Shown piece by piece: positions 1 to 64,000 of a stretch of 64,000 nucleotides of DNA. The first letter of the stretch is position 1, and each line of letters begins with the position of its first letter. Origin of the DNA: Glycomyces salinus (GTDB lineage Bacteria; Actinomycetota; Actinomycetes; Mycobacteriales; Micromonosporaceae); contig NZ_JAELXW010000039.1 of NCBI RefSeq assembly GCF_016428645.1, positions 1-64,000 of the forward strand. The letters run 5' to 3'. A program made the position numbers and the translations under genes. The notes beneath the pieces are model-generated. The model was not told where the DNA came from. It made no database searches and worked only from the letters and a program-made list of their open reading frames with translations.

Positions 1-804
1 GCCGAGGCCGCGGCCCGCCGCGGCGCCCGGCTGGTCGCCGTCGGCGCCCCCGACTCCGAACTCCAGGCCGTCGCCGAGCGCGCCCGCGCCCCGTACGTGG
101 CCGTGCCGCGCCGCGCGCCGGCCCGCATGAGCCTGTGGGCCCTGACCATTCCCGTGCTGCTCGCGGCCCGCGAACTCGGGCTGGTGCAGGTGGCCGAGGC
201 CGACATCGCCGAGACCGCCAGGCGGCTCGACGAGGACGCCGAGCGCTGCCGCGCCGAGGCCGACGTGTGGGTCAACCCCGCCAAGGAGCTGGCGATGAAC
301 CTGGCCGGGTCGATCCCGGTCATCTGGGGTTCGAGCCCGCTAGCCGGGGTCGCGGCCCGCCGCTTCGGGGACATGCTCGCCGCCAACGCCCGCTACCCGC
401 TGGTCGCCGGGGAGCTCGGCGAGGTCGGGCGCGGCCGGGTCGGCCTGCTCGACGGCGTCTTCGGGTCCCTCGCCGAAGGCGAGCGGGACATCTTCTCGGA
501 CGAGGAGGAGACGGCCGCCACGCGGCTGCGCATCATCCTCATGCGCGACGACGGCCTCGACGGCGACGACTCGATGCCCAAGCCCGACACCCGCCGCGCC
601 GACGCGGTCGCCAAGCTCGCCGAGCGGCGCGGCATCCGCTGCGACGTCATGCCCGCCGAGGGCGGCTGCTCGCTCGAGCGCCTGGCCTCCATGATCGCCG
701 TCCCCGACTTCGCCTCGGTGTACCTCGCGCTCGCCCACGGGCTCGACCCGATGCGCGTCCCGGCCGTGTCCGAGATGAAGGAAGAGGCCGTCGGGGGCGA
801 ATAG
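1..804 (+). CDS. SIS-domain phosphosugar isomerase-like protein (5' truncated by window)
   Basis: The reading frame is open from the first base, so the N-terminus lies outside the window; 267 residues are visible. The first part (GARLVAVGAPDSELQAVAER, then the APYVAVPRRAPARMSLWALT segment) looks like the end of the first SIS subdomain of the bifunctional phosphoglucose/phosphomannose isomerase-like family (TobH-like proteins of actinobacteria). The rest, with a second nucleotide-like fold reaching VPDFASVYLALAHGLDP, fits the isomerase C-terminal domain. The gene sits 63 nt before manA on the same strand. In mycobacteria the equivalent gene (Rv3256c type) lies between manB and manA, which supports a role in mannose/GDP-mannose metabolism. 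The exact reaction is not established for this family, and catalytic residues upstream cannot be seen. Confidence 0.8.
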   Translation, partial: AEAAARRGARLVAVGAPDSELQAVAERARAPYVAVPRRAPARMSLWALTIPVLLAARELGLVQVAEADIAETARRLDEDAERCRAEADVWVNPAKELAMNLAGSIPVIWGSSPLAGVAARRFGDMLAANARYPLVAGELGEVGRGRVGLLDGVFGSLAEGERDIFSDEEETAATRLRIILMRDDGLDGDDSMPKPDTRRADAVAKLAERRGIRCDVMPAEGGCSLERLASMIAVPDFASVYLALAHGLDPMRVPAVSEMKEEAVGGE

Positions 805-867
805 GTCTCAGAGGCGAGCCGATACAGTTGAGGGCACCCGGGGTTCACAGAGTGACGAGGAGCGGTC

Positions 868-2028
868 GTGCAAGGGCTTGACGGTGTCATCCGCAACTAC
901 GCGTGGGGATCGCAGGTCGACATCGCCAGGCTCCAGGGCCGCGAGCACCCCGCCGAGCTGCCCGAGGCCGAGGAGTGGTTCGGGGCCCACCCGAGCGCTC
1001 CCTCGATCCTCGACGACGGCCGACCTCTGGACAGCGCCGTCGCCTCCGAGCCGGCCCGGTTCCTCGGCGCTCGCGTCCTCGGCCGGTTCGGTCCGCGCGT
1101 GCCGTTCCTGCTGAAACTCCTGGCCGCGGCCAAGCCGCTCTCGCTCCAGGCCCACCCGAACGCGCGCCAGGCGCACTCGGGCTACCAGCGGGAACTGCGC
1201 ATCGGGATCGACGCGGCCTACCGCAACTACGTGGACGGCAACCACAAGCCGGAGCTGATCGTCGCGCTGACCGAGTTCCGGGCGCTGTGCGGCTTCCGCG
1301 AACCGGCCGAGTGCGCCGACCAGATCGAAGCGCTCGGCGTCCCCGGACTCGAACGGCTGGTGGCGACCCTGCGGGACCGGCGCGCCGGGCTGCGGCGGGC
1401 CGTCACCGACCTGCTGGCGATGAACCGCGACGAGTGCCGCGAACTGATCGGGCACGCCGCCAAGGCCGCCGCCGAGCATACCGCCGGGCTCGGCCCCGCC
1501 GACTCTGCCGACCTGGCCGAGCTGGCCCGCTACTACCCCGACGATCCGGGCGTGCTGGTGAGCATGCTGCTCAACCACGTCAAGCTGGAACCGGGAGAGG
1601 CGGTCTACATGCCCGCCGGGAACCTCCACGCCTACCTCAGCGGCTTCGGCGTGGAGATCATGGCCGCCTCCGACAACGTGCTGCGCGGCGGCCTGACCAG
1701 CAAACGCGTCGACGTCCCCGAGCTGCTGCGAGTGCTCGACTTCAGGGCCATGCCCGAGCCGCGCACTACCGCGAGCGACGCCGGGGACGTACGCACCTGG
1801 CCGGTCCCGATCGACGACTTCTCGCTGCGCCGGGCCCGGCTGTCCGGCGAGTCGATCGAGTTCGACCTCGACGGCCCGCGGATCTGCCTGTGCACCGGCG
1901 GTTCGGTGACGGTGGCCGACAGCGACGGCCAGGTGCGGCTGGCCCCGGGCCGGGCCGCGTTCTCGGCGGCCGCGGCCGGGACGCTGCGGGCCTCGGGCGA
2001 GGGCGAGCTGTTCGTCGCCTCCGCCTAG
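868..2028 (+). CDS. manA: mannose-6-phosphate isomerase, class I
   Basis: Interconverts fructose 6-phosphate and mannose 6-phosphate in the cytoplasm, feeding GDP-mannose and cell-envelope glycan synthesis. The 386-residue protein has the class I signature: N-terminal RNYAWGS, a metal-ligand segment QAHP at residues 94-97, NHKPELIVAL, and the cupin block GEAVYMPAGNLHAYLSGFG followed by SDNVLRGGLTSK. The GTG start is supported by a GAGGAG element about 7 nt upstream. It follows the SIS-domain gene and probably shares its transcript. Its stop codon overlaps the stop of the convergent acetyltransferase gene through a shared CTAG. Confidence 0.95.
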   Translation: MQGLDGVIRNYAWGSQVDIARLQGREHPAELPEAEEWFGAHPSAPSILDDGRPLDSAVASEPARFLGARVLGRFGPRVPFLLKLLAAAKPLSLQAHPNARQAHSGYQRELRIGIDAAYRNYVDGNHKPELIVALTEFRALCGFREPAECADQIEALGVPGLERLVATLRDRRAGLRRAVTDLLAMNRDECRELIGHAAKAAAEHTAGLGPADSADLAELARYYPDDPGVLVSMLLNHVKLEPGEAVYMPAGNLHAYLSGFGVEIMAASDNVLRGGLTSKRVDVPELLRVLDFRAMPEPRTTASDAGDVRTWPVPIDDFSLRRARLSGESIEFDLDGPRICLCTGGSVTVADSDGQVRLAPGRAAFSAAAAGTLRASGEGELFVASA

Positions 2029-3056
2029 GCCAGCTTCTTCTGGACGATCAGTTCCCGCAGGTACCTGCGGTAGCCGACGGCCTCGTTGATGCCGATCATG
2101 TGATCGTTGGCCTCGGAGTTCCAGGTGATGACGTACCTGAGCATCGGCCGGTAGCGGCGAAGCTGCCGCTGGTTGGCGATCTTGAGGATGGTGCCGAGCC
2201 GCTTCCCGCGGTGCTTCGGGTCCACGATCGTGTCGCCTTGGACGGCCTCGGCCTCGCCACCGGGGTCGACGACGATGACGGTGAACCCGGCGACCTCGCC
2301 CGACTCCGGGTCTCGGACGACCGCTCCGAGGCGGAGCACGCCGCGGCCGAGCAGCGCGCGCTCCTCGTCGCGGAGGCGCGCGACGTCGTAGACGGCGGGG
2401 CGGATGTCCATGTCGCCGGTCGGCGGGTCGGTCCACATCCGCGCGTTGAGGTGGGCGAGTCCCTCGGCGACCTCGTCGGGGGCCTCCCCGACCCACTCGA
2501 TCAGCTCGTATCCCTCGGCCTTCTTCCAGGCCTCGGCGTAGAGCCGGTCGAGTTCGTCCTCGTCAACGTCGGCGAGGACGTTGCGGCGCAGGATCTCGCT
2601 CTCGACGACCGGGTAGCCGCGGGCAGCGGCGAAATGCCTGCCGGACTCGTCGAGCCGGACGACGTCCTGGAGGGATTCGGTCGCGTAGGTGATGACGGTG
2701 TCGCGGCCCAGTTCGGCGGCGCGGCGCTCGACGTGCTCGAGCAGGCGGGTGCCGATCCCCCGGCGGCGGTGCTCGGGGCGGACCTCCAGGGACAGGTCGA
2801 CCATGTGCAGGTTGTCCTTGGCCGGCATGTCGAGCTGGGCGTAGCCGAGGACCTGCCCGTCGGCGACGGCCAGCCAGCGCTCGACCTTGATCGAATCGGC
2901 GACCAGCAGCAGCCGCAGCCGTTCGACGACTGGGCTGGGAAGGGCGAAGTCGGGGAAGTCGTGCGCCTGGACGGCGCGCTTAGCGTCGATCAGGGAGTCG
3001 ACAAGGTCTTTGTCGAACGGATCGATCGGGATGATCTCGAATTCAGCGGTGCTCAC
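2025..3056 (-). CDS. tandem-GNAT N-acetyltransferase
   Basis: A 343-residue protein with two GNAT folds. The N-terminal half carries the acetyl-CoA loop in EHRRRGIGTRLLEHV (about residues 95-110). The C-terminal half has a second, weaker version in PKHRGKRLGTILKIANQ (about residues 290-310). Two-domain GNATs of this kind are common in actinomycetes, where usually only one half binds acetyl-CoA productively; substrates are generally unknown and nothing here identifies one. Transcription probably starts about 180 nt upstream from a good TTGACA/TAATAT promoter and passes a structured leader with an intrinsic terminator before the ATG, which suggests attenuation control. Confidence 0.85.
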   Translation of the reverse strand: MSTAEFEIIPIDPFDKDLVDSLIDAKRAVQAHDFPDFALPSPVVERLRLLLVADSIKVERWLAVADGQVLGYAQLDMPAKDNLHMVDLSLEVRPEHRRRGIGTRLLEHVERRAAELGRDTVITYATESLQDVVRLDESGRHFAAARGYPVVESEILRRNVLADVDEDELDRLYAEAWKKAEGYELIEWVGEAPDEVAEGLAHLNARMWTDPPTGDMDIRPAVYDVARLRDEERALLGRGVLRLGAVVRDPESGEVAGFTVIVVDPGGEAEAVQGDTIVDPKHRGKRLGTILKIANQRQLRRYRPMLRYVITWNSEANDHMIGINEAVGYRRYLRELIVQKKLA

Positions 3057-3115
3057 CCTCAGACGATCCCGCAGTGAGAAACGAGTTGCAATCGAATTAC
3101 GAATCGGGTGGACAC

Positions 3116-3153
3116 AAAAATGTGCCGGGCGGCCACCCCAGACCGCCCGGCAC
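3116..3153 (-). terminator. hairpin plus T-run in the leader of the GNAT gene
   Basis: On the minus strand an 11-bp perfect stem (GTGCCGGGCGG/CCGCCCGGCAC) with a 10-nt loop is followed by A and five Ts, the layout of an intrinsic terminator. It lies upstream, not downstream, of the minus-strand GNAT gene, about 60 nt before its start. It would therefore terminate the leader rather than the gene. No other minus-strand gene ends here. Confidence 0.7.
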
Positions 3154-3240
3154 TCCCCCCGGTTTGGTTCCCCCGCGCGTCACTTGCGTCGTTCTGCGAC
3201 CCTCTTGGGCCTTCCCGCCGCTGTGACGCTGCGTATCTGC
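3122..3240 (-). promoter_or_regulatory. structured 5' leader, possible riboswitch/attenuator
   Basis: Between the minus-strand promoter and the terminator the RNA holds a 7-bp pairing GCGTCAC/GTGACGC enclosing a GC-rich bulge region. This is followed by a run GCGGGGGAACCAAACCGGGG that resembles the conserved GGGGGAACC part of actinobacterial ydaO (c-di-AMP) riboswitches as I remember them. The rest of that consensus is not convincingly present, and a GNAT is not a usual target. A translated leader or a protein-binding attenuator would also fit. With its flanks this is the whole content of the 308-nt gap between the GNAT gene and ahcY. Confidence 0.3.
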
Positions 3241-3241
3241 A

Positions 3242-3269
3242 ATATTACCCACCGCCCCACGAGTGTCAA
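3242..3269 (-). promoter_or_regulatory. sigma70-type promoter for the GNAT gene
   Basis: On the minus strand TTGACA (3269-3264) and TAATAT (3247-3242) are separated by 16 nt, the best -35/-10 pair seen in the window. The predicted start near 3235 gives a leader of about 180 nt. Confidence 0.6.
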
Positions 3270-3351
3270 GCAGAAACGAGGGTTGACAGAGATTATTTTT
3301 TGCGTGTCTCGCGCCACCCCGGCGCTCGCCGGTCGATGCAGGCCCGACGCG

Positions 3352-3357
3352 TAGCAT
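3352..3357 (+). promoter_or_regulatory. -10 box for leaderless ahcY
   Basis: TAGCAT ends 7 nt before the ahcY ATG and no Shine-Dalgarno sequence precedes the ATG, so the transcript probably begins at or next to the start codon. No convincing -35 was found at the matching distance. Confidence 0.5.
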
Positions 3358-3364
3358 TTCCCCC

Positions 3365-4819
<1,455 letters not shown>

Positions 4820-4828
<9 letters not shown>

Positions 4829-5570
4829 GCGAAGCGAAGGAACGGTAGCGGAGGCACAGCCGGTACTGAGCGAAGCGAAGGAACGGTAGCGGAGGCACAG
4901 CCGGTACTGAGCGAAGCGAAGGAACGGTAGCGGAGGCACAGCCGGTACTGAGCGAAGCGAAGGAACGGTAGCGGAGGCACAGCCGGTACTGAGCGAAGCG
5001 AAGGAACGGTAGCGGAGGCACAGCCGGTACTGAGCGAAGCGAAGGAACGGTAGCGGAGGCACAGCCGGTACTGAGCGAAGCGAAGGAACGGTAGCGGAGG
5101 CACAGCCGGTACTGAGCGAAGCGAAGGAACGGTAGCGGAGGCACAGCCGGTACTGAGCGAAGCGAAGGAACGGTAGCGGAGGCACAGCCGGTACTGAGCG
5201 AAGCGAAGGAACGGTAGCGGAGGCACAGCCGGTACTGAGCGAAGCGAAGGAACGGTAGCGGAGGCACAGCCGGTACTGAGCGAAGCGAAGGAACGGTAGC
5301 GGAGGCACAGCCGGTACTGAGCGAAGCGAAGGAACGGTAGCGGAGGCACAGCCGGTACTGAGCGAAGCGAAGGAACGGTAGCGGAGGCACAGCCGGTACT
5401 GAGCGAAGCGAAGGAACGGTAGCGGAGGCACAGCCGGTACTGAGCGAAGCGAAGGAACGGTAGCGGAGGCACAGCCGGTACTGAGCGAAGCGAAGGAACG
5501 GTAGCGGAGGCACAGCCGGTACTGAGCGAAGCGAAGGAACGGTAGCGGAGGCACAGCCGGTACTGAGCGA
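4820..5570. repeat. 18.3 perfect copies of a 41-bp tandem repeat at the ahcY 3' end
   Basis: The unit begins CGGTACTGAGCGAAGCGAAG and ends GCGGAGGCACAGC. Copies start at 4820 and every 41 nt after that. Eighteen are complete and, read line by line, identical; a 19th stops after 13 nt at 5570. The first copy contains the last two ahcY codons and its TGA, so the array looks like tandem duplication of the gene's end plus about 29 nt of 3' flank. Because 41 is not divisible by 3 and the minus strand of the unit lacks stops, all three minus frames are open through the array, but nothing suggests they are translated. The perfect identity points to recent or ongoing expansion. Confidence 0.98.
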
Positions 5571-5577
5571 GAACGCG

Positions 5578-5615
5578 AAGGCGGCCCGATCCGTTCGTTC
5601 GGATCGGGCCGCCTT
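5578..5615. terminator. bidirectional terminator between ahcY and moeZ
   Basis: A perfect 15-bp stem (AAGGCGGCCCGATCC with its complement) and an 8-nt loop lie between the convergent ahcY array and moeZ. The arms end in AA/TT, so weak T-runs follow on both strands. Confidence 0.8.
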
Positions 5616-5623
5616 TCCGTCGC

Positions 5624-6802
5624 CTAGTAGGTGGGCAGGCTCGGGTCCACCTGGTTGATCCAGCCGAGGACGCCGCCCTGGACGTGGACGGCGTTGCCCA
5701 GGCCGGCGGCCTTGGCCGCGGCCAGGGCCTCGGCCGAGCGGACGCCGGCCTTGCAGTAGAAGACCGCCTGGCGCTCGGTCGGCAGGTCCTTCAGCGCGGC
5801 ACCGGAGACGATGTCGCCCTTGGGGATCAGGCGCGAGCCGGGGATCTTGACGATCTCGTACTCGGCGGGCTCGCGGACGTCGATCAGGTCGATGTCGCGG
5901 CCCTCCTTGAGCCACTGCTCGAGTTCGCGGGCGGTGATGGTGGAGCCGACGACGGCCTCGGCGGCCTCGTCGGTGACCGCGCCGCAGAAGTCGTCGTAGT
6001 CGATCAGCTCGGTGACCGTCGGGTTCTCGCCGCACACCGCGCAGTTCGGGTCCTTGCGGACGTTGATCTTGCGGTACTCCATCTCGAGGCCGTCGTAGAC
6101 CATCAGCTTGCCGACCAGGGGCTCGCCGATGCCGGTGATGACCTTGATGGCCTCGTTGACCTGGATGGAGCCGATCGAGGCGCACAGGACGCCCAGGACG
6201 CCGCCCTCGGCGCAGCTGGGGACCATGCCCGGCGGCGGGGGCTCGGGGTACAGGCACCGGTAGCACGGGCCCTGCTCGGCCCAGAAGACCGAGGCCTGGC
6301 CGTCGAAGCGGAAGATCGAGCCCCACACGTAGGGCTTGTTCAGCAGGACGGCCGCGTCGTTGACCATGTAGCGGGTGGCGAAGTTGTCGGTGCCGTCGAC
6401 GATGAGGTCGTAGTCGGCGAAGATCTCCATGACGTTGTCGTTGTCCAGCGCGGTGTTGTGGATGACGACGTTCACGTTCGGGTTGATCTCGCGGATCGAG
6501 TCGGCGGCGGACTCGGCCTTGGGGCGGCCGACGTCGGACTGGCCGTGGATGATCTGGCGCTGGAGGTTGGACTGGTCGACCGTGTCGAAGTCGACGATGC
6601 CGAGGGTGCCCACCCCGGCGGCGGCGAGGTACATGAGCGCCGGGGAGCCGAGGCCCCCGGCGCCGACGCAGAGCACGCGGGCGTTCTTGAGGCGTTTCTG
6701 GCCGTCCATCCCGACGTCCGGGATGATGAGGTGGCGGGAATAACGCATGACCTCGTCGACCGAGAGGTCGGCTGCTGGCTCGACTAGCGGCGGCAAACTC
6801 AT
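5624..6802 (-). CDS. moeZ: adenylyltransferase/sulfurtransferase MoeZ
   Basis: Activates the C-terminal glycine of ubiquitin-like sulfur carriers (MoaD, CysO, ThiS types) by adenylation and then passes sulfur to it; acts in the cytoplasm in molybdopterin, thiamine or cysteine synthesis. The 392 residues combine a ThiF/MoeB domain (GAGGLGSPALMYLAAAG near residue 50, the SNLQRQ region, zinc-binding pairs CYRC and CAVC) with a C-terminal rhodanese domain whose persulfide cysteine is C350 in VFYCKAGVRS. This MoeBR fusion is the usual actinobacterial form. It is the last gene of a minus-strand run with DUF3152, as in mycobacteria. Confidence 0.95.
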   Translation of the reverse strand: MSLPPLVEPAADLSVDEVMRYSRHLIIPDVGMDGQKRLKNARVLCVGAGGLGSPALMYLAAAGVGTLGIVDFDTVDQSNLQRQIIHGQSDVGRPKAESAADSIREINPNVNVVIHNTALDNDNVMEIFADYDLIVDGTDNFATRYMVNDAAVLLNKPYVWGSIFRFDGQASVFWAEQGPCYRCLYPEPPPPGMVPSCAEGGVLGVLCASIGSIQVNEAIKVITGIGEPLVGKLMVYDGLEMEYRKINVRKDPNCAVCGENPTVTELIDYDDFCGAVTDEAAEAVVGSTITARELEQWLKEGRDIDLIDVREPAEYEIVKIPGSRLIPKGDIVSGAALKDLPTERQAVFYCKAGVRSAEALAAAKAAGLGNAVHVQGGVLGWINQVDPSLPTY

Positions 6803-6863
6803 ATCACTAATAATGCATATCCACAGAGTGGATATTCCCCCGGTACTGACCGTGTGCTCGGTC

Positions 6864-7700
6864 TCACCGGTCGTCGTACTGGTCCGGCGGCAGTTCCGGG
6901 CCGCCGTACTCCCCGGCCGGGCCCTCCAGGTAGGTCTCGCCGTCCGGGTAGGGCCAGGCGTTGGAGGCGCATCCGGCCAGCCGGTAGGTCTGCTGGGCCA
7001 TCACCGGCGAGGGCCCGCCCTCGTCGGGGCACACCTCGTGCGCGTGGCCGAGCCGGTGCCCGACCTCGTGGTTGACCACGTATTCGCGGTAGGTCTCCAG
7101 GGTGTCGTCCCAGTGCGGGACGCCGGTGAGCCAGCGGGCCGAGTTGATGACCACGGCGTCGCCGTTGCGGCACGAGACGGACGTGCCGGGGTGCTCGCAC
7201 AGGACCGACCGCTGCTCGGGGCTGGCGAGGTAGACGGTGAAGTCGGCGGTGCCGCGGCCGACCTGCTCGAAGCGCCAGCCGCCCCCGGCCGTCCACGATC
7301 TGGGATCGGACAGGATCGTGCGGACCGAGTCGCCGATCTCGTCGGCGTCGAGCCCGAGGCCGTCCTCGACGGCGACGTTGTATCGCAGGAGCGTCCCCGC
7401 CGAGCCGGCGACCTCACCGGACGGGGCCTCCGCGTACGTCCAGGTCCCCGCGCCAGAGAAATAGAGCGGCGGCGGATACTCGGCGTCGGTCGGCGCGGCT
7501 GGGTCCTCGGCGCGGACGGTGTGGTCGGCCGAGTCGGTCGTCGAGGATTCGCCGTCCGCGGGCAGGGACGATCCGCCGTATCCGGAGGTGGTGACGGCGA
7601 AACCCGCGCCCGCCGCGGCCATGAGGACCAACACCACCGCCAATGCGAAGTGCCGCCGCTTCCTGAAGCGGCTGCGCCGGTCCGTTCGTCCCTTTCCCAC
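6864..7700 (-). CDS. DUF3152 secreted metzincin-like protein
   Basis: A 278-residue exported protein: a basic N-terminus, then a hydrophobic segment (FALAVVLVLMAAAGAGFAV) that could be a signal peptide or anchor, then the DUF3152 domain. The domain contains HEVGHRLGHAH, a full HExxHxxGxxH zinc-protease motif, followed by SPVMAQQ, which resembles the metzincin Met-turn. I infer an extracellular zinc peptidase; the family has no established substrate known to me. The start is GTG. The upstream hydrolase frame has no stop before this gene and runs about 700 nt into it out of frame. Gene order moeZ-DUF3152 is conserved in actinobacteria. Confidence 0.88.
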   Translation of the reverse strand: MGKGRTDRRSRFRKRRHFALAVVLVLMAAAGAGFAVTTSGYGGSSLPADGESSTTDSADHTVRAEDPAAPTDAEYPPPLYFSGAGTWTYAEAPSGEVAGSAGTLLRYNVAVEDGLGLDADEIGDSVRTILSDPRSWTAGGGWRFEQVGRGTADFTVYLASPEQRSVLCEHPGTSVSCRNGDAVVINSARWLTGVPHWDDTLETYREYVVNHEVGHRLGHAHEVCPDEGGPSPVMAQQTYRLAGCASNAWPYPDGETYLEGPAGEYGGPELPPDQYDDR

Positions 7701-8698
7701 AATGGGAAGTCTAAGTCAGCCGCGGCCGATTGCGGCTGAGGCCCGTGTGAAGCGCGGGTCTCCTCGGCCAGTGCGGCCATCGCGCGGGCCACCGCCTGCG
7801 GCTCCTCCATCATGGCCACATGGCCGACCCGGTTGAGGATGAGCAGCCGCGAATCGGGGATGGCCATGCCCGTCTCGGGGGCGGTGCGGACGTCGATGAC
7901 GCGGTCCTGCTTGCCCCACACCACCAGCGTGGGAACGGTGACCTTCCTGGCCAGCCTCCACAGCGAGTGGCTGCCCGGCACGAACGACTGGATGAAGGAG
8001 GCCATCAGGCCCCGATAGGTGGCGATGTAGGCGCTGGAGTTCCACGGCACGGCCAGCCGCCGCCGGGCCTCGGCGATGGCCTCGCGGCGGCGCTGCGGGT
8101 GGATGCGGCCGGGGTCGGCCCAGGTGCCCAGGACGATCTCGTCGACCACCTCCTGCGGAGTGCGGGCCCGCATGGCCCGGTCGGCCAGCCGCGCCAGCTG
8201 CGGAACGGCCAGCATCGGCACGTATTTGGCCTGGTGGGAGCGCCGCGGGTTCCTGAAGGGCATGGCCGGCGAGATCAACGTGAGGGTCTTGATCAGGTGC
8301 GGGCGGGTGGCGGCCAGGTACACCGAGACCGCCCCGCCCAGGGAGTGCCCGGCCAGGTGGACCGGGCCGCGCCCGGATTCGATGATCCAGGCGGCCACGT
8401 CCTGGGCCAGGACCGGGATGGTGACCCGCCGGACCGGTGCCGAGTGCCCGAAGCCGGGCAGGTCGATCGCGTCGGCCGCCATGTAGTCGGAGAGCGCGTC
8501 GGCCAGGTCGGTCCAGTTCTGGGCCGAGCCGCCGAGACCGTGCACGAACACCGCCGGTTCGGCCTCGGGGGACGTGCCCGGGGTGTGGCGGATGAACAGG
8601 CGACGGCGGCTCACCCGGTGCTCGGTGCCGGGCCACGGCGGGTGAGGACGCGAAGGGTTGCGGACCTCGCTCGCCTCGACCAGCCGCGCCCGTTTCAC
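7001..8698 (-). CDS. alpha/beta hydrolase with an out-of-frame 3' read-through
   Basis: Residues 1-315 form a typical alpha/beta hydrolase: oxyanion segment FVHGLGGSAQNW, nucleophile elbow GHSLGG with S119, acid D265 in WGKQDRVID and H293 in VGHVAMMEEP. The substrate is unknown; esterase or lipase is the safe reading. The family domain ends near 7750, but this frame has no stop until 7001. As it stands, the protein would be 565 residues with a low-complexity Arg/Pro-rich tail that is the shadow of DUF3152. Either a stop has been lost by mutation or sequencing error (a TGA in the next frame ends at 7716) or the genes truly overlap. It starts 4 nt after the proline-rich gene ends, so the genes are probably co-transcribed. 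Confidence 0.75.
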   Translation of the reverse strand: MKRARLVEASEVRNPSRPHPPWPGTEHRVSRRRLFIRHTPGTSPEAEPAVFVHGLGGSAQNWTDLADALSDYMAADAIDLPGFGHSAPVRRVTIPVLAQDVAAWIIESGRGPVHLAGHSLGGAVSVYLAATRPHLIKTLTLISPAMPFRNPRRSHQAKYVPMLAVPQLARLADRAMRARTPQEVVDEIVLGTWADPGRIHPQRRREAIAEARRRLAVPWNSSAYIATYRGLMASFIQSFVPGSHSLWRLARKVTVPTLVVWGKQDRVIDVRTAPETGMAIPDSRLLILNRVGHVAMMEEPQAVARAMAALAEETRASHGPQPQSAAADLDFPLWERDERTGAAASGSGGTSHWRWCWSSWPRRARVSPSPPPDTADRPCPRTANPRRPTRPTTPSAPRTQPRRPTPSIRRRSISLARGPGRTRRPRPVRSPARRGRSCDTTSPSRTASGSTPTRSATRSARSCPIPDRGRPGAAGASSRSAAAPPTSPSTSPAPSSGRSCASTPARPSRAATATPWSSTRPAGSPASRTGTTPWRPTANTWSTTRSGTGSATRTRCAPTRAGPRR

Positions 8699-8702
8699 GC
8701 TA

Positions 8703-10313
8703 CTAGTGTGCCACTTCGCCCGCCAATGCGGACAGTGTCGCCGTAACGACCGCCTTGGTCCGTTCGGCGGTGACCACCGCTGAGCCCGAGAGGCGCCGGA
8801 CCGTGCGGCCGTCCATCCACAGCACCACCACGACGGCGGTCTTGACCGGACCGGTCGACACGATCGAAGCGTGCTCCACCTCGACGCGGGCCTCGGCGCC
8901 CCCTTGGCGAGCCTGCGAGCCGTAAGTCTGACCGGCCAGATGCGGGCGCAGGGCCTCCACGGTCGCCGCGGCCGCGGCGTGCTGGACGTGCCAGTCGACC
9001 GGCGGGACGGTGACCGCTCCGGAGGTCTCCCGGTCGCCCACGGCGAGCGAGACCGTCACCTCGGCCTCCATGCCCGAGGAGTTGATCTCGACGCGGCGCA
9101 GCTCGACCGCGCCGACGGCTCGGACCTCTGCCTCGACCTGCGGGACCGTCTCGATCTCGGACTGGGCCCGCTCGCCGGGCTCGTCGGCGGACCGCGGGCC
9201 CGGCTCGACCGCGCGCTCCTCGCTGAGCACGGCCGAGACCGAGGCGTGGACCTCTTCGCGGTCGACGCCGTCTTCGAGCTCCAGACGCAGGCTGGTGCTG
9301 CCGTCGGGCGAGGTGACGTGGTAGGCGTCGCGGACGCCGGGGACGCGACGGACCAGTTCGAGAAGCTGCTCCTCCTCGGGAACGGGCTGCTCGTCCTCGG
9401 GGCCGATCGCCGGCGGGGTCGGTTCGACCTCCGGTTGGCGCGAGATCTGCGGCGTGCGCGGCGGGGCCTGCTCGGTGACGGGAGGCGACGGCAGCGGCGG
9501 CGCGCTGGGCGTCGGAGTCTGCGGAGCGCCGGGCGTGGTCGCCTGGCGGCCCTCGGGCACCGGGATCGGTCCGGTCCTTGGCCCCTGTTCGAGGCCCTGG
9601 TCGGCGGGGTCGATCTGCGGCGCCGGGGTCGGGGCGGCCGGGGGCCGCGGCGGCGAGGCGGGGGGCTGAGGCGCACTGTACTGCTGCTGCGGCGCGCCGT
9701 GCGCCTCACCGGGCGCAGGGGTCTGCTGGGGAGCCGGAGGCTCGTGCTGCGCGGGCGTCTGGGGCGCGCTGGGCGCGTGGCTCGGGCCCGGCTGCCCGGG
9801 TCGCTGCGGGGAACCGGGGAAGTTGGCCGGACCGGAGGACGGCCCGGCCTCCGGGGTGCCGGGAGGCGCGGGCGCGTTGGGGCCGGGCGTGTTCGTCCCC
9901 GGCGGCGGTCCGGGTGCATTCGCTCCTGGCGGCGCGCTGGGCACACTGTTCGCGCCTGGCGGCGCGAACGGCGACTCCGGCTGCCCCTGGGGCTGCGGCG
10001 GTGCCGGCGGGATGGGTTCGAACTGCTCGCCGGCGTTGGGGCGCCGGGTGGCGGGGACGGTCGGTCCGGTCTCGGCGATCTCTACCGGGACGTTCGGCAT
10101 CTGGTCGGTCGGGCCCTCGCTGTAGCGGTGCCGTCGCCCCCGGTCCGGGTCGAAGCGGTACTGCTCGGGCGGCTGCCCCGGGGCCTGCGGCGTCTGCTCG
10201 TCGGACTCGGCCGCTTCTTCGGCCGGGGCCCAGGACCTGCCCAGACGTCGGCGTGCCGGCGGCTCGTCCCCAGGTTGGCGCGGAGGCTCTTCCGGTCGGT
10301 TCTGGTCATACAA
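8703..10313 (-). CDS. proline-rich hypothetical protein with duplicated C-terminal domain
   Basis: I do not recognise this 536-residue protein. Residues 1 to about 310 are a low-complexity Pro/Gly/Gln-rich linker with no signal peptide or membrane segment. The last 220 residues are ordered. They contain two similar stretches, around GMEAEVTVSLAVGDRETSGA and around VKTAVVVVLWMDGRTVRRLS; each is a beta-rich strand set followed by an alanine-rich helix ending VEALRP or LSALAG, so the domain seems internally duplicated. The start is TTG, with a GGAG about 10 nt upstream; a stop lies 6 nt before it in frame. It heads the run hydrolase-DUF3152-moeZ and is divergent from the TetR gene. Confidence 0.75.
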   Translation of the reverse strand: MYDQNRPEEPPRQPGDEPPARRRLGRSWAPAEEAAESDEQTPQAPGQPPEQYRFDPDRGRRHRYSEGPTDQMPNVPVEIAETGPTVPATRRPNAGEQFEPIPPAPPQPQGQPESPFAPPGANSVPSAPPGANAPGPPPGTNTPGPNAPAPPGTPEAGPSSGPANFPGSPQRPGQPGPSHAPSAPQTPAQHEPPAPQQTPAPGEAHGAPQQQYSAPQPPASPPRPPAAPTPAPQIDPADQGLEQGPRTGPIPVPEGRQATTPGAPQTPTPSAPPLPSPPVTEQAPPRTPQISRQPEVEPTPPAIGPEDEQPVPEEEQLLELVRRVPGVRDAYHVTSPDGSTSLRLELEDGVDREEVHASVSAVLSEERAVEPGPRSADEPGERAQSEIETVPQVEAEVRAVGAVELRRVEINSSGMEAEVTVSLAVGDRETSGAVTVPPVDWHVQHAAAAATVEALRPHLAGQTYGSQARQGGAEARVEVEHASIVSTGPVKTAVVVVLWMDGRTVRRLSGSAVVTAERTKAVVTATLSALAGEVAH

Positions 10314-10490
10314 CGGTCAGCAACTCCTTCATCTTCCCGCCCTGAAGGTACCTTGATGCGGCTAGCGGTCTGACGCCGAGTTTGGCCGGGCCGTACGCTG
10401 GGAAGCTCAATTCAGATTTCCGTAGACTTCGTAGGAACCGCAAGGGGTTGCCCCTGACGGATCGGCGACACGGACGAGAGAGGTGCCGGG

Positions 10491-11117
10491 GTGAACAGCG
10501 CTGGAGAAGGCAGAGTCCGACTGCCCAGGAGCGAGCGCCGGGCGCAGCTGCTGCAGGCGGCCCAAGAGGTGTTCGTCCAGCACGGCTACCACGCGACCTC
10601 GATGGACGACATCGCCGAGCGCGCAGGCGTCTCGAAACCCGTGCTGTACCAGCACTTCTCGTCGAAACTGGAACTGTATCTGGCGCTGCTGGACGGGCGC
10701 GCGTCAGAGCTGGTGAACCGCATCCGCGAGGCCATGGACGGCGCCGACGACAACAAGCAGCGGGTCAACGAGGCCATGCGCGCCTACTTCGACTTCGTGG
10801 ACGCCCAGGGCGAGGCGTTCCGCCTCGTGTTCGAGTCCGACCAGCGGAACGACCCGGCCGTGGCCGAGCGGGTGCTGCGCATGGAGGCCGAGTGCGTGGC
10901 GGCCCTGGCCGACACCATCATGGCCGACACGCAGGTCGACAAGGCCCGCGCCGAGCTGCTGGCCACGGGCCTGGTGGGGGCCGCCGAGATCGCCGCCCGC
11001 AAGTGGATAGCCTCGGGCCGGGTGGTACCGAAGGAGGAGGCCGTCCAGCTGATGGCGACCCTCGCTTGGCGGGGCATATCTCACTTCCCGCTCGAAGGCG
11101 AAGCCGAGAGCGGGTAG
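10491..11117 (+). CDS. TetR-family transcriptional regulator
   Basis: A 208-residue regulator. The helix-turn-helix is in the first 65 residues (RRAQLLQAAQEVFVQHGYHA, then SMDDIAERAGVSKPVLYQHF), followed by an all-helical ligand domain. It resembles the regulator found beside DUF3107 and DUF3152 in mycobacteria (Rv3208 type). The GTG start follows an AGAGAGG-like element. It is divergent from the proline-rich/hydrolase/DUF3152/moeZ run, a plausible target through the 177-nt shared promoter region, though I found no clear palindrome there. Its last eight codons lie in the first copy of a 40-bp repeat. Confidence 0.9.
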   Translation: MNSAGEGRVRLPRSERRAQLLQAAQEVFVQHGYHATSMDDIAERAGVSKPVLYQHFSSKLELYLALLDGRASELVNRIREAMDGADDNKQRVNEAMRAYFDFVDAQGEAFRLVFESDQRNDPAVAERVLRMEAECVAALADTIMADTQVDKARAELLATGLVGAAEIAARKWIASGRVVPKEEAVQLMATLAWRGISHFPLEGEAESG

Positions 11118-11182
11118 ATGGCAGGGTCCGCTCGAAGGCGAAGCCGAGAGCGGGTAATTGGCAAGGTCCGCTCGAAGGCGAG
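11089..11182. repeat. 40-bp tandem repeat spanning the TetR stop codon (2 copies plus part)
   Basis: The unit begins CGCTCGAAGGCGAAGCCGAG and is 40 nt long. Copy 1 starts at 11089 and contains the stop codon of the TetR gene, copy 2 starts at 11129 with three differences, and a partial third starts at 11169. Each unit has a small imperfect hairpin. As in the 41-bp array after ahcY, the duplicated segment covers the end of a coding sequence plus its 3' flank and has a purine-rich CGAAG core. Confidence 0.9.
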
Positions 11183-11242
11183 GCGGCCGAGTAACCTTGC
11201 CTCGTCTGAAGACGTCAGATTGATTGTGTTTGAGGAGGACCC

Positions 11243-11470
11243 GTGGAGGTCAAGATCGGCGTCCAGTACGCCCCACGTGAGCTGGTACTGGAGAGCAAGC
11301 TGTCGTCGAAGGACCTGGCCGAGACCATCGAAGAGGCGGTCAGCGGCGGGGGCATCCTGCGTCTGGAGGACGACAAAGGCCGGCAGGTGATCGTCCCGGT
11401 CGAGAAGCTCGCCTATATCGAGGTCGCCGCCCAGTCGCCGCGCCCGGTCGGGTTTACGGCCGACTCTTAG
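11243..11470 (+). CDS. DUF3107 family small protein
   Basis: A 75-residue soluble protein (starting VEVKIGVQYAPREL, ending PVGFTADS) matching the DUF3107 family, whose mycobacterial member is the antigen TB9.4. The function is unknown to me. The GTG start has a strong GAGGAGG 5 nt upstream. It follows the TetR gene after the 40-bp repeats, in the order seen in mycobacteria. Confidence 0.9.
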   Translation: MEVKIGVQYAPRELVLESKLSSKDLAETIEEAVSGGGILRLEDDKGRQVIVPVEKLAYIEVAAQSPRPVGFTADS

Positions 11471-11514
11471 GAACCGGTTTCGCTGCGGCCCGGGGTGCGC
11501 CCCGGGCCGTTCGG

Positions 11515-13263
11515 CTACTCCAGGACCGTGAACGGGTCCGAGCCGACCACGCCCTCGCCTTCGGCGTCCTGTATCGGCTCCATGCTGGAGGTGTGGACGC
11601 GGTACAGGTCGTCGCCGCTGACGACGATGACCGGCTCGCCGCGGGTCTGGTTGCCGGCCAGCGGGTCGGCCGGGTGGGCCGCGATCTCGCTGATCGGCGG
11701 GTAACCAGAGGTGCCCGATTGCACCTCCAGCTGGGAGTTGTCGATCGCCGCCCGGTGGAGCTGCTGGTCGTCAGGGCCCTGCCCGGCGATCCAGAGGTAG
11801 TCCTCGGCGCTCCAGGCGACGTCGCTGACCTCGGTCACGCCGGTCCCGATCCGGCGGGCGTCGGCCTCGTGGAGCTGGAAGTTCCCGTCGACGTCGACGC
11901 TCAACGGCGCGGCCATGGCCAGGTCGTCCTCGACATAGGCGGCCCGGCGGCCGTCGGGGGCGACAGCCAGCGCGGTGACGTCCTCGCCGCCGAGCACCTG
12001 GACGTTGCCGCTCTCAGTGTCGACGGCGGTGAGGACGCCGTCGTCGATGAGCAGGATGGTGTCCTGGCGCAGCCAGTGCGGGTCGCGCAGGCTCCCCGAG
12101 ACGTCCTCGACGGTCGTCATCTCGTCGGGATCCGAGCCCGTCTGCAGGACCGGTCCGTTCTCGCCCGCGACGATCGCGGCGATCTCGGAGTCCGCGTCGA
12201 CGGCGACGTCCCGCAGGCCGGCGGCCTCGAATCCGACCCAGGGGTGGTCGGCGGAGTTGCGGGCGATGGCCCCGTTCTCGAACTGCCAGACGGTGTCGTC
12301 GGAGACGAAGTAGGCGGTGTCGCCCATATCGGAGGCGGAAGGGATGGCGTTCCAGTCGCGCCATTCGGAGAAGTCGCCGGAGGCGACCTCTTCGCCGTTG
12401 ACGCGCAGTTCGAGCGAGCCGGACAGTGCCAGGCTCCAGGCGATCTGCGCGGCCATGGCGTCGGCGGCCTCGCCCACGGCCTCGGTCGATTCTCCGGGAG
12501 TCAGATCGACGACCAGCGTGCCGTCGTCCGTGCTGGTCCGCACGGAGGTGCCGACGGGTATGGCGGTGCGGGAGGACAGGCGGGCCCAATCGGAGGGGCC
12601 CTGGAGCAGCCAGCCCAGGCGCACTTCGTAGCCGGTGGCGGCGTCGAGGTTCCCGTAGATCCAGCGCAGATCGGGGACCAGGGGCCCTTCGGTGCCGCTG
12701 GCCAGGAAGTACACGGGGGCCTCCTCGTAGGCCCGGTCGAACTCGGAGTAGAGCATCGAGACCTGCCGGGGCCACTCGATGACGGAGAAGACGTCGCCGA
12801 CGTTCTCGCGGCGGACGACGATGTCCTCCTGGTAGTCGCGCTCTGGGGAGTCCATCTCGACGCGTCCGTCCTGCAGATAGCTGCCGACGATGGAGGCGGT
12901 GACGGTCACGGTGACGGTGTTGAAGTCGTCGCTCTCCTCGGACTCGTACTGGACGTCGGCGAGCAGGTTGATGCCGTCGCCGAGGTCGGAGAAGTCGCGT
13001 TCGCCGGTGAACACCGCGAGGCGGTCGTCGCGGGCGGCCTGGTCGGGGTTGCCGGCGGCGGCCCGCAGGAAGTTCTCGACGGTGCCCTCGGCGTCGTCGG
13101 TGGGCTCGTAGACCTCCTCGTCGAGCGAGGAGGACGCGCCGAAGTCGGTCGGCGCCTCCCCGATCACCTCGGGGTCGGTGTCCTCGGGGATGCCGCACCC
13201 GGCCAGGGCCGAGGCGGCGACGCAGGCGGCCGCGGCCGCGGCCAGGGTGCGATCAGTTCTCAT
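11515..13263 (-). CDS. lpqB: lipoprotein LpqB
   Basis: A 582-residue exported lipoprotein with a lipobox ending at C23 (SALAGC), a GerMN-like region in the first half (SLALSGSLELRVNGEEV), and a C-terminal part with beta-propeller-like repeats (ALAVAPDGRRAAYVED, ISEIAAHPADPLAGNQ). In mycobacteria LpqB interacts with the extracellular sensor domain of MtrB and modulates MtrAB signalling. The gene overlaps the end of mtrB by 11 nt, the standard mtrA-mtrB-lpqB operon, so expression is likely translationally coupled. Confidence 0.95.
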   Translation of the reverse strand: MRTDRTLAAAAAACVAASALAGCGIPEDTDPEVIGEAPTDFGASSSLDEEVYEPTDDAEGTVENFLRAAAGNPDQAARDDRLAVFTGERDFSDLGDGINLLADVQYESEESDDFNTVTVTVTASIVGSYLQDGRVEMDSPERDYQEDIVVRRENVGDVFSVIEWPRQVSMLYSEFDRAYEEAPVYFLASGTEGPLVPDLRWIYGNLDAATGYEVRLGWLLQGPSDWARLSSRTAIPVGTSVRTSTDDGTLVVDLTPGESTEAVGEAADAMAAQIAWSLALSGSLELRVNGEEVASGDFSEWRDWNAIPSASDMGDTAYFVSDDTVWQFENGAIARNSADHPWVGFEAAGLRDVAVDADSEIAAIVAGENGPVLQTGSDPDEMTTVEDVSGSLRDPHWLRQDTILLIDDGVLTAVDTESGNVQVLGGEDVTALAVAPDGRRAAYVEDDLAMAAPLSVDVDGNFQLHEADARRIGTGVTEVSDVAWSAEDYLWIAGQGPDDQQLHRAAIDNSQLEVQSGTSGYPPISEIAAHPADPLAGNQTRGEPVIVVSGDDLYRVHTSSMEPIQDAEGEGVVGSDPFTVLE

Positions 13264-14845
13264 CGACGGCCTCCTGTTCGATGCGGAGGGGGATCGGAGA
13301 GGAGATGACGCGGTTTCCGGCCTGAAGCGGCAGGGTGAGCACGAACAGGCTCCCTCGTCCCGGTTCGCCGACCGCCTGGAGGGTGCCGGAGTGAAGCCTG
13401 GCGTCTTCGAGGCTGATCGCCAGGCCCAGGCCGGTGCCGCCGGTCAGCCGGGCCCGGGAGGGGTCGGCGCGCCAGAACCGGTCGAAGACGCGCTCGGCCT
13501 GGCCGGGCTTGAGGCCGACGCCGTGGTCGCGCACGCCGATGGCGAGTGCGGTGTCCGATTCGGCGACGGTGACCTCGACGGGCTTGCCCTCGGCGTGCTC
13601 GATGGCGTTGGACAGCAGGTTGCGCAGGACGCGCTGGACGCGGCGGCCGTCGATCTCGGCGACGACGCGGCGGCCGGGCCGGCGGACGGTGACGGCCACC
13701 CCGCACTCCTCGGCCAGGGCGGCGTTGTGCTCGACCACGTCGTCGACGATGGGGTTGACGTCGACGGCCTCGACCTCGAGCGAGGCGAAACCGGAGTCGA
13801 AGCGGGAGATCTCCAGCAGCTCGCTCAGCAGCTCCTCGAAGCGGTCGATCTGCTGCTGGAGCAGCTCGGTGGAGCGCTTGGTGGCCTCGTCGAACTCGTC
13901 GCGGTTGTCGTAGAGCAGGTCGGCGGCCATGCGGATGGTCGCCAGGGGGGTGCGCAGCTCGTGGGAGACGTCCGAGGTGAAACGGCGCTGCATCATCGAC
14001 ATCTCCTCGAGCCTGCGGATCTGGCTCTGGAGGTTCTCGGCCATGAGGTTGAACGATCCGGCCAGGCGGGCCAGGTCGTCCGAGCCGCGCACCTCCATGC
14101 GTTCATGCAGGAGCCCGGCGGCGAGGCGCTGAGAGGTGCGCGCGGCCTCGCGGACGGGGGTGACGACCAGGCGGGTCACCAGGCCGGCGATGACGCCGAG
14201 GAGGAGCACCAGGGCGATCCCGGCGAGGGCCAGGTTGGTGCGGAGGAGGGTGATCGCGTCCTGCTGGGAGTCGAGCGGGTAGAACGCGTACAGCTCGAAG
14301 TCGACCACCTGCTCGATCGCGGTGCCGACGACCAGGAAGGGCGTCGAGTCGCCCTCGAAGTCGTAGGTGGCGTACTGGCTGGCGACGTTCCCCTCCGCGA
14401 CCAGTTCGCGCAGCGTCTGAGAGGGGACGGGGGCGTCCTCGGGCGGACCGGACTTGACCACGTTGCCGTCGGAGGTGCGCAGGACGATGAAGGGCGCGTA
14501 GGCCGGGTCCTCGGCCATCTCGGCGACGATGCTGCTCATGGTCTGGGCCAGGGCGTTGTCGTCGGAGGAGGAGTAGTTGCCGAGCTGCTCGGCGGCGCGT
14601 TCGACCGCGTTCTCGGTCTCCTCGATGGCGCTGTCCCGGCGGTCGCCGAGCAGGCCGGAGGTGAACGATCCGGCCACGACGAAGCTGAAGGTGACCACCA
14701 GGACCGTCGAGGCGATCAGGGTCGAGGCGACGACGCGCAGCTGGAGGGAGGCGCGGAAGCGCGCCACGACCGCGACCGTCGCCTCGGTCGCCAGGGCCCG
14801 CACCCGCCCGACCAGGCCGCGGGGCGCCGAGCCGTTCTTACCCAC
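13253..14845 (-). CDS. mtrB: two-component sensor histidine kinase MtrB
   Basis: Membrane sensor kinase of the MtrAB system, which controls cell division, wall metabolism and osmotic responses in actinobacteria. The 530 residues contain a first membrane segment (LIASTVLVVTFSFVVAGS), an extracytoplasmic sensor region, a second segment (NLALAGIALVLLLGVIAGL), HAMP, the phospho-acceptor box SHELRTPLATIR, and ATPase boxes NLLSNAIEHAE, DHGVGL and GGTGLGLAIS. I take the GTG that overlaps the mtrA stop in TAGTG as the start; a longer frame upstream only runs antiparallel over mtrA. Confidence 0.95.
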   Translation of the reverse strand: MGKNGSAPRGLVGRVRALATEATVAVVARFRASLQLRVVASTLIASTVLVVTFSFVVAGSFTSGLLGDRRDSAIEETENAVERAAEQLGNYSSSDDNALAQTMSSIVAEMAEDPAYAPFIVLRTSDGNVVKSGPPEDAPVPSQTLRELVAEGNVASQYATYDFEGDSTPFLVVGTAIEQVVDFELYAFYPLDSQQDAITLLRTNLALAGIALVLLLGVIAGLVTRLVVTPVREAARTSQRLAAGLLHERMEVRGSDDLARLAGSFNLMAENLQSQIRRLEEMSMMQRRFTSDVSHELRTPLATIRMAADLLYDNRDEFDEATKRSTELLQQQIDRFEELLSELLEISRFDSGFASLEVEAVDVNPIVDDVVEHNAALAEECGVAVTVRRPGRRVVAEIDGRRVQRVLRNLLSNAIEHAEGKPVEVTVAESDTALAIGVRDHGVGLKPGQAERVFDRFWRADPSRARLTGGTGLGLAISLEDARLHSGTLQAVGEPGRGSLFVLTLPLQAGNRVISSPIPLRIEQEAVDEN

Positions 14846-15534
14846 TAGCCCAATCCGGCTTTGTATCCCACGCCGCGGACGGTCTGGATCAGCTGCGGGC
14901 GCTCGGGGTCGGGCTCGATCTTGGCGCGCAGGCGCTGGACGTGGACGTTGACCAGGCGGGTGTCGGCCGAGTGCCGGTAGCCCCAGACCTGCTCGAGCAG
15001 GACCTGTCGGGTGAAGACCTGGCGGGGCTTGCGGGCCAGGGCCACCAGCAGGTCGAATTCGAGGGGGGTGAGCTTGACTTCGGCGCCGTTGAGGGTCACC
15101 TGGTGGGCGGGCACGTCGATCTGGACCTGGAGGCCGGGCTTGCCGATCTCGAGGCGCTCGGGCGTGACGTCGTCGCCGCGGCGCAGGCGGGCGCGGATGC
15201 GCGCGACCAGCTCCTTGGGCTTGAACGGCTTGACGATGTAGTCGTCGGCGCCCGATTCGAGGCCGAGGACCACGTCGACGGTGTCGGACTTGGCGGTGAG
15301 CATGACGATGGGCACGCCGGACTCGCCGCGGATCGCCTTGGCCACGTCGATGCCGCTCATGCCGGGCAGCATGAGGTCGAGCAGCACGATGTCGGGGCGG
15401 TGCTCCTTGAACGCGGCGAGCGCCTTCTCCCCGTCGGTGACGAAGGTGGGGGTGAAGCCTTCTGTGCGGAGGATGATGCCGAGCATCTCCGCCAGCGCCG
15501 GGTCGTCGTCGACGACGAGTACACGTGCTCTCAT
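14845..15534 (-). CDS. mtrA: response regulator MtrA
   Basis: OmpR-type DNA-binding response regulator. The receiver domain has the acidic pair in VVDDD, the phospho-acceptor Asp in DIVLLDLMLPG and the Lys in DDYIVKPF; the C-terminal winged helix includes LTPLEFDLLVALA and NVHVQRLRAKI. The 229 residues match the usual length (228 in M. tuberculosis) when the ATG of MRARVLVVDDDP is used. An upstream TTG would add eight residues, but the family does not have them. A GAGGTGG lies about 13 nt before this ATG. It is the first gene of mtrA-mtrB-lpqB. Confidence 0.96.
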   Translation of the reverse strand: MRARVLVVDDDPALAEMLGIILRTEGFTPTFVTDGEKALAAFKEHRPDIVLLDLMLPGMSGIDVAKAIRGESGVPIVMLTAKSDTVDVVLGLESGADDYIVKPFKPKELVARIRARLRRGDDVTPERLEIGKPGLQVQIDVPAHQVTLNGAEVKLTPLEFDLLVALARKPRQVFTRQVLLEQVWGYRHSADTRLVNVHVQRLRAKIEPDPERPQLIQTVRGVGYKAGLG

Positions 15535-15565
15535 GGACACCAGTTTTCCACCTCGCAAAAGCCGA

Positions 15566-15595
15566 GAGCACCACGGGTGGTCACCCGTGGTGCTC
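15566..15595 (-). terminator. terminator downstream of the NADH dehydrogenase gene
   Basis: A near-perfect stem (GAGCACCACGGGTG with its complement and a tiny loop) is followed on the minus strand by TCGGCTTTTGCG. It separates the dehydrogenase gene from mtrA. Confidence 0.7.
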
Positions 15596-15607
15596 CAACT
15601 GTATCGA

Positions 15608-16984
15608 TTACTCGGCGGACTTCTGGGCCCTGACCGGATCGGAGCCCGCGGCGATGGCCTCGAACGGCTCCCTGCCGGCGTGGATCTCGCCGAGCTGGAC
15701 CATCTCGCGCTTAGTGAAGAACCCGACGATCCAGTCGGCCAGGATGCGGCCCTTGCGGCCGACTCCGGGGACCCGCGACAGGTGGTAGCCGCGGTGCATC
15801 AGCCAGGCGAGCAGGCCCTTGGCCTTGAACCCGTAGGTGTTGGCCACGCCCTTGTACAGGCCGAGGCCGGCCACCGAGCCGATGTACTTGTGCTTGTACG
15901 GCTGGAGCTCGCGGCCGACGTGCCGCCGGTAGACGTTGTCGGCCAGGATCGCGGCCTGGCGGACGGCGTGCTGCGCGCTGGGCGTGCAGTAGGGCAGCGG
16001 GAAGTCGGTGGTGTCGGGCACCTGGGTCGAGTCGCCGGCGCCCCACGCGTCCTCGACGACCTCGCCGATCTGGTCGGTCCCGGCCTCGACGCCGGTGGCG
16101 ACCTGCAGCCTGGTGTTGGCCTCCAGGTGGCCCTTGGGGCCGATCGGCAGGTCGGTCTGCTTCAGCAGCGGGTTCGGCATGACCCCGGCGGTCCAGATGA
16201 TGGTGTCGGAGTCGAACTCCTCGCCGTCGGTGAGGACGACGTGGCCGCCCTCGCAGGACTTGAGGGTGGTGCCCAGGCGGATGTCGACGCCGCGCTTGGT
16301 CAGCTGCCGGGCCGCGTAGGCGCCCATCTGGGGGCCGACCTCGGGCATGATCTTGTCGGCGTACTCGACCAGGTACCACTTGATCTCGGAGGGGTCGATC
16401 TCCGGGTAGTTCTCGACCACGGTCGAGGTGAGGTCCTCGAGCTCGCCGAGGGTCTCGGCCCCGGCGAAGCCGCCGCCGACGGTGACGAAGGTCAGCGCCT
16501 TGCGGCGCACGTCCGGGTCGTCGGTGGTGGCGGCGATGTCGAAGCGCTGGAGCACGTGGTTGCGCAGCCAGATGGCCTCGCCCATCGTCTTGATGCCGAT
16601 GGCGATCTCGGCCAGGCCGGGGATCGGGAGCGGGCGGGAGACCGAACCGGGCGCGATGATGACTTCGTCGTACTCGATTTCGCGGGTCGGTCCGGTGAAC
16701 GGCTGGATCGTGAGCTTGCGCTCGGCGTGGCGGATCTCGGTTACACCAGCGGTGACGATGGTGCAGTGTTTGAGCGCCTGTCGCAGGGGCACAACGCCGT
16801 GCCTTGGCGAGATGTTTCCGGCAGCCGCCTCGGGCAGGAACGGCTGGTAGGTCATGTGCTGGTTGGGGTCGATGACCATCAGTTCAACTTGGCCGCGCTT
16901 GATGTCGCTGCGGAGCTTCTTGCTCAAGCGTTCGGCAACGTAGAAACCGACGTGACCGGCACCTATCACGACAATACGTTTCAC
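15608..16984 (-). CDS. ndh: type II NADH dehydrogenase (NAD(P)/FAD-dependent oxidoreductase)
   Basis: Monotopic respiratory enzyme that passes electrons from NADH to quinone without pumping protons. The 458 residues have the FAD dinucleotide motif at the N-terminus (VVIGAGHVGFYVAERL), the NAD motif VTVGGGFAGAETLGEL near the middle, the second FAD block DAWGAGDSTQVPD, and a C-terminal amphipathic/hydrophobic region (GLLAWLMHRGYHL) that would attach it to the membrane. The start is GTG. It is upstream of mtrA on the same strand but separated by a terminator. Confidence 0.88.
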   Translation of the reverse strand: MKRIVVIGAGHVGFYVAERLSKKLRSDIKRGQVELMVIDPNQHMTYQPFLPEAAAGNISPRHGVVPLRQALKHCTIVTAGVTEIRHAERKLTIQPFTGPTREIEYDEVIIAPGSVSRPLPIPGLAEIAIGIKTMGEAIWLRNHVLQRFDIAATTDDPDVRRKALTFVTVGGGFAGAETLGELEDLTSTVVENYPEIDPSEIKWYLVEYADKIMPEVGPQMGAYAARQLTKRGVDIRLGTTLKSCEGGHVVLTDGEEFDSDTIIWTAGVMPNPLLKQTDLPIGPKGHLEANTRLQVATGVEAGTDQIGEVVEDAWGAGDSTQVPDTTDFPLPYCTPSAQHAVRQAAILADNVYRRHVGRELQPYKHKYIGSVAGLGLYKGVANTYGFKAKGLLAWLMHRGYHLSRVPGVGRKGRILADWIVGFFTKREMVQLGEIHAGREPFEAIAAGSDPVRAQKSAE

Positions 16985-17004
16985 GTGTTCAATTCTGACG
17001 CCGC

Positions 17005-17622
17005 CTAGCCGGAGTTGTGTAGTGAACGCGCGAGGACGTAGATCACGGTGACCGCGGCCATGAGTCCGATGGCGACGGCGACGGTGGCCGGGATGGCGGC
17101 GAAATACGCGGTGAACAGGGCCAGAGCCAGCGCGAAGAACACCGTGGACGCCGAGATGATTCCCAGATGGCGACCCCAGGTGAGGATGATCTCACCGTCC
17201 ACTGCGGTAGTTGTTCGGAAACGCTGGGCGATCGCGGCGGCCGAGTGGGCGGTGTAGAGCAGCAGCGCGATCGGCGCGGCCAGCCACAGGGTCGCCTCGT
17301 GGTCCGCGACCAGGGACGTGGTGGCCAGCCAGGCGGCCACGACCGTGAGCGAGGCGACCAGCGGTGCGGGACCGGCCGGCGCGAACGCGGCGAACAGGGA
17401 GACCCCGGCGGCCACGATGAGGTAGGCGGCGCTGGAGCCCCACGCGGCGGGCACGGCCAGTTCGGCGGCGATGAAGTAGGCCAGGCCGACCGTGGCCCGC
17501 AGCAGCACCGAGGCCGGCACGACCCGGCGGATCCACGAGGCCAGGCGCCGCCGGCCGGACGCGATCCGGTCGCGGGCGCCCTCGCGCACCGCCCGCAGGA
17601 GCCCTCGCTCGATGTCGGTCAC
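17005..17622 (-). CDS. multi-pass membrane protein of the MoxR/DUF58 operon
   Basis: A 205-residue integral membrane protein with about six hydrophobic segments (for example LLRATVGLAYFIAAELAV, YLIVAAGVSLFAAFAP, VAVAIGLMAAVTVIYVLA) after a basic cytoplasmic N-terminus. I do not recognise the family. The GTG start overlaps the DUF58 stop in GTGA, so it is translationally coupled to it; the long antisense-like frame further upstream is a shadow of the DUF58 gene. Confidence 0.8.
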   Translation of the reverse strand: MTDIERGLLRAVREGARDRIASGRRRLASWIRRVVPASVLLRATVGLAYFIAAELAVPAAWGSSAAYLIVAAGVSLFAAFAPAGPAPLVASLTVVAAWLATTSLVADHEATLWLAAPIALLLYTAHSAAAIAQRFRTTTAVDGEIILTWGRHLGIISASTVFFALALALFTAYFAAIPATVAVAIGLMAAVTVIYVLARSLHNSG

Positions 17623-18973
17623 CGGTACCGCCTCCGGGTCATCTGGGTCAGGACGGCGTCGAGGGAGGCCGAATCGGCCCACGGCTCGACCGCGACGCCG
17701 AGTTCGCGCAGTTCCATGACGGTGTTCTCCCGTCCCAGCCGCCACAGCCGCTCGGCGTAGGGGGTCCAGTGGGTCCGGGGCTGCGGGGCGACGTGATCGG
17801 GCAGGGTGTCGACGCACAGCACCGGCCGTCCGGCGCGGGCCAGCTCGGCGACCAGGCCGATCGACCGCTCCCCCAGCAGCGGGGTGAACACGACGTGGAG
17901 GCTGCGTTGGCTGTCGAGCTGGCGGCGCAGCATGTGGACCGAGGGCGGCAGGGGGTCGGGAGGGATGTCCACTGAGGCGAGCCAGCGCAGCAGCGCCAGG
18001 TTGTGGCGCCGCCCGGCCCCGGCCCGCATCCGGCGGCTTCGGGCGCCGAACTCGACGCAGCCGACCCGGTCGCCTTGGACGGCGTAGTGGGCGGCGACCG
18101 CGCCGGCGGCCCTGACGGTCAGGTCGGCGACCGAGGCCGTGCCGTCGATGCCTCCGGACTCGCCGGCCTCGAGCTGGAGGTCCAGGATCAAGGTCACATC
18201 GGTGTCGCGTTCGGACAGTGTGGCGTTGACGTAGAGGTCCTGCGAGCGCGCCGAGGTCCGCCAGTCGATGCGGCGGAGCCGGTCCCCGGGCTGGTAGAGG
18301 CGGACCTCGGCCAGTTCGCCTGAGTCGCCCATGCGGCGGGACCGGTGGACTCCGGCCACACCGTCGGCGAACGGCAGCGTGGCGGCCGAGGAGAACCAGT
18401 CGGGCACGGGCAGGACCCACACCTTGGCGCCGGGCAGGCTCTGCACGGTCGTCTCCAGCAGTCCCCCGCAGGCGAAGGACTGGAGGTGGACCGGCCCGAG
18501 ATGGTGGCCGCCCCAGCGTCGGGCGCGTCCGGCCACGACCAGTTCGCGGGAGGTGGCCGGGCCGACGTGCTCGACGAAGTCGCCCCTGCCGGTGTGGAGG
18601 TCGATCCAGGGGTCGGCGGCGGCGGTGACCAGCGTGGTCACCGGGACCGGGGAGGGGTTGTCGACGCTGAGGACGGCCGAGGCGGTCGCGCCCTCGGCGC
18701 AGGTCTGGTCTCCGGCGTCGAGCGTGCCGCGCGGGGTCGAGGCGGGCCGGTCGCGCAGCAGCAGGATCGTCCCGAGCGCGAAGGGAGCGGCGAACAGGAC
18801 CAGCTCGACCCGGCCGAACACGACCGCCAGCAGCAAGCACAGCGCAGGGACCGCCACCGCTCTGGTGAGCGCGGCGGTGCGCCGCCACTCCACCGGCCGC
18901 TCGGGGCGCGGCGCGCCGCGGACCTTGGCGTTGTCGGTGCGCAGGCTGAGCGCGGGGTCGAATCCGAGGCTCA

Positions 18974-18974
<1 letters not shown>
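17619..18974 (-). CDS. DUF58 domain-containing membrane protein
   Basis: A 451-residue protein with two hydrophobic helices near the N-terminus (VAVPALCLLLAVVFGRVELV, then LFAAPFALGTILLL), then an extracytoplasmic beta-rich part and the DUF58 core (GDRLRRIDWRTSARSQDLYV), which is vWA-like (DVTLILDLQLEAG). DUF58 proteins act with MoxR ATPases in complex assembly or envelope maturation; no specific client is visible. The ATG overlaps the MoxR stop by one base. Confidence 0.88.
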
Positions 18975-19977
<1,003 letters not shown>

Positions 19978-19981
<4 letters not shown>

Positions 19982-20487
19982 ATGTCCTCGATCCTTCTTA
20001 GGTGTTCGTCGAGCTGCGTCTCGGTGGGGCAGTCGGGCACGGGTCGGGTGAGGAACGCGAACGTGCGCGCGCCGAGCAGTTCCCGGCACTGCTCGGGGTC
20101 GCCGGTCAGAGACAGGCCGCGGCGCAGGCGCAGGCGTTCCTCGACCAGTTCGACCATGGTGGTCTTGGCGTTGCCGCCCTCGAAGCGGCCGGGTTTGGTC
20201 TCGGCGAAGATGAGCCGGTCCTCCCAGCGGTTCACCTCGTTGAAGGGCCGCCAGGTCGGGGTGTTGACCTTGCGGGTGACCAGCTCGGGCCCGGGTTCGG
20301 TGTCGGGCCGGATGGCGGAGACCATCGAGGAGGCGGCCAGGGCCGACAGGGTCAGGAGCGCGACCTGCCACAGCAGCATGTCCACCCCGGAGACGCGCGC
20401 GACGCCCCAGGCGAGGACCGCGGCACCGATCGCGCCGACGGCGGACCAGATCCGCAGTCGCCCGAACGGGGCCCAGAACGTCTTCAT
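19978..20487 (-). CDS. small membrane protein between DUF4129 and MoxR genes
   Basis: A 169-residue protein of no family I recognise, with two hydrophobic helices in the first 60 residues ([38 protein letters not shown]) and a soluble basic/acidic C-terminal domain. Its position corresponds to that of DUF4350 genes in similar operons, but it is much shorter, so I do not assign that family. It overlaps both neighbours by 4 nt (ATGA). Confidence 0.8.
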
Positions 20488-21176
20488 CGCACCTCCCTGA
20501 CGCCGAGCTGCCGCTGCAGGTCGATCAGCGCGTCACGGGCCGAGTCGCGGTCGGCTTCGCCGACCGCGTGCGGCGAGTAGCGGGCGCGCAGGTAGGCCGT
20601 CGACAGCCGCTCCAGTGAGCCGCCTTCGAGCCGATGGGTCTCGAGGAGCCTGCGGGTGAGGTCGGAGGGCACGTCCGAGGACTCGCGGGGAATCCCGACG
20701 GCCTCGCTGGCGTGCTCGAAGTGGACCCAGCAGGCGATGATCGCGCTGCGCGGATCGGTCCCGAGGTCGATCTCGGCCAGCCCGGCCTCGACGGCCTGCT
20801 CGACCAGTGCGATGTCGCGCCGCAGGTACTGGGCCTCCTCGACGGGACGGTCGGAGGCGGGGGGCTCGACGACCCACTGGAGGAGGCGCCGGGCCAGGAA
20901 GTACAGCAGCAGCGTCAGCGGGATGCCGACGAGTATTCCCAGGATCAGCCAGGAGACCCAGCCGGGAATCGGAGACGGGGACTCCTCGTCGGCGGGGGTG
21001 ATCTCCTCGAGGCTGGGTCTCTCCTCTATCTCGGGTGCGAGCTCCTCGACCGAATCGGTCGGGCTCTCCCAGGAGACCTCGCGCTCGCCCCACTGCAACC
21101 CGGATCCCTGCGCGGCGATCCCGGCGATCATCAACCCGGCCGCGACGACGACCACGGGCAGCCAACGTCGCCGCAT
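20484..21176 (-). CDS. DUF4129 domain-containing membrane protein
   Basis: A 230-residue protein with an N-terminal signal/anchor, an acidic extracytoplasmic linker, a central transmembrane helix ([20 protein letters not shown]), and the cytoplasmic DUF4129 domain ([20 protein letters not shown], then [18 protein letters not shown]). DUF4129 genes usually head MoxR/DUF58 operons. I chose the ATG that follows AGGAG by 9 nt over an in-frame GTG 36 nt upstream. Confidence 0.88.
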
Positions 21177-21351
21177 CAGCGGACGCTCCTCACCCGAGCA
21201 CACGCTTTCCACGCGTTCCGTCCCACAACCAGAGTCACAAAAATCCTCTCGAGGGGTAAAGGGTCATCCGTGAGCCCCACCATATCCCCTCCCCCGCGCC
21301 GCCCGCACGCCCCGATCCACGTACCGAAAGTGTTCGCGAACCCCGAAGTAA

Positions 21352-21660
21352 TTCAGCTGGTTTCCCGATGAGAACGATCGGCATGTGCTGACGGCGGCAA
21401 TCGCCTGCCGAGCCGATGCCATAGTGACTTTCGATCTCAAGGACTTTCCGGCGGAGCCCCTCGCCCAGTGGGGCATCGAGGCTTGGAGCCCAGACGAGTT
21501 CGTCTTCGACCTGGTCGACTTCGACACCAAACGCGTGTGGGGATGCCTCCAGCGCATCGCCGATTCCCGGCGCAATCCACCTGAGACCATTGAAGACGTG
21601 CTCACCCAGCTTGAACGGCCAGGCCTGATCGAGTCGACCGCCAGGCTTCGAGCGGGCTGA
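21352..21660 (+). pseudogene. remnant of a PIN-domain toxin
   Basis: The frame reads DENDRHVLTAAIACRADAIV, then TFDLKDFP. This is the C-terminal half of the PIN_3/VapC-like fold, where the D-x-x-D-RHV and TF-DLKDFP blocks hold late active-site acids. It continues through a normal-looking C-terminal tail to a stop. The N-terminal half with the first catalytic Asp is missing: the frame is stopped 3 nt before this segment and no partial match to the start of a PIN domain is visible upstream. No antitoxin gene is adjacent. I read it as a dead toxin gene. Confidence 0.65.
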
Positions 21661-21709
21661 TGTTCGCGCTGGTTCGCAGCAACTCAAGCAAGCCCAAGAG
21701 TTCGACCTT

Positions 21710-22138
21710 CTAGCGAAAGCGGCGGACGAAGCGGTTCTGGAGGAAGTTCTCCACGGCTTTTGCGGAGTACTCGCGGCGTACGTAGGCGACGGCCTCGCGG
21801 CTGGGGACTCCGTCGAGGATCGCGAGGCAGGCGAGCGTGGTCCCGGTCCTGCCGCGCCCGCCCCGGCAGGCGACCTCGACCCGTTCGTGGGCGGCCCGCT
21901 CCCAGAGTTCGACCATGGCCGCGCGCGAGTCCTCGCGGTCGCGGGGAAGCCGGAAGTCGGGCCATTCGACCCACCGGTGCTCCCAGTCGAAGTCCGGAGG
22001 CTCGTGGTCGAGCACGTAGAGCCCGAAGGTCGGATCAGGACCGGAAGGCTCGGGCCGCGCCAGCCCCCGCCCCCGGACCAACCGCCCCGAAGGCAGCCGC
22101 AGAACTCCCTCGCCGCCCGGATCCCAGGTCTCGGTCAT
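21710..22138 (-). CDS. protein-tyrosine/dual-specificity phosphatase family protein
   Basis: A 142-residue phosphatase-like protein. It contains a WPD-loop match (W59-P60-D61 in VEWPDFRLP) and the CX5R signature with C91 and R97 (ACRGGRGRTGT), so it should be active on phosphotyrosine or similar phosphomonoesters. The N-terminal GEGVLRLPSGRLVRGRGLAR is shared with a decayed copy 2.5 kb away. The ATG is preceded by GGAGG at 8 nt; a longer frame upstream is not needed. It stands alone among accessory genes. Confidence 0.85.
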   Translation of the reverse strand: MTETWDPGGEGVLRLPSGRLVRGRGLARPEPSGPDPTFGLYVLDHEPPDFDWEHRWVEWPDFRLPRDREDSRAAMVELWERAAHERVEVACRGGRGRTGTTLACLAILDGVPSREAVAYVRREYSAKAVENFLQNRFVRRFR

Positions 22139-22299
22139 GTCTTCGATCCTCCAAGCAGCCGGGAACACGACTCATCGAGAAGCCTCCGCGACGTCAGTCC
22201 GAGCTCGCATCACTTAATGGCGCAAATATCTGAAATACAACTTTTGCCAGGAATCTCCGATGTCGGGATCTGCTTCATCGTTGCCCTAACTTCGGTTGC

Positions 22300-23205
22300 G
22301 TGACAACACATGCACACGATACGCCGCTGAAGCTATGCCGCACTCGGCCCGGATTCGCGGTCGAGCTGGCGGGTGACCTGCTCGGCATCGCGATTCCGGA
22401 CCACGACGAGGTGCTGCCGTTCTCGGAGTCCGCGACCGACCAAGAAGTCAAGGACCTCAACTGCGACAACGTCGCAGTGTGCCGACATGGAGGTGCGAAC
22501 CGGCTCGGGATCATCATCGAGGTCCAGCGCGGCATCGACGACGGTCGGAATGACCGATCTACCGGGAGGAAGACCGGAGGGAAACGGTACTCGTGGCCGG
22601 CCTACGTGACCAACGTCCGCCAGCGGCTGGAGGCACCGACGGTGCTGGTACTCGTGTGCCCCGATCAGGTCACGGCAGACTGGGCCCGAACTCCGATAGA
22701 CGTCGGCCACCCGGGCTTCGACCTCGTTCCGCTGGTATTGGCGCCCGACAACTATCCGAAGCTCACCGAAGTGTCCGGAACCGGCGCGCTCGCCGAGAAG
22801 ATGGTGGTCGGAACGCTGATCCACGCCCGCGCTCCCGAAGCCAAAGAGATCCTGCAAGCCGCGGCCGAGGAACTCGCGCCGCTTCCGAAAGAACTCGCCG
22901 CACGCTACGCTCAATACATGCTCGGCCAGCTCGATGAGCGGCCACGCACGATCCTGGAGGCCCTGATGGAGACCGAGACCTACCCGTACCAGAGCAAACT
23001 CCTCGCGGACCGCGAAGCCCGCGGTGAAGCCCGCGGACGGGCCGAAGGCGCCGAGGACATGCTGCTGACCGTCATCGAGGCCCGAGGACTTCCCATCACC
23101 GCGAATCAGCGACACCGCATCGAGCAGTGCGACGACCTCGACCGGCTCAAGCAGTGGGCGAAACGAGCGATCAGCGCGCCGACCGTCGAGGACATCCTCA
23201 CCTGA
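22300..23205 (+). CDS. Rpn-like PD-(D/E)XK family protein
   Basis: A 301-residue protein resembling the multi-copy actinobacterial family related to Rpn/PD-(D/E)XK transposase-nucleases. It has a core GIIIEVQRGIDDG followed by KRYSWPAYVTNVRQRLEAPT, a PLVLAPDNYPK block, and a C-terminal charged helix with GEARGRAEGAEDML followed by a short hook domain. The acidic residue plus E-V-Q pattern fits a restriction-endonuclease fold, but I cannot assign an activity. A TAACTT box ends 7 nt before the GTG and there is no Shine-Dalgarno, so the mRNA is probably leaderless. It lies between the intact and decayed phosphatase genes, next to an AAA ATPase. Confidence 0.7.
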   Translation: MTTHAHDTPLKLCRTRPGFAVELAGDLLGIAIPDHDEVLPFSESATDQEVKDLNCDNVAVCRHGGANRLGIIIEVQRGIDDGRNDRSTGRKTGGKRYSWPAYVTNVRQRLEAPTVLVLVCPDQVTADWARTPIDVGHPGFDLVPLVLAPDNYPKLTEVSGTGALAEKMVVGTLIHARAPEAKEILQAAAEELAPLPKELAARYAQYMLGQLDERPRTILEALMETETYPYQSKLLADREARGEARGRAEGAEDMLLTVIEARGLPITANQRHRIEQCDDLDRLKQWAKRAISAPTVEDILT

Positions 23206-23238
23206 CCAGCGGCCGAACCTTCGGCGGCCCGCAGAGTC

Positions 23239-23327
23239 ACGACCAGACTAAAATCAACGGTGCGGCCATAATAAGATTCACACTGCGACCATTGCAAAAT
23301 AGATAGGCGACCATCCTAAAATAGGAT
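23239..23327 (+). promoter_or_regulatory. four direct repeats and a palindrome upstream of the ATPase gene
   Basis: Copies of GCGACCAT-N3/4-AAAAT start at about 23239 (degenerate), 23262, 23285 and 23307, spaced 22-23 bp, about two helical turns. The last copy runs into a perfect 15-bp palindrome ATCCTA-AAA-TAGGAT (23313-23327), just before the -10 box. The region is noticeably AT-rich against its surroundings. The layout suggests cooperative binding by a dimeric regulator, possibly the ATPase itself through its winged helix. Confidence 0.6.
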
Positions 23328-23331
23328 GTCC

Positions 23332-23337
23332 TATACT
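23332..23337 (+). promoter_or_regulatory. -10 box of the ATPase gene
   Basis: TATACT ends 6 nt before the ATG at 23344, so transcription probably starts at that ATG (leaderless). The -35 position falls inside the fourth direct repeat. Confidence 0.5.
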
Positions 23338-23343
23338 GCAGCA

Positions 23344-24612
23344 ATGGTCCAGATTCCTCCATCACCGATCGGCGCGCTCCTGCCCCGTCATGCCGCCGAC
23401 ATCCTCAGCGAGGCGATGACCGACACGCGAGTGGTGCTGGTCAACGGCGCTCGCCAGTGCGGCAAGAGCACTCTGGCCATGCAGGCAGGCAAGGTACGAG
23501 GAGCCGAGTGGCGAACTCTCGACGATCCCCAGACCCTCCAGTTCGCGAGGGACAACCCCGGCGAGTTCGTGGAGACCGACCGGACCATGATCATCGACGA
23601 GATCCAGCGGGCGCCGGAGCTGCTGCTGCCCGTCAAGTACTCGGTCGATCAGTGGCCTCAGCCAGGGAAGTTCCTGCTCACCGGCTCCGCTCGAGTCATG
23701 GGCCTGCGGAACCTCCCGGACACCCTCGTCGGGCGCATGGAGACGGTGGAACTCTGGCCGCTCTCTCAGGGAGAGATCGACGGCAGGCCCGACGACTTCA
23801 TCGACGCGATATTCGAACACGGCGCCGATTTCCGGCATTCCTCCGGAGAGTCGCGCCGCGACTACATCGACCGGATCACCCGAGGCGGTTTCCCGACGGC
23901 CGTGGCCCGGACGGGGCAGCGTCGGGACCGGTTCTTCAGCGCGTATATCGCGGACCTCATCAATCGCGACGTCATGGAACTGGAGCGGATCAGGCGCACG
24001 ACGGAGCTGCGCCGCATGGTGGACATGCTCGCCGGGACCGCAGGACAGCTCCTTGTGCAGAGCACTCTCGCGAACCGCCTCGGGATCACGCAGCCGACGG
24101 TGAGTTCATATCTCGGTCTGCTCGAAGAGGTGTTCCTCGTCAAGCGGATCCCCGCCTGGTCACGGAACATCTCCACGCGCGCGGTCAAGACCCCGAAGCT
24201 CGCGTTCGTCGACTCCGGAATGGCGGCACATCTGCTGGGTATCGACGCTCATCGACTCCGCCGGCCCGGGGCGCCGCTTGGACCGCTTCTGGAGAACTTC
24301 GTAACGATGGAGATCGCCCGGCAGCTCACCTGGGCTCGAGAGCAGATCGGCCTCTACCACTACCGCACCAAAGACAAGACCGAGGTCGACATCGTTCTGG
24401 AGAACCGCCGCGGCGAGGTAGTGGCCATAGAGGTGAAGGCGGCCGAAACGGTCAAGTCCGAAGACTTCAAGGGCCTCCGGAATCTCGCCGGCCACCTCGG
24501 CGGCGACCTCCTCCTTGGGGCGGTGCTCTACACCGGCAGGCATACTCTCACGATCGACTCGAACATGCTGGCGATCCCGATCTCAGCTCTCTGGGAAGGT
24601 CCGACCGACTGA
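23344..24612 (+). CDS. AAA_14/DUF4143 ATP-binding protein
   Basis: A 422-residue ATPase of the AAA_14-DUF4143 type. Walker A is GARQCGKST, Walker B is TMIIDEIQ, sensor 1 is FLLTGSARVMGL. A winged-helix segment follows (LANRLGITQPTVSSYLGLLE), and the C-terminal DUF4143 region carries EVDIVLENRRGEVVAIEVKA, a D-x(n)-E-x-K pattern of the restriction-endonuclease fold. The cellular role of this very common, patchily distributed family is not established. I prefer the ATG directly after the -10 box; an in-frame ATG at 23326 would add six residues upstream of that box. The gene is preceded by an unusual direct-repeat array. Confidence 0.88.
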   Translation: MVQIPPSPIGALLPRHAADILSEAMTDTRVVLVNGARQCGKSTLAMQAGKVRGAEWRTLDDPQTLQFARDNPGEFVETDRTMIIDEIQRAPELLLPVKYSVDQWPQPGKFLLTGSARVMGLRNLPDTLVGRMETVELWPLSQGEIDGRPDDFIDAIFEHGADFRHSSGESRRDYIDRITRGGFPTAVARTGQRRDRFFSAYIADLINRDVMELERIRRTTELRRMVDMLAGTAGQLLVQSTLANRLGITQPTVSSYLGLLEEVFLVKRIPAWSRNISTRAVKTPKLAFVDSGMAAHLLGIDAHRLRRPGAPLGPLLENFVTMEIARQLTWAREQIGLYHYRTKDKTEVDIVLENRRGEVVAIEVKAAETVKSEDFKGLRNLAGHLGGDLLLGAVLYTGRHTLTIDSNMLAIPISALWEGPTD

Positions 24613-24641
24613 TTCGCCGCCAGAGTGACAGTGCACTTCTG

Positions 24642-24889
24642 GAACCGTCGGACGAAGCGGTGTCGGGCCGGGGCTTCCACGGCTTTCTCGGCGTATCCGC
24701 GGCGGACACAGGCCAGCGGACCCACCGGGACTCCCATTCGAAGGGCCCCGGCTCTTTCCCGAAGACGTAGAGCCCGAGGTGGGGATCCGGACCGGGCGCC
24801 TTGGGGCGGCCCAGTCCCCACCCGCGGAAGAGCCGACCGGAAGGCAGTCGCAGGACGCCTTCGCCGTCGGGGTTCCAGGTATCGGCCAT
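24642..24889 (-). pseudogene. decayed second copy of the tyrosine phosphatase gene
   Basis: The first 60 codons (GEGVLRLPSGRLFRGWGLGR and on to WESRWVRWP) closely match the intact phosphatase at 21710-22138. The frame then breaks, and the remaining match, VRRGYAEKAVEAPARHRFVR, appears in another frame and corresponds to its C-terminus. About 50 codons holding the CX5R active site are deleted, and the WPD-loop aspartate is gone (WPV). It cannot be catalytic. Confidence 0.85.
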
Positions 24890-24895
24890 TCGCGC

Positions 24896-27406
24896 TCACG
24901 CTCCGAAGCAGACGAAGGGGTGCCAGGGGCGGTTCTCGCCCACGGCTGCCAGGGCCTCGGCCGGGGTGGCTCCTGCGGCGCAGCGGCGGTGGTAGTCGAT
25001 CATCATCTCGGCGGCCAGGTCATCGGGGACGCGGCCGAGACTGGAGACCACTGTAGAAGTGCCGGCGTGCAGGAGCGCCGCGGTGAACCCGAGCGTCTCG
25101 TGTCCCACGGTGACCGTCGACCGTCCCAGGTCGCAGGAAGACAGGACCACGTGGGCGGGAGGCTGGTCGAGGCCGAGCAGCTCGTAGGCGTTCAGCGGAC
25201 CTTGGGCGAAGTTCAGGCGCGAGAACAGGACGTTCTCGGGCTCGTGGTTCCCATGGGCGGCGAGGTGGGCGACCGAGGCGCCGTCCAGCGACTGGAGGAT
25301 GACTTCGGGGTCGGACTTCTCGGCGGGTATCAGGTTGGAGCCCGGATAGAGTTCGGCGACCTCGACGATCTCGGCCCCGGCCCGGTTCAGCGCCGGACCG
25401 GCCGCGACGAGCGCCGGGCCGCTCGCCCGGGTGCGGGTGGCCGCGCGCCACCATGCCTCGGCGGATGGCGCGACCGTGAGCGGCCTGCCGCGCAGCGGAG
25501 GCAGCAGGGGCCACGGTACCCAGGCGATCTGGGAGTGCGGCACGAACACCACTTGCCGGTCCCCGACGTAGTCGCTGATCGGATCCCAGATGCCGGCGGC
25601 GAGCGCATCCGTGTTGCGTTTCAGGGACCGCTCGACGCTGAGCCGCAGCATATCGGGAAGCCGGTTGGAACCGAGCGCGTCCAGGTCGGCTCCGAGCCGC
25701 CGACCGGCCTCGGCGGCCTCCTCGGTGTCCATGAGTTGGACCTGCCGGAGCTCGTCTCCCCCGGCGAGCACCGCGCAGAGTCTGCCGGCGATCCCGAGCA
25801 TCGTCACCAGGACGGTCTCCCGCTCCTGCGCGAGGCCGTGGATCACTTCGGGCGTGATGCGCTCCTCTTGACGCCGCGGCCCCGGCCTCCCGCGGTCGTA
25901 GGTCCGGATCTCCTCTTCAAGCTCCCGCACACGCGACTGGAACCCGGTCGGGTCCTCTCCTGCCGCTCGCTGAGCCCAGATCTGCTGACGGGCCTGACGA
26001 AGACGACCGAGGACCTCCCGGACATGCGAATCGGCGCTCGACTTCACCGGTGGAATGCGGAGGACCTGCGCCCTGCTCCGCTCCGCCCACTCCAATGTGT
26101 CCCCGGGCGAGTTCCCGCGGCCTGCCCTGCCCAGGCCCTTGCTCGCCAGTTTGATTCCCAATGCCGACACGCCGGCCTGGAATTCCACCGAGCCGAACTC
26201 GACCCGGTAGGTGTCCAGCAGGTCCAGTCCCTGGCGGAGATACGGCAGCGGGTCCTCTCCGCGGGCTTCGGCGAGTTCCGCCTTCGCCAGGTGCCAGGCC
26301 AGGCTCTCGGCCAGGGTCTCGTAGACCTTGCTCTCGGGCGGCAGGTGCAGCCGGGCCTCGGCCTCTTCCAAGTCCCCCGAGCGAATCCGCGCCCGGGCGG
26401 CGAGCACCCTGGTCTGGGCGAGCCGCAGCGCCCACCCGCGGCTCTCGAGCGCGTCGCACAGGCGCGAGACCTTGTCGGCGAAGTCCGAGCCTTCCCGATT
26501 CGAGTCGAACTGTCCCTGCAGGATCAGCAGCTGCGCCAGGAAGGCCATGGGCTCGTTGCCCTGCTGGTACAGGGAGTCCATCGCCTGCTTCGCCCAGGCA
26601 CCGGCCAGTTCGAACTGATTGTCCTCGAACGCCACCACCGCTCGCCAGAACTCCGCGATCGCGGCGTCCCTGCGGTTTCCGGACGACCGCATGATCTCGA
26701 TTTCCGCGGACCAGTGCTCTACGGCCTGCGAGTACAGGCCGACGCTCAGCAACGCGTCGGCATAGGAGCCGTGGAGATATCCTTCGAGCTCCGGGGAGTG
26801 CTCCCGGTACTGGGTCCTGACCTCGTCGAACGTCTGCAGCGCCCTCGTCACCTCTCCGAGGTCGAACCAGTGCAGCGCCTCCTGGTGCATGGCCTTGGCC
26901 CGATGCACGGGACTGCCCATCTTCGTGTAGAGTTCGACGGCATTCTGCGTGCTCTGCAGGCCCTTCTCGACCTCTCCGAGGTCCCGCCACACTCCGCCCC
27001 GGTTGACGAAGAGTCCCGCGTACATCCAGTCCGGTCCATGCTCCTCCAGGTACGGCTCGGCGGCGTCGAACCACTGGAGACTGTCGCGCGGGCGACCGCT
27101 CAGCCACAGGATCAGTGCGCGCTGGTGCAGGAGCATCCCCCGGTCGCGCGCGTCGGCGAAGGGTTCGGCCCAGGCGAGCGACTGGAAGCCTTCGTTGGGT
27201 TTTCCCTGGCTGGTCAGATTCGCCGCCCGCACGACCAGCACCCGGACGATCAGTCGCGCACGGGCGGTACCTGTGACCGGCGGGTTCTCGGGGTCCCAGT
27301 CCAGCAGCTCCAATGCTGCTTCGAGCGCCTCGGACGCCTCGGCGGTGCGGCCGCGACGGTCCAGACGCTGGCCGCGTGAGAACATGCGCCATGCGCGAGA
27401 AAGCAT
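24896..27406 (-). CDS. TPR-CHAT caspase-like protease
   Basis: An 836-residue protein: helical TPR-type repeats from about residue 20 to 430 (for example ARARLIVRVLVVRAANLTSQ, AKAMHQEALHWFDLGEVTRA), a charged linker, and a C-terminal CHAT domain (about 560-836). Both catalytic positions of the caspase-like dyad are present: His 718 in HLAAHGNHEP and Cys 758 in VVLSSCDLG, so it should be an active cysteine peptidase. It has no signal peptide or membrane segment. The ATG lies 10 nt after the stop of the preceding gene; it is the fourth gene of an operon with a subtilisin, an ECF sigma and a small two-domain protein. TPR parts of such proteins usually bind a partner or sensor that controls the peptidase. 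Confidence 0.92.
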   Translation of the reverse strand: MLSRAWRMFSRGQRLDRRGRTAEASEALEAALELLDWDPENPPVTGTARARLIVRVLVVRAANLTSQGKPNEGFQSLAWAEPFADARDRGMLLHQRALILWLSGRPRDSLQWFDAAEPYLEEHGPDWMYAGLFVNRGGVWRDLGEVEKGLQSTQNAVELYTKMGSPVHRAKAMHQEALHWFDLGEVTRALQTFDEVRTQYREHSPELEGYLHGSYADALLSVGLYSQAVEHWSAEIEIMRSSGNRRDAAIAEFWRAVVAFEDNQFELAGAWAKQAMDSLYQQGNEPMAFLAQLLILQGQFDSNREGSDFADKVSRLCDALESRGWALRLAQTRVLAARARIRSGDLEEAEARLHLPPESKVYETLAESLAWHLAKAELAEARGEDPLPYLRQGLDLLDTYRVEFGSVEFQAGVSALGIKLASKGLGRAGRGNSPGDTLEWAERSRAQVLRIPPVKSSADSHVREVLGRLRQARQQIWAQRAAGEDPTGFQSRVRELEEEIRTYDRGRPGPRRQEERITPEVIHGLAQERETVLVTMLGIAGRLCAVLAGGDELRQVQLMDTEEAAEAGRRLGADLDALGSNRLPDMLRLSVERSLKRNTDALAAGIWDPISDYVGDRQVVFVPHSQIAWVPWPLLPPLRGRPLTVAPSAEAWWRAATRTRASGPALVAAGPALNRAGAEIVEVAELYPGSNLIPAEKSDPEVILQSLDGASVAHLAAHGNHEPENVLFSRLNFAQGPLNAYELLGLDQPPAHVVLSSCDLGRSTVTVGHETLGFTAALLHAGTSTVVSSLGRVPDDLAAEMMIDYHRRCAAGATPAEALAAVGENRPWHPFVCFGA

Positions 27407-27416
27407 TCTTTACATG

Positions 27417-27947
27417 CTACAGCCGTACTGCGGGTGTCACGACGACCGCCGGAAGCCCCTCACGCTGCAGTCCTTCAGCCGGTCGAATCACGAGTTGAAA
27501 CATCTGGCCGTGCGGAAGACCCTCCAGGACGAATCTGCCGGTCTCATCGGATGAGGCCAGTTTGGTCGCTTGCGGACTCCGTATCTCGACTTCGTAGGTG
27601 CCTTCCGGACCGATCCACCCGTCTAGCCGCACTTCGCCCATTGCGGTGGGCCGCGGGGTGACCATGACGGTCACGGTCTCGCAGTCGAAGGTGATCGACG
27701 CGTGATCGCCCTGCCCGACTGCCAGATCGGCCTCGCCTCTGACGAGAGAGAGCTCGTTCTGGCTGATGCTCGCCACGCGGGCGTCGAGTTCGGCCTCGAT
27801 TTCGAGCGCGAACAGGATCCTCTCGTTGAGGTCCTCCGGGATCGGATCGTCCGTCCGATGCAGTTCGTTGATCACCGTCAGAATTCGCTGGTCGCAGGAG
27901 TCCAACGGCTCGTAGTCACCCTGGTCCTCAAGTTCAGGTCGCGTCAT
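27417..27947 (-). CDS. small two-domain protein between sigma factor and CHAT protease
   Basis: A 176-residue soluble protein. Residues about 15-60 are an acidic helical segment (RILTVINELHRTDDPIPEDL, then NERILFALEIEAELDARVAS) and residues about 75-170 are a beta-sandwich of carboxypeptidase-regulatory type (EVRLDGWIGPEGTYEVEIRS, GRFVLEGLPHGQMFQLVI). I have seen similar proteins next to sigma factors in other actinomycetes, but know of no assigned function. Its place after the sigma gene, overlapping it by 14 nt, and the helical N-terminus make an anti-sigma or protease-substrate role plausible; that is inference. GAGGAG supports the ATG at 27947 over the GTG at 27962. Confidence 0.8.
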   Translation of the reverse strand: MTRPELEDQGDYEPLDSCDQRILTVINELHRTDDPIPEDLNERILFALEIEAELDARVASISQNELSLVRGEADLAVGQGDHASITFDCETVTVMVTPRPTAMGEVRLDGWIGPEGTYEVEIRSPQATKLASSDETGRFVLEGLPHGQMFQLVIRPAEGLQREGLPAVVVTPAVRL

Positions 27948-28548
27948 CGTCCTGCTCCTCACCTCTGCCCCAGCCCGGATCGGCCAGCAGCGTCTTCCTC
28001 AGTTTGTTCAGGCAACGGCCCCTGGTGGGGCCGATGCTTCCCCTCTTCATCCCCAGCGTCTCGGCGATGTCGTCGTAGTCGGGCCGGTCGACCGACGCCA
28101 CGAAGGCGAGCAGTCTCCGGCACTTTTCCGGCTGGGCAAGGAAAGCACGCCGCACGGCCTCGTGTTCGGTATCGCGGACCAGGCTGTCCTCGATGCCTTC
28201 GATGGTCGGTTCTTGGATGTCGATCGGATCGGAGGCGATCTCGCGGCGGGAGCCGCCGATCAGCTTCCAGGCTTCGCGCCTGACGGTGGTGAGCAACCAT
28301 TTGGTCAGCGCTCGTGGTTGTTCCAGCTCGTTTCCAGGGCGCCACAGGCGAAGCCACGCGGTCTGCACGGCGTCGGAGGCGCTCTCCCGGTCCAGGCCCG
28401 CCCGACGCGCCGCCCGCCAGAGCAGCTCGTTGAGTTCCTCGACCAGGGTTCGCTGAGCACTTCTGTCGCCGCCGCGCGCGGCGAGGTACAGCTGCGCGCG
28501 GCGGTCGTAGTCCACAGCGGTCACCGATTGAGCCGGAATCGCGTTCAT
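27934..28548 (-). CDS. ECF-type sigma70-family factor
   Basis: A 204-residue sigma factor with region 2 in about residues 20-95 (LYLAARGGDRSAQRTLVEEL, SASDAVQTAWLRLWRPGNEL, RALTKWLLTTVRREAWKLIG) and region 4 in about 135-190 (RPDYDDIAETLGMKRGSIGP, TRGRCLNKLRKTLL). No anti-sigma membrane protein is nearby. It starts 9 nt after the subtilisin gene and overlaps the next gene by 14 nt. It probably drives its own operon; I could not identify a confident ECF promoter upstream of the first gene. Confidence 0.92.
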   Translation of the reverse strand: MNAIPAQSVTAVDYDRRAQLYLAARGGDRSAQRTLVEELNELLWRAARRAGLDRESASDAVQTAWLRLWRPGNELEQPRALTKWLLTTVRREAWKLIGGSRREIASDPIDIQEPTIEGIEDSLVRDTEHEAVRRAFLAQPEKCRRLLAFVASVDRPDYDDIAETLGMKRGSIGPTRGRCLNKLRKTLLADPGWGRGEEQDDDAT

Positions 28549-28557
28549 TCCCTCAGG

Positions 28558-30105
28558 CTAACGGTTTTTCAATCGCTTGAGGGCCCCGTGGACCCACGTC
28601 GCGGCCTGGACGGAGTTCTCGACCGCCGCCGGGGGAACGCCTGAATCGGCCATCTCGTTGGCCAGGTATGCGGCCGCCACCGGCGCGGCGAACGAGGTGC
28701 CGCTCCAGATGGCGTATCCGGCCGAGAAGTCGTCCGGGTCGTGGCTCTCCCGGTGGCGGTCGATCGAAGACATCGACTGCCGATCGGGCATGCGCGATCC
28801 CTTGCCGTCGCATGGGAACGTGCTCACCAGGGCCGCGCCGGTGGCGAAGCACGAGACCCAGGTGCCGTCGTTGGAGAACATCGCGACGTTCCGGTTGGAG
28901 TTCAGCGCCGCCACGCTGACGACCGGGGCGGAGTCCTCGGCCTGCGGGTGCGCGGCGAAGGCTGCCGGATAGAACGGGCGGTCGGAGGACTGGTTGCCGG
29001 CCGCGGCGACCACCGGCACTCCGAGGGCCGTCAGGCGATCGACCTCCGCCTTGAGCCAGCGACCGGGCTGGTCGTCGGGGTCCTCGTCGACGTATCCGCT
29101 CGCCACGACCACCATGTCGGCCTCCACCGCCTGAGGGTCGCCGCCCCGGGCCGCTTCGACCTGGTTCGCCACATGGCGCAGCGCCGCGATCATCTCGTGC
29201 TCGTAGCTGAGCCCGTCGTTGTGGACGACTCGCAGCGAGTACACCTGGACGTCCGGGGCCATCTGGCGAAGCAGGCCCGTCATGAACGTCCCGTGGCCGT
29301 AGTGGCTGGCGATCTCCTTGATCAGGTTGGGTTCGTGGACCGGTCCCTCCCACGGCGTCTTCAGCGGTCCCGCGAGGGAATCCGCGTGCTTCGCCAACTC
29401 CTCCTGGAACTCGTGGTCGACCACCACGAAGGTGTCCTCGCGCATGGTCCGATCGGAGACGTCGAACGCGGGGTGCTGCCGGGGCACGCCGGTGTCGAGG
29501 ATCGCGACCTTGACTCGGCGATCCAAGAGGCGTCGCGGAGGCATCGGGTTCACCATGTCGACCGGGATGCGCCCGAGTGGGCTCAGGTGCGCTCCCACCG
29601 GGGACGGCTCGGGGCTGCCGATGCTGGGACCGTTCTTCGAGCACACCAGGAGGTGCTCCAGGCCGACCTTGGCGGCGATCTCGTCCTCGAGCCGGCCCTG
29701 GGTCACCGCCGAGCGCACGGACTGGAGCACCGCCCAGGCGTCCACTGTCGCGGGGCCTCCCCGGCCGCTCAGGGTGACCGGCACTCGGCTCGAGCCCTGA
29801 CCGGCCACGATCGACCTGGCCGACTGGCATTCCAGCTTCAGGCCGTTCGGGCGCAGCGCGTCGGAGAGCCGACCCCGCGCGTCCGGGTCCCCCACGACGG
29901 ACTCATCCACAAGGAGTCGGTCGTAGCGGTAGATGGTGCCGACCGGCATGGGCTGCTCGGGTGCGCGGACCACGTCTCCGGGGCGCAGCACACGGCTGCC
30001 GTGGCGGTCCAGCGCGATCGGAGAAAGTTCGGGGACACCGTCCATCAGATGGCGACCGGGGTTCGGCTCCAAGTGCGGCTCTTCGTTGGCGAAGACCAGA
30101 CGCAT
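28558..30105 (-). CDS. cytosolic S8 family (subtilisin-like) serine peptidase
   Basis: A 515-residue subtilase with the full triad: D204 in VAILDTGV, H271 in HYGHGTFM, S471 in SGTSFAAP, and the oxyanion Asn 371 in AAAGNQ. There is no signal peptide and no I9 prodomain; the first 195 residues are a domain I do not recognise (contains RPGDVVRAPEQPMPVGTIYR and a region resembling a short repeat-binding fold). It should act in the cytoplasm. The ATG has GAGGAG 6 nt upstream, which is why I reject the 49-residue longer frame. It is the first gene of the sigma/CHAT operon, so a second protease class is produced together with the CHAT protease. Confidence 0.92.
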   Translation of the reverse strand: MRLVFANEEPHLEPNPGRHLMDGVPELSPIALDRHGSRVLRPGDVVRAPEQPMPVGTIYRYDRLLVDESVVGDPDARGRLSDALRPNGLKLECQSARSIVAGQGSSRVPVTLSGRGGPATVDAWAVLQSVRSAVTQGRLEDEIAAKVGLEHLLVCSKNGPSIGSPEPSPVGAHLSPLGRIPVDMVNPMPPRRLLDRRVKVAILDTGVPRQHPAFDVSDRTMREDTFVVVDHEFQEELAKHADSLAGPLKTPWEGPVHEPNLIKEIASHYGHGTFMTGLLRQMAPDVQVYSLRVVHNDGLSYEHEMIAALRHVANQVEAARGGDPQAVEADMVVVASGYVDEDPDDQPGRWLKAEVDRLTALGVPVVAAAGNQSSDRPFYPAAFAAHPQAEDSAPVVSVAALNSNRNVAMFSNDGTWVSCFATGAALVSTFPCDGKGSRMPDRQSMSSIDRHRESHDPDDFSAGYAIWSGTSFAAPVAAAYLANEMADSGVPPAAVENSVQAATWVHGALKRLKNR

Positions 30106-30419
30106 GGGGAGCTCCTCTCGTCTCGGGGGTGTATGTGGATGTGGTTGTGATGCGAGCCCACGACTCGCAAGAGGGGCGGGTCCACATGGACGATAGCCCT
30201 CGGGACTGCTGTGGCGCGTGCGCCCAGCTCGGTTGTTCAGATCGGGAGGCACTCTAAACCCGAAATGCCGCCATCGTCACGGACTGGGACGTTATCAACG
30301 GCATTCACCCCTGAAGAGTCCCGCGCCCGTCCCGAGATACACGGGTCGGCGGAATTTCTTCGGGGGTCCGGGCCGCACGGACGGCCGCCCGGCGGGCCGA
30401 TCAGAGGTCGGGCGTTGGT
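30106..30419 (-). promoter_or_regulatory. 314-nt region upstream of the S8/sigma/CHAT operon
   Basis: No gene is seen here. On the minus strand GTGACG (30280-30275) and TAGAGT (30256-30251), 18 nt apart, form a modest housekeeping-type promoter, giving a leader of about 140 nt. An AAC-N14-CGA pair a little upstream (within GATAACGTCCCAGTCCGTGA) is only a poor match to ECF promoters. The part near 30366-30412 is GC-rich inverted sequence just past the DUF397-like gene and may help terminate it. Confidence 0.3.
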
Positions 30420-30662
30420 CTAGGCCCAGGTCGGGAGGTCGAATTCGCCGTCCCGCAGACCCTCCTGGAACGCCTTCCACTCCTCGGGGGTGTAGATGAG
30501 GATGTCGCCGTCGGGGTCGTCGGCCCGGCGCAGGGCCACCATGCCGTTGTCGGCGTAGCCGATCTCCAGTTCTCCGGGGGTGCCGTCCTCGGTGGCGGGC
30601 CGCTCCCAGCGGGCGGCGGCGGTGTCGAATTCTCCCTTGAGCGGGTGCTCACGCTTGGTCAT
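30420..30662 (-). CDS. DUF397-like small protein
   Basis: An 80-residue soluble protein whose second half (VALRRADDPDGDILIYTPEE, WKAFQEGLRDGEFD) matches the end of DUF397 proteins, which in actinomycetes usually pair with XRE-type regulators. The Cys-containing first half of classical DUF397 is replaced by other sequence and no XRE gene is adjacent. A TATGCT box ends 6 nt before the ATG, so the message is probably leaderless; that box overlaps the terminator of pruA. Confidence 0.7.
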   Translation of the reverse strand: MTKREHPLKGEFDTAAARWERPATEDGTPGELEIGYADNGMVALRRADDPDGDILIYTPEEWKAFQEGLRDGEFDLPTWA

Positions 30663-30673
30663 CGCTCAAGCAT

Positions 30674-30706
30674 AAGGGGCCCGGACCCTCCCGGTCCGAG
30701 CCCCTT
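30674..30706 (-). terminator. pruA terminator
   Basis: A 14-bp stem with one mismatch (AAGGGGC-CCGGACC and complement) and a 5-nt loop lies 24 nt after the pruA stop and is followed on the minus strand by ATGCTTG. It overlaps the -10 box of the next gene. Confidence 0.7.
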
Positions 30707-30729
30707 TGAGTCGCTTCGCGCGCCGCTAC

Positions 30730-32358
<1,629 letters not shown>

Positions 32359-32535
32359 CGCATTCTCCCAATGATTCGATGGTAGTACTGGGCATGGCTC
32401 TGTGTTTCAGAGGCTACCCTATGCGCTCCGTTTCCGTCATCATCGCACAGTTCGGCCGCGCCGACCCCATGCGAGGCGTACAAATACGGACCCAGTGTGA
32501 TGTGGCTGCCCACAAGCGGAAAGTACCCTGGGCTG

Positions 32536-33441
32536 GTGACCGATACACAGGATTCGCTCCTCGACCAAGGGGAGGACGCCGGCCGGGACGAGCGGGTGCC
32601 GGAGCCGGGGCGCGAGCACCTCTCCGTGACCGTCGCGCTCGCCGTCGGCGCGGCGGCCTCACTTGCGGGCGTGCTCGTCTCGCTCTACTCACTCGCCGGC
32701 ATGTCCGACGGGCTCGACGACACCGGCGTGGTGATCCTGGCGAACAGCCTGTTCAGCCCCGTCATCGTCGCCGTCTTCGCCGGAGCGGTCGGGGGCCTGG
32801 CCGCCGCCAGGCTCCCCGGGCCGCGGATAGGCCTGACCGTGGCCGGGTTCGCCGTAGTCGGCCTGGTCGGCGGCGTCGCGGCCTACCTGGCGTTCCGGGT
32901 CGACGCCGGGATCGCACTCGCCCTGGCCCTGGTCCTGTTCGGCTCGACCCTGCTCGGCGGGGCGCTGACGCTGACGCGCCACCGCCTCCCGGTCGCCGCC
33001 GGACTGTCGGCCGCATTCGTGCTGCTGCTGATGATGTTCGCGCGGGGCTTCATCGACGCCTCGCAGGTCAGCCTGTGGTCCGACCCGCTCGACCAGTACG
33101 GCGCGCTCGGCGCGGCCGCCCCGTTCGCGGCGGGCCTGATCTGCGGCTTCCTCGCCTACGTGTTCCTGCGCAAGGCCGACGCCGGGGCCAGGCTGCCCGG
33201 GTACCTGTTCGCCGGGGCCCTGCCGGGCGCGATCTGGCTGATGTCGACGATCATCACCCAGGTCGGCGTCGAGGTCGTGCTCGCGCTCGGTGTGGACCAG
33301 ATCTCCTCGCTCGACTCGGCCTTCTTGAGCCTGAGCTTCCAGTGGCAGTACAACGGCTCGATGACCGTCCTGTTCGGCGGCGCGGTCTGCGCCGTCCTGG
33401 CCTACGGCCTGCTCACGCCCAAACCCGACAAGAATAACTGA
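32536..33441 (+). CDS. multi-pass membrane protein, function unknown
   Basis: A 301-residue integral membrane protein: a 30-residue acidic N-terminal tail, then about eight hydrophobic segments (for example TVALAVGAAASLAGVLVSLY, IGLTVAGFAVVGLVGGVAAY, LPVAAGLSAAFVLLLMMFAR). I recognise no family. I place the start at the GTG at 32536 because TACCCT ends 6 nt upstream and no Shine-Dalgarno is present, which suggests a leaderless message; a frame 13 codons longer exists. It is divergent from pruA and converges on the vapC gene with a 2-nt gap. Confidence 0.7.
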   Translation: MTDTQDSLLDQGEDAGRDERVPEPGREHLSVTVALAVGAAASLAGVLVSLYSLAGMSDGLDDTGVVILANSLFSPVIVAVFAGAVGGLAAARLPGPRIGLTVAGFAVVGLVGGVAAYLAFRVDAGIALALALVLFGSTLLGGALTLTRHRLPVAAGLSAAFVLLLMMFARGFIDASQVSLWSDPLDQYGALGAAAPFAAGLICGFLAYVFLRKADAGARLPGYLFAGALPGAIWLMSTIITQVGVEVVLALGVDQISSLDSAFLSLSFQWQYNGSMTVLFGGAVCAVLAYGLLTPKPDKNN

Positions 33442-33443
33442 CT

Positions 33444-33878
33444 TCAGCAGTCCGCCGGAAGGATCTTGAACGAGTCGAATCCGGCCGTCAGCGGCCTGAT
33501 CGCACGAAAATCGCGCTGGTCGAGCGTGAAGATCAGGTCGGTCTTGTACTCGTCGGCAAGAACGACTCCGACGCAATCGGCCAGGTCGAGCTCAAGGGTC
33601 GAATACTTGCGTTGCACTTCGTGGGCGATCTGCAATCGCTCGAGAGTGATCGCACCGAGTACGTCGTCACCATCGGCCAACCTACCCAGCAGCACCCCTA
33701 TGACGGCGTGTGCTGTATCGAATCCGCTTCGCGCGTAGGCGAGATGGTGAAGTTCTGTGAGCACCATCGGCGATAGCACGAAGGTCTCGGCGTTCAGCAC
33801 CGAAACCGCGGCATCGTGCTCGGGTTCCGTCCGACCGAACGCCGCCAGCAGCGCCGACGTATCGGCTATGACGATCAC
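33444..33878 (-). CDS. vapC: VapC-type PIN-domain toxin
   Basis: A 144-residue PIN-domain ribonuclease toxin. Acidic residues of the active site are visible in VIADTSALLAAF, MVLTELHHLAY, LDLADCVGVVLADE and TLDQRDFRA. The GTG start overlaps the stop of the upstream antitoxin gene in GTGA, the usual translational coupling of vapBC pairs. The complete acid set suggests it is active, unlike the PIN remnant at 21.4 kb. Confidence 0.88.
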   Translation of the reverse strand: MIVIADTSALLAAFGRTEPEHDAAVSVLNAETFVLSPMVLTELHHLAYARSGFDTAHAVIGVLLGRLADGDDVLGAITLERLQIAHEVQRKYSTLELDLADCVGVVLADEYKTDLIFTLDQRDFRAIRPLTAGFDSFKILPADC

Positions 33879-34123
33879 CGGCGAGCGGCCTTGCGCTCGA
33901 TCGCCTCATCGAGCGCGCGTTCCTGCTCCTCCAGGGTCATAGGCTCACCGAGATCGAATACCGGCAGTGGTTCCCTCTCTGGACGGTGGTCCTCGACATA
34001 CTCGGACACGATTCGGCGCAGCAGCTCGGCACGAGTGATTCCGAGCTTCCTGGCCATGGCGTCAAGTCGCCAGATGTCAGTCTCACGCAGATATGTCGTG
34101 GTCTTCCGCTGCTTCTCAGCCAT
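33875..34123 (-). CDS. vapB: VapB-type ribbon-helix-helix antitoxin
   Basis: An 82-residue protein with a ribbon-helix-helix N-terminus (KTTTYLRETDIWRLDAMARK, LGITRAELLRRIVSEYVED) and an acidic tail that would wrap the toxin. It is the partner of the adjacent PIN toxin and probably represses the pair. I chose the ATG at 34123, since TACCAT ends 7 nt upstream (leaderless); a longer frame adds 24 unlikely residues. Confidence 0.85.
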   Translation of the reverse strand: MAEKQRKTTTYLRETDIWRLDAMARKLGITRAELLRRIVSEYVEDHRPEREPLPVFDLGEPMTLEEQERALDEAIERKAARR

Positions 34124-34222
34124 GCGATATATGGTACCCGCTATGGTGGCAGGGTCCGCACCTGGTAAATAGAACTTCTGGTCTTGGATCCGCAAGGAAC
34201 CCCGAGCCGTGTCGTACGGAGG

Positions 34223-34687
34223 TCAGCCGACTCCCGGCAGGTTCTCCAACAGGTCCCGGAGCTCGGAGGGGTCGTACCAGTCGAGGACGTGGGACTCGAC
34301 CTCGTCGAAGTCCGGGTCGTCAGCGGCCAGGGCCGCGGCGACCGTCTCGGCCGCGTCGGCGTCGTCGACGTGCACCGCGGCGACCTTCGCCAGCTTGACG
34401 CTGCCCGAGAAGCCGGCGGCGGTGCCCTCGGCGTGCTCGCTCAGCAGGCGCTCCGGCACGTCGCACGAGACGACCGCCCGGCGCGGGACCTGGCCGGCCA
34501 GGAGCGCCAGCGAAGCCAGCGCCGCGTCGGCGAACGCGGTGTACTCCAGGTCGTCGTCGGCCGCCTTCGGGTCGAGCCGCCGCAGCGCCTCGGTCACCAT
34601 GTGGACCGGCTCGGTCGGCTTCAGCTCCCCGGTCTCGGCCAGGGAGCCGAGCATCGCGACGTTCGCCGGTACGTAGATGCGCCTCAT
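34223..34687 (-). CDS. DUF6912 family protein
   Basis: A 154-residue acidic soluble protein starting MRRIYVPANVAMLG and ending in VESHVLDWYDPSELRDLLEN. It matches the actinobacterial family (DUF6912) that commonly sits directly after secA. Its start is 4 nt past the secA stop, so it is co-transcribed. The function is unknown to me. Confidence 0.85.
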   Translation of the reverse strand: MRRIYVPANVAMLGSLAETGELKPTEPVHMVTEALRRLDPKAADDDLEYTAFADAALASLALLAGQVPRRAVVSCDVPERLLSEHAEGTAAGFSGSVKLAKVAAVHVDDADAAETVAAALAADDPDFDEVESHVLDWYDPSELRDLLENLPGVG

Positions 34688-34691
34688 GCGT

Positions 34692-37616
<2,925 letters not shown>

Positions 37617-37731
37617 GGAAATCCAGCTCCCAGCAACGGTCTTGACCCACGGATACGGGTAGATATCGCGTCCAATAGTACGCGTCACGACTACCTGGCC
37701 CCCGAAGCGGCCATCGGGCACAATCGTTGAG

Positions 37732-38847
37732 ATGGAACCGGTCACCCTCCAAGCTGATGGCCTGCGGCTCGTGTCCTGGGAGCCCCGTCATCTGCCCGAC
37801 CTTCAACTGATGTACGACGACCCGCTGGTGGAGCGGTATCTGGTGATGCCGCTGCCGTGGAGCGACTACCAACGCGACCGGTTCCTGGACCTGTGCGCCC
37901 GGCAGTGGCGGGCCGACAACCCCCGCTGGGCCGTGGTCGAGGCCGACGGGACGCTGGTCGCGTCGGTGGCGCTGACGCACGCCTACTCCAGGGAGGTCTC
38001 GATCACCTACCTGGTCGCGCCGTGGGCGCGCGGCAAGGGCGTGGCGCAGCGGGCGATCCGCGCCGCGAGCCGGTTCGCCTTCGACAACATGGGCATGCAC
38101 CGGGTCGCCTGGGACGCGATCGTCGGCAACCACGCCTCGCGCCTGGCCGCGATCCGCGTCGGCTTCACCGTCGAGGGGATCAGCCGCAACGGGGTCAACC
38201 AGCGCGGAGCCTCCCGGGACTGCTGGGTGGGCGGGGTCGTCCCCGGAGAGCTCCGCGAGAGCGACGACCCGCCGCCGGACTACGGCGTCCTCAAGACGCA
38301 GGCGGCCTTCTTCATGGGCGAGCGGCCGGCGCTGGAGTCCGAGGCCGAGGGCCTGCGGCTGCGGCCGCTGTGCGGGGGCGACCTGGACGACCTGGCCGCG
38401 GCCTGCGCCGACGAGGAGACGCAGCGGTGGACGACGGTGCCGCGCGACTACACGCGAGAGGACGCCGAGAAGTTCTTCTCGCTCAGCGCCGAGCGGTGGA
38501 AACGCGGGACGCACATCCTCTATGTCCTGGCCGACTCCGAGGACCGGTTCAGCGGCTCGGTGGAGCTGATGCTGGAGGGACGCCCGCCCGGCGACGCCGA
38601 GATCGGCTTCCACACCGCGCCGTGGGCGCGCGGGCGAGGCTGGATGACCGCCGCGGTGCGCTGCTTGGCCGACCTCGGTTTCGAGCGTCTGGCCCTCGAG
38701 CGGATCGAATGGAACGCCACGGTCGGCAACGAGGCGTCCAGACGAGTCGCCGAGAAGGCGGGCTTCGTCATAGAAGGGACGAAGCGCCGCATCTGGCACG
38801 GTCCGGGCGAACGGGTTGACTCGTGGACCGGTTCCCTGCTTGGGTGA
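37732..38847 (+). CDS. tandem GNAT acetyltransferase (RimJ/RimL type)
   Basis: A 371-residue protein of two full GNAT domains of RimJ/RimL type. Each has its own acetyl-CoA segment, [20 protein letters not shown] in the first and [20 protein letters not shown] in the second, and each ends with a similar [18 protein letters not shown] block. Both halves look functional. The substrate is unknown; ribosomal-protein or amino-sugar acetylation are possibilities only. It is divergent from secA and is followed 4 nt later by another tandem GNAT. Confidence 0.88.
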
Positions 38848-38851
38848 GGTC

Positions 38852-39829
38852 GTGCTTCCCTTCGAGCCTGTCACCACACCAGCGTTCACGCTCCAGCCCG
38901 CGAGAGGGGGCGCCGAGCCCGACTGCGGATTCGAGCCCGAGCTGGTGGCGGTCGGCCCCGATGGAGAGGAACCGTGGGGCACGCTGGGTCTGACCTCGGC
39001 GGAGGGGACGGTCGTCGCCCGGTTCTGGGTCGCCCCCGAACGGCGCGGGCACCGGATCGCGGCGGCCATGCTGCGGGCGGTCTGCCCCAGGCTGTTCGAC
39101 TCGGGCACGGGCCGGGTCGAGACGCGGGCGCCGGTGAGCGACCGGGCCGCGATCCGCGCGGCGATGCGGGCCGGGTTCCGGCCCGAGGGTGTGCTGCGCG
39201 CGGGCGCGCCCGACGGGACCGACGCGCTCGTGCTCGGCCTGGTGCCCGACTACGGCGGCGGCCCGGCCCCGCGGGTGCTTCCCGACCTGCCCGGCGGGGA
39301 GCTGACCGACGGTGCGGTGGCGCTGCGTCCGCTGCTTCCCGACGACTTCGAGGCGCACCTGCGGCACCGCACGAGCCCGGACGTGTACGCGGGGGCCGCG
39401 CTGCCGCTGCCGCCGAGCGTCGGCGAGGTCGCCGAGATGTGCGAGTGGCGGGCGGCCCTCGAATGGCTCCAGGGCCGCTCGGCGCTGATGGTCATCGACG
39501 ACGGTGACGGCTACCGGGGCACGATCGGGCTCTACCACGTGCAGCGCATGACCGGGTCGGGGATGATCGGCTACGACCTGGGGGCCGAGGCCCGCGGCAG
39601 GGGGTACGCGACGCGGGCGGTGGCGCTGGTGTGCCGGTGGGCCTTCGGCGAGGTGGGCCTGGAGCGGGTGTGGGCGGGCACGGACGTGCACAACGCCGCC
39701 TCGCAGGCGGTGCTGCGCCGGTCCGGTTTCCGGCTCGAGGGCCTCCAGCGCGGAGGGCTGCCGGCCCTCGACGGGTCCAGGCGTGACATGCTGCTGTGGG
39801 CTCGGCTTTCGGTCGACGCGCGGGATTGA
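38852..39829 (+). CDS. second tandem GNAT acetyltransferase
   Basis: A 325-residue protein with a degenerate GNAT half (VARFWVAPERRGHRIAAAML) followed by a RimJ/RimL-like half (YDLGAEARGRGYATRAVALV, then NAASQAVLRRSGFRLEGLQR). It starts 4 nt after the previous gene's stop at a GTG with GTGAGG close upstream, so it is probably translationally coupled. The two neighbours share architecture but the first half here has diverged, consistent with an old tandem duplication. Confidence 0.8.
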   Translation: MLPFEPVTTPAFTLQPARGGAEPDCGFEPELVAVGPDGEEPWGTLGLTSAEGTVVARFWVAPERRGHRIAAAMLRAVCPRLFDSGTGRVETRAPVSDRAAIRAAMRAGFRPEGVLRAGAPDGTDALVLGLVPDYGGGPAPRVLPDLPGGELTDGAVALRPLLPDDFEAHLRHRTSPDVYAGAALPLPPSVGEVAEMCEWRAALEWLQGRSALMVIDDGDGYRGTIGLYHVQRMTGSGMIGYDLGAEARGRGYATRAVALVCRWAFGEVGLERVWAGTDVHNAASQAVLRRSGFRLEGLQRGGLPALDGSRRDMLLWARLSVDARD

Positions 39830-39857
39830 GATCCAGTGCCTTCGCCGAGGCAACCTT

Positions 39858-39887
39858 CTGACCGGTGCTGCGCGTCGAATATATAGT
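39858..39887 (+). promoter_or_regulatory. promoter of the L,D-transpeptidase gene
   Basis: CTGACC (39858-39863) and TATAGT (39882-39887) are 18 nt apart, in the gap after the second GNAT gene; the leader would be about 28 nt. Confidence 0.45.
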
Positions 39888-39921
39888 GAACTGGTCGGAT
39901 CACATTGTGGAGGAACCCCCC

Positions 39922-41073
39922 TTGAAACGCCGGACTATCGTCGCCGCCTCGGTGACGTCCCTCCTGCCGCTCGGCGCGTGCGGCGCGCCGCAGCAGGGGA
40001 CGTTCACCCCCGCCCCGATCGTGCCCGAGATCGAATTCGACGCGAAGGACGGCCAGGACCCGACTTCCTCGTTCACCCTGAAGGCGGTGGACGGCATCTT
40101 CGAGGAGGTGACGGTCACCTCCGACCGCGCCAAGACGGTGGACGGCACGTTCAGCGACGACCTGACCGAGTGGACCTCGGAATCGGTCATGGACGCCGGC
40201 GCCACCCACACCGTGACGGCGATGGCCGTCAGCTCCGACGGGACCGTCACCGAGTTCGAGCGGCAGTTCACCACCGAGGGCCGGGAGGGCTCCGGTTTCG
40301 AGGTGGTCGACGTGACCCCGGTGGTCGAGGGCGAGAAGGTCGGGGTCGGCGCGCCGATCATCGTGACCTTCTCCGAGGCCGCGCCCGACAAGAAGACCGT
40401 CGAGAAGCTCCTGGAGGTCGAGTCGGAGGCCGAGCACGAGGGCGCCTGGCGGTGGATCACCGACTCGCAGGTCATCTACCGCACCAAGGAGTACTGGGAG
40501 CCGTACCAGACGGTCACGTTCAACGCCCGTTTCAAGGGCGCGCACCTCGGGAACGACGTCTGGGGCGCCGAGGACCACACCGCGACGATGGAGATCGGCC
40601 CCGCGAACATCTCGCGGGCCCACATCCCCGACTACCACATGGAAGTCGAGATAGACGGCGAAGTCGCCAAGACCATCCCGATCAGCTCGGGCAGCGGCGA
40701 GAAGTACGAGTACATCACCGCCACCGGCGTCCACCTGGTGATGGAGAAGATGAAGCACAAAGTGATGGTCTCCCCGGGCATCGAGGAGGGCGAGGAGGGC
40801 TACTACTCGACCCCGGTCGACTGGGCGACCCGCATCAACGCCACCGGGGAGTTCGTGCACGGCGCGCCCTGGTCGGTGTGGGCGCAGGGCAACACGAACG
40901 TCTCGCACGGCTGCCTGAACGCCAGCAACGAGAACGCCAAGTGGTTCTACGAGATCGCCCAGCGCGGCGACCCGGTCGAGGTGACCGGCACCGAGCGTCC
41001 GATGCCGCCCGGCAACGGCTGGGGCTACTGGATCATGACCTGGGAAGAGTGGCAGGAGGGCGAGGGCCTGTAG
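39922..41073 (+). CDS. L,D-transpeptidase lipoprotein
   Basis: Forms 3-3 peptide cross-links in peptidoglycan. The 383-residue protein has a lipoprotein signal with lipobox LGAC (C20), two Ig-like domains (about 45-145 and 145-240), and a YkuD catalytic domain with HGAPWSVWAQ followed by NVSHGCLNAS, where the His and Cys of SHGC are catalytic; the C-terminal WGYWIMTWEEW matches the LdtMt2-type cap. The TTG start is preceded by GGAGG at 8 nt and gives the expected signal peptide; a longer frame upstream is unlikely. Confidence 0.92.
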   Translation: MKRRTIVAASVTSLLPLGACGAPQQGTFTPAPIVPEIEFDAKDGQDPTSSFTLKAVDGIFEEVTVTSDRAKTVDGTFSDDLTEWTSESVMDAGATHTVTAMAVSSDGTVTEFERQFTTEGREGSGFEVVDVTPVVEGEKVGVGAPIIVTFSEAAPDKKTVEKLLEVESEAEHEGAWRWITDSQVIYRTKEYWEPYQTVTFNARFKGAHLGNDVWGAEDHTATMEIGPANISRAHIPDYHMEVEIDGEVAKTIPISSGSGEKYEYITATGVHLVMEKMKHKVMVSPGIEEGEEGYYSTPVDWATRINATGEFVHGAPWSVWAQGNTNVSHGCLNASNENAKWFYEIAQRGDPVEVTGTERPMPPGNGWGYWIMTWEEWQEGEGL

Positions 41074-41090
41074 TCCTCGCGCCGACCTGC

Positions 41091-41160
41091 GGACCGGAGG
41101 CCCCGGGCTCTCGCCCGGGGCCTCGGCCGGTCCGGATGCCACCCCTCAATGCATCCGGAC
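41091..41160. terminator. double hairpin between the L,D-transpeptidase and hpf genes
   Basis: Two stems lie between the convergent genes: GGACCGGAGGCCCCGGGC with its near-complement around a TCTC loop (41091-41133), and GTCCGGATGC/GCATCCGGAC with an 11-nt loop (41130-41160). Neither has a T-run, so a GC-rich bidirectional terminator pair is the likely reading. Confidence 0.65.
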
Positions 41161-41184
41161 CTGTGAGACAAGTCCCCCTTGAAA

Positions 41185-41853
41185 TCACATGTCGATTCTG
41201 AGCAGCCCGTAGTCGTAGGCGCGGCGCCGGTAGACCACGGACGGTTTGCCGCTCTCCTTGTCGTGGAACAGGTAGAAGTCGTGTCCGACCAGCTCCATGT
41301 TCTGGAGCGCGTCGTCGACCGTCATCGGTTCGCCGGGGTGGAGCTTCTCGCGGACGATGCGTCCGGGCAGGTGCTCCTCGACCAGGCCCTCGAAGTGGTC
41401 GACGTCCTCAGAGATGAAGTGCGCCGCTTCCGGGTCCTCGGTCCTGTCCGCGGTCTTCAGCGCGGTGCCGCCACCGTTGGCGTTCCCTACCGCCGTGGCC
41501 TCCGCCAGGGACATCGGGCGGGCCTTGCCGCCGCGGTGCACGCGCTTGCGGTCGGAGTTCTTCCGGAGCTGGTGGCCGAGCTTCGTGACGGCCAGCTCGA
41601 ACGCCGAGCGGAAGTCCCCCGCGCACGCTTCGGCGCGCATGACCTTCCGCTTGGTCCGGCAGGTGATCTCGACGCGCTGGGCGTGGTCGTTCTGACGGGG
41701 GTTGGGCTCGTGGTAGAGCTCAACGTCGATGTCGATCGTCTCGCCGTCGTACCGGGCCAGGTACTTGGCGATCTTGGCTTCGATCTTCTCTTCGACGAGC
41801 TCGCGGTAGTGGTCGGGAACCTCTACGTTACGGCCCTTGACGACGATTTCCAC
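41185..41853 (-). CDS. hpf: ribosome hibernation-promoting factor, long form
   Basis: Binds the 30S subunit and dimerises ribosomes in stationary phase or stress. The 222-residue protein has the N-terminal RaiA/HPF fold (VEIVVKGRNVEVPDHYRELV) and the C-terminal dimerisation domain (MTVDDALQNMELVGHDFYLF, SGKPSVVYRRRAYDYGLL). The GTG start has GGGAGG 7 nt upstream. It stands between comF and secA as in other actinobacteria and has a long upstream region. Confidence 0.95.
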   Translation of the reverse strand: MEIVVKGRNVEVPDHYRELVEEKIEAKIAKYLARYDGETIDIDVELYHEPNPRQNDHAQRVEITCRTKRKVMRAEACAGDFRSAFELAVTKLGHQLRKNSDRKRVHRGGKARPMSLAEATAVGNANGGGTALKTADRTEDPEAAHFISEDVDHFEGLVEEHLPGRIVREKLHPGEPMTVDDALQNMELVGHDFYLFHDKESGKPSVVYRRRAYDYGLLRIDM

Positions 41854-42237
41854 CTCTGAACCTCCCAGTTGCACCCGGTAGCTGACCGGAGTGCAGAAGT
41901 AGTTCTGCGTTGCGGGGTCCGGAGCCGGTGGGTCCGGTACGGCGGAAGGAACAACCTCCTCTCGATGAGGGGACGACAGGTGTCCGGAGGTGTCTCGGCT
42001 TGGGAGAGTTCACCTTCGGTCCAGCGGTAATCCACCTGTTCCTGGTCGTCTCGTTACCGATCTGAGATCTTGAGACTATCCCCTGGGAAGCCGAAAGTCG
42101 ACCCCTTGGTAATTGGAATTCTCCATCGCGGGCGGCTATGCGCGCGCGATATTCGGCGGACTCGCGATAACTTTTCGCAACCGTGTCCAAACGGTGCGCA
42201 TCCGATTTGTCGGATCGATGACACCGCGAGAAGTAGA
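41854..42237 (-). promoter_or_regulatory. 384-nt region upstream of hpf
   Basis: No gene is credible here; a 70-codon frame that overlaps the hpf start has no family match. On the minus strand the region probably carries the hpf promoter near GGGGATAGTCTC (around 42075-42086) and a leader of over 200 nt with a GCAGAA/TTCTGC hairpin near 41895-41910. At the comF end, ATCCGA/TCGGAT and ACCGT/ACGGT hairpins (about 42185-42216) could terminate comF. Confidence 0.3.
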
Positions 42238-42882
42238 TCACTGGCCGGCCGCGACCGCCACGGCCGCCGGAACCGCTATTCCGGCGCTCCTCAGCGCCGC
42301 CGCGGCGGCCGCCAGGGTCGCCCCGGTGGTGACGATGTCGTCGACCAGGACCGCCGGGCGGCCGGTCGCGGCCAGCGCTGCCGCCCGGGACGGCACCGCG
42401 ACCAGGCTCCGGCGGGCCTGCCGCCGCCGCTGCTCGGGGCTCAGGCCCACCGAGTCGGGCCTCGGCCGGGCCCGCAGGCAGCGCCGCACCCGCCCGATCG
42501 GGCGGCACAGGGCCGCCACGTGGTCGAAGCCGCGCTCGCGCCGAGCGGCGCGCGTGGCCGGGATCGGCACCAGCACCGCGCCGGGGACCTGCTCGGCCAC
42601 CGCCGCGAACGCCTCCTCCAGCAGCCCCGACAGGGCCGGGGCGAGCTCGCGGCGGCCGCGCTCCTTGTACTCGTTGAGCACCTCGGCCAGGACGCCGTCG
42701 TAAGCGCCCGCGACGACCGTCGGCGGGGCCTGCCGCTCGCGCGGCACGGCCAGGACCGGGCCGCGGTCGGGCAGGCCCGCCGCGCACGCCGCGCACAGGC
42801 CGCGGCCCGATGCCGGGGCCTCGCGGCAGGCGGCGCACGCGGCGGGCAGGAACAGTTCGGTCAGGGCCTCGGCGAGTCGCAT
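42238..42882 (-). CDS. comF: ComF family phosphoribosyltransferase-like protein
   Basis: A 214-residue protein with two N-terminal CxxC pairs (CAAC and CAAC, a zinc ribbon) and a phosphoribosyltransferase fold with the PRPP loop VLVDDIVTTGATL. ComF assists DNA uptake in transformable bacteria; in actinomycetes its role is uncertain. It lies upstream of hpf on the same strand, an order conserved in mycobacteria. Confidence 0.92.
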   Translation of the reverse strand: MRLAEALTELFLPAACAACREAPASGRGLCAACAAGLPDRGPVLAVPRERQAPPTVVAGAYDGVLAEVLNEYKERGRRELAPALSGLLEEAFAAVAEQVPGAVLVPIPATRAARRERGFDHVAALCRPIGRVRRCLRARPRPDSVGLSPEQRRRQARRSLVAVPSRAAALAATGRPAVLVDDIVTTGATLAAAAAALRSAGIAVPAAVAVAAGQ

Positions 42883-42900
42883 ACCGGGCCTAACGAAGAG

Positions 42901-42946
42901 GGGGGCGTCTGGTGATCCAGGGCGGTCTGGATCACCAGACGCCCCC
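42901..42946 (-). terminator. perfect 20-bp hairpin at the permease stop codon
   Basis: GGGGGCGTCTGGTGATCCAG and its exact complement surround a 6-nt loop. On the minus strand the first arm contains the last four codons and the TGA of the permease gene, so the terminator is built into the coding end. Only a weak pyrimidine run follows. Confidence 0.75.
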
Positions 42947-44227
42947 TAAGGTCCTCAAGGTGATTGCAGGGGGGATGCGGGAGGCGCGCCAGGCGGGGTA
43001 GACGCCGGCGACGACGCCGACCACGGCCCCGACCGCTGGGCCCGTGGCGAGCAGGACCGGCTCGAACACGATCTGCCAGTCCCGCATGAGCGAGACCGCC
43101 GCGACCACGTTCACCCCCAGCACGGTCCCGAACAGGCCGCCGATGAGCCCGATCAGGGTCGATTCCCACACGAACTGCATCGCCACCGCCCGCCGCGCGG
43201 CCCCGACCGCGCGGCGCAGGCCGATCTCCGAGCGTCGTTCCATCACGCTGACCAGCGCGGTGTTGGACACCGAGACCGCCCCGATCACCAGCGACACCGC
43301 CGCCAGCCCCAGCAGCAGGGCCTGCATCTCGTTCTCCACGCCCTTGCGGAACCCGGACAGGTCCCCGGGCTTGGACACCGAGAGGTTCTCCGGGCCCTCG
43401 GGGAACAGCGCGGTCGGCGCCGAGGCCGCGACCTTGTCGGCGGCCCCCAGGTCGGTGCGGATGAACATCTGCGCGGCCTCGAAGTCCTCGTCGGCGGCGG
43501 TGCACGGTTCCGGAGGGACGACGATCGCGCTGGTCAGCTTCGCCTCCCCCTCGGGGGCCTCGAAGATCCCCACCACCGCGTAGCCCTCGCCGTCGAGGTA
43601 GACCATCGGCCCGCCCTCCAGGGAGGTGTAGCCCAGGTCGCGGGCGGCCGAAGCGTCCAAGATCGCGACCTTGTCGCCGCGGGCGACGTGCCCGTCGTCG
43701 AAGCCCGCGCCCTCGGCGAACTCGAAGTCGTAGGCGGCCATCGCCCCCGGCTCCATGCCGTAGACGGGGAAGCCGCGCTCGTAGTAGCCCTCCGGGGTCC
43801 GGGCGGCGGCGACCTCCTCGCCGGAGGCGCACATGATCCCCGCAGCGGCCACGCCCTCGATGCCGCGGACGCGGTCGCCGTCCTCGGTACTCGGGGCGTA
43901 ACCGGCGTCGCGCATCGAATTGGAGAAGGAGACGGTCACCTCGGTGGCCTCGGTCGCGTCGAACCGCTCGGCGATGGCCGCGGCCGAGGTCGACGACAGG
44001 CCGACCGTCGCCACCGTGGCCGCGATGCCCAGCGCGATGCCGATCGCGGTCATCCACGTGCGCATCGACCGGCCCCGCAGGGACGCCAGGGCCTCGTGGG
44101 CGATGCCCAGGCTCTTGACCCCGAAACGGGGCTTGGACCCGATCGCCGGCTCCTCGTCCGGCGGCACGGTCGACAGTTGCAGGGTCTCGGTCTCGACCGG
44201 CTCCCGGTCGCCCGCGTCGCGGGCCAT
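42932..44227 (-). CDS. FtsX/MacB-type ABC transporter permease
   Basis: A 431-residue permease of the MacB/FtsX superfamily: one N-terminal membrane helix after RGRSMRTWMTAIGIALGIAA, a large extracytoplasmic domain, and three C-terminal helices (LLLGLAAVSLVIGAVSVSNT, VAMQFVWESTLIGLIGGLFG, VLLATGPAVGAVVGVVAGVY) with the coupling motif MERRSEIGLRRAVGA between them. It is preceded by an adaptor gene (one-base overlap TGATG), but no ATP-binding subunit is encoded next to it. It probably exports a small molecule or peptide, or moves lipid or lipoprotein. Confidence 0.88.
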   Translation of the reverse strand: MARDAGDREPVETETLQLSTVPPDEEPAIGSKPRFGVKSLGIAHEALASLRGRSMRTWMTAIGIALGIAATVATVGLSSTSAAAIAERFDATEATEVTVSFSNSMRDAGYAPSTEDGDRVRGIEGVAAAGIMCASGEEVAAARTPEGYYERGFPVYGMEPGAMAAYDFEFAEGAGFDDGHVARGDKVAILDASAARDLGYTSLEGGPMVYLDGEGYAVVGIFEAPEGEAKLTSAIVVPPEPCTAADEDFEAAQMFIRTDLGAADKVAASAPTALFPEGPENLSVSKPGDLSGFRKGVENEMQALLLGLAAVSLVIGAVSVSNTALVSVMERRSEIGLRRAVGAARRAVAMQFVWESTLIGLIGGLFGTVLGVNVVAAVSLMRDWQIVFEPVLLATGPAVGAVVGVVAGVYPAWRASRIPPAITLRTLGGVW

Positions 44228-45519
44228 CAGCCGTTGCCCCGGTCGCGCCAGGCCACCACGACCTTGTCGCCGGCCGACAGCTCGCCCTCGACCGGCTCGA
44301 CCACGCCGCGGCCCTCGTGCCGCAGCGTCACGGTCACCTCCACGTGCCGCTCGGTCTCGTCCTCGCCTTCGAGGACGGTCAGCATCGTCCGGTCCTGGGA
44401 GTCGGTCCACAGTGCCGACAGCGGCACGATCAGAGCGTCCTCGGCGCTGCGGGCGCGCACCAGCACCACGTCCTGCTCGGTGCCCGGTACGAGCTCATCG
44501 GGGTTCTCGACATCGTCCTCGTCGAAATCGAAGACCGCGAACGTCTTCTCGACCGTCCCCGACTCCCCCTCCTCGCCGGGGAATCCATCCGAGCCCTCGT
44601 CGTCCTCGACCTCGCGCGTCTCCAGCTCCGGGACCGGCGCCTCCGTGCCCTCCAAGGGCCCCGAGCCGTAGGCCAGCTCGGCGTCCTCGCCGAACCTGTC
44701 CAGCTCCGAGGCCTCGTCGCCGCTCAGTTCGGCCTCGAGCTTCCAGTCCCCCGACACCAACGTCATGACCGTGCCCTCGACCGGCGCCGACTGCTGCGCC
44801 GAGATCTTGCCGACCTGCATCGGCAGCTCGGGCAGGAACACCACCTCCGAGGCCGGGAGCGTGACCCGGTCGACAGTGGACGTCTGCGCGCCGCCGCCGA
44901 ACTCGTCGCCGTCCTCGGCCCCTTCACCGCCGGGCTCGGGGTCGCCTTCTTCTCCGCCGTCGCCGTCGTCCTCGACCGTCTCGGTCACCGTCGCCGGCTC
45001 GTACCCCAGGTTCTCGTAGAGCTTCTCCAGGTCACTGGCGGTCCGGTCGTCGAACTCGCCGTTCACCGGAGTCCCGTAGATCCAGGCCAGGGCCTGCTGC
45101 AACTGCTCGACGTCCGGGCCCGAATCGCCCTCGACCAGGTCCCGGTAGGCCGGCACGTCCCCCGGCAGCGCGATCATCGGCCGCCCCGACACCTCGAGGA
45201 GCACCGTCCCGGCGTTCACCTCGTCGCCCGCCTCGAGCGGGATCTTCGAGGCCAGAGCGGTCTCGACCCCCTCCGGCGCCGACGGCGCCGGGACGTCGAA
45301 GTCCCCGGTCCGATCCAGCGTCGCGGTGAACTCCATCAGATCCAACAACTGGTCCTCTTCGACCCGCACCGCGATCACCGAGTCCTCTGGCTCGGCCGTC
45401 TCCTCGGCCAACTGGGCCGGAGTCCGCGCCTGCGCCGCGTAATACCACGCCGCCCCGGTCGCCCCCAGCAACGCCACCGCCAGCACCCCGCTGACGATCC
45501 GGCTTTTCGTGAGCCGCAT
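44227..45519 (-). CDS. efflux adaptor with peptidoglycan-binding domain
   Basis: A 430-residue exported protein with a single N-terminal anchor (VSGVLAVALLGATGAAWYYA) and a HlyD/RND-adaptor-like body (APEGVETALASKIPLEAGDE, LPASEVVFLPELPMQVGKIS, DALIVPLSALWTDSQ). A peptidoglycan-binding-like domain is inserted at about 130-170 (GDSGPDVEQLQQALAWIYG). Two very acidic linkers follow. It pairs with the downstream MacB-like permease. GGAGG lies 9 nt before the ATG. Confidence 0.82.
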   Translation of the reverse strand: MRLTKSRIVSGVLAVALLGATGAAWYYAAQARTPAQLAEETAEPEDSVIAVRVEEDQLLDLMEFTATLDRTGDFDVPAPSAPEGVETALASKIPLEAGDEVNAGTVLLEVSGRPMIALPGDVPAYRDLVEGDSGPDVEQLQQALAWIYGTPVNGEFDDRTASDLEKLYENLGYEPATVTETVEDDGDGGEEGDPEPGGEGAEDGDEFGGGAQTSTVDRVTLPASEVVFLPELPMQVGKISAQQSAPVEGTVMTLVSGDWKLEAELSGDEASELDRFGEDAELAYGSGPLEGTEAPVPELETREVEDDEGSDGFPGEEGESGTVEKTFAVFDFDEDDVENPDELVPGTEQDVVLVRARSAEDALIVPLSALWTDSQDRTMLTVLEGEDETERHVEVTVTLRHEGRGVVEPVEGELSAGDKVVVAWRDRGNG

Positions 45520-45597
45520 GAAGCTCCACCTCCGATCCCAAGACGCGGAGGGGAGAACGTCCAGTTGCGGCGGATTAGTCTCGATTCGGTAACGGCA

Positions 45598-46287
45598 TCA
45601 GTTGTTCAGGCCGACGGCCCTCATGCGCTCCTGGTGGGCCCGGGTGAGCGTGCGCAGCAGCTCGTCGACCGAGCCGCCGTCGCCGCTGATCAGGCCGGTG
45701 AGGCTCTCGTGGGCGGCGGAGACCGCCAGGGCCCGGTTGATGCCCTCGCCGATCAGCCTGCGCGCCCACAGCGACAGCCGCCCGGCCGCGGCCGGGTCGG
45801 ACTCGACGGCGGCGCGGATCTCGTCGGCGGCCAGCCCCGCGGCAGAGCCCTCCTCCAGCACCCGCTCGATCAGGGCCCGGTCCTCCGATTCGAGCTTCGG
45901 CGCCACGGCCCGGAAGAAGTCGTCGCCGACCGCGTCACCGACGTAGACCTTGACGAGGGCCTCCAGCCAATCGCGGGGCGAGGTCTTGGCGTCGAAGGTC
46001 CGGAACGCCTCCTGAAACGGCGCCATCGCCTCGGCCGGATCGACCCCCAGCGCGCTCAGGCGGTCCGCCAGGAGCCGGTAGTTGCGAATCTCACCAACCG
46101 CCGCCTCGCCGAGTCGGGCGCGCCTGCCCAAGTCGGGCGCCAGACGGGCGTCGACGGCCATCCGCTCGAACGCGAGGAGCTCCCCGAGCGCAAGCAGCCC
46201 AAGGAGATCGATGACGGCCTCACGGCTCGGGCGCCAGTCGCCCCCGGTACCGTCGCCGCCCGGGGCGGGATCAGTCTGTTCGGACAC
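45598..46287 (-). CDS. ferritin-like fold protein
   Basis: A 229-residue all-helical protein with ferritin-like ligand candidates (LALGELLAFERMAVDARLA, GEAAVGEIRNYRLLADRL, VYVGDAVGDDFFRAVAPKLE). It matches the conserved actinobacterial family found next to an RhlE-type helicase (Rv3210c type); MiaE-like chemistry has been suggested for such folds, but I cannot confirm a metal site. The GTG is preceded by TACTCT at 6 nt, so the transcript is probably leaderless. It is divergent from the DEAD-box helicase gene. Confidence 0.75.
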   Translation of the reverse strand: MSEQTDPAPGGDGTGGDWRPSREAVIDLLGLLALGELLAFERMAVDARLAPDLGRRARLGEAAVGEIRNYRLLADRLSALGVDPAEAMAPFQEAFRTFDAKTSPRDWLEALVKVYVGDAVGDDFFRAVAPKLESEDRALIERVLEEGSAAGLAADEIRAAVESDPAAAGRLSLWARRLIGEGINRALAVSAAHESLTGLISGDGGSVDELLRTLTRAHQERMRAVGLNN

Positions 46288-46370
46288 GACGGCAGAGTAT
46301 CACCGGGCCCGCAGGCGTCCTCTCCTTCGGCGCGGGCACGGCGTACCGAGACGAACCGGTGGTTACCGCG

Positions 46371-46576
46371 TACGATGGTGAAGGAGACCGCGGCCCTCAC
46401 GTGGCAGATTCCCTGAACAACGCGGTCTGAGAGCCGCTGCGACGCGATGCGTCGCGGCGCGACTGTGAAGCGGCGACACACCGGATCCGGGGGTCGTCGC
46501 CGCTGTATAGACGAGACAGAGATGTGGCGCCGAGTTTCCCGGATCTCTAGAAATCCTCCGCCACGAGGTGAACAGA
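46371..46576 (+). promoter_or_regulatory. three-hairpin 5' leader of the DEAD-box helicase gene
   Basis: A TACGAT -10-like box (46371-46376) predicts a start near 46383. Three stems follow in order: AGACCGCG/CGCGGTCT (46385-46428), an 11-bp stem around GCGACGC-GAT-GCGTCGC (46435-46459), and GCGGCGAC/GTCGCCGC (46470-46503). The Shine-Dalgarno GAGG lies beyond the last stem. A long structured leader suggests post-transcriptional or cold-dependent control, as is known for several RNA helicase genes. Confidence 0.45.
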
Positions 46577-48127
46577 GTGAACGAAGTGAACAATGACCGG
46601 TCCGAATCAGAAGGGCCGACCTTCAGCGAACTCGGGGTTCGCGAAGAGACCGTCGAGGCGCTGTCAGCGCTGGGAATCGAACGGGCTTTCGCCATCCAGG
46701 AGTACGCGATCCCGATCGGACTGCGCGGCGTCGACATCGTCGGCCGCGCCCCCACCGGTACGGGCAAGACATTCGGGTTCGGACTCCCGATAATCGACAA
46801 GATCAAGTCCTCCGAGGAAGGCGCCGACGGACGTCCGCAGGCCCTCGTCCTCGTGCCCACCCGCGAACTCGGACTCCAGGTCGCCCGCGACCTCGAGGAC
46901 GCCGGCAAGACCCGCTCGATCAGGGTCCTGCCGATCTACGGCGGCCGCGCCTACGAGCCGCAGATCGAATCGCTCCGCAGCGGCGTCGACATCATCGTCG
47001 GCACCCCGGGGCGCCTGCTGGACCTCTACAAGTCCAAGCACGTGAAGCTGGACCAGATCGCCCACTGCGTCCTCGACGAAGCCGACCGCATGCTCGACCT
47101 CGGCTTCTCCGACGACGTGGAGCGGATCCTGGGGCTGCTGCCCGAGCAGCGCCAGACGATGCTGTTCAGCGCCACCATGCCCGACTCGATCATGGGCCTC
47201 TCGCGCCGGCACATGAACCGGCCGATCACCGTCACCGCCGACGTGACCGGCCCCGACGAGGAACGCGCCTCGCACACCCGCCAACTGGTCTACCTGACCC
47301 ACGCGCTCAACAAGATCGAGGTCACCGCCCGAATCCTCCAGGCCGAGGGCCGGGGCCTGACGATCATGTTCTGCCGCACCAAGCGCGCCGCCCAGAAGCT
47401 GGCCGACGAGCTCGACTTCCGCGGGTTCGCGGTCGGCTCGGTCCACGGCGACCTGGGCCAGAACGCCCGCGAGCGCGCGCTGCGGGCCTTCCGCGCGGGC
47501 AAGATCGACGTGCTGGTGGCCACCGACGTGGCCGCGCGCGGCATCGACGTCCCCGACATCACGCACGTGATCAACTACGACTCACCCGAGGACGCCGACA
47601 GCTACATCCACCGGATCGGCCGCACCGGCCGCGCCGGGGCCTCGGGCATCGCGGTCACCTTCCTGACCTGGGAGGACCTGCCGCGGTGGAAACTCATCGT
47701 CAAGGCCAACGGCCTCGAACTGGGAGACCCGGTCGAGACCTACCACACCTCCGACCACCTCTACACCGACCTCGGCATCCCCACCGACGCCCCGCCGGCC
47801 CTGCCGAGCGAGCAGCGCAAGCGGGACGGCCTGGGCGCCGAGCAGGAGGAGAACGTGGAGGGCTCGGGCGGCCGCGGGCGCGGCCGGAACCGCCGCAAGG
47901 GCGGCGGAGGCTCGGGCGGCGGCCGGGGCGGACAGTCCCAGAACCGCCAGCGCCGCCGCACCCGCGGCGGGGAGTCCAAGCCCGCGGAGGCCCCGAAGGA
48001 GGGCCGGTCGCCGAAATCGGATTCGGCACCGAAGGCCGAGAGCACCGCGGACGGCGCCGCTCCGAGGCGCAGGCGCCGTCGCCGCCGTCAGGGCGGCTCC
48101 GGCGAAGGCCGGTCCGACGCGAACTAA
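46577..48127 (+). CDS. DEAD-box ATP-dependent RNA helicase
   Basis: A 516-residue RNA helicase with all core motifs: Q motif (FAIQEYAIPIGLRG), I APTGTGKT, Ia PTRELGLQV, II LDEADRML, III FSATMP, IV-V (TIMFCRTKRAAQKL, VLVATDVAARGID) and VI HRIGRTGRAG. The 120-residue C-terminal tail is basic and Gly/Arg-rich and should bind RNA non-specifically. It corresponds to RhlE of mycobacteria. I start at the second in-frame GTG because GAGG is 8 nt before it. It probably acts in RNA turnover or ribosome assembly, notably in the cold. Confidence 0.95.
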   Translation: MNEVNNDRSESEGPTFSELGVREETVEALSALGIERAFAIQEYAIPIGLRGVDIVGRAPTGTGKTFGFGLPIIDKIKSSEEGADGRPQALVLVPTRELGLQVARDLEDAGKTRSIRVLPIYGGRAYEPQIESLRSGVDIIVGTPGRLLDLYKSKHVKLDQIAHCVLDEADRMLDLGFSDDVERILGLLPEQRQTMLFSATMPDSIMGLSRRHMNRPITVTADVTGPDEERASHTRQLVYLTHALNKIEVTARILQAEGRGLTIMFCRTKRAAQKLADELDFRGFAVGSVHGDLGQNARERALRAFRAGKIDVLVATDVAARGIDVPDITHVINYDSPEDADSYIHRIGRTGRAGASGIAVTFLTWEDLPRWKLIVKANGLELGDPVETYHTSDHLYTDLGIPTDAPPALPSEQRKRDGLGAEQEENVEGSGGRGRGRNRRKGGGGSGGGRGGQSQNRQRRRTRGGESKPAEAPKEGRSPKSDSAPKAESTADGAAPRRRRRRRRQGGSGEGRSDAN

Positions 48128-48136
48128 GCTGCCCCT

Positions 48137-48364
48137 ATGAGCAGTGAAGGGGCCTACGACGGCCCGCCACCGAACGACCCGCCGCCCAGGGGGTGGCGGG
48201 TCGAGACGGTCGCCCTCCCGGCCGAACCCCGCCGGATGCCCGCTCAGGACCACGGCGCGATCGACGCCGCCGAGCAGCGGGCCAGACTGGTGACCCACTG
48301 GACGGCCCTGCTGGCCGTGGCCCTGATGTTCGCGGTGATCATCATCGGGATCGTGCGGGGCTAG
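48137..48364 (+). CDS. small single-pass membrane protein
   Basis: A 75-residue protein with a proline-rich soluble N-terminus and one C-terminal transmembrane helix (LLAVALMFAVIIIGIV). No family is recognised. TAAGCT ends 6 nt before the ATG and also contains the helicase stop codon, so it may have its own leaderless transcript. Its stop overlaps the stop of the convergent DUF2231 gene. Confidence 0.7.
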   Translation: MSSEGAYDGPPPNDPPPRGWRVETVALPAEPRRMPAQDHGAIDAAEQRARLVTHWTALLAVALMFAVIIIGIVRG

Positions 48365-48906
48365 TTCCCCATCTTCGGGTCCCAGACCATGGAGGCGCCC
48401 GAGTCCCCGGAGTTGAAGACCATCCAGGCGGCCAGCCCCAGCAGCGCGAAGGCGATCACGCCCAGCACGATCATGACGATCCTGCGGCCGCTCGCGGCCG
48501 GGTCCTCTCCTGCCGGGGCGCTCTCCTCGCCGTCCGCCGGCGCCGGACCGCCGCTGTCGCGGACCGCTGCCGCGCGGCGCCCTCGCTCGAGCGCGGCGAA
48601 CAGGAACCAGACCGGGATGAGCCCGACCAGGATCCACAGCAGCCGCCAGCCGAAGTCGCGGTGGTCGTTGACCACGTCGGGCCAACCGGTGGGGTAGAGG
48701 TAGTCGGCGAGCTGCTCGCCGCTCCAGATGGCGCCGTAGACGGCGGCGGGGGCGATCAACGCCAGCGCCCCCACGACCCAGCCGATGCGCCGCCGCAGCG
48801 GCGGCACCAGCAGGTAGAGCACCCCGAACAGCACCAGCAGCGGCACGAGGATGACGGGCGCGTGCACGGCCAGCGGGTGTATGGGCAGATCCAGAATCGT
48901 CGTCAT
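48361..48906 (-). CDS. DUF2231 family membrane protein
   Basis: A 181-residue membrane protein with four hydrophobic segments (AVHAPVILVPLLVLFGVLYL, IGWVVGALALIAPAAVYGAI, WRLLWILVGLIPVWFLFAAL, IVMIVLGVIAFALLGLAAWM). The LPIHPLAVHAPVI start is typical of DUF2231, whose histidines may bind metal or heme. The function is unknown. Confidence 0.82.
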   Translation of the reverse strand: MTTILDLPIHPLAVHAPVILVPLLVLFGVLYLLVPPLRRRIGWVVGALALIAPAAVYGAIWSGEQLADYLYPTGWPDVVNDHRDFGWRLLWILVGLIPVWFLFAALERGRRAAAVRDSGGPAPADGEESAPAGEDPAASGRRIVMIVLGVIAFALLGLAAWMVFNSGDSGASMVWDPKMGN

Positions 48907-48949
48907 AGCAGTTAATTGAACCTTATATAAACCACGGTCGGGGCTCGGC

Positions 48950-49564
48950 TCACGTGTTCTGGAAGATTTCGACGTATCCCATGACCGCGTCGGCCATGAG
49001 CTGCACCGCGATCGCGGCCAGCAGGACGCCGGAGATGCGGGTCAGGACCTCGATGCCGCCGCGGCGCAGGACGCGCACCAGGAATCCGGAGAACCGCATC
49101 ACCAGGTAGATCACGACGTGGATGAAGATGATCGCGAGCGCGACCCACAGGTAGTCGATGGTGCTGGGCGCCTGCTGGACGAACAGGATCACCGCCACGA
49201 TCGCGCCGGGCCCGGCCAGCAGCGGGGTGCCCAGCGGCACCAGCGCGATGTTGGAGGTGGCCTGGTTCGGCGCCTCGTCGGCCTGACCGGTGAGCAGTTC
49301 GAGGCTGACCAGGAGCAGCAGCAGTCCCCCGGCGCCCTGGAGGGCGGCCAGGTCGATGCCGAGGTAGTTGATGATCTGCTGCCCCAGCAGCGCGAACAGG
49401 GTGATCACGCCGAGCGACAGGCAGGTGGCCTGGAGCGCGGCGCGGTTGCGTTGGCGCTGGTCCATCGCCCCGGTCAGGGCCAGATAGATCGGCACGATGC
49501 CGGGCGGGTCCATGATGACGAACAGCGTCACACCGACCGTGATGATGAATTCGAGTTCCCCCAC
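48950..49564 (-). CDS. MarC family integral membrane protein
   Basis: A 204-residue protein with six membrane segments and the family motif FVIMDPPGIVPIYLALTGAM near the N-terminus. MarC proteins are widespread; despite the name no drug efflux role has been shown. CATACT ends 6 nt before the GTG start, so it is probably leaderless; the long frame upstream is antisense shadow. Confidence 0.9.
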   Translation of the reverse strand: MGELEFIITVGVTLFVIMDPPGIVPIYLALTGAMDQRQRNRAALQATCLSLGVITLFALLGQQIINYLGIDLAALQGAGGLLLLLVSLELLTGQADEAPNQATSNIALVPLGTPLLAGPGAIVAVILFVQQAPSTIDYLWVALAIIFIHVVIYLVMRFSGFLVRVLRRGGIEVLTRISGVLLAAIAVQLMADAVMGYVEIFQNT

Positions 49565-49617
49565 GCGGTGAGTATGGCAAGGCGATCCGCGTCTCTCGGC
49601 CGCCTCACCCTCCGGTG

Positions 49618-50799
49618 TTAGATGTAGCTCCGCACCGGGAACAGGGCGCCTTCCGGCGGAGTCAGCTCCCGAATCACGGGTTCGTCCCCGGAGCTGTCGA
49701 CCAGGGTCCATACGTCGTCGCCGGGGTCGAAGGCGATATGCCACTGCGAACCCGGATCGGTGTAGTTGAACTCGCGATCGTACACCGAATCCCACAGACC
49801 GGAGTCGTCTGGGAGCCCGATCATTTCGTCCACCGACCAGTATCGCGAGATTGCCTCGTCGACGAAGTCGGCCGAGGCGGCGTCGCCTCCGGCCGCTTCC
49901 GTCAAGAGGGTGTCGATCTCGGGGTCGCCGATCTGGCCGCACTGCTCCGAGCCGGCCTCTGAAGTGCCCGGCTCGAGATCGGAGACGCACACGTAGCCGT
50001 CTTGGGAGTAGTCGGCCAGGACGGCGGCCTGGTATCCGGCCGAGGCGATCGACTCGAGGCCCAGGTTGCCCTGCTCGTTGAAGTAGTACGGGCCGCCCGA
50101 GGCCCCCCCGCTGGTGCTGATCAGGTCGGCGGACAGAACCACCAGGCTGTCGTTCCAGTCCAGCAGGTTGAGGGAGTAGTCGAGGGCGAGCGTGCTCGGC
50201 CCTTCCGGTTCTTCGGGTATCCCCCCCGGATAGATGTCGTAGAGCCAGCGGTCGGGCTCGTAGGCGTCGTCGGTGTAGGAGACCGCGAACGCCTCGGCGT
50301 CGCTGCGGACCTCGGCGGTCGCGAACTCCGAGGTCGAGGAGAGTCCGTACTCGATCGACGACCCGCCGTCGAGGGAGACCACCTGCACCGTCTCGGGCGA
50401 GCTCGCCACGTAGGTCTCCGCCAGCCGGTCCACGGCCGTCGGCTCGTCCGAGACGGAGAGCGGGATGAACTCGTCGTCGGTGTTGATCACGCCGTATTCG
50501 CCCTGCCGTTCGGCGACGAACTCGACGTCGAACTCCTGCTGGGCCTCCTCGGCGGTGACGTCGGAGGCGACCGGCGGCCCGTCCGGGTCGACCAGAGCGG
50601 TCAGCGGCGCCCAGGCGACCGCTCCGGCGGCGAAGACGACCGCCGCCACGCCGCCGGCGCCCGCCGCGACGCGGCGGCGTCTGCGGATGCGACGGGCGCC
50701 CCCGATCGCCGCGTCGGCCAGGCCGTCGACGGGCGGGGTCGCGTCCTGCACTCGCGCGGCGAATTCGCTGCGCAAGAAGTGTTCGAGATCGTCGCTCAC
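49618..50799 (-). CDS. membrane protein co-encoded with SigE-family sigma, possible anti-sigma factor
   Basis: A 393-residue protein: a short cytoplasmic N-terminus (SDDLEHFLRSEFAARVQDAT), a basic stretch and one transmembrane helix (VAAGAGGVAAVVFAAGAVAW), then an acidic extracytoplasmic domain of about 330 residues that I do not recognise. The GTG overlaps the sigma stop in GTGA. Position and topology suggest it regulates the sigma factor, but no zinc-binding HXXXCXXC motif is present. Confidence 0.78.
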   Translation of the reverse strand: MSDDLEHFLRSEFAARVQDATPPVDGLADAAIGGARRIRRRRRVAAGAGGVAAVVFAAGAVAWAPLTALVDPDGPPVASDVTAEEAQQEFDVEFVAERQGEYGVINTDDEFIPLSVSDEPTAVDRLAETYVASSPETVQVVSLDGGSSIEYGLSSTSEFATAEVRSDAEAFAVSYTDDAYEPDRWLYDIYPGGIPEEPEGPSTLALDYSLNLLDWNDSLVVLSADLISTSGGASGGPYYFNEQGNLGLESIASAGYQAAVLADYSQDGYVCVSDLEPGTSEAGSEQCGQIGDPEIDTLLTEAAGGDAASADFVDEAISRYWSVDEMIGLPDDSGLWDSVYDREFNYTDPGSQWHIAFDPGDDVWTLVDSSGDEPVIRELTPPEGALFPVRSYI

Positions 50800-51341
50800 G
50801 CAGCCTCCTCCCCGCCGACGCCCAGGCCGAGGGCGGCGGAGGGGCTGCCGAGCCGCTTGCGCAGCCCTGCCAGGGCGCGCGAGGCCTGGCTCTTGACGGT
50901 GCCGATCGAGATGCCGAGGACCTCGGCGATCTGGGCGTCGGTGCGGTGCTCGTAGAAGCGCAGCACCAACACCGCGCGCTGCCGTTTGGGAAGGCTCGAG
51001 ACGTGCCGCCACATCGCGTCGCGGACGGCGGTGCGCTCGGCGAAGTCGCGGGAGTGGTCGGGGCGGTCGTCGACGAGGTCGGCGGGGCGCTCGCGGTTGG
51101 AGCGCTTGCGCCACCAGGAGGCGTTGGTGTTGTAGAGCACCCGGCGGGCATAGGCGTCCACCGAATCGGTGGTCCTGATCCTGCCCCAGGCCAGGTACGT
51201 CTTAGTCAACGTGGTCTGCACCAAGTCCTCCGCTGTCGCCCAGTTCCCCGTGAGGAGGTACGCCGCGCGGTGCAGCGACGCCGAACGCGCCGCTACGAAT
51301 TCGCGGAACTCCTCGTCCCGAGACGATTTGGCTTCGCTCAA
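50796..51341 (-). CDS. SigE-family ECF sigma factor
   Basis: A 181-residue ECF sigma of the actinobacterial SigE family (LHRAAYLLTGNWATAEDLVQ, TTLTKTYLAWGRIR; region 4 DAQIAEVLGISIGTVKSQAS, RALAGLRKRL). I start at the TTG of LSEAKSSRDEEFREF because AGGAG lies 5 nt upstream and family members begin there; a frame 38 codons longer exists. It is co-transcribed with the membrane protein that follows. Confidence 0.9.
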   Translation of the reverse strand: MSEAKSSRDEEFREFVAARSASLHRAAYLLTGNWATAEDLVQTTLTKTYLAWGRIRTTDSVDAYARRVLYNTNASWWRKRSNRERPADLVDDRPDHSRDFAERTAVRDAMWRHVSSLPKRQRAVLVLRFYEHRTDAQIAEVLGISIGTVKSQASRALAGLRKRLGSPSAALGLGVGGEEAA

Positions 51342-51500
51342 CGCGTCTCCTTGGGGGGTCCGAACAACAGACGACTCACCCCCGGTAGATGGTTGCTCCG
51401 CGCAGCTCAGAATTCTGCCAAGACGGGGACCTATGGGCAACCGAGGGTATCTCAAACGGGAGTATACCTAGTAGGTGCGACCCTATGAGAACCCCTCTGA

Positions 51501-52307
51501 TCAGGCGTCGGCCCCGGCGTCCTTCTTCTCGGGCGCCTCCAGGAGCTCTTCCTCTTCGTCGTCCTCGCGCTCGTCGACGGCCTCGGGCTCGTACATCTCC
51601 TCGCACATCTGGAGGTAGAGCTCGTTGGGGTTCGGCAGGTGCGGGACGTTCCGCAGGGCCTGGTCCTGACCGGCCGACTCGATGATGAACTCGCCGTAGT
51701 TGAGCATCCGGCCCATCGGGGTCTGCGCGTACTTCATGTCGGTGACGCGGCCCAGCGGCATCATCGCGACCGATCTGGTGATGACGCCCTGGATCAGCAT
51801 GATCCGCTTGTTGGTGAGGATGAACCGGTCCATGTACCAGTCGAGGATCTTCCAGCCGACGAAGCCCAGGATCGCCAGCCAGGCGACGATCGTGATCATC
51901 AGGCCGGTATCGCGCGAGTCGGACTCCCATTTCATGAGCAGTCCGGAGGCGAAGCCCATGATGAAGGTGGCGAGGGTGCCGATGATGTACCAGGGCATCA
52001 GGTGGATCCAGTGGCGGCGCCACTCCCCGCGGTACTTCTCGGTCGGGAACAGGTAGCGGGCCGAGATCGGCGAGGGCACGTCGGGGACGGCCAGCGGGCG
52101 CGATCCGGAGAGGAAGCCTCCGGCGGCGCTGTCGTCGAAGCGCACGCCGTCGATGTCGGACGCGGCAGTGGCCGGCGCTCCGGCCGGGATCTCGCTCGTG
52201 GGGGTGTCGGCACCGGGGGCGGGGCTGTCGGAGGGAGCGCGGGGTGCGGGCGGTTCCAGCGGCTCGGTGTCCTTGCGTTCCGAGCCGCCTGCACCGGTAT
52301 CGGTCAT
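51501..52307 (-). CDS. PH domain-containing membrane protein
   Basis: A 268-residue protein: a disordered Pro/Ala-rich N-terminus, two membrane helices (WYIIGTLATFIMGFASGLLM, LMITIVAWLAILGFVGWKIL), then a bacterial PH domain (ILTNKRIMLIQGVITRSVAM, MPLGRVTDMKYAQTPMGRML, NYGEFIIESAGQDQ) and an acidic C-terminal tail. The function is unknown. It follows a 52-residue membrane peptide gene by 13 nt. Confidence 0.85.
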   Translation of the reverse strand: MTDTGAGGSERKDTEPLEPPAPRAPSDSPAPGADTPTSEIPAGAPATAASDIDGVRFDDSAAGGFLSGSRPLAVPDVPSPISARYLFPTEKYRGEWRRHWIHLMPWYIIGTLATFIMGFASGLLMKWESDSRDTGLMITIVAWLAILGFVGWKILDWYMDRFILTNKRIMLIQGVITRSVAMMPLGRVTDMKYAQTPMGRMLNYGEFIIESAGQDQALRNVPHLPNPNELYLQMCEEMYEPEAVDEREDDEEEELLEAPEKKDAGADA

Positions 52308-52320
52308 CGCGTGATCGTCC

Positions 52321-52479
52321 TCAGGTCACCAGACCGGTCAGGAATGTGGCGAATCCCTGTCCGACATCCCCGATCGCTCCGGCGATCGAGCTGACGACGC
52401 CGCCGGCCTCGTCCGGCCTATAGGCGATGAAGAACACCAGGAACGCCAGTCCGCCCCAGGTCAGAATCTTCTTGATCAT
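52321..52479 (-). CDS. 52-residue membrane peptide
   Basis: The peptide MIKKILTWGGLAFLVFFIAY continues into a small-residue-rich second hydrophobic stretch. GGGAGGG lies 6 nt before the ATG, strong support for translation. It is upstream of the PH-domain gene and presumably co-transcribed; it could be a small partner of that protein. Confidence 0.7.
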   Translation of the reverse strand: MIKKILTWGGLAFLVFFIAYRPDEAGGVVSSIAGAIGDVGQGFATFLTGLVT

Positions 52480-52752
52480 CCTTACCCTCCCATCAAGGGA
52501 CCTGGCCAAACGTCCGTCCCGCGCAGGCTCGGTTCAGTTTATCGTACGAGTATGTCTCGACTGTTGCCTTTTGATCGGGTGCTCCGGCGTCCTCCGGAGT
52601 CACGTTCAGCGTAACCCGTCAGGCCCGGTTTCGCCCGGCCCCGCCGTCCGTCGACGGAGCGACATATTCGCTTCTTCCAACGGGCAGCCTACCTTAAGTG
52701 ACCTTCCATTGGCTCAATGTAGGCACAAAGCCGCAGGTACCCTAGGGAAGCG

Positions 52753-53409
52753 TCAGGTATCCGACACTGGACGTTCGGGGTTCTGGCCGAACACGTGTTC
52801 CCTGACCCAGGCGTGCATGGCGATCCCGCTGGCCACACCCGCGTTGATCGAGCGGGTCGAGCCGAACTGGGAGATCGAGCAGACCTTGGCGCACACCCGG
52901 CGGACCGGTTCGGACAGCCCCGGGCCCTCCTGGCCGAACACCAGGACCGCGTTGCGCGGCAGCGAGGTCGTCTCGATCGGGACCGAGCCGGGCAGGTTGT
53001 CGACGCCGACGACCGCCAGCGCCTCGGCGGCGGCCCAGGCGGTGAAGTCCTCCACTGTCGAATGGTGCTCGATGTGCTGGTAGCGGTCGGTGACCATGGC
53101 CCCGCGGCGGTTCCAGCGGCGCTTGCCGATGATGTGGACGGCGCTGGCGGCGAAGGCGTTGGCGTTGCGGACCACGGTGCCGATGTTGAAGTCGTGCTGC
53201 CAGTTCTCGATGGCGACGTGGAAACCGTGGCGCCGCCGGTCCAGATCGGCGACGATCGCCTCCCGCCTCCAGTAGCGGTAGGGGTCGACGACGTTGCGCC
53301 GATCGCCGTGGGAGAGCAGTTCCGGGTCGTAGCGGGGGTCCTCGGGCCAAGGTCCGTCCCAGGGGCCGACGCCGATCTCGGCGGTGTCTCGATCAGTCAC
53401 GCCGACCAT
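52753..53409 (-). CDS. TrmH/SpoU family RNA 2'-O-methyltransferase
   Basis: A 218-residue SPOUT methyltransferase. The three family motifs are present: NIGTVVRNANAF with the catalytic Arg, LVFGQEGPGL, and ISQFGSTRSINAGVASGIAM, which together form the SAM-binding knot. The target (tRNA or rRNA) is not deducible. The start may be the ATG used here or a GTG three codons later. Confidence 0.9.
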   Translation of the reverse strand: MVGVTDRDTAEIGVGPWDGPWPEDPRYDPELLSHGDRRNVVDPYRYWRREAIVADLDRRRHGFHVAIENWQHDFNIGTVVRNANAFAASAVHIIGKRRWNRRGAMVTDRYQHIEHHSTVEDFTAWAAAEALAVVGVDNLPGSVPIETTSLPRNAVLVFGQEGPGLSEPVRRVCAKVCSISQFGSTRSINAGVASGIAMHAWVREHVFGQNPERPVSDT

Positions 53410-53662
53410 TCCAGCACGCCCCGCCCGCTCCCGGTTCCGGAGCCGCGGAGGGCTGCTTTCGCGCCGCCCCGGCGGCTACGGGGGAAACCGACCGGGGCGA
53501 CACGAAACATACTAACTTCCTCCCGCCTGCGACCAGGCACACACCTAATTGAATCCCCTTGCACCGTAAGCAAACTCGGCCATTCCAGACTCCTGTTCCC
53601 ACCAACTGGCGCATCGTTCACTCCCTCACCAGGGCTCCCGGCCGTCGTCGCCCCGGATTCGC

Positions 53663-55828
53663 TCAGGCCCGCGAGGCGAAGGACCGCAGGCGCTGGGAGT
53701 TGAGGACCACCGAGACGCTCGAGAAGGCCATCGCGAGCCCGGCGATCATCGGGTTGAGCAGGCCGAAGGCCGCCAGCGGGATCGCGGCGGCGTTGTAGCC
53801 GAAGGCCCACGCCAGGTTCTGGCGGATGGTGCGCAGAGTCCGGCGCGCGAGGCGGATCGCGTCGACCGCGACCAGCAGGTCCCCGCGGACCAGGGTCATG
53901 TCGCTGGCCGCGATGGCCGCGTCCGTGCCGGTGCCCATGGCTATGCCCAGGTCGGCCGCGGCCAGGGCGGCCGCGTCGTTGACCCCGTCGCCGACCATCG
54001 CCACGACCCTGCCCTCGGCCTGGAGGCGGCGGACGTGGTCGAGTTTCTCCTCGGGCATGACCTCGGCGATGACCCGGTCGATGCCGACCTCGGCGGCGAC
54101 GGCCCCGGCCACCGCCTTCGAGTCGCCGGTCAGCAGGACCGGGGTCAGGCCCAGCTCGCGCAGGCCCGCCACGGCGCGGGCGCTCGTGGGCCCCACCGTG
54201 TCGGCGACCGAGACGGTGCCGACCGTCTCGCCGTCGACGACGACCTCCACCACCGTCGCGGGGCTCTCCCCGCCCGACCGCTCGGCGTCCTTCGATCGTC
54301 CGATCTCGACCGTACGGCCCTCGACGCGGCCGGTCACGCCGACGCCGGGCCGGGAGGCGAAGTCCTCGACCGGCGGCAGGCCGCCGAACGCGGCGCGGGC
54401 CGCCTCGGCGATCGCGCGGGCGATCGGGTGCTCGGAGGCGTCCTCGACCGCTCCGGCGTAGCGCAGGGCCTCGTCGCCGGAGTGGTCCACCACGCTCATC
54501 CGGCCGGTGGTGACGGTGCCGGTCTTGTCCAGGACGATGGTGTCGATCCGGCGGGTCGACTCCAGGACCTCGGGCCCGGAGATGAGGATGCCCTCCCCGG
54601 CGGCCCGGGAGGTGCCGATCATCAGGGCCATCGGGGTGGCCAGGCCGAGCGCGCACGGGCAGGCGATGACCAGGACGGCCACGGCCGCGGTGACGGCCGG
54701 GCCGAGCGAGCCGACCAGGGCCCAGACGACGAGGGTCACCAGGGCGATGCCGATCACCACCGGCACGAACACCGAGGAGATGCGGTCGGCCAGGCGCTGG
54801 ACGGCGGCCTTGGAGGACTGGGCGTCCTCGACCATGCGGGCCATCTGCGCCAGCTGCGTGTCCGAGCCGACGCGGGTGGCGCGCACGACCAGGCGCCCGG
54901 AGGCGTTGACCGTCGCGCCGGTGACCGACGAGCCCTCGGCGACCTCGGCGGGCACGGACTCGCCGGTGAGCATCGACTCGTCCACGGCCGAGGCTCCGGC
55001 GGTCACGGTGCCGTCGGTGGCGATCTTCTCGCCGGGCCGGACCACGAACTCGTCGCCGACGGCCAGCTCGGAGACCGGGACGCGCACTTCGCGGCCGTCG
55101 CGCAGGACCGCGACGTCCTTGGCGCCCATCTCCATCAGCGCCCGCAGGGCGGCCCCGGCCCGGCGCTTGGAGCGGTGCTCCAGGTAGCGGCCCAGGAGCA
55201 CGAAGGCGGTGACGCCGGCGGCGGCCTCGAGGTAGATGTTCGAGGCGGCCTCGTCGGCCGAGCCGGTGAAGGAGAAGCCGTGCGTCATGCCGGGCATCCC
55301 GGCGTCGCCGAAGAACAGGGCCCAGACCGACCACAGGAAGGCCGCGAGGGTGCCCATCGAGACCAGAGTGTCCATGTTGGCCGCGCGGTGGCGCAGGTTG
55401 ACGGCGGCGACGCGGTGGAACGGCCAGCCGCCCCACACCACCACGGGCGCGGCCAGGGTCAGCGAGAACCACTGCCAGTAGGTGAACTGGAGGGCCGGGA
55501 TCATCGCCACGGCGATGACCGGCGCGGACAGGACCAGCGAGCCGACCGCGCGCTGGCGCAGGCTCCGCAACTCGGCGTCCTCGGGCTCGGCCCGGTCTGC
55601 GGCCTCGGGCTTCTCGGGCTCGACGGGGCTGGCGCCGTACCCGGTCCGCTCGACCACGGCGACCAGGTCGGCGACCGTGACGCCCTCGGGTGCGGCCACT
55701 CGGGCGCGCTCGGTCGCGAAGTTGACCGTGGCCTCGGCGCCTTCGACCCGATTCAGCTTCTTCTCGATCCGGGCCGCGCACGAGGCGCAGGTCATCCCGG
55801 TGATGTCGAGGTCGATGATGTTGGCCAT
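53663..55828 (-). CDS. copA: copper-translocating P1B-type ATPase
   Basis: A 721-residue membrane pump exporting Cu(I). It has an N-terminal heavy-metal domain with GMTCASC, eight predicted helices, the transport motif [11 protein letters not shown], the phosphorylation site DKTGTVTTG, the HP motif SEHPIARA, and the hinge [10 protein letters not shown]. Upstream is a perfect CsoR-type palindrome, so it is probably derepressed by copper. Neither csoR nor copZ is nearby. Confidence 0.93.
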
Positions 55829-55839
55829 GCCGCCGAGAT

Positions 55840-55854
55840 TACCCCCTGGGGGTA
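55840..55854 (-). promoter_or_regulatory. CsoR-like operator of copA
   Basis: TACCCCC-T-GGGGGTA is a perfect 15-bp palindrome 11 nt before the copA ATG. It matches the G/C-tract pseudo-palindrome bound by CsoR copper repressors in actinobacteria. Confidence 0.7.
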
Positions 55855-55884
55855 TCTAATGCAAACATTCGACCGTGAGTTCAA

Positions 55885-56015
55885 GTGACCCCGGCTGCGG
55901 GGAAGCGGCGGAGCCGCTTGGCACGCCAACGGCGCGCGAGGATCCAGCACCACCTCCCCCTCGACGTCCGTAGGCGTGCAGGCGGCGGAGCCGCCTTCCC
56001 GCAGCCGGGGGTCAC
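55885..56015. repeat. long imperfect inverted repeat after acetoacetyl-CoA synthetase gene
   Basis: Two arms of about 45 nt, beginning GTGACCCCGGCTGCGGGGAA and its near-complement, differ by a few bulges and enclose about 40 nt. Each arm has its own small hairpin (AAGCGGC-GGA-GCCGCTT and AGGCGGC-GGA-GCCGCCT). It lies just after the stop of the synthetase gene and before the copA promoter, so it probably ends that transcript. Confidence 0.75.
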
Positions 56016-56019
56016 CTGG

Positions 56020-57939
56020 TCAGAGGAAGGCGCGCAGCGCCTCGGGATTGGCCAGGGCGTCGGTCGAGATCGCCTCCTCGGGCTTGGCGCCCTTGAGGAT
56101 CTTCTTGACCGGGATCTCCACCTTCTTGCCGCTCAAGGTCCGCGGCACGGACGCGATCGAGCGGATCTCATCGGGCACGTGGCGCGGCGAGAGCTGCTCG
56201 CGCAGCGCGCGCACGATCCGCTGCCGCAGGTTCTCGTCCAGCTCCGCGCCCTCCTCGAGCGCGACGTAGAGCAGCAGGCGGTCCTCGTCGTCGTCATCGA
56301 GGTGCACCACCAGGGAGTCGGCCACGTCCTCGAGGGACTCGACCACCGAGTAGAACTCCGCGGTGCCCATCCGCACCCCGCCCCGGTTCAGCGTCGCGTC
56401 GGACCGGCCCGAGATGACCGCCGAGCCGCGGTCGGTGATGGTGATCCAGTCGCCGTGCCGCCAGATCCCCGGGAAGTCCATGAGATAGGTGTCCCGGTAC
56501 CGCTGGCGCAGCGGGTCGCCCCACAGGCCGACCGGCATCGACGGCATCGGCGAGACGATCACCAGCTCGCCCTCGCGCCCGATCGCGGCGTGGCCCTCGG
56601 GGTCGAAGGACTGCACGTTCGCCCCCAGGCACCGGCAGGAGAGCTCTCCGCGCCAGACCGGCACCGTCGGCGCCCCGCCGAGGAACCCGGTGCACACGTC
56701 CGTCCCGCCCGACAGCGACTGGAGCATGGCGGTCTCGCTGATGTCGGAGTAGACGTAGTCGAATCCGGCCGGCGGCAGCGGGGCCCCGGTCGAGCCGACC
56801 CCGCGCAGCCGCGACAGGTCCGCCTCCCGGGAGGGCTTGACGCCCCGGTTGCTGCAGGCCATGAGGAACGGCGCCGAGGTCCCGAAGAACGTCGTCCCCG
56901 ACTCCTCGGCCAGCCGCCACAGCCCCACCGGGTCCGGCGCGCCGTCGAACAGGACGATCCCGGCGCCCACGATCGGCGCCGACACCAGGTAGTTCCACAT
57001 CATCCAGCCGGTGGTGGAGTACCAGAAGAACCGGTCCCCCGGGCCCAGGTCGTGGTGCAGGGAGTGCATCTTGGCGTGCTCGACGGCCATGCCGCCGTGA
57101 CCGTGGACGATCGCCTTCGGCAGCCCGGTCGTGCCCGAGGAGTACAGGACGTACAGCGGGTGGTCGAAGGTCAGCGGCTCGAACTCGATGCCGTCGTCGT
57201 AGGCGCAGAACCGTTCCCAGCACTCCCCCTCCGGCTCGGACTCCCCCAGGTACCGCAGCGTGACGACCTTGTCGACCGTCGGCAGGCCCGCGGCCACCCG
57301 GCGGATCTCGGCGGTGCGGTCGATCGCCTTGGTCCCGTACTTGTAGCCGTCGACCGCGACCAGGATCTTCGGTTCGATCTGGGAGAACCGGTCGAGCACG
57401 GCCCGCGAGCCGAACTCGGGCGCGCACGAGGAGAACACCGCCCCGAGGCTGGCCGAGGCCAGCATCAGCGCCAGGGTCTCGGGGATGTTCGGCATCCACG
57501 CCGCCACCCGGTCGCCGCGGCCGACTCCGTGCGACACCAGTCCGGCCCTGGCCCGGGCCACCGCCTCGCGCAGGTCTTCCAGGGTCCACTCCACCGGGGC
57601 CCGGGCGTCGGAGTAGCCCCGCACCAGGACCTCGTCGTCGGCGACGCCGGGCGCGGTGAGCACGGCGCGCGCGTAGTTGAACGCCTCGTCGGGGAACCAG
57701 ACGGTCTCGGGCATGGTCTCGTCGGCCAGCACCCGGTGCTCCGGCACTGCCTTGCCGAGTCCGAAGTACTCCCATACCGCGCCCCAGAACGGCCGCAGGC
57801 GGTCGACCGAGTACTGCCACAGCGCCGGGTACGAGGTGAGGTCGCGCTCCTCTCGGCGCGACAGCCATTGGCCGAATCGCCCGATGTTCGTCGTCTCCAC
57901 CGCATCCGGACGCGGCAGCCACAGCACCTCGTTGGTCAC
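56020..57939 (-). CDS. acetoacetyl-CoA synthetase
   Basis: Activates acetoacetate to acetoacetyl-CoA with ATP. The 639-residue ANL-superfamily enzyme has the P-loop YSSGTTGLPK, the AacS-type N-terminal cap (FGQWLSRREERDLTSYPALW), GWMMWNYLVSAP, and the catalytic-lysine region LSGKKVEIPVKKIL near the C-terminus. It would let the cell use ketone bodies or PHB-derived acetoacetate. The start MTNEVLWLPRPD fits the family. Confidence 0.92.
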   Translation of the reverse strand: MTNEVLWLPRPDAVETTNIGRFGQWLSRREERDLTSYPALWQYSVDRLRPFWGAVWEYFGLGKAVPEHRVLADETMPETVWFPDEAFNYARAVLTAPGVADDEVLVRGYSDARAPVEWTLEDLREAVARARAGLVSHGVGRGDRVAAWMPNIPETLALMLASASLGAVFSSCAPEFGSRAVLDRFSQIEPKILVAVDGYKYGTKAIDRTAEIRRVAAGLPTVDKVVTLRYLGESEPEGECWERFCAYDDGIEFEPLTFDHPLYVLYSSGTTGLPKAIVHGHGGMAVEHAKMHSLHHDLGPGDRFFWYSTTGWMMWNYLVSAPIVGAGIVLFDGAPDPVGLWRLAEESGTTFFGTSAPFLMACSNRGVKPSREADLSRLRGVGSTGAPLPPAGFDYVYSDISETAMLQSLSGGTDVCTGFLGGAPTVPVWRGELSCRCLGANVQSFDPEGHAAIGREGELVIVSPMPSMPVGLWGDPLRQRYRDTYLMDFPGIWRHGDWITITDRGSAVISGRSDATLNRGGVRMGTAEFYSVVESLEDVADSLVVHLDDDDEDRLLLYVALEEGAELDENLRQRIVRALREQLSPRHVPDEIRSIASVPRTLSGKKVEIPVKKILKGAKPEEAISTDALANPEALRAFL

Positions 57940-58008
57940 GATCGCCTCCCAACCTCCACACCCTTGTGGCCCACAACACTATCGTGGCACGGCTTGGCGC
58001 CGAGTGGG

Positions 58009-59235
58009 CTACCGGGGTGCGCTATGAGGCAATTGGTCCTCTATATACCGATCGCCGATGACGTAGGCGCCGGCCGCGATCAGCATCGCCGTCAGCAGCG
58101 CCAGGAACAGGAACGGCAGGCCCCAGGAGCCGGTCAGGCCGTGGAACCAGCCGACCGCCACCGGCCCGGAGCCGGCGATGAGGTAGCCGCCGGACTGCGC
58201 GAACGAGGACAGCGCGCTGGTCCCGCCCGAGGTGCGGGCCCGCAGCCCGAACAGGGTGAGCACCAACGGGAACACCGAGGTGCCGAAGCCGAACAGGATC
58301 ATCCACAACCACGCGAGGCCGCCGCCGACGTCGAGCCACATGCCGAGGATCGCCGGAGGGTAGGTGGCCACCAGGATCCAGAACACAGGGCGCGGACCCC
58401 ACCGGACGGTGAGCATCGGGACGGCCATGGCCAGCGGGATCTGGACCATCGTCAGCAGCCCGAGCATCGCCCCGGCCGCGGCCGTGCTCATGCCGCCGTC
58501 GCCCAGGATCGTGGTCGTCCATCCCATGAGGATGTAGGCGATGGCCGACTGGCCGCCGAAGACCAGCAGCAGCATCCAGGCCAGCCGGGAGCGGTGGACG
58601 CCTCGCAGGTGCGCGACCCCGTTCGCTCCGGCGGCGGCCGGCTCGGGCCGCCACAGGATCCACGGCACGATTCCCAGCAGCGCCGGGACCGACCACGCGG
58701 CCAGCGCGAGCCGCCAGTCCCCGGTCAGGTGCTCCAGCGGCGCGGTCGCGGCCGCGGCGACGGCGGTGCCGATCGCCAGAGTCGAGGAGTAGGCGGTGGT
58801 CATCGGGCCGATGCGGTGGGGGAAATAGCGCTTGATGATGACCGGGACGGCGACGTTGCCGATCGCCCCGCCCGACAGGGCCAGCAGGCTGAACAGCAGG
58901 AACAGGGCCGTGTGGCCGGAGTAGGCGCGGGCGATCAGGCCGAGGCTCATGGCCGCGAGCGCGCCGCCGATGACCGCGCGGGGCCCGAAGCGGCGGACCA
59001 GGCGCGGCGAGAAGACGCCGAGGCCGGCGAAGGCGAGCACCGGGAGGGTGGTCAGGAGTCCGGCGACGGTCTCGGACATGCCGAGCCCGGCCTGGACCCG
59101 CGGCAGCAGGGAGCCGACGCTGGTGACGGCGGTCCGGAAGTTGAACGCTGCCAGAACGACGCCGACGGCGAGCATCCAGGCGCCGAACAGGGCCGGCCGC
59201 ACGGCCCTCTCGCGCACCAGGCCGACGGTGGTCAT
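58009..59235 (-). CDS. CynX/NimT-type MFS transporter
   Basis: A 408-residue, 12-helix major facilitator protein of the CynX/NimT type (FNFRTAVTSVGSLLPRVQAG, TTLPVLAFAGLGVFSPRLVR, then IIKRYFPHRIGPMTTAYSST). Members move cyanate, nitroimidazoles or unknown small anions. It is divergent from a FadR-family regulator, which is its likely repressor through palindromes in the shared promoter region. Confidence 0.88.
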   Translation of the reverse strand: MTTVGLVRERAVRPALFGAWMLAVGVVLAAFNFRTAVTSVGSLLPRVQAGLGMSETVAGLLTTLPVLAFAGLGVFSPRLVRRFGPRAVIGGALAAMSLGLIARAYSGHTALFLLFSLLALSGGAIGNVAVPVIIKRYFPHRIGPMTTAYSSTLAIGTAVAAAATAPLEHLTGDWRLALAAWSVPALLGIVPWILWRPEPAAAGANGVAHLRGVHRSRLAWMLLLVFGGQSAIAYILMGWTTTILGDGGMSTAAAGAMLGLLTMVQIPLAMAVPMLTVRWGPRPVFWILVATYPPAILGMWLDVGGGLAWLWMILFGFGTSVFPLVLTLFGLRARTSGGTSALSSFAQSGGYLIAGSGPVAVGWFHGLTGSWGLPFLFLALLTAMLIAAGAYVIGDRYIEDQLPHSAPR

Positions 59236-59328
59236 GCCGGGGGCTCCTTCCGCATGCGGGACGCAAGCGCTGTCTCACCTGTCGGAACCCGGGGCAAGGC
59301 CGCCTCACCAGGCGATATACAGTCAATG

Positions 59329-59407
59329 ATTCATGGGATGAATGAACAGCCTGTCAACGGTACCGCGCGGGCGGTCTGCTTCAATCCGTCTAGTGTTGGG
59401 AAACACT
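59329..59407. promoter_or_regulatory. two palindromes in the MFS/FadR divergent promoter region
   Basis: ATTCAT-GGG-ATGAAT (59329-59343) lies about 10 nt upstream of a TATATC box for the MFS gene. AGTGTT-GGGA-AACACT (59392-59407) overlaps a TAGTGT box for the regulator gene. Both have 6-bp perfect arms. They are reasonable sites for the GntR-family protein encoded next door. Confidence 0.5.
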
Positions 59408-59437
59408 CAAGCCCCTTTGGAGAGGTCGGTTCCGTCA

Positions 59438-60106
59438 GTGGCATTGCAGTCGACACGCAAGTCCGCGCTGGTCGATCAGGTGATCGAGCAGCTGCGAGGG
59501 CAGATCGGCGACGGCGAGTGGCCGGTCGGCTCGCGGATTCCCACCGAGAGTGAACTGGCCGACCTGCTCGGCGTCGGTCGCAACACCATCCGCGAGGGCG
59601 TGCGGGCCCTGGCCCACGCCGGGATGCTGGAGATCCGCCAGGGGGCCGGGACCTTCGTCGTCGGCCGCAGCGAGGTCACCGCCGCCGTCCGCCGCCGCAT
59701 CGCCGCCAGCCCGGCCTCGGACACCATGGAGGTCCGCCGCGGTCTGGAGATCGAGGCCGCCCGCCTGGCCGCCCGCCGCCGCACCGACGAGGACGTGACC
59801 CGCCTGCGCATCCTCCTGGCCGAGCGCGAGGCCACCCACGCAGTCGGCGACACCGAGGCGTTCATCGCCGCCGACGTCGCCCTCCACCAGGCCGTCGCCG
59901 AGGCCAGCCACAACAAGCTCCTGACCGAGCTGTACTCGGAGCTGGCCGACTCCCTGAGCGAGGCCGTGCGCGCCGGCGTCGGCGACGACATCGACTCCGA
60001 GCCCCATGTGGACCACAGCCGCGCCATCGAGGCCATCATCGCAGGCGACCCCGAACTGGCCGCCGCCGAGACCGCCTCCTACCTGCGCGACCTCATCGAC
60101 GACTGA
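59438..60106 (+). CDS. GntR-family regulator, FadR subfamily
   Basis: A 222-residue regulator with an N-terminal winged helix (QVIEQLRGQIGDGEWPVGSR, IPTESELADLLGVGRNTIRE) and an all-helical FCD domain with metal/ligand residues in FIAADVALHQAVAEASHNKL and VDHSRAIEAI. I begin at the GTG of VALQSTRKSALVDQ; a longer frame crosses the probable promoter. It is probably the local regulator of the divergent MFS gene and autoregulated. Confidence 0.88.
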   Translation: MALQSTRKSALVDQVIEQLRGQIGDGEWPVGSRIPTESELADLLGVGRNTIREGVRALAHAGMLEIRQGAGTFVVGRSEVTAAVRRRIAASPASDTMEVRRGLEIEAARLAARRRTDEDVTRLRILLAEREATHAVGDTEAFIAADVALHQAVAEASHNKLLTELYSELADSLSEAVRAGVGDDIDSEPHVDHSRAIEAIIAGDPELAAAETASYLRDLIDD

Positions 60107-60166
60107 AACCGGTCTCCGCGACCGAGAGATAGCATCGGTACGTACCCGAGAACGAGAGGAATCCGC

Positions 60167-60628
60167 ATGCGCCTGTCCGCCCGCGTCGATTACGCCCTCC
60201 GCGCCGCGGTCTCGCTCGCCGGATACGGCGACCGGTGGGTGTCGGCCGAGCAGATCGCCGACGATCAGGACATCCCGCGCAAGTTCCTCGAGTCGATCCT
60301 GCTCCAGCTGCGGCGCGGCGGCATCGCCGCCTCCAAGCGCGGCCCCGAGGGCGGCCACCGGCTCGCCCGCGGCGGCGACGAGATCAGCCTCGCCGACGTC
60401 ATCCGCGCCGTCGACGGGCCCCTGGTGGGCGTCCGCGGCGAGCGCCCCGAACAGGTCCCCTACTCGGGCACGGCCCGCGCCCTGACCGACGTGTGGATCG
60501 CGCTGCGGGTCAACGAGCGCGACATCCTCGAGTCGGTCAAGCTCGCCGACGTCGCCGCCGACCGGCTCCCGGCCACCGTCACCAAGCTCCTCGAAGACCC
60601 CGATGCCTGGGTCATCCGCGGCGCTTGA
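60167..60628 (+). CDS. Rrf2-family regulator lacking cysteines
   Basis: A 153-residue Rrf2 protein: winged helix MRLSARVDYALRAAVSLAGY, then VSAEQIADDQDIPRKFLESI and a dimerisation helix. It contains no cysteine at all, so it cannot bind the Fe-S cluster of IscR/NsrR-type members and should sense something else. AGAGGA precedes the ATG. Confidence 0.9.
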   Translation: MRLSARVDYALRAAVSLAGYGDRWVSAEQIADDQDIPRKFLESILLQLRRGGIAASKRGPEGGHRLARGGDEISLADVIRAVDGPLVGVRGERPEQVPYSGTARALTDVWIALRVNERDILESVKLADVAADRLPATVTKLLEDPDAWVIRGA

Positions 60629-60664
60629 GGCCCGCCCCGGGCCGGGGTTTGGAAGAATCGGGCC

Positions 60665-61597
60665 GTGAAGTTCCCCGACCTGGAAGCGTGGTGGGACCGC
60701 GTCGTGGCCGCCTCCCGCCGGCGCTGGCGCTTCGCCGACCACGCCTGGAGGGCCAAGGAGCGCTTCTTCGAGGTCCACAGCGGCCAGTTGGCCGCGGCCG
60801 TCTCCTACTACGCCTTCTTCGCGGCGCTGTCGATGTCGCTGCTGGCCCTGGCGATCTTCGGCTACATGCTGAACTTCCCCGACGTCTACGACACCGTCGA
60901 GACCTGGCTCCAGACCAACCTGCCGGTGATCGACATCGGGGTCCTGGAGGACTCCCGGCAGTCGGTGACGATCCTGGCCGCCATCGCCCTCGTCGTCGCC
61001 GGGGTCGCCTGGGTCCAGTCGGTGCGGACCTCGATCCGCCTGGCGTGGGGCCTGGAGGCGCAGCCGGGCAATCCGATCCTGCGGTGGCTGATCGACCTGC
61101 TGGTGCTGATGGGACTCTCGATCCTGCTGCTGATCACCATCGGCGCGACCGCCGGGGCCGAGGCCGTGCTGGCCTGGCTCGACCTCGACCACGCCGACGG
61201 CTCGCTGGCCCTGCTGATCTCGGGCGGCTCGGTCCTGGTGGGCCTGCTGGCCAACGCGCTGCTGGCGGCGGTCCTGCTCCAGGCCCTGCCGCGCCTGGCG
61301 CTGCCGCCCAAGCGGGTGCTGGCGGCCTCCATGTTCGTGTCGGTGGGCCTGGAACTGCTCAAGACGGTCGGGCGCATCTACATCCTGAACGTCTCCGACC
61401 GGCCCGCCTACCAGGCGGTGACCACGGCGGTGGGCCTGCTGCTGTTCCTGTACGTGTTCAACGTGCTGCTGATGCTGGCCGCGGCCTGGACGGCGACCTC
61501 GCAGCGCGGCACCGCCATCGATCTGTACCAGCGGACGAGGATCCGCAACGGCGAGTCCGTTTCGGAGGCCGAGGACCGGCCCGGACCGATGCCGTGA
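60665..61597 (+). CDS. YihY/BrkB family membrane protein
   Basis: A 310-residue integral membrane protein with six hydrophobic segments and the YihY signature (GQLAAAVSYYAFFAALSMSL; later LLLFLYVFNVLLMLAAAW). It was once thought to be RNase BN, which is wrong for this family; the function is unknown. It follows the Rrf2 gene by 36 nt and ends before a strong terminator. Confidence 0.9.
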   Translation: MKFPDLEAWWDRVVAASRRRWRFADHAWRAKERFFEVHSGQLAAAVSYYAFFAALSMSLLALAIFGYMLNFPDVYDTVETWLQTNLPVIDIGVLEDSRQSVTILAAIALVVAGVAWVQSVRTSIRLAWGLEAQPGNPILRWLIDLLVLMGLSILLLITIGATAGAEAVLAWLDLDHADGSLALLISGGSVLVGLLANALLAAVLLQALPRLALPPKRVLAASMFVSVGLELLKTVGRIYILNVSDRPAYQAVTTAVGLLLFLYVFNVLLMLAAAWTATSQRGTAIDLYQRTRIRNGESVSEAEDRPGPMP

Positions 61598-61601
61598 GCG
61601 A

Positions 61602-61640
61602 GGGGCGGCCCGGGCTCGCGCCCAGGCCGCCCCTTTTATT
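61602..61640 (+). terminator. intrinsic terminator after the BrkB gene
   Basis: The stem GGGGCGGCC-C-GGGC, loop TCGC and complement with one mismatched pair are followed by TTTTATT, a classical Rho-independent terminator on the plus strand. Confidence 0.85.
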
Positions 61641-61663
61641 CAGTGTTCAGTTGCGGGAGCGGG

Positions 61664-64000
61664 TCAGGCGACCGCGCAAATCCCGTCGTTCAGCACGAAC
61701 ATGCCCGGGTGGTCGGGGTCGCCGGTGCCCTGGAATCCGATCTGCTTGGTCTTCCCCGGCTTCAGCGGGAAGTTCCAGAAGGCGGGGTCGACCTCCAGCG
61801 TGTCGCCTTCCAGAGTGACCTCGCCGCCCCAGTCGTGCTTCACCGTCTCGACGCCGGTGCCCCTCCAGGACAGGTCCCAGCCGTCGATCGGCTCGTCGCC
61901 GGTGTTGGTGACCTTGACCTGGACGACGAACCCGTCGCCCCAGTCCGCGGCGACCTTGTACTCGACCGAGCAGTCGGCCGGGAGGTAGGGCGCCTCGGGG
62001 GCCGCGCCGTCGCCGGAGGCGGTGATCGGCTTCCACTGCGGCTCGTCCATGTCGTAGCCGATGAAGAAGCTCGGCCACGGCGGCTGATTGTAGGACTCGT
62101 TCTGCCAGGCGACCGCCAGGCGGTACTGCGGGTCCTGCATCAGCGTCGGGATCGAGTGCTCGGTCTCGATCACGGTGGTGAAGATCCGCACTCCGTCGTC
62201 CGAGTCCTTGCGCAGGATCAGCTCCTCGCGCCAGTCGCCGAACAGGTCGGCGGTCAGCACCGGGTTGCCCTTGGTGCCGTTGTTGGTGTGGACGCCCTCG
62301 GGAGTGAAGATCTCCTCCTGCTCGCCGGCCTCCGGATCCCACTCGGCGATGTAGGGGTGGATCGGCTCGTAGACCTCTTCGTCGAACTCGTGGTCGAAGA
62401 TCTCCCGTCCCAGGTCCCCGTCCCACCAGATCATGTGGTTGGCCGAGGGAATGGTCTCGCCGATGAGGGTGCCGTCGGCGGCCCGCAGCTCGCCGGCGCG
62501 GGAGTCCCACGCGCCGTCGGCGGTCACGGCCCAGCATTCGGCGCCGGGGTGGTCGGGGTCGATGTCGCCGCAGGTGCCGCGGCCGACGTCGCTGTCGCCG
62601 GGCATCGACCAGATGACCTCGCCGGTCTCGGCGTCGCGCATGGCCGCGCCGATGTTCCCCGAGCAGCTCATGCACTCGAACGGGCTGAAGATCTCCAGGC
62701 CCTCACGGTCCGGGTCGAGGTCGCCCACGTGCAGCGCGTCGCCGTGCCCCAGCTCGGAGCTGTACAGCGGCGTCCCGTCGTCGTTGATCGTCAGGGAGCC
62801 GTAGACGACCTCGTCGCGGCCGTCGGCGTCGACGTCGGCGATCGACAGCTGGTGGTTGCCCTGGCCCGAGTACTGCGGGCCGAAGTCCTGGGACTTGAAG
62901 TCCCAGCGCTTGACCAGGCTCTGGCCGTCCCAGTCCCAGGCGGCGACCTCGCTCTTGGTGTAGATGCCGCGGCTGGTGATCAGGCTCGGTCCGCTGCCGT
63001 CCAGGTAGGCCACCGAGGCCATCATGCGGTCGCCGCGGTTGCCGTAGCAGTCGCCCCAGTCGCAGATGTCGCCGCGGGCCGGGTCGTAGTCGGCCGTGTC
63101 GAGCGCGGCCCCGGTCTGTCCGTCGAAGACGGTCAGGAACTCCGGGCCCTCCAGGATGCGGCCGGAGTCGTTGCGGTGGTCGGCCTCGGCGTCGCCGATC
63201 ACGGCGCCGGTGCCGTCGACGGTCCCGTCGGCGGTCTTGAGCGCGACCTCGGCCTCGCCGTCGCCGTCGAGGTCGTAGGCGATCAGCGAGGTGTAGTGGG
63301 CCCCGGCCCGGATGTTGACGCCCAGGTCGATGCGCCACAGCAGCTCTCCGGAGAGGGTGTAGGCGTCGATGTAGACGTTCCCGGTGTGGCCGTCGTGCGC
63401 GTTGTCCTTGCCGTTGGACGGGTCCCACTTCTGGATGAGCTCGTAGGTTCCGTCGCCGTCCACGTCGGCGGCGGTGGCGTCGCCGGGCGAGTAGGTGTAG
63501 TCGACGCCGTCGGGGGTCGTGCCTCCTTCGGGGCGGTCCATGTCGATGTCGATGTACTGCCGGTCCCAGGCGGTGACCGAGTCGGTGTAGCCGGTCTCCT
63601 CGCCGTCCTGGACGGTCGCGATCCAGTAGGTGGAGTTGGCGGTGCCTTCGGCGTCGGTGAGGTTGGTCGCCTCGGTCGGCTCGTCGGTGATCAGCTCGCC
63701 GTCGCGGTAGACGTTGAACGCGGTGCCCTCGGGGTCGAGCGGGAGGCTGCGCCAGCCGAGGTAGACGCCGCCCTCGACGTCCACGGCGACCGGGGCGCGG
63801 TCGATGTCCTCCATCTGCGCCGAGCAGTCCTCGCACGGCTCGTCGGCGGCTCCGCCGTCGCCGGGAAGGTCGCCGACTCGGGTGATCTCCAGGCCGTTGA
63901 GGTGTCCGGTCTGGCCGGTCACGGTCATGTCGAGCCGGCCGTCCTCGACGAAGATCCCCTCGAAGTCGTGGGTGGCGACCGACTGGGATCCGGCGTTGCC
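61664..64000 (-). CDS. rhamnogalacturonan lyase (PL11) with cellulose-binding module, 5' truncated
   Basis: The frame is open to the window edge, so the N-terminus and signal peptide are outside; about 778 residues are visible. The large part is the PL11 beta-propeller (IDRAPVAVDVEGGVYLGWRS, YSPGDATAADVDGDGTYELI, WDPSNGKDNAHDGHTGNVYI, GNHQLSIADVDADGRDEVVY), with calcium-type DxDxDG loops. The last 100 residues (CSVEYKVAADWGDGFVVQVK, TNTGDEPIDGWDLSWRG) are a CBM2-like cellulose-binding module. The residues just before the first Met (FEGIFVEDGRLD) look like the end of another carbohydrate-binding or malectin-like module. It would be secreted to cut pectin rhamnogalacturonan I in plant litter. 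Confidence 0.9.
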   Translation of the reverse strand, partial: GNAGSQSVATHDFEGIFVEDGRLDMTVTGQTGHLNGLEITRVGDLPGDGGAADEPCEDCSAQMEDIDRAPVAVDVEGGVYLGWRSLPLDPEGTAFNVYRDGELITDEPTEATNLTDAEGTANSTYWIATVQDGEETGYTDSVTAWDRQYIDIDMDRPEGGTTPDGVDYTYSPGDATAADVDGDGTYELIQKWDPSNGKDNAHDGHTGNVYIDAYTLSGELLWRIDLGVNIRAGAHYTSLIAYDLDGDGEAEVALKTADGTVDGTGAVIGDAEADHRNDSGRILEGPEFLTVFDGQTGAALDTADYDPARGDICDWGDCYGNRGDRMMASVAYLDGSGPSLITSRGIYTKSEVAAWDWDGQSLVKRWDFKSQDFGPQYSGQGNHQLSIADVDADGRDEVVYGSLTINDDGTPLYSSELGHGDALHVGDLDPDREGLEIFSPFECMSCSGNIGAAMRDAETGEVIWSMPGDSDVGRGTCGDIDPDHPGAECWAVTADGAWDSRAGELRAADGTLIGETIPSANHMIWWDGDLGREIFDHEFDEEVYEPIHPYIAEWDPEAGEQEEIFTPEGVHTNNGTKGNPVLTADLFGDWREELILRKDSDDGVRIFTTVIETEHSIPTLMQDPQYRLAVAWQNESYNQPPWPSFFIGYDMDEPQWKPITASGDGAAPEAPYLPADCSVEYKVAADWGDGFVVQVKVTNTGDEPIDGWDLSWRGTGVETVKHDWGGEVTLEGDTLEVDPAFWNFPLKPGKTKQIGFQGTGDPDHPGMFVLNDGICAVA

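Follow-up and report, generated by a model that had tools for sequence, protein, structure and literature searches.

A conserved protease and sigma factor cassette of Actinomycetota as a candidate protease-gated sigma switch

Proteolysis of the anti-sigma factor frees the sigma factor in the RseA and RsiW systems (PMC10028731, excerpts). Type III-E CRISPR contains a related arrangement, Craspase/DiCASP, which combines the TPR-CHAT protease Csx29, the two-domain sigma inhibitor Csx30 and the ECF sigma factor CASP-sigma. Cleavage of Csx30 is thought to relieve the inhibition of sigma (PMC10028731, excerpts). The CalpL/CalpT/CalpS system of type III CRISPR likewise comprises a protease, an anti-sigma factor and an ECF sigma factor (PMC11417357, excerpts). 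ECF54 sigma factors have a conserved genomic context consisting of a 'carboxypeptidase', a subtilase and a CHAT protein. They are placed among the systems without an anti-sigma factor, and proteolytic control has been proposed (PMC8999054, excerpts).

The window analysed here, a stretch of 64,000 nucleotides from Glycomyces salinus, carries a cassette with a comparable composition. Its four ORFs, encoding an S8 subtilase, an ECF sigma factor, a small two-domain protein and a TPR-CHAT protease, all lie on the minus strand (Table 1). Re-reading of the coordinates confirmed the places and gaps of the ORFs given in the initial annotation, and the compact operon that it described is supported. The S8 and sigma genes are separated by 9 nt and the small-protein and CHAT genes by 10 nt, while the sigma and small-protein genes overlap by 14 nt with the ATG start of the small protein, or by 29 nt with the GTG start. 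No hydrophobic leader is obvious at the N-termini of the S8 and TPR-CHAT proteins as read from their translations. The initial annotation had no characterised counterpart to name; the arrangement is nevertheless on record, as subtilase, CHAT and 'carboxypeptidase' form the ECF54 context (PMC8999054, excerpts).

Table 1. Features of the cassette and their positions in the window.
Feature	Position	Strand	Description
S8 subtilase, first gene	28558..30105	-	515 aa; Pfam Peptidase_S8 2.2e-22 over residues 196-483
ECF sigma factor	27934..28548	-	204 aa; Pfam Sigma70_r2 4.7e-8; sigma70-ECF model 6.6e-14
Small protein	27417..27947	-	176 aa from ATG; 27417-27962, 181 aa from GTG
Val-Arg70-Gly, codons 69-71 of small protein	27735..27743	-	Proposed cleavage site, Arg P1, small residue P1'
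Caspase-like TPR-CHAT protease, proposed to sense and to cut	24896..27406	-	836 aa; Pfam CHAT 8.3e-27, TPR_2
Operon 5' leader	30106..30217	-	Partly conserved in genus; alignment of relatives

The 5' leader contains a ribosome-binding-site-like AGAGGAG, and inverted repeats are present in many relatives. Folding reached z ≤-2 in 11 of 22 sequences but only -1.11 in the window itself, where it is not significant, and a leader hairpin was rejected on this ground. Rfam gave no family at the gathering threshold between positions 23500 and 31500. A fifth cassette gene, a phosphatase split by an insertion, was also considered. A repeat search and translation revealed that the phosphatase at 21710-22168 is complete and that a truncated copy lies separately behind CHAT, and the idea was therefore withdrawn.

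The initial annotation recognised two proteases that belong to unrelated classes and have complete active sites, and this holds, with the catalytic residues invariant in relatives. In the S8 protein, an N-terminal region of about 195 aa without a Pfam match precedes the catalytic domain with D204, H271 and S471. This triad is kept in 46 of 46 S8 proteins longer than 350 aa and the H718/C758 dyad in 49 of 49 CHAT proteins longer than 600 aa, counts that leave out S8 and CHAT calls up to these lengths. In a wider CHAT set, H718/C758 is present in 131 of 131 proteins and E679 in 130 of 131. Conservation also extends to N-terminal positions of the S8 protein, namely Y59 (96%), D122 (93%) and H151 (98%) among 104 S8 proteins. 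Region 4 of the sigma factor carries the family signature GSIGPTRGRC, the pattern used in scanning for sigma relatives. A PDB profile search with the sigma factor at E ≤0.001 returned sigma factors in 25 of 25 matches.

Conserved co-occurrence of the four families, proposed as a check in the initial annotation, is found across actinomycetes, and the neighbourhood is clearly conserved beyond this strain. Each of the 21 other Glycomyces genomes searched has the four genes in the same order, although one CHAT gene is split over frames and another is cut by a contig end; the cassette is thus more than a chance arrangement. A sample of 80 named loci comprises the best of at least 579 relatives and is therefore biased to close ones; 77 of these loci gave a sigma call. 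All four genes lie within 7 kb in 57 of the 77, or in 48 of 68 without the nine Glycomyces loci, and the small protein was called near sigma in 73. In a phylum-wide draw, 40 loci were fetched from 74 listed places and 39 had a sigma call. All four genes were present in 20 of these 39 and the small protein in 32, with no partner called in seven. Sigma paralogues without partners also exist in Glycomyces (loci L005 and L061), and such lone sigma genes count against the switch proposed below. Of 296 genomes sampled across Actinomycetota, 55 contain the sigma family at E ≤1e-20.

Across 182 loci, a set in which certain species occur twice, the order S8-SIG-SMALL-CHAT was found 81 times and SIG-SMALL-S8-CHAT seven times, and CHAT lies upstream on the opposite strand in 11. 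The linkage has therefore been kept through rearrangement. Some loci have no S8 call nearby, and the small-protein labels of the first set are incomplete because a single-sequence search was used. Fusions of sigma and the small protein were considered and rejected: in six sigma loci where no small protein was called, the genes that follow appear, when read, to be unrelated to it.

The small protein is predicted by AlphaFold2 to consist of two helices (residues 17-33 and 40-66), a disordered linker (63-78, pLDDT <50) and seven strands between residues 85 and 156, with an overall pLDDT of 83.7 and a pTM of 0.56. A first Pfam search up to E 0.1 gave no match, and another returned CarboxypepD_reg, a carboxypeptidase regulatory-like domain, at 0.099. 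This domain matches 42 of 51 relatives of the small protein at E ≤0.1, with a best value of 4e-8. No peptidase match was obtained in Pfam or PDB. Judged by the model, the protein looks like helices, a linker and a beta-sandwich, not like a carboxypeptidase. An anti-sigma domain is absent among the PDB matches listed, and neither the sequence nor the model contains a membrane segment. The HxxxCxxC motif marks the zinc-binding class I anti-sigma (ZAS) factors. Reading of the small-protein sequence by eye did not reveal this motif. We propose the protein as a candidate soluble anti-sigma factor. The initial annotation had not picked it out as what probably connects the protease to the sigma factor.

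Residue couplings were analysed in 121-149 pairs, the set of 149 having an Neff of 111. Overall coupling exceeds the swap control for sigma and the small protein (z 9.1) and also for sigma and CHAT (z 6.8), so shared ancestry explains part of the signal. The total co-variation was rejected as unspecific evidence for a sigma-small relationship, and therefore only the placement of couplings within the small protein was used. Here, 62% of the top 50 sigma couplings fall in residues 15-68, against 38 ± 6% for near-relative swaps, whereas the CHAT control places 36% in the same residues, against 37% for swaps. The helices of the small protein carry an excess of sigma couplings. An AlphaFold2 model of sigma and the small protein as one chain (L137) had a pTM of 0.42, at which their mutual orientation is not confident.

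The most conserved residue of the small protein is Arg70, present in 148 of 149 sequences. It is followed by glycine in 83 cases, serine in 39, alanine in 17, threonine in eight and histidine in one, and thus by G, S, A or T in 147 of 148. An arginine and a small residue in a predicted disordered linker look like a protease site. Many clan CD proteases take arginine at P1, among them clostripain, paracaspase, metacaspase (also Lys), gingipain R, separase and PrtH, but caspase, legumain and MARTX-CPD do not (PMC4357240 Table 2, excerpts). In Csx30, none of the residues replaced by alanine proved essential for cleavage, and the protein is cut outside the main linker (PMC10028731, excerpts); this precedent therefore does not require an invariant P1 residue. 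Arg70 is also kept in 26 of 26 pairs without a CHAT call in the fetched locus, which counts against CHAT as the cutter. Among 15 genomes with such CHAT-less loci, 12 encode a cassette-grade CHAT elsewhere and three do not.

Taken as a whole, the cassette may constitute a cytosolic protease-gated ECF sigma switch in which TPR-CHAT cuts a soluble anti-sigma factor, a reading to which we give an even chance. At rest, the two N-terminal helices of the small protein would hold sigma. The TPR part of TPR-CHAT would sense an intracellular signal, and the protease would then cut the small protein after Arg70, between the helices and the beta-domain, as the conservation suggests. The helical half might subsequently drop off or be degraded, and the freed sigma factor would transcribe its targets, among them perhaps this operon. 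S8 would serve as an accessory second protease that may complete the breakdown of the cleaved inhibitor or adjust CHAT activity. The regulated proteolytic relay suggested in the initial annotation is supported as an idea, and the adjacency to sigma, the predicted fold and Arg70 favour a dedicated two-domain partner with a putatively cleavable linker. That a large, CRISPR-free family of TPR-CHAT, soluble anti-sigma and ECF sigma switches extends across Actinomycetota, with cleavage after an invariant arginine followed by a small residue, is conceivable, at somewhat less than an even chance.

The published view of ECF54 offers another explanation, in which there is no anti-sigma factor, the proteases hold the system inactive by degrading sigma itself and the small protein acts as an adaptor or substrate presenter. 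Sigma degradation by proteases has been proposed for ECF54 (PMC8999054, excerpts), and here the proteases and sigma are encoded together. This would leave unexplained the close sigma-small linkage, the near-invariant arginine of the linker and the coupling of the helices to sigma; moreover, the small protein matches a regulatory-like domain and not a peptidase. We consider it unlikely. Cleavage of the small protein by S8, with CHAT as the sensor that activates S8 in a two-step cascade, appears more improbable still. S8 is encoded in the same operon, its conserved N-terminal region could be a prodomain, and four pairs with S8 but no CHAT call at the locus keep Arg70. The residue is equally kept in 14 of 14 pairs with CHAT but no S8 call, counted at the locus only, and the frequency of P1 arginine in clan CD speaks against S8 as the cutter.

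Invariance can also come from binding, and Arg70 could be a binding residue in a linker that folds on sigma or CHAT, the proteases being death or stress effectors that attack other proteins of the cell and sigma serving the expression of the operon itself. A precedent for such effectors is SAVED-CHAT of type III CRISPR, which gives immunity by a proteolysis cascade (PMC11229360, excerpts). The predicted disorder of the linker and the near-constant small residue after Arg70 argue against binding. A role in death or defence, as suggested in the initial annotation, found no support in PADLOC, viral contigs or the upstream surroundings. PADLOC returned nothing for sigma, the small protein and TPR-CHAT, and for S8 only a generic subtilase match (9.8e-7) and one match at 0.086. 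A search of viral contigs with the sigma alignment gave 18 pattern matches, none of which was confirmed as a relative. Upstream of the cassette, the window has ORFs for an aldehyde dehydrogenase and a DUF397 protein, and both were matched in 21 of 21 fetched Glycomyces loci, as for an inherited chromosomal locus. This explanation is likewise improbable.

To our knowledge, substrates are known for few CHAT proteases other than those of CRISPR systems. Should the proposed switch be correct, one residue names both the substrate and the cut site, which allows a simple in vitro test. The logic in which a protease cuts an inhibitor and frees sigma would then be a widespread actinobacterial design and not a CRISPR speciality. 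The gene neighbourhood itself is already known; the new predictions are that the small protein is the inhibitor and where it is probably cut. The open-access literature searched yielded no experimental study of the cassette, and term searches of PMC13118837 and PMC8103513 found nothing on it. As to CATRA and ternary conflict systems, the terms CHAT, ECF, CATRA and sigma factor are absent from the main text of Kaur 2020 (PMC7159879), and the excerpts of PMC8195603 mention CATRA once and describe other caspase/ECF neighbourhoods.

Compared with RseA, which is cut in its transmembrane segment (PMC10028731, excerpts), the small protein of the window shows no such segment in its sequence or its model. 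CalpL combines a Lon protease with a SAVED sensor (PMC11417357, excerpts), in place of which TPR-CHAT is found here. The window CHAT reaches 14.4 bits on the Csx29 model NCBIfam NF041237, against a cut-off of 300, and the small protein comprises 176 aa, in contrast to the 565 aa of Csx30. When the window was searched for direct repeats of at least 22 nt within 120 nt, just three families emerged, either head-to-tail or in two copies, and none is spaced as in a CRISPR array. Unlike Craspase, the cassette adds an S8 subtilase. The proposed switch would be a general chromosomal form of the Craspase logic with a subtilase as second protease. In gene context the cassette agrees with ECF54, as subtilase, CHAT and carboxypeptidase(-regulatory) proteins share the conserved neighbourhood. 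Here, the 'carboxypeptidase' is taken as the CarboxypepD_reg-type small protein, proposed to be both anti-sigma factor and protease substrate, and if this is true, the published view that ECF54 has no anti-sigma factor would be overturned.

The minus-strand cassette is ordered S8 subtilase, ECF sigma factor, small protein and TPR-CHAT protein, and translation of the ORFs reproduces the gene positions and spacing of the initial annotation (9 nt between S8 and sigma, 14 nt shared by sigma and the small gene when the latter is read from its ATG, and 10 nt between the small gene and CHAT). Pfam matches cover S8, sigma region 2, TPR and CHAT, while the first Pfam search of the window sequence returned no match for the small protein. 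The source genome comprises 5.37 Mb in 211 contigs. Directly behind the CHAT gene lies a truncated ORF, the first 179 nt of which are 74% identical to a complete phosphatase gene. A separate region of the window carries a 41-nt unit in a head-to-tail tandem array; the listing gives 18 overlapping copies of 82 nt, most of them identical.

Features of the cassette and its surroundings (window positions)
Feature	Position	Strand	Basis or remark
Tandem array	4814-5592		
Complete DSP/PTP-type phosphatase gene	21710-22168	-	repeat search, translation
DUF4143/AAA_14 protein	23326-24612	+	among plus-strand ORFs between truncated ORF and complete phosphatase
Truncated ORF	24548-24889	-	
TPR-CHAT	24896-27406	-	
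Small protein	27417-27947	-	176 aa from ATG
ECF sigma factor	27934-28548	-	
S8 subtilase	28558-30105	-	
Operon leader	30106-30217	-	
Block like GGCATTCCGGGCTTGAGTGCC	30248-30269	-	upstream of S8

The sigma factor was used as query against 101 genomes, and neighbourhoods were fetched for 60 of the match places. Among the matches listed, two groups are apparent (E <= 3.4e-19 and E >= 1.6e-10), so the family is well separated from other ECF factors. The initial annotation suggested checking whether the four families co-occur; phmmer recovers all four, in unchanged order, in each of the 21 other Glycomyces genomes, with one CHAT split over frames and one cut by a contig end. Outside the genus the orders S8-sigma-small-CHAT and sigma-small-S8-CHAT occur, as does CHAT upstream on the other strand. 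In a set of named genomes (the best 80 of at least 579 relatives), the sigma factor was called in 77; all four genes lie within 7 kb at 57 of these loci, with the small protein at 73, CHAT at 65 and S8 at 63. Nine of the 57 complete loci belong to Glycomyces, leaving 48/68 outside the genus. A phylum-wide draw contains the sigma family at E <= 1e-20 in 55/296 genomes. From its 74 listed places 40 were fetched and 39 gave a sigma call: all four genes at 20, sigma, small protein and CHAT at three, S8, sigma and small protein at one, sigma and small protein at eight, and sigma alone at seven. The cassette linkage persists through rearrangement across the phylum, which appears to be new here and is offered as a prediction.

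Individual loci show further arrangements. In L076 and L077 two S8 genes precede and two CHAT genes follow a single sigma-small pair, and in one large-genome genus (f18/g71; loci L237-L240, L242 and L243) S8-sigma-small is accompanied by CHAT upstream on the other strand. The window's own genome harbours a partner-less second sigma gene, 70% identical (locus L005, 7994-8644, +), next to ABC exporter genes and a luciferase-like monooxygenase gene; L061 in genome G011 is another such paralogue. Fifteen genomes without a CHAT call at the fetched sigma locus were searched for one. In twelve of them a cassette-grade TPR-CHAT scoring 281-882 bits lies elsewhere, in some cases fragmented or truncated at a contig end; none was found in G072 and G366, and G094 has a 128-bit match only.

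Both proteases had been described as catalytically equipped, and this holds across relatives: the S8 D/H/S triad is intact in 46/46 proteins above 350 aa and the CHAT H/C dyad in 49/49 above 600 aa, as well as in 131/131 of a wider set, shorter calls being left out each time. Judged by these residues, S8 and CHAT look active throughout the family. A profile of 23 cassette CHATs gave 212 PDB rows; the 60 shown are mostly TPR chains, with one CHAT protein, 8rot, matched over the CHAT part.

In most cases the small gene begins no more than a few nt from the sigma stop codon, and the two often overlap. Pfam assigns the window's small protein a weak CarboxypepD_reg match (E 0.099), and 42/51 family members have one at E <= 0.1 (best 4e-8). 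CarboxypepD_reg is a non-catalytic beta-sandwich domain. It is probably the source of the 'carboxypeptidase' wording in the description of the ECF54 sigma group. The AlphaFold2 model from 51 sequences (pLDDT 83.7, pTM 0.56) predicts helices at 17-33 and 40-66, a stretch with pLDDT below 50 at residues 63-78, and a set of seven strands between 85 and 156. Foldseek against the PDB gave no match at E <= 0.001 (best FN3, 3.7e-3); no peptidase appears in the 50 rows shown, which comprise beta-sandwiches (FN3, Ig, CBM and the like) and multidomain proteins. Read by eye, the small-protein sequence lacks the zinc-binding motif found in common class I anti-sigma factors.

In an alignment of 149 distinct sigma-small pairs (158 before removal of duplicates), linker position 70 is Arg in 148 and is the highest-scoring column of the whole small protein; no other column in the predicted disordered, gapped linker exceeds 0.62. 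The following residue is G in 83, S in 39, A in 17, T in eight and H in one. In L137, the one pair lacking Arg70, an Arg stands four positions nearer the N-terminus. At the fetched loci, 109 pairs have CHAT and S8 calls, 14 CHAT only, four S8 only and 22 neither; the single loss is among the 109. A specific protease site would be expected to look like this: an invariant residue, next to a small one, in a disordered stretch between domains. CHAT belongs to the clan CD proteases. According to Table 2 of PMC4357240, Arg at P1 is often required in this clan (clostripain, paracaspase, metacaspase, which also takes Lys, gingipain R, separase and PrtH), and is not required by caspase, legumain and MARTX-CPD.

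Across the 149 pairs, the top inter-protein couplings between sigma and small protein exceed 30/30 near-relative partner swaps. For the subset of 121 pairs with a CHAT as well, sigma x small reaches z 9.1 and sigma x CHAT z 6.8 (11 swaps each); since the latter also exceeds its swaps, the coupling total is not specific to sigma x small. Their placement is specific: small-protein residues 15-68 hold 62, 55 and 48% of the top 50, 100 and 200 sigma x small couplings, against 38 +/- 6, 36 +/- 5 and 38 +/- 2% in 12 swaps, whereas CHAT x small gives 36, 40 and 40% against 37, 37 and 38% (12 swaps). This covariation supports a putative contact of the small protein with sigma through its helices. AlphaFold2 of the L137 sigma and small protein, read as one chain, predicts the domains well, but with a pTM of 0.42 it gives no relative orientation.

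In several Glycomyces relatives the operon leader has, ahead of the ribosome-binding site, an inverted repeat (up to 13 bp), whose arms vary in step between species as judged by eye. The folding z is <= -2 in 11/22 leaders and -1.11 in the window's own. A role of the leader as RNA switch or operator is possible. The GGCATTCCGGGCTTGAGTGCC-like block is conserved across most of the genus and may serve as a promoter or operator.

The simplest account of the cassette is a protease-gated sigma switch. The small protein would act as a soluble anti-sigma factor, TPR-CHAT would serve as sensor and cut the small protein at Arg70, and S8 would be an accessory protease. The death or defence response initially envisaged finds no support in these data; in a viral collection, 18 sigma pattern matches yielded no confirmed relative.

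The same logic is described for CalpL/T/S (PMC11417357) and for Craspase, in which the TPR-CHAT protein Csx29 cuts the inhibitor Csx30 and CASP-sigma is freed in the proposed model (PMC10028731). The data do not place the cassette within those systems: the Csx29 model gives the window CHAT 14.4 bits, against a cut-off of 300. A repeat scan found no CRISPR-like array in the window. For Csx30, PMC10028731 reports no single residue as essential for cleavage, which speaks against the parallel. For ECF54, PMC8999054 already gives this gene neighbourhood as its context and proposes that proteolysis exerts control with no anti-sigma factor involved. Two further points appear to be new and are put forward as predictions: the small protein would be the anti-sigma factor missing from that description, and the invariant Arg would be its cut site.
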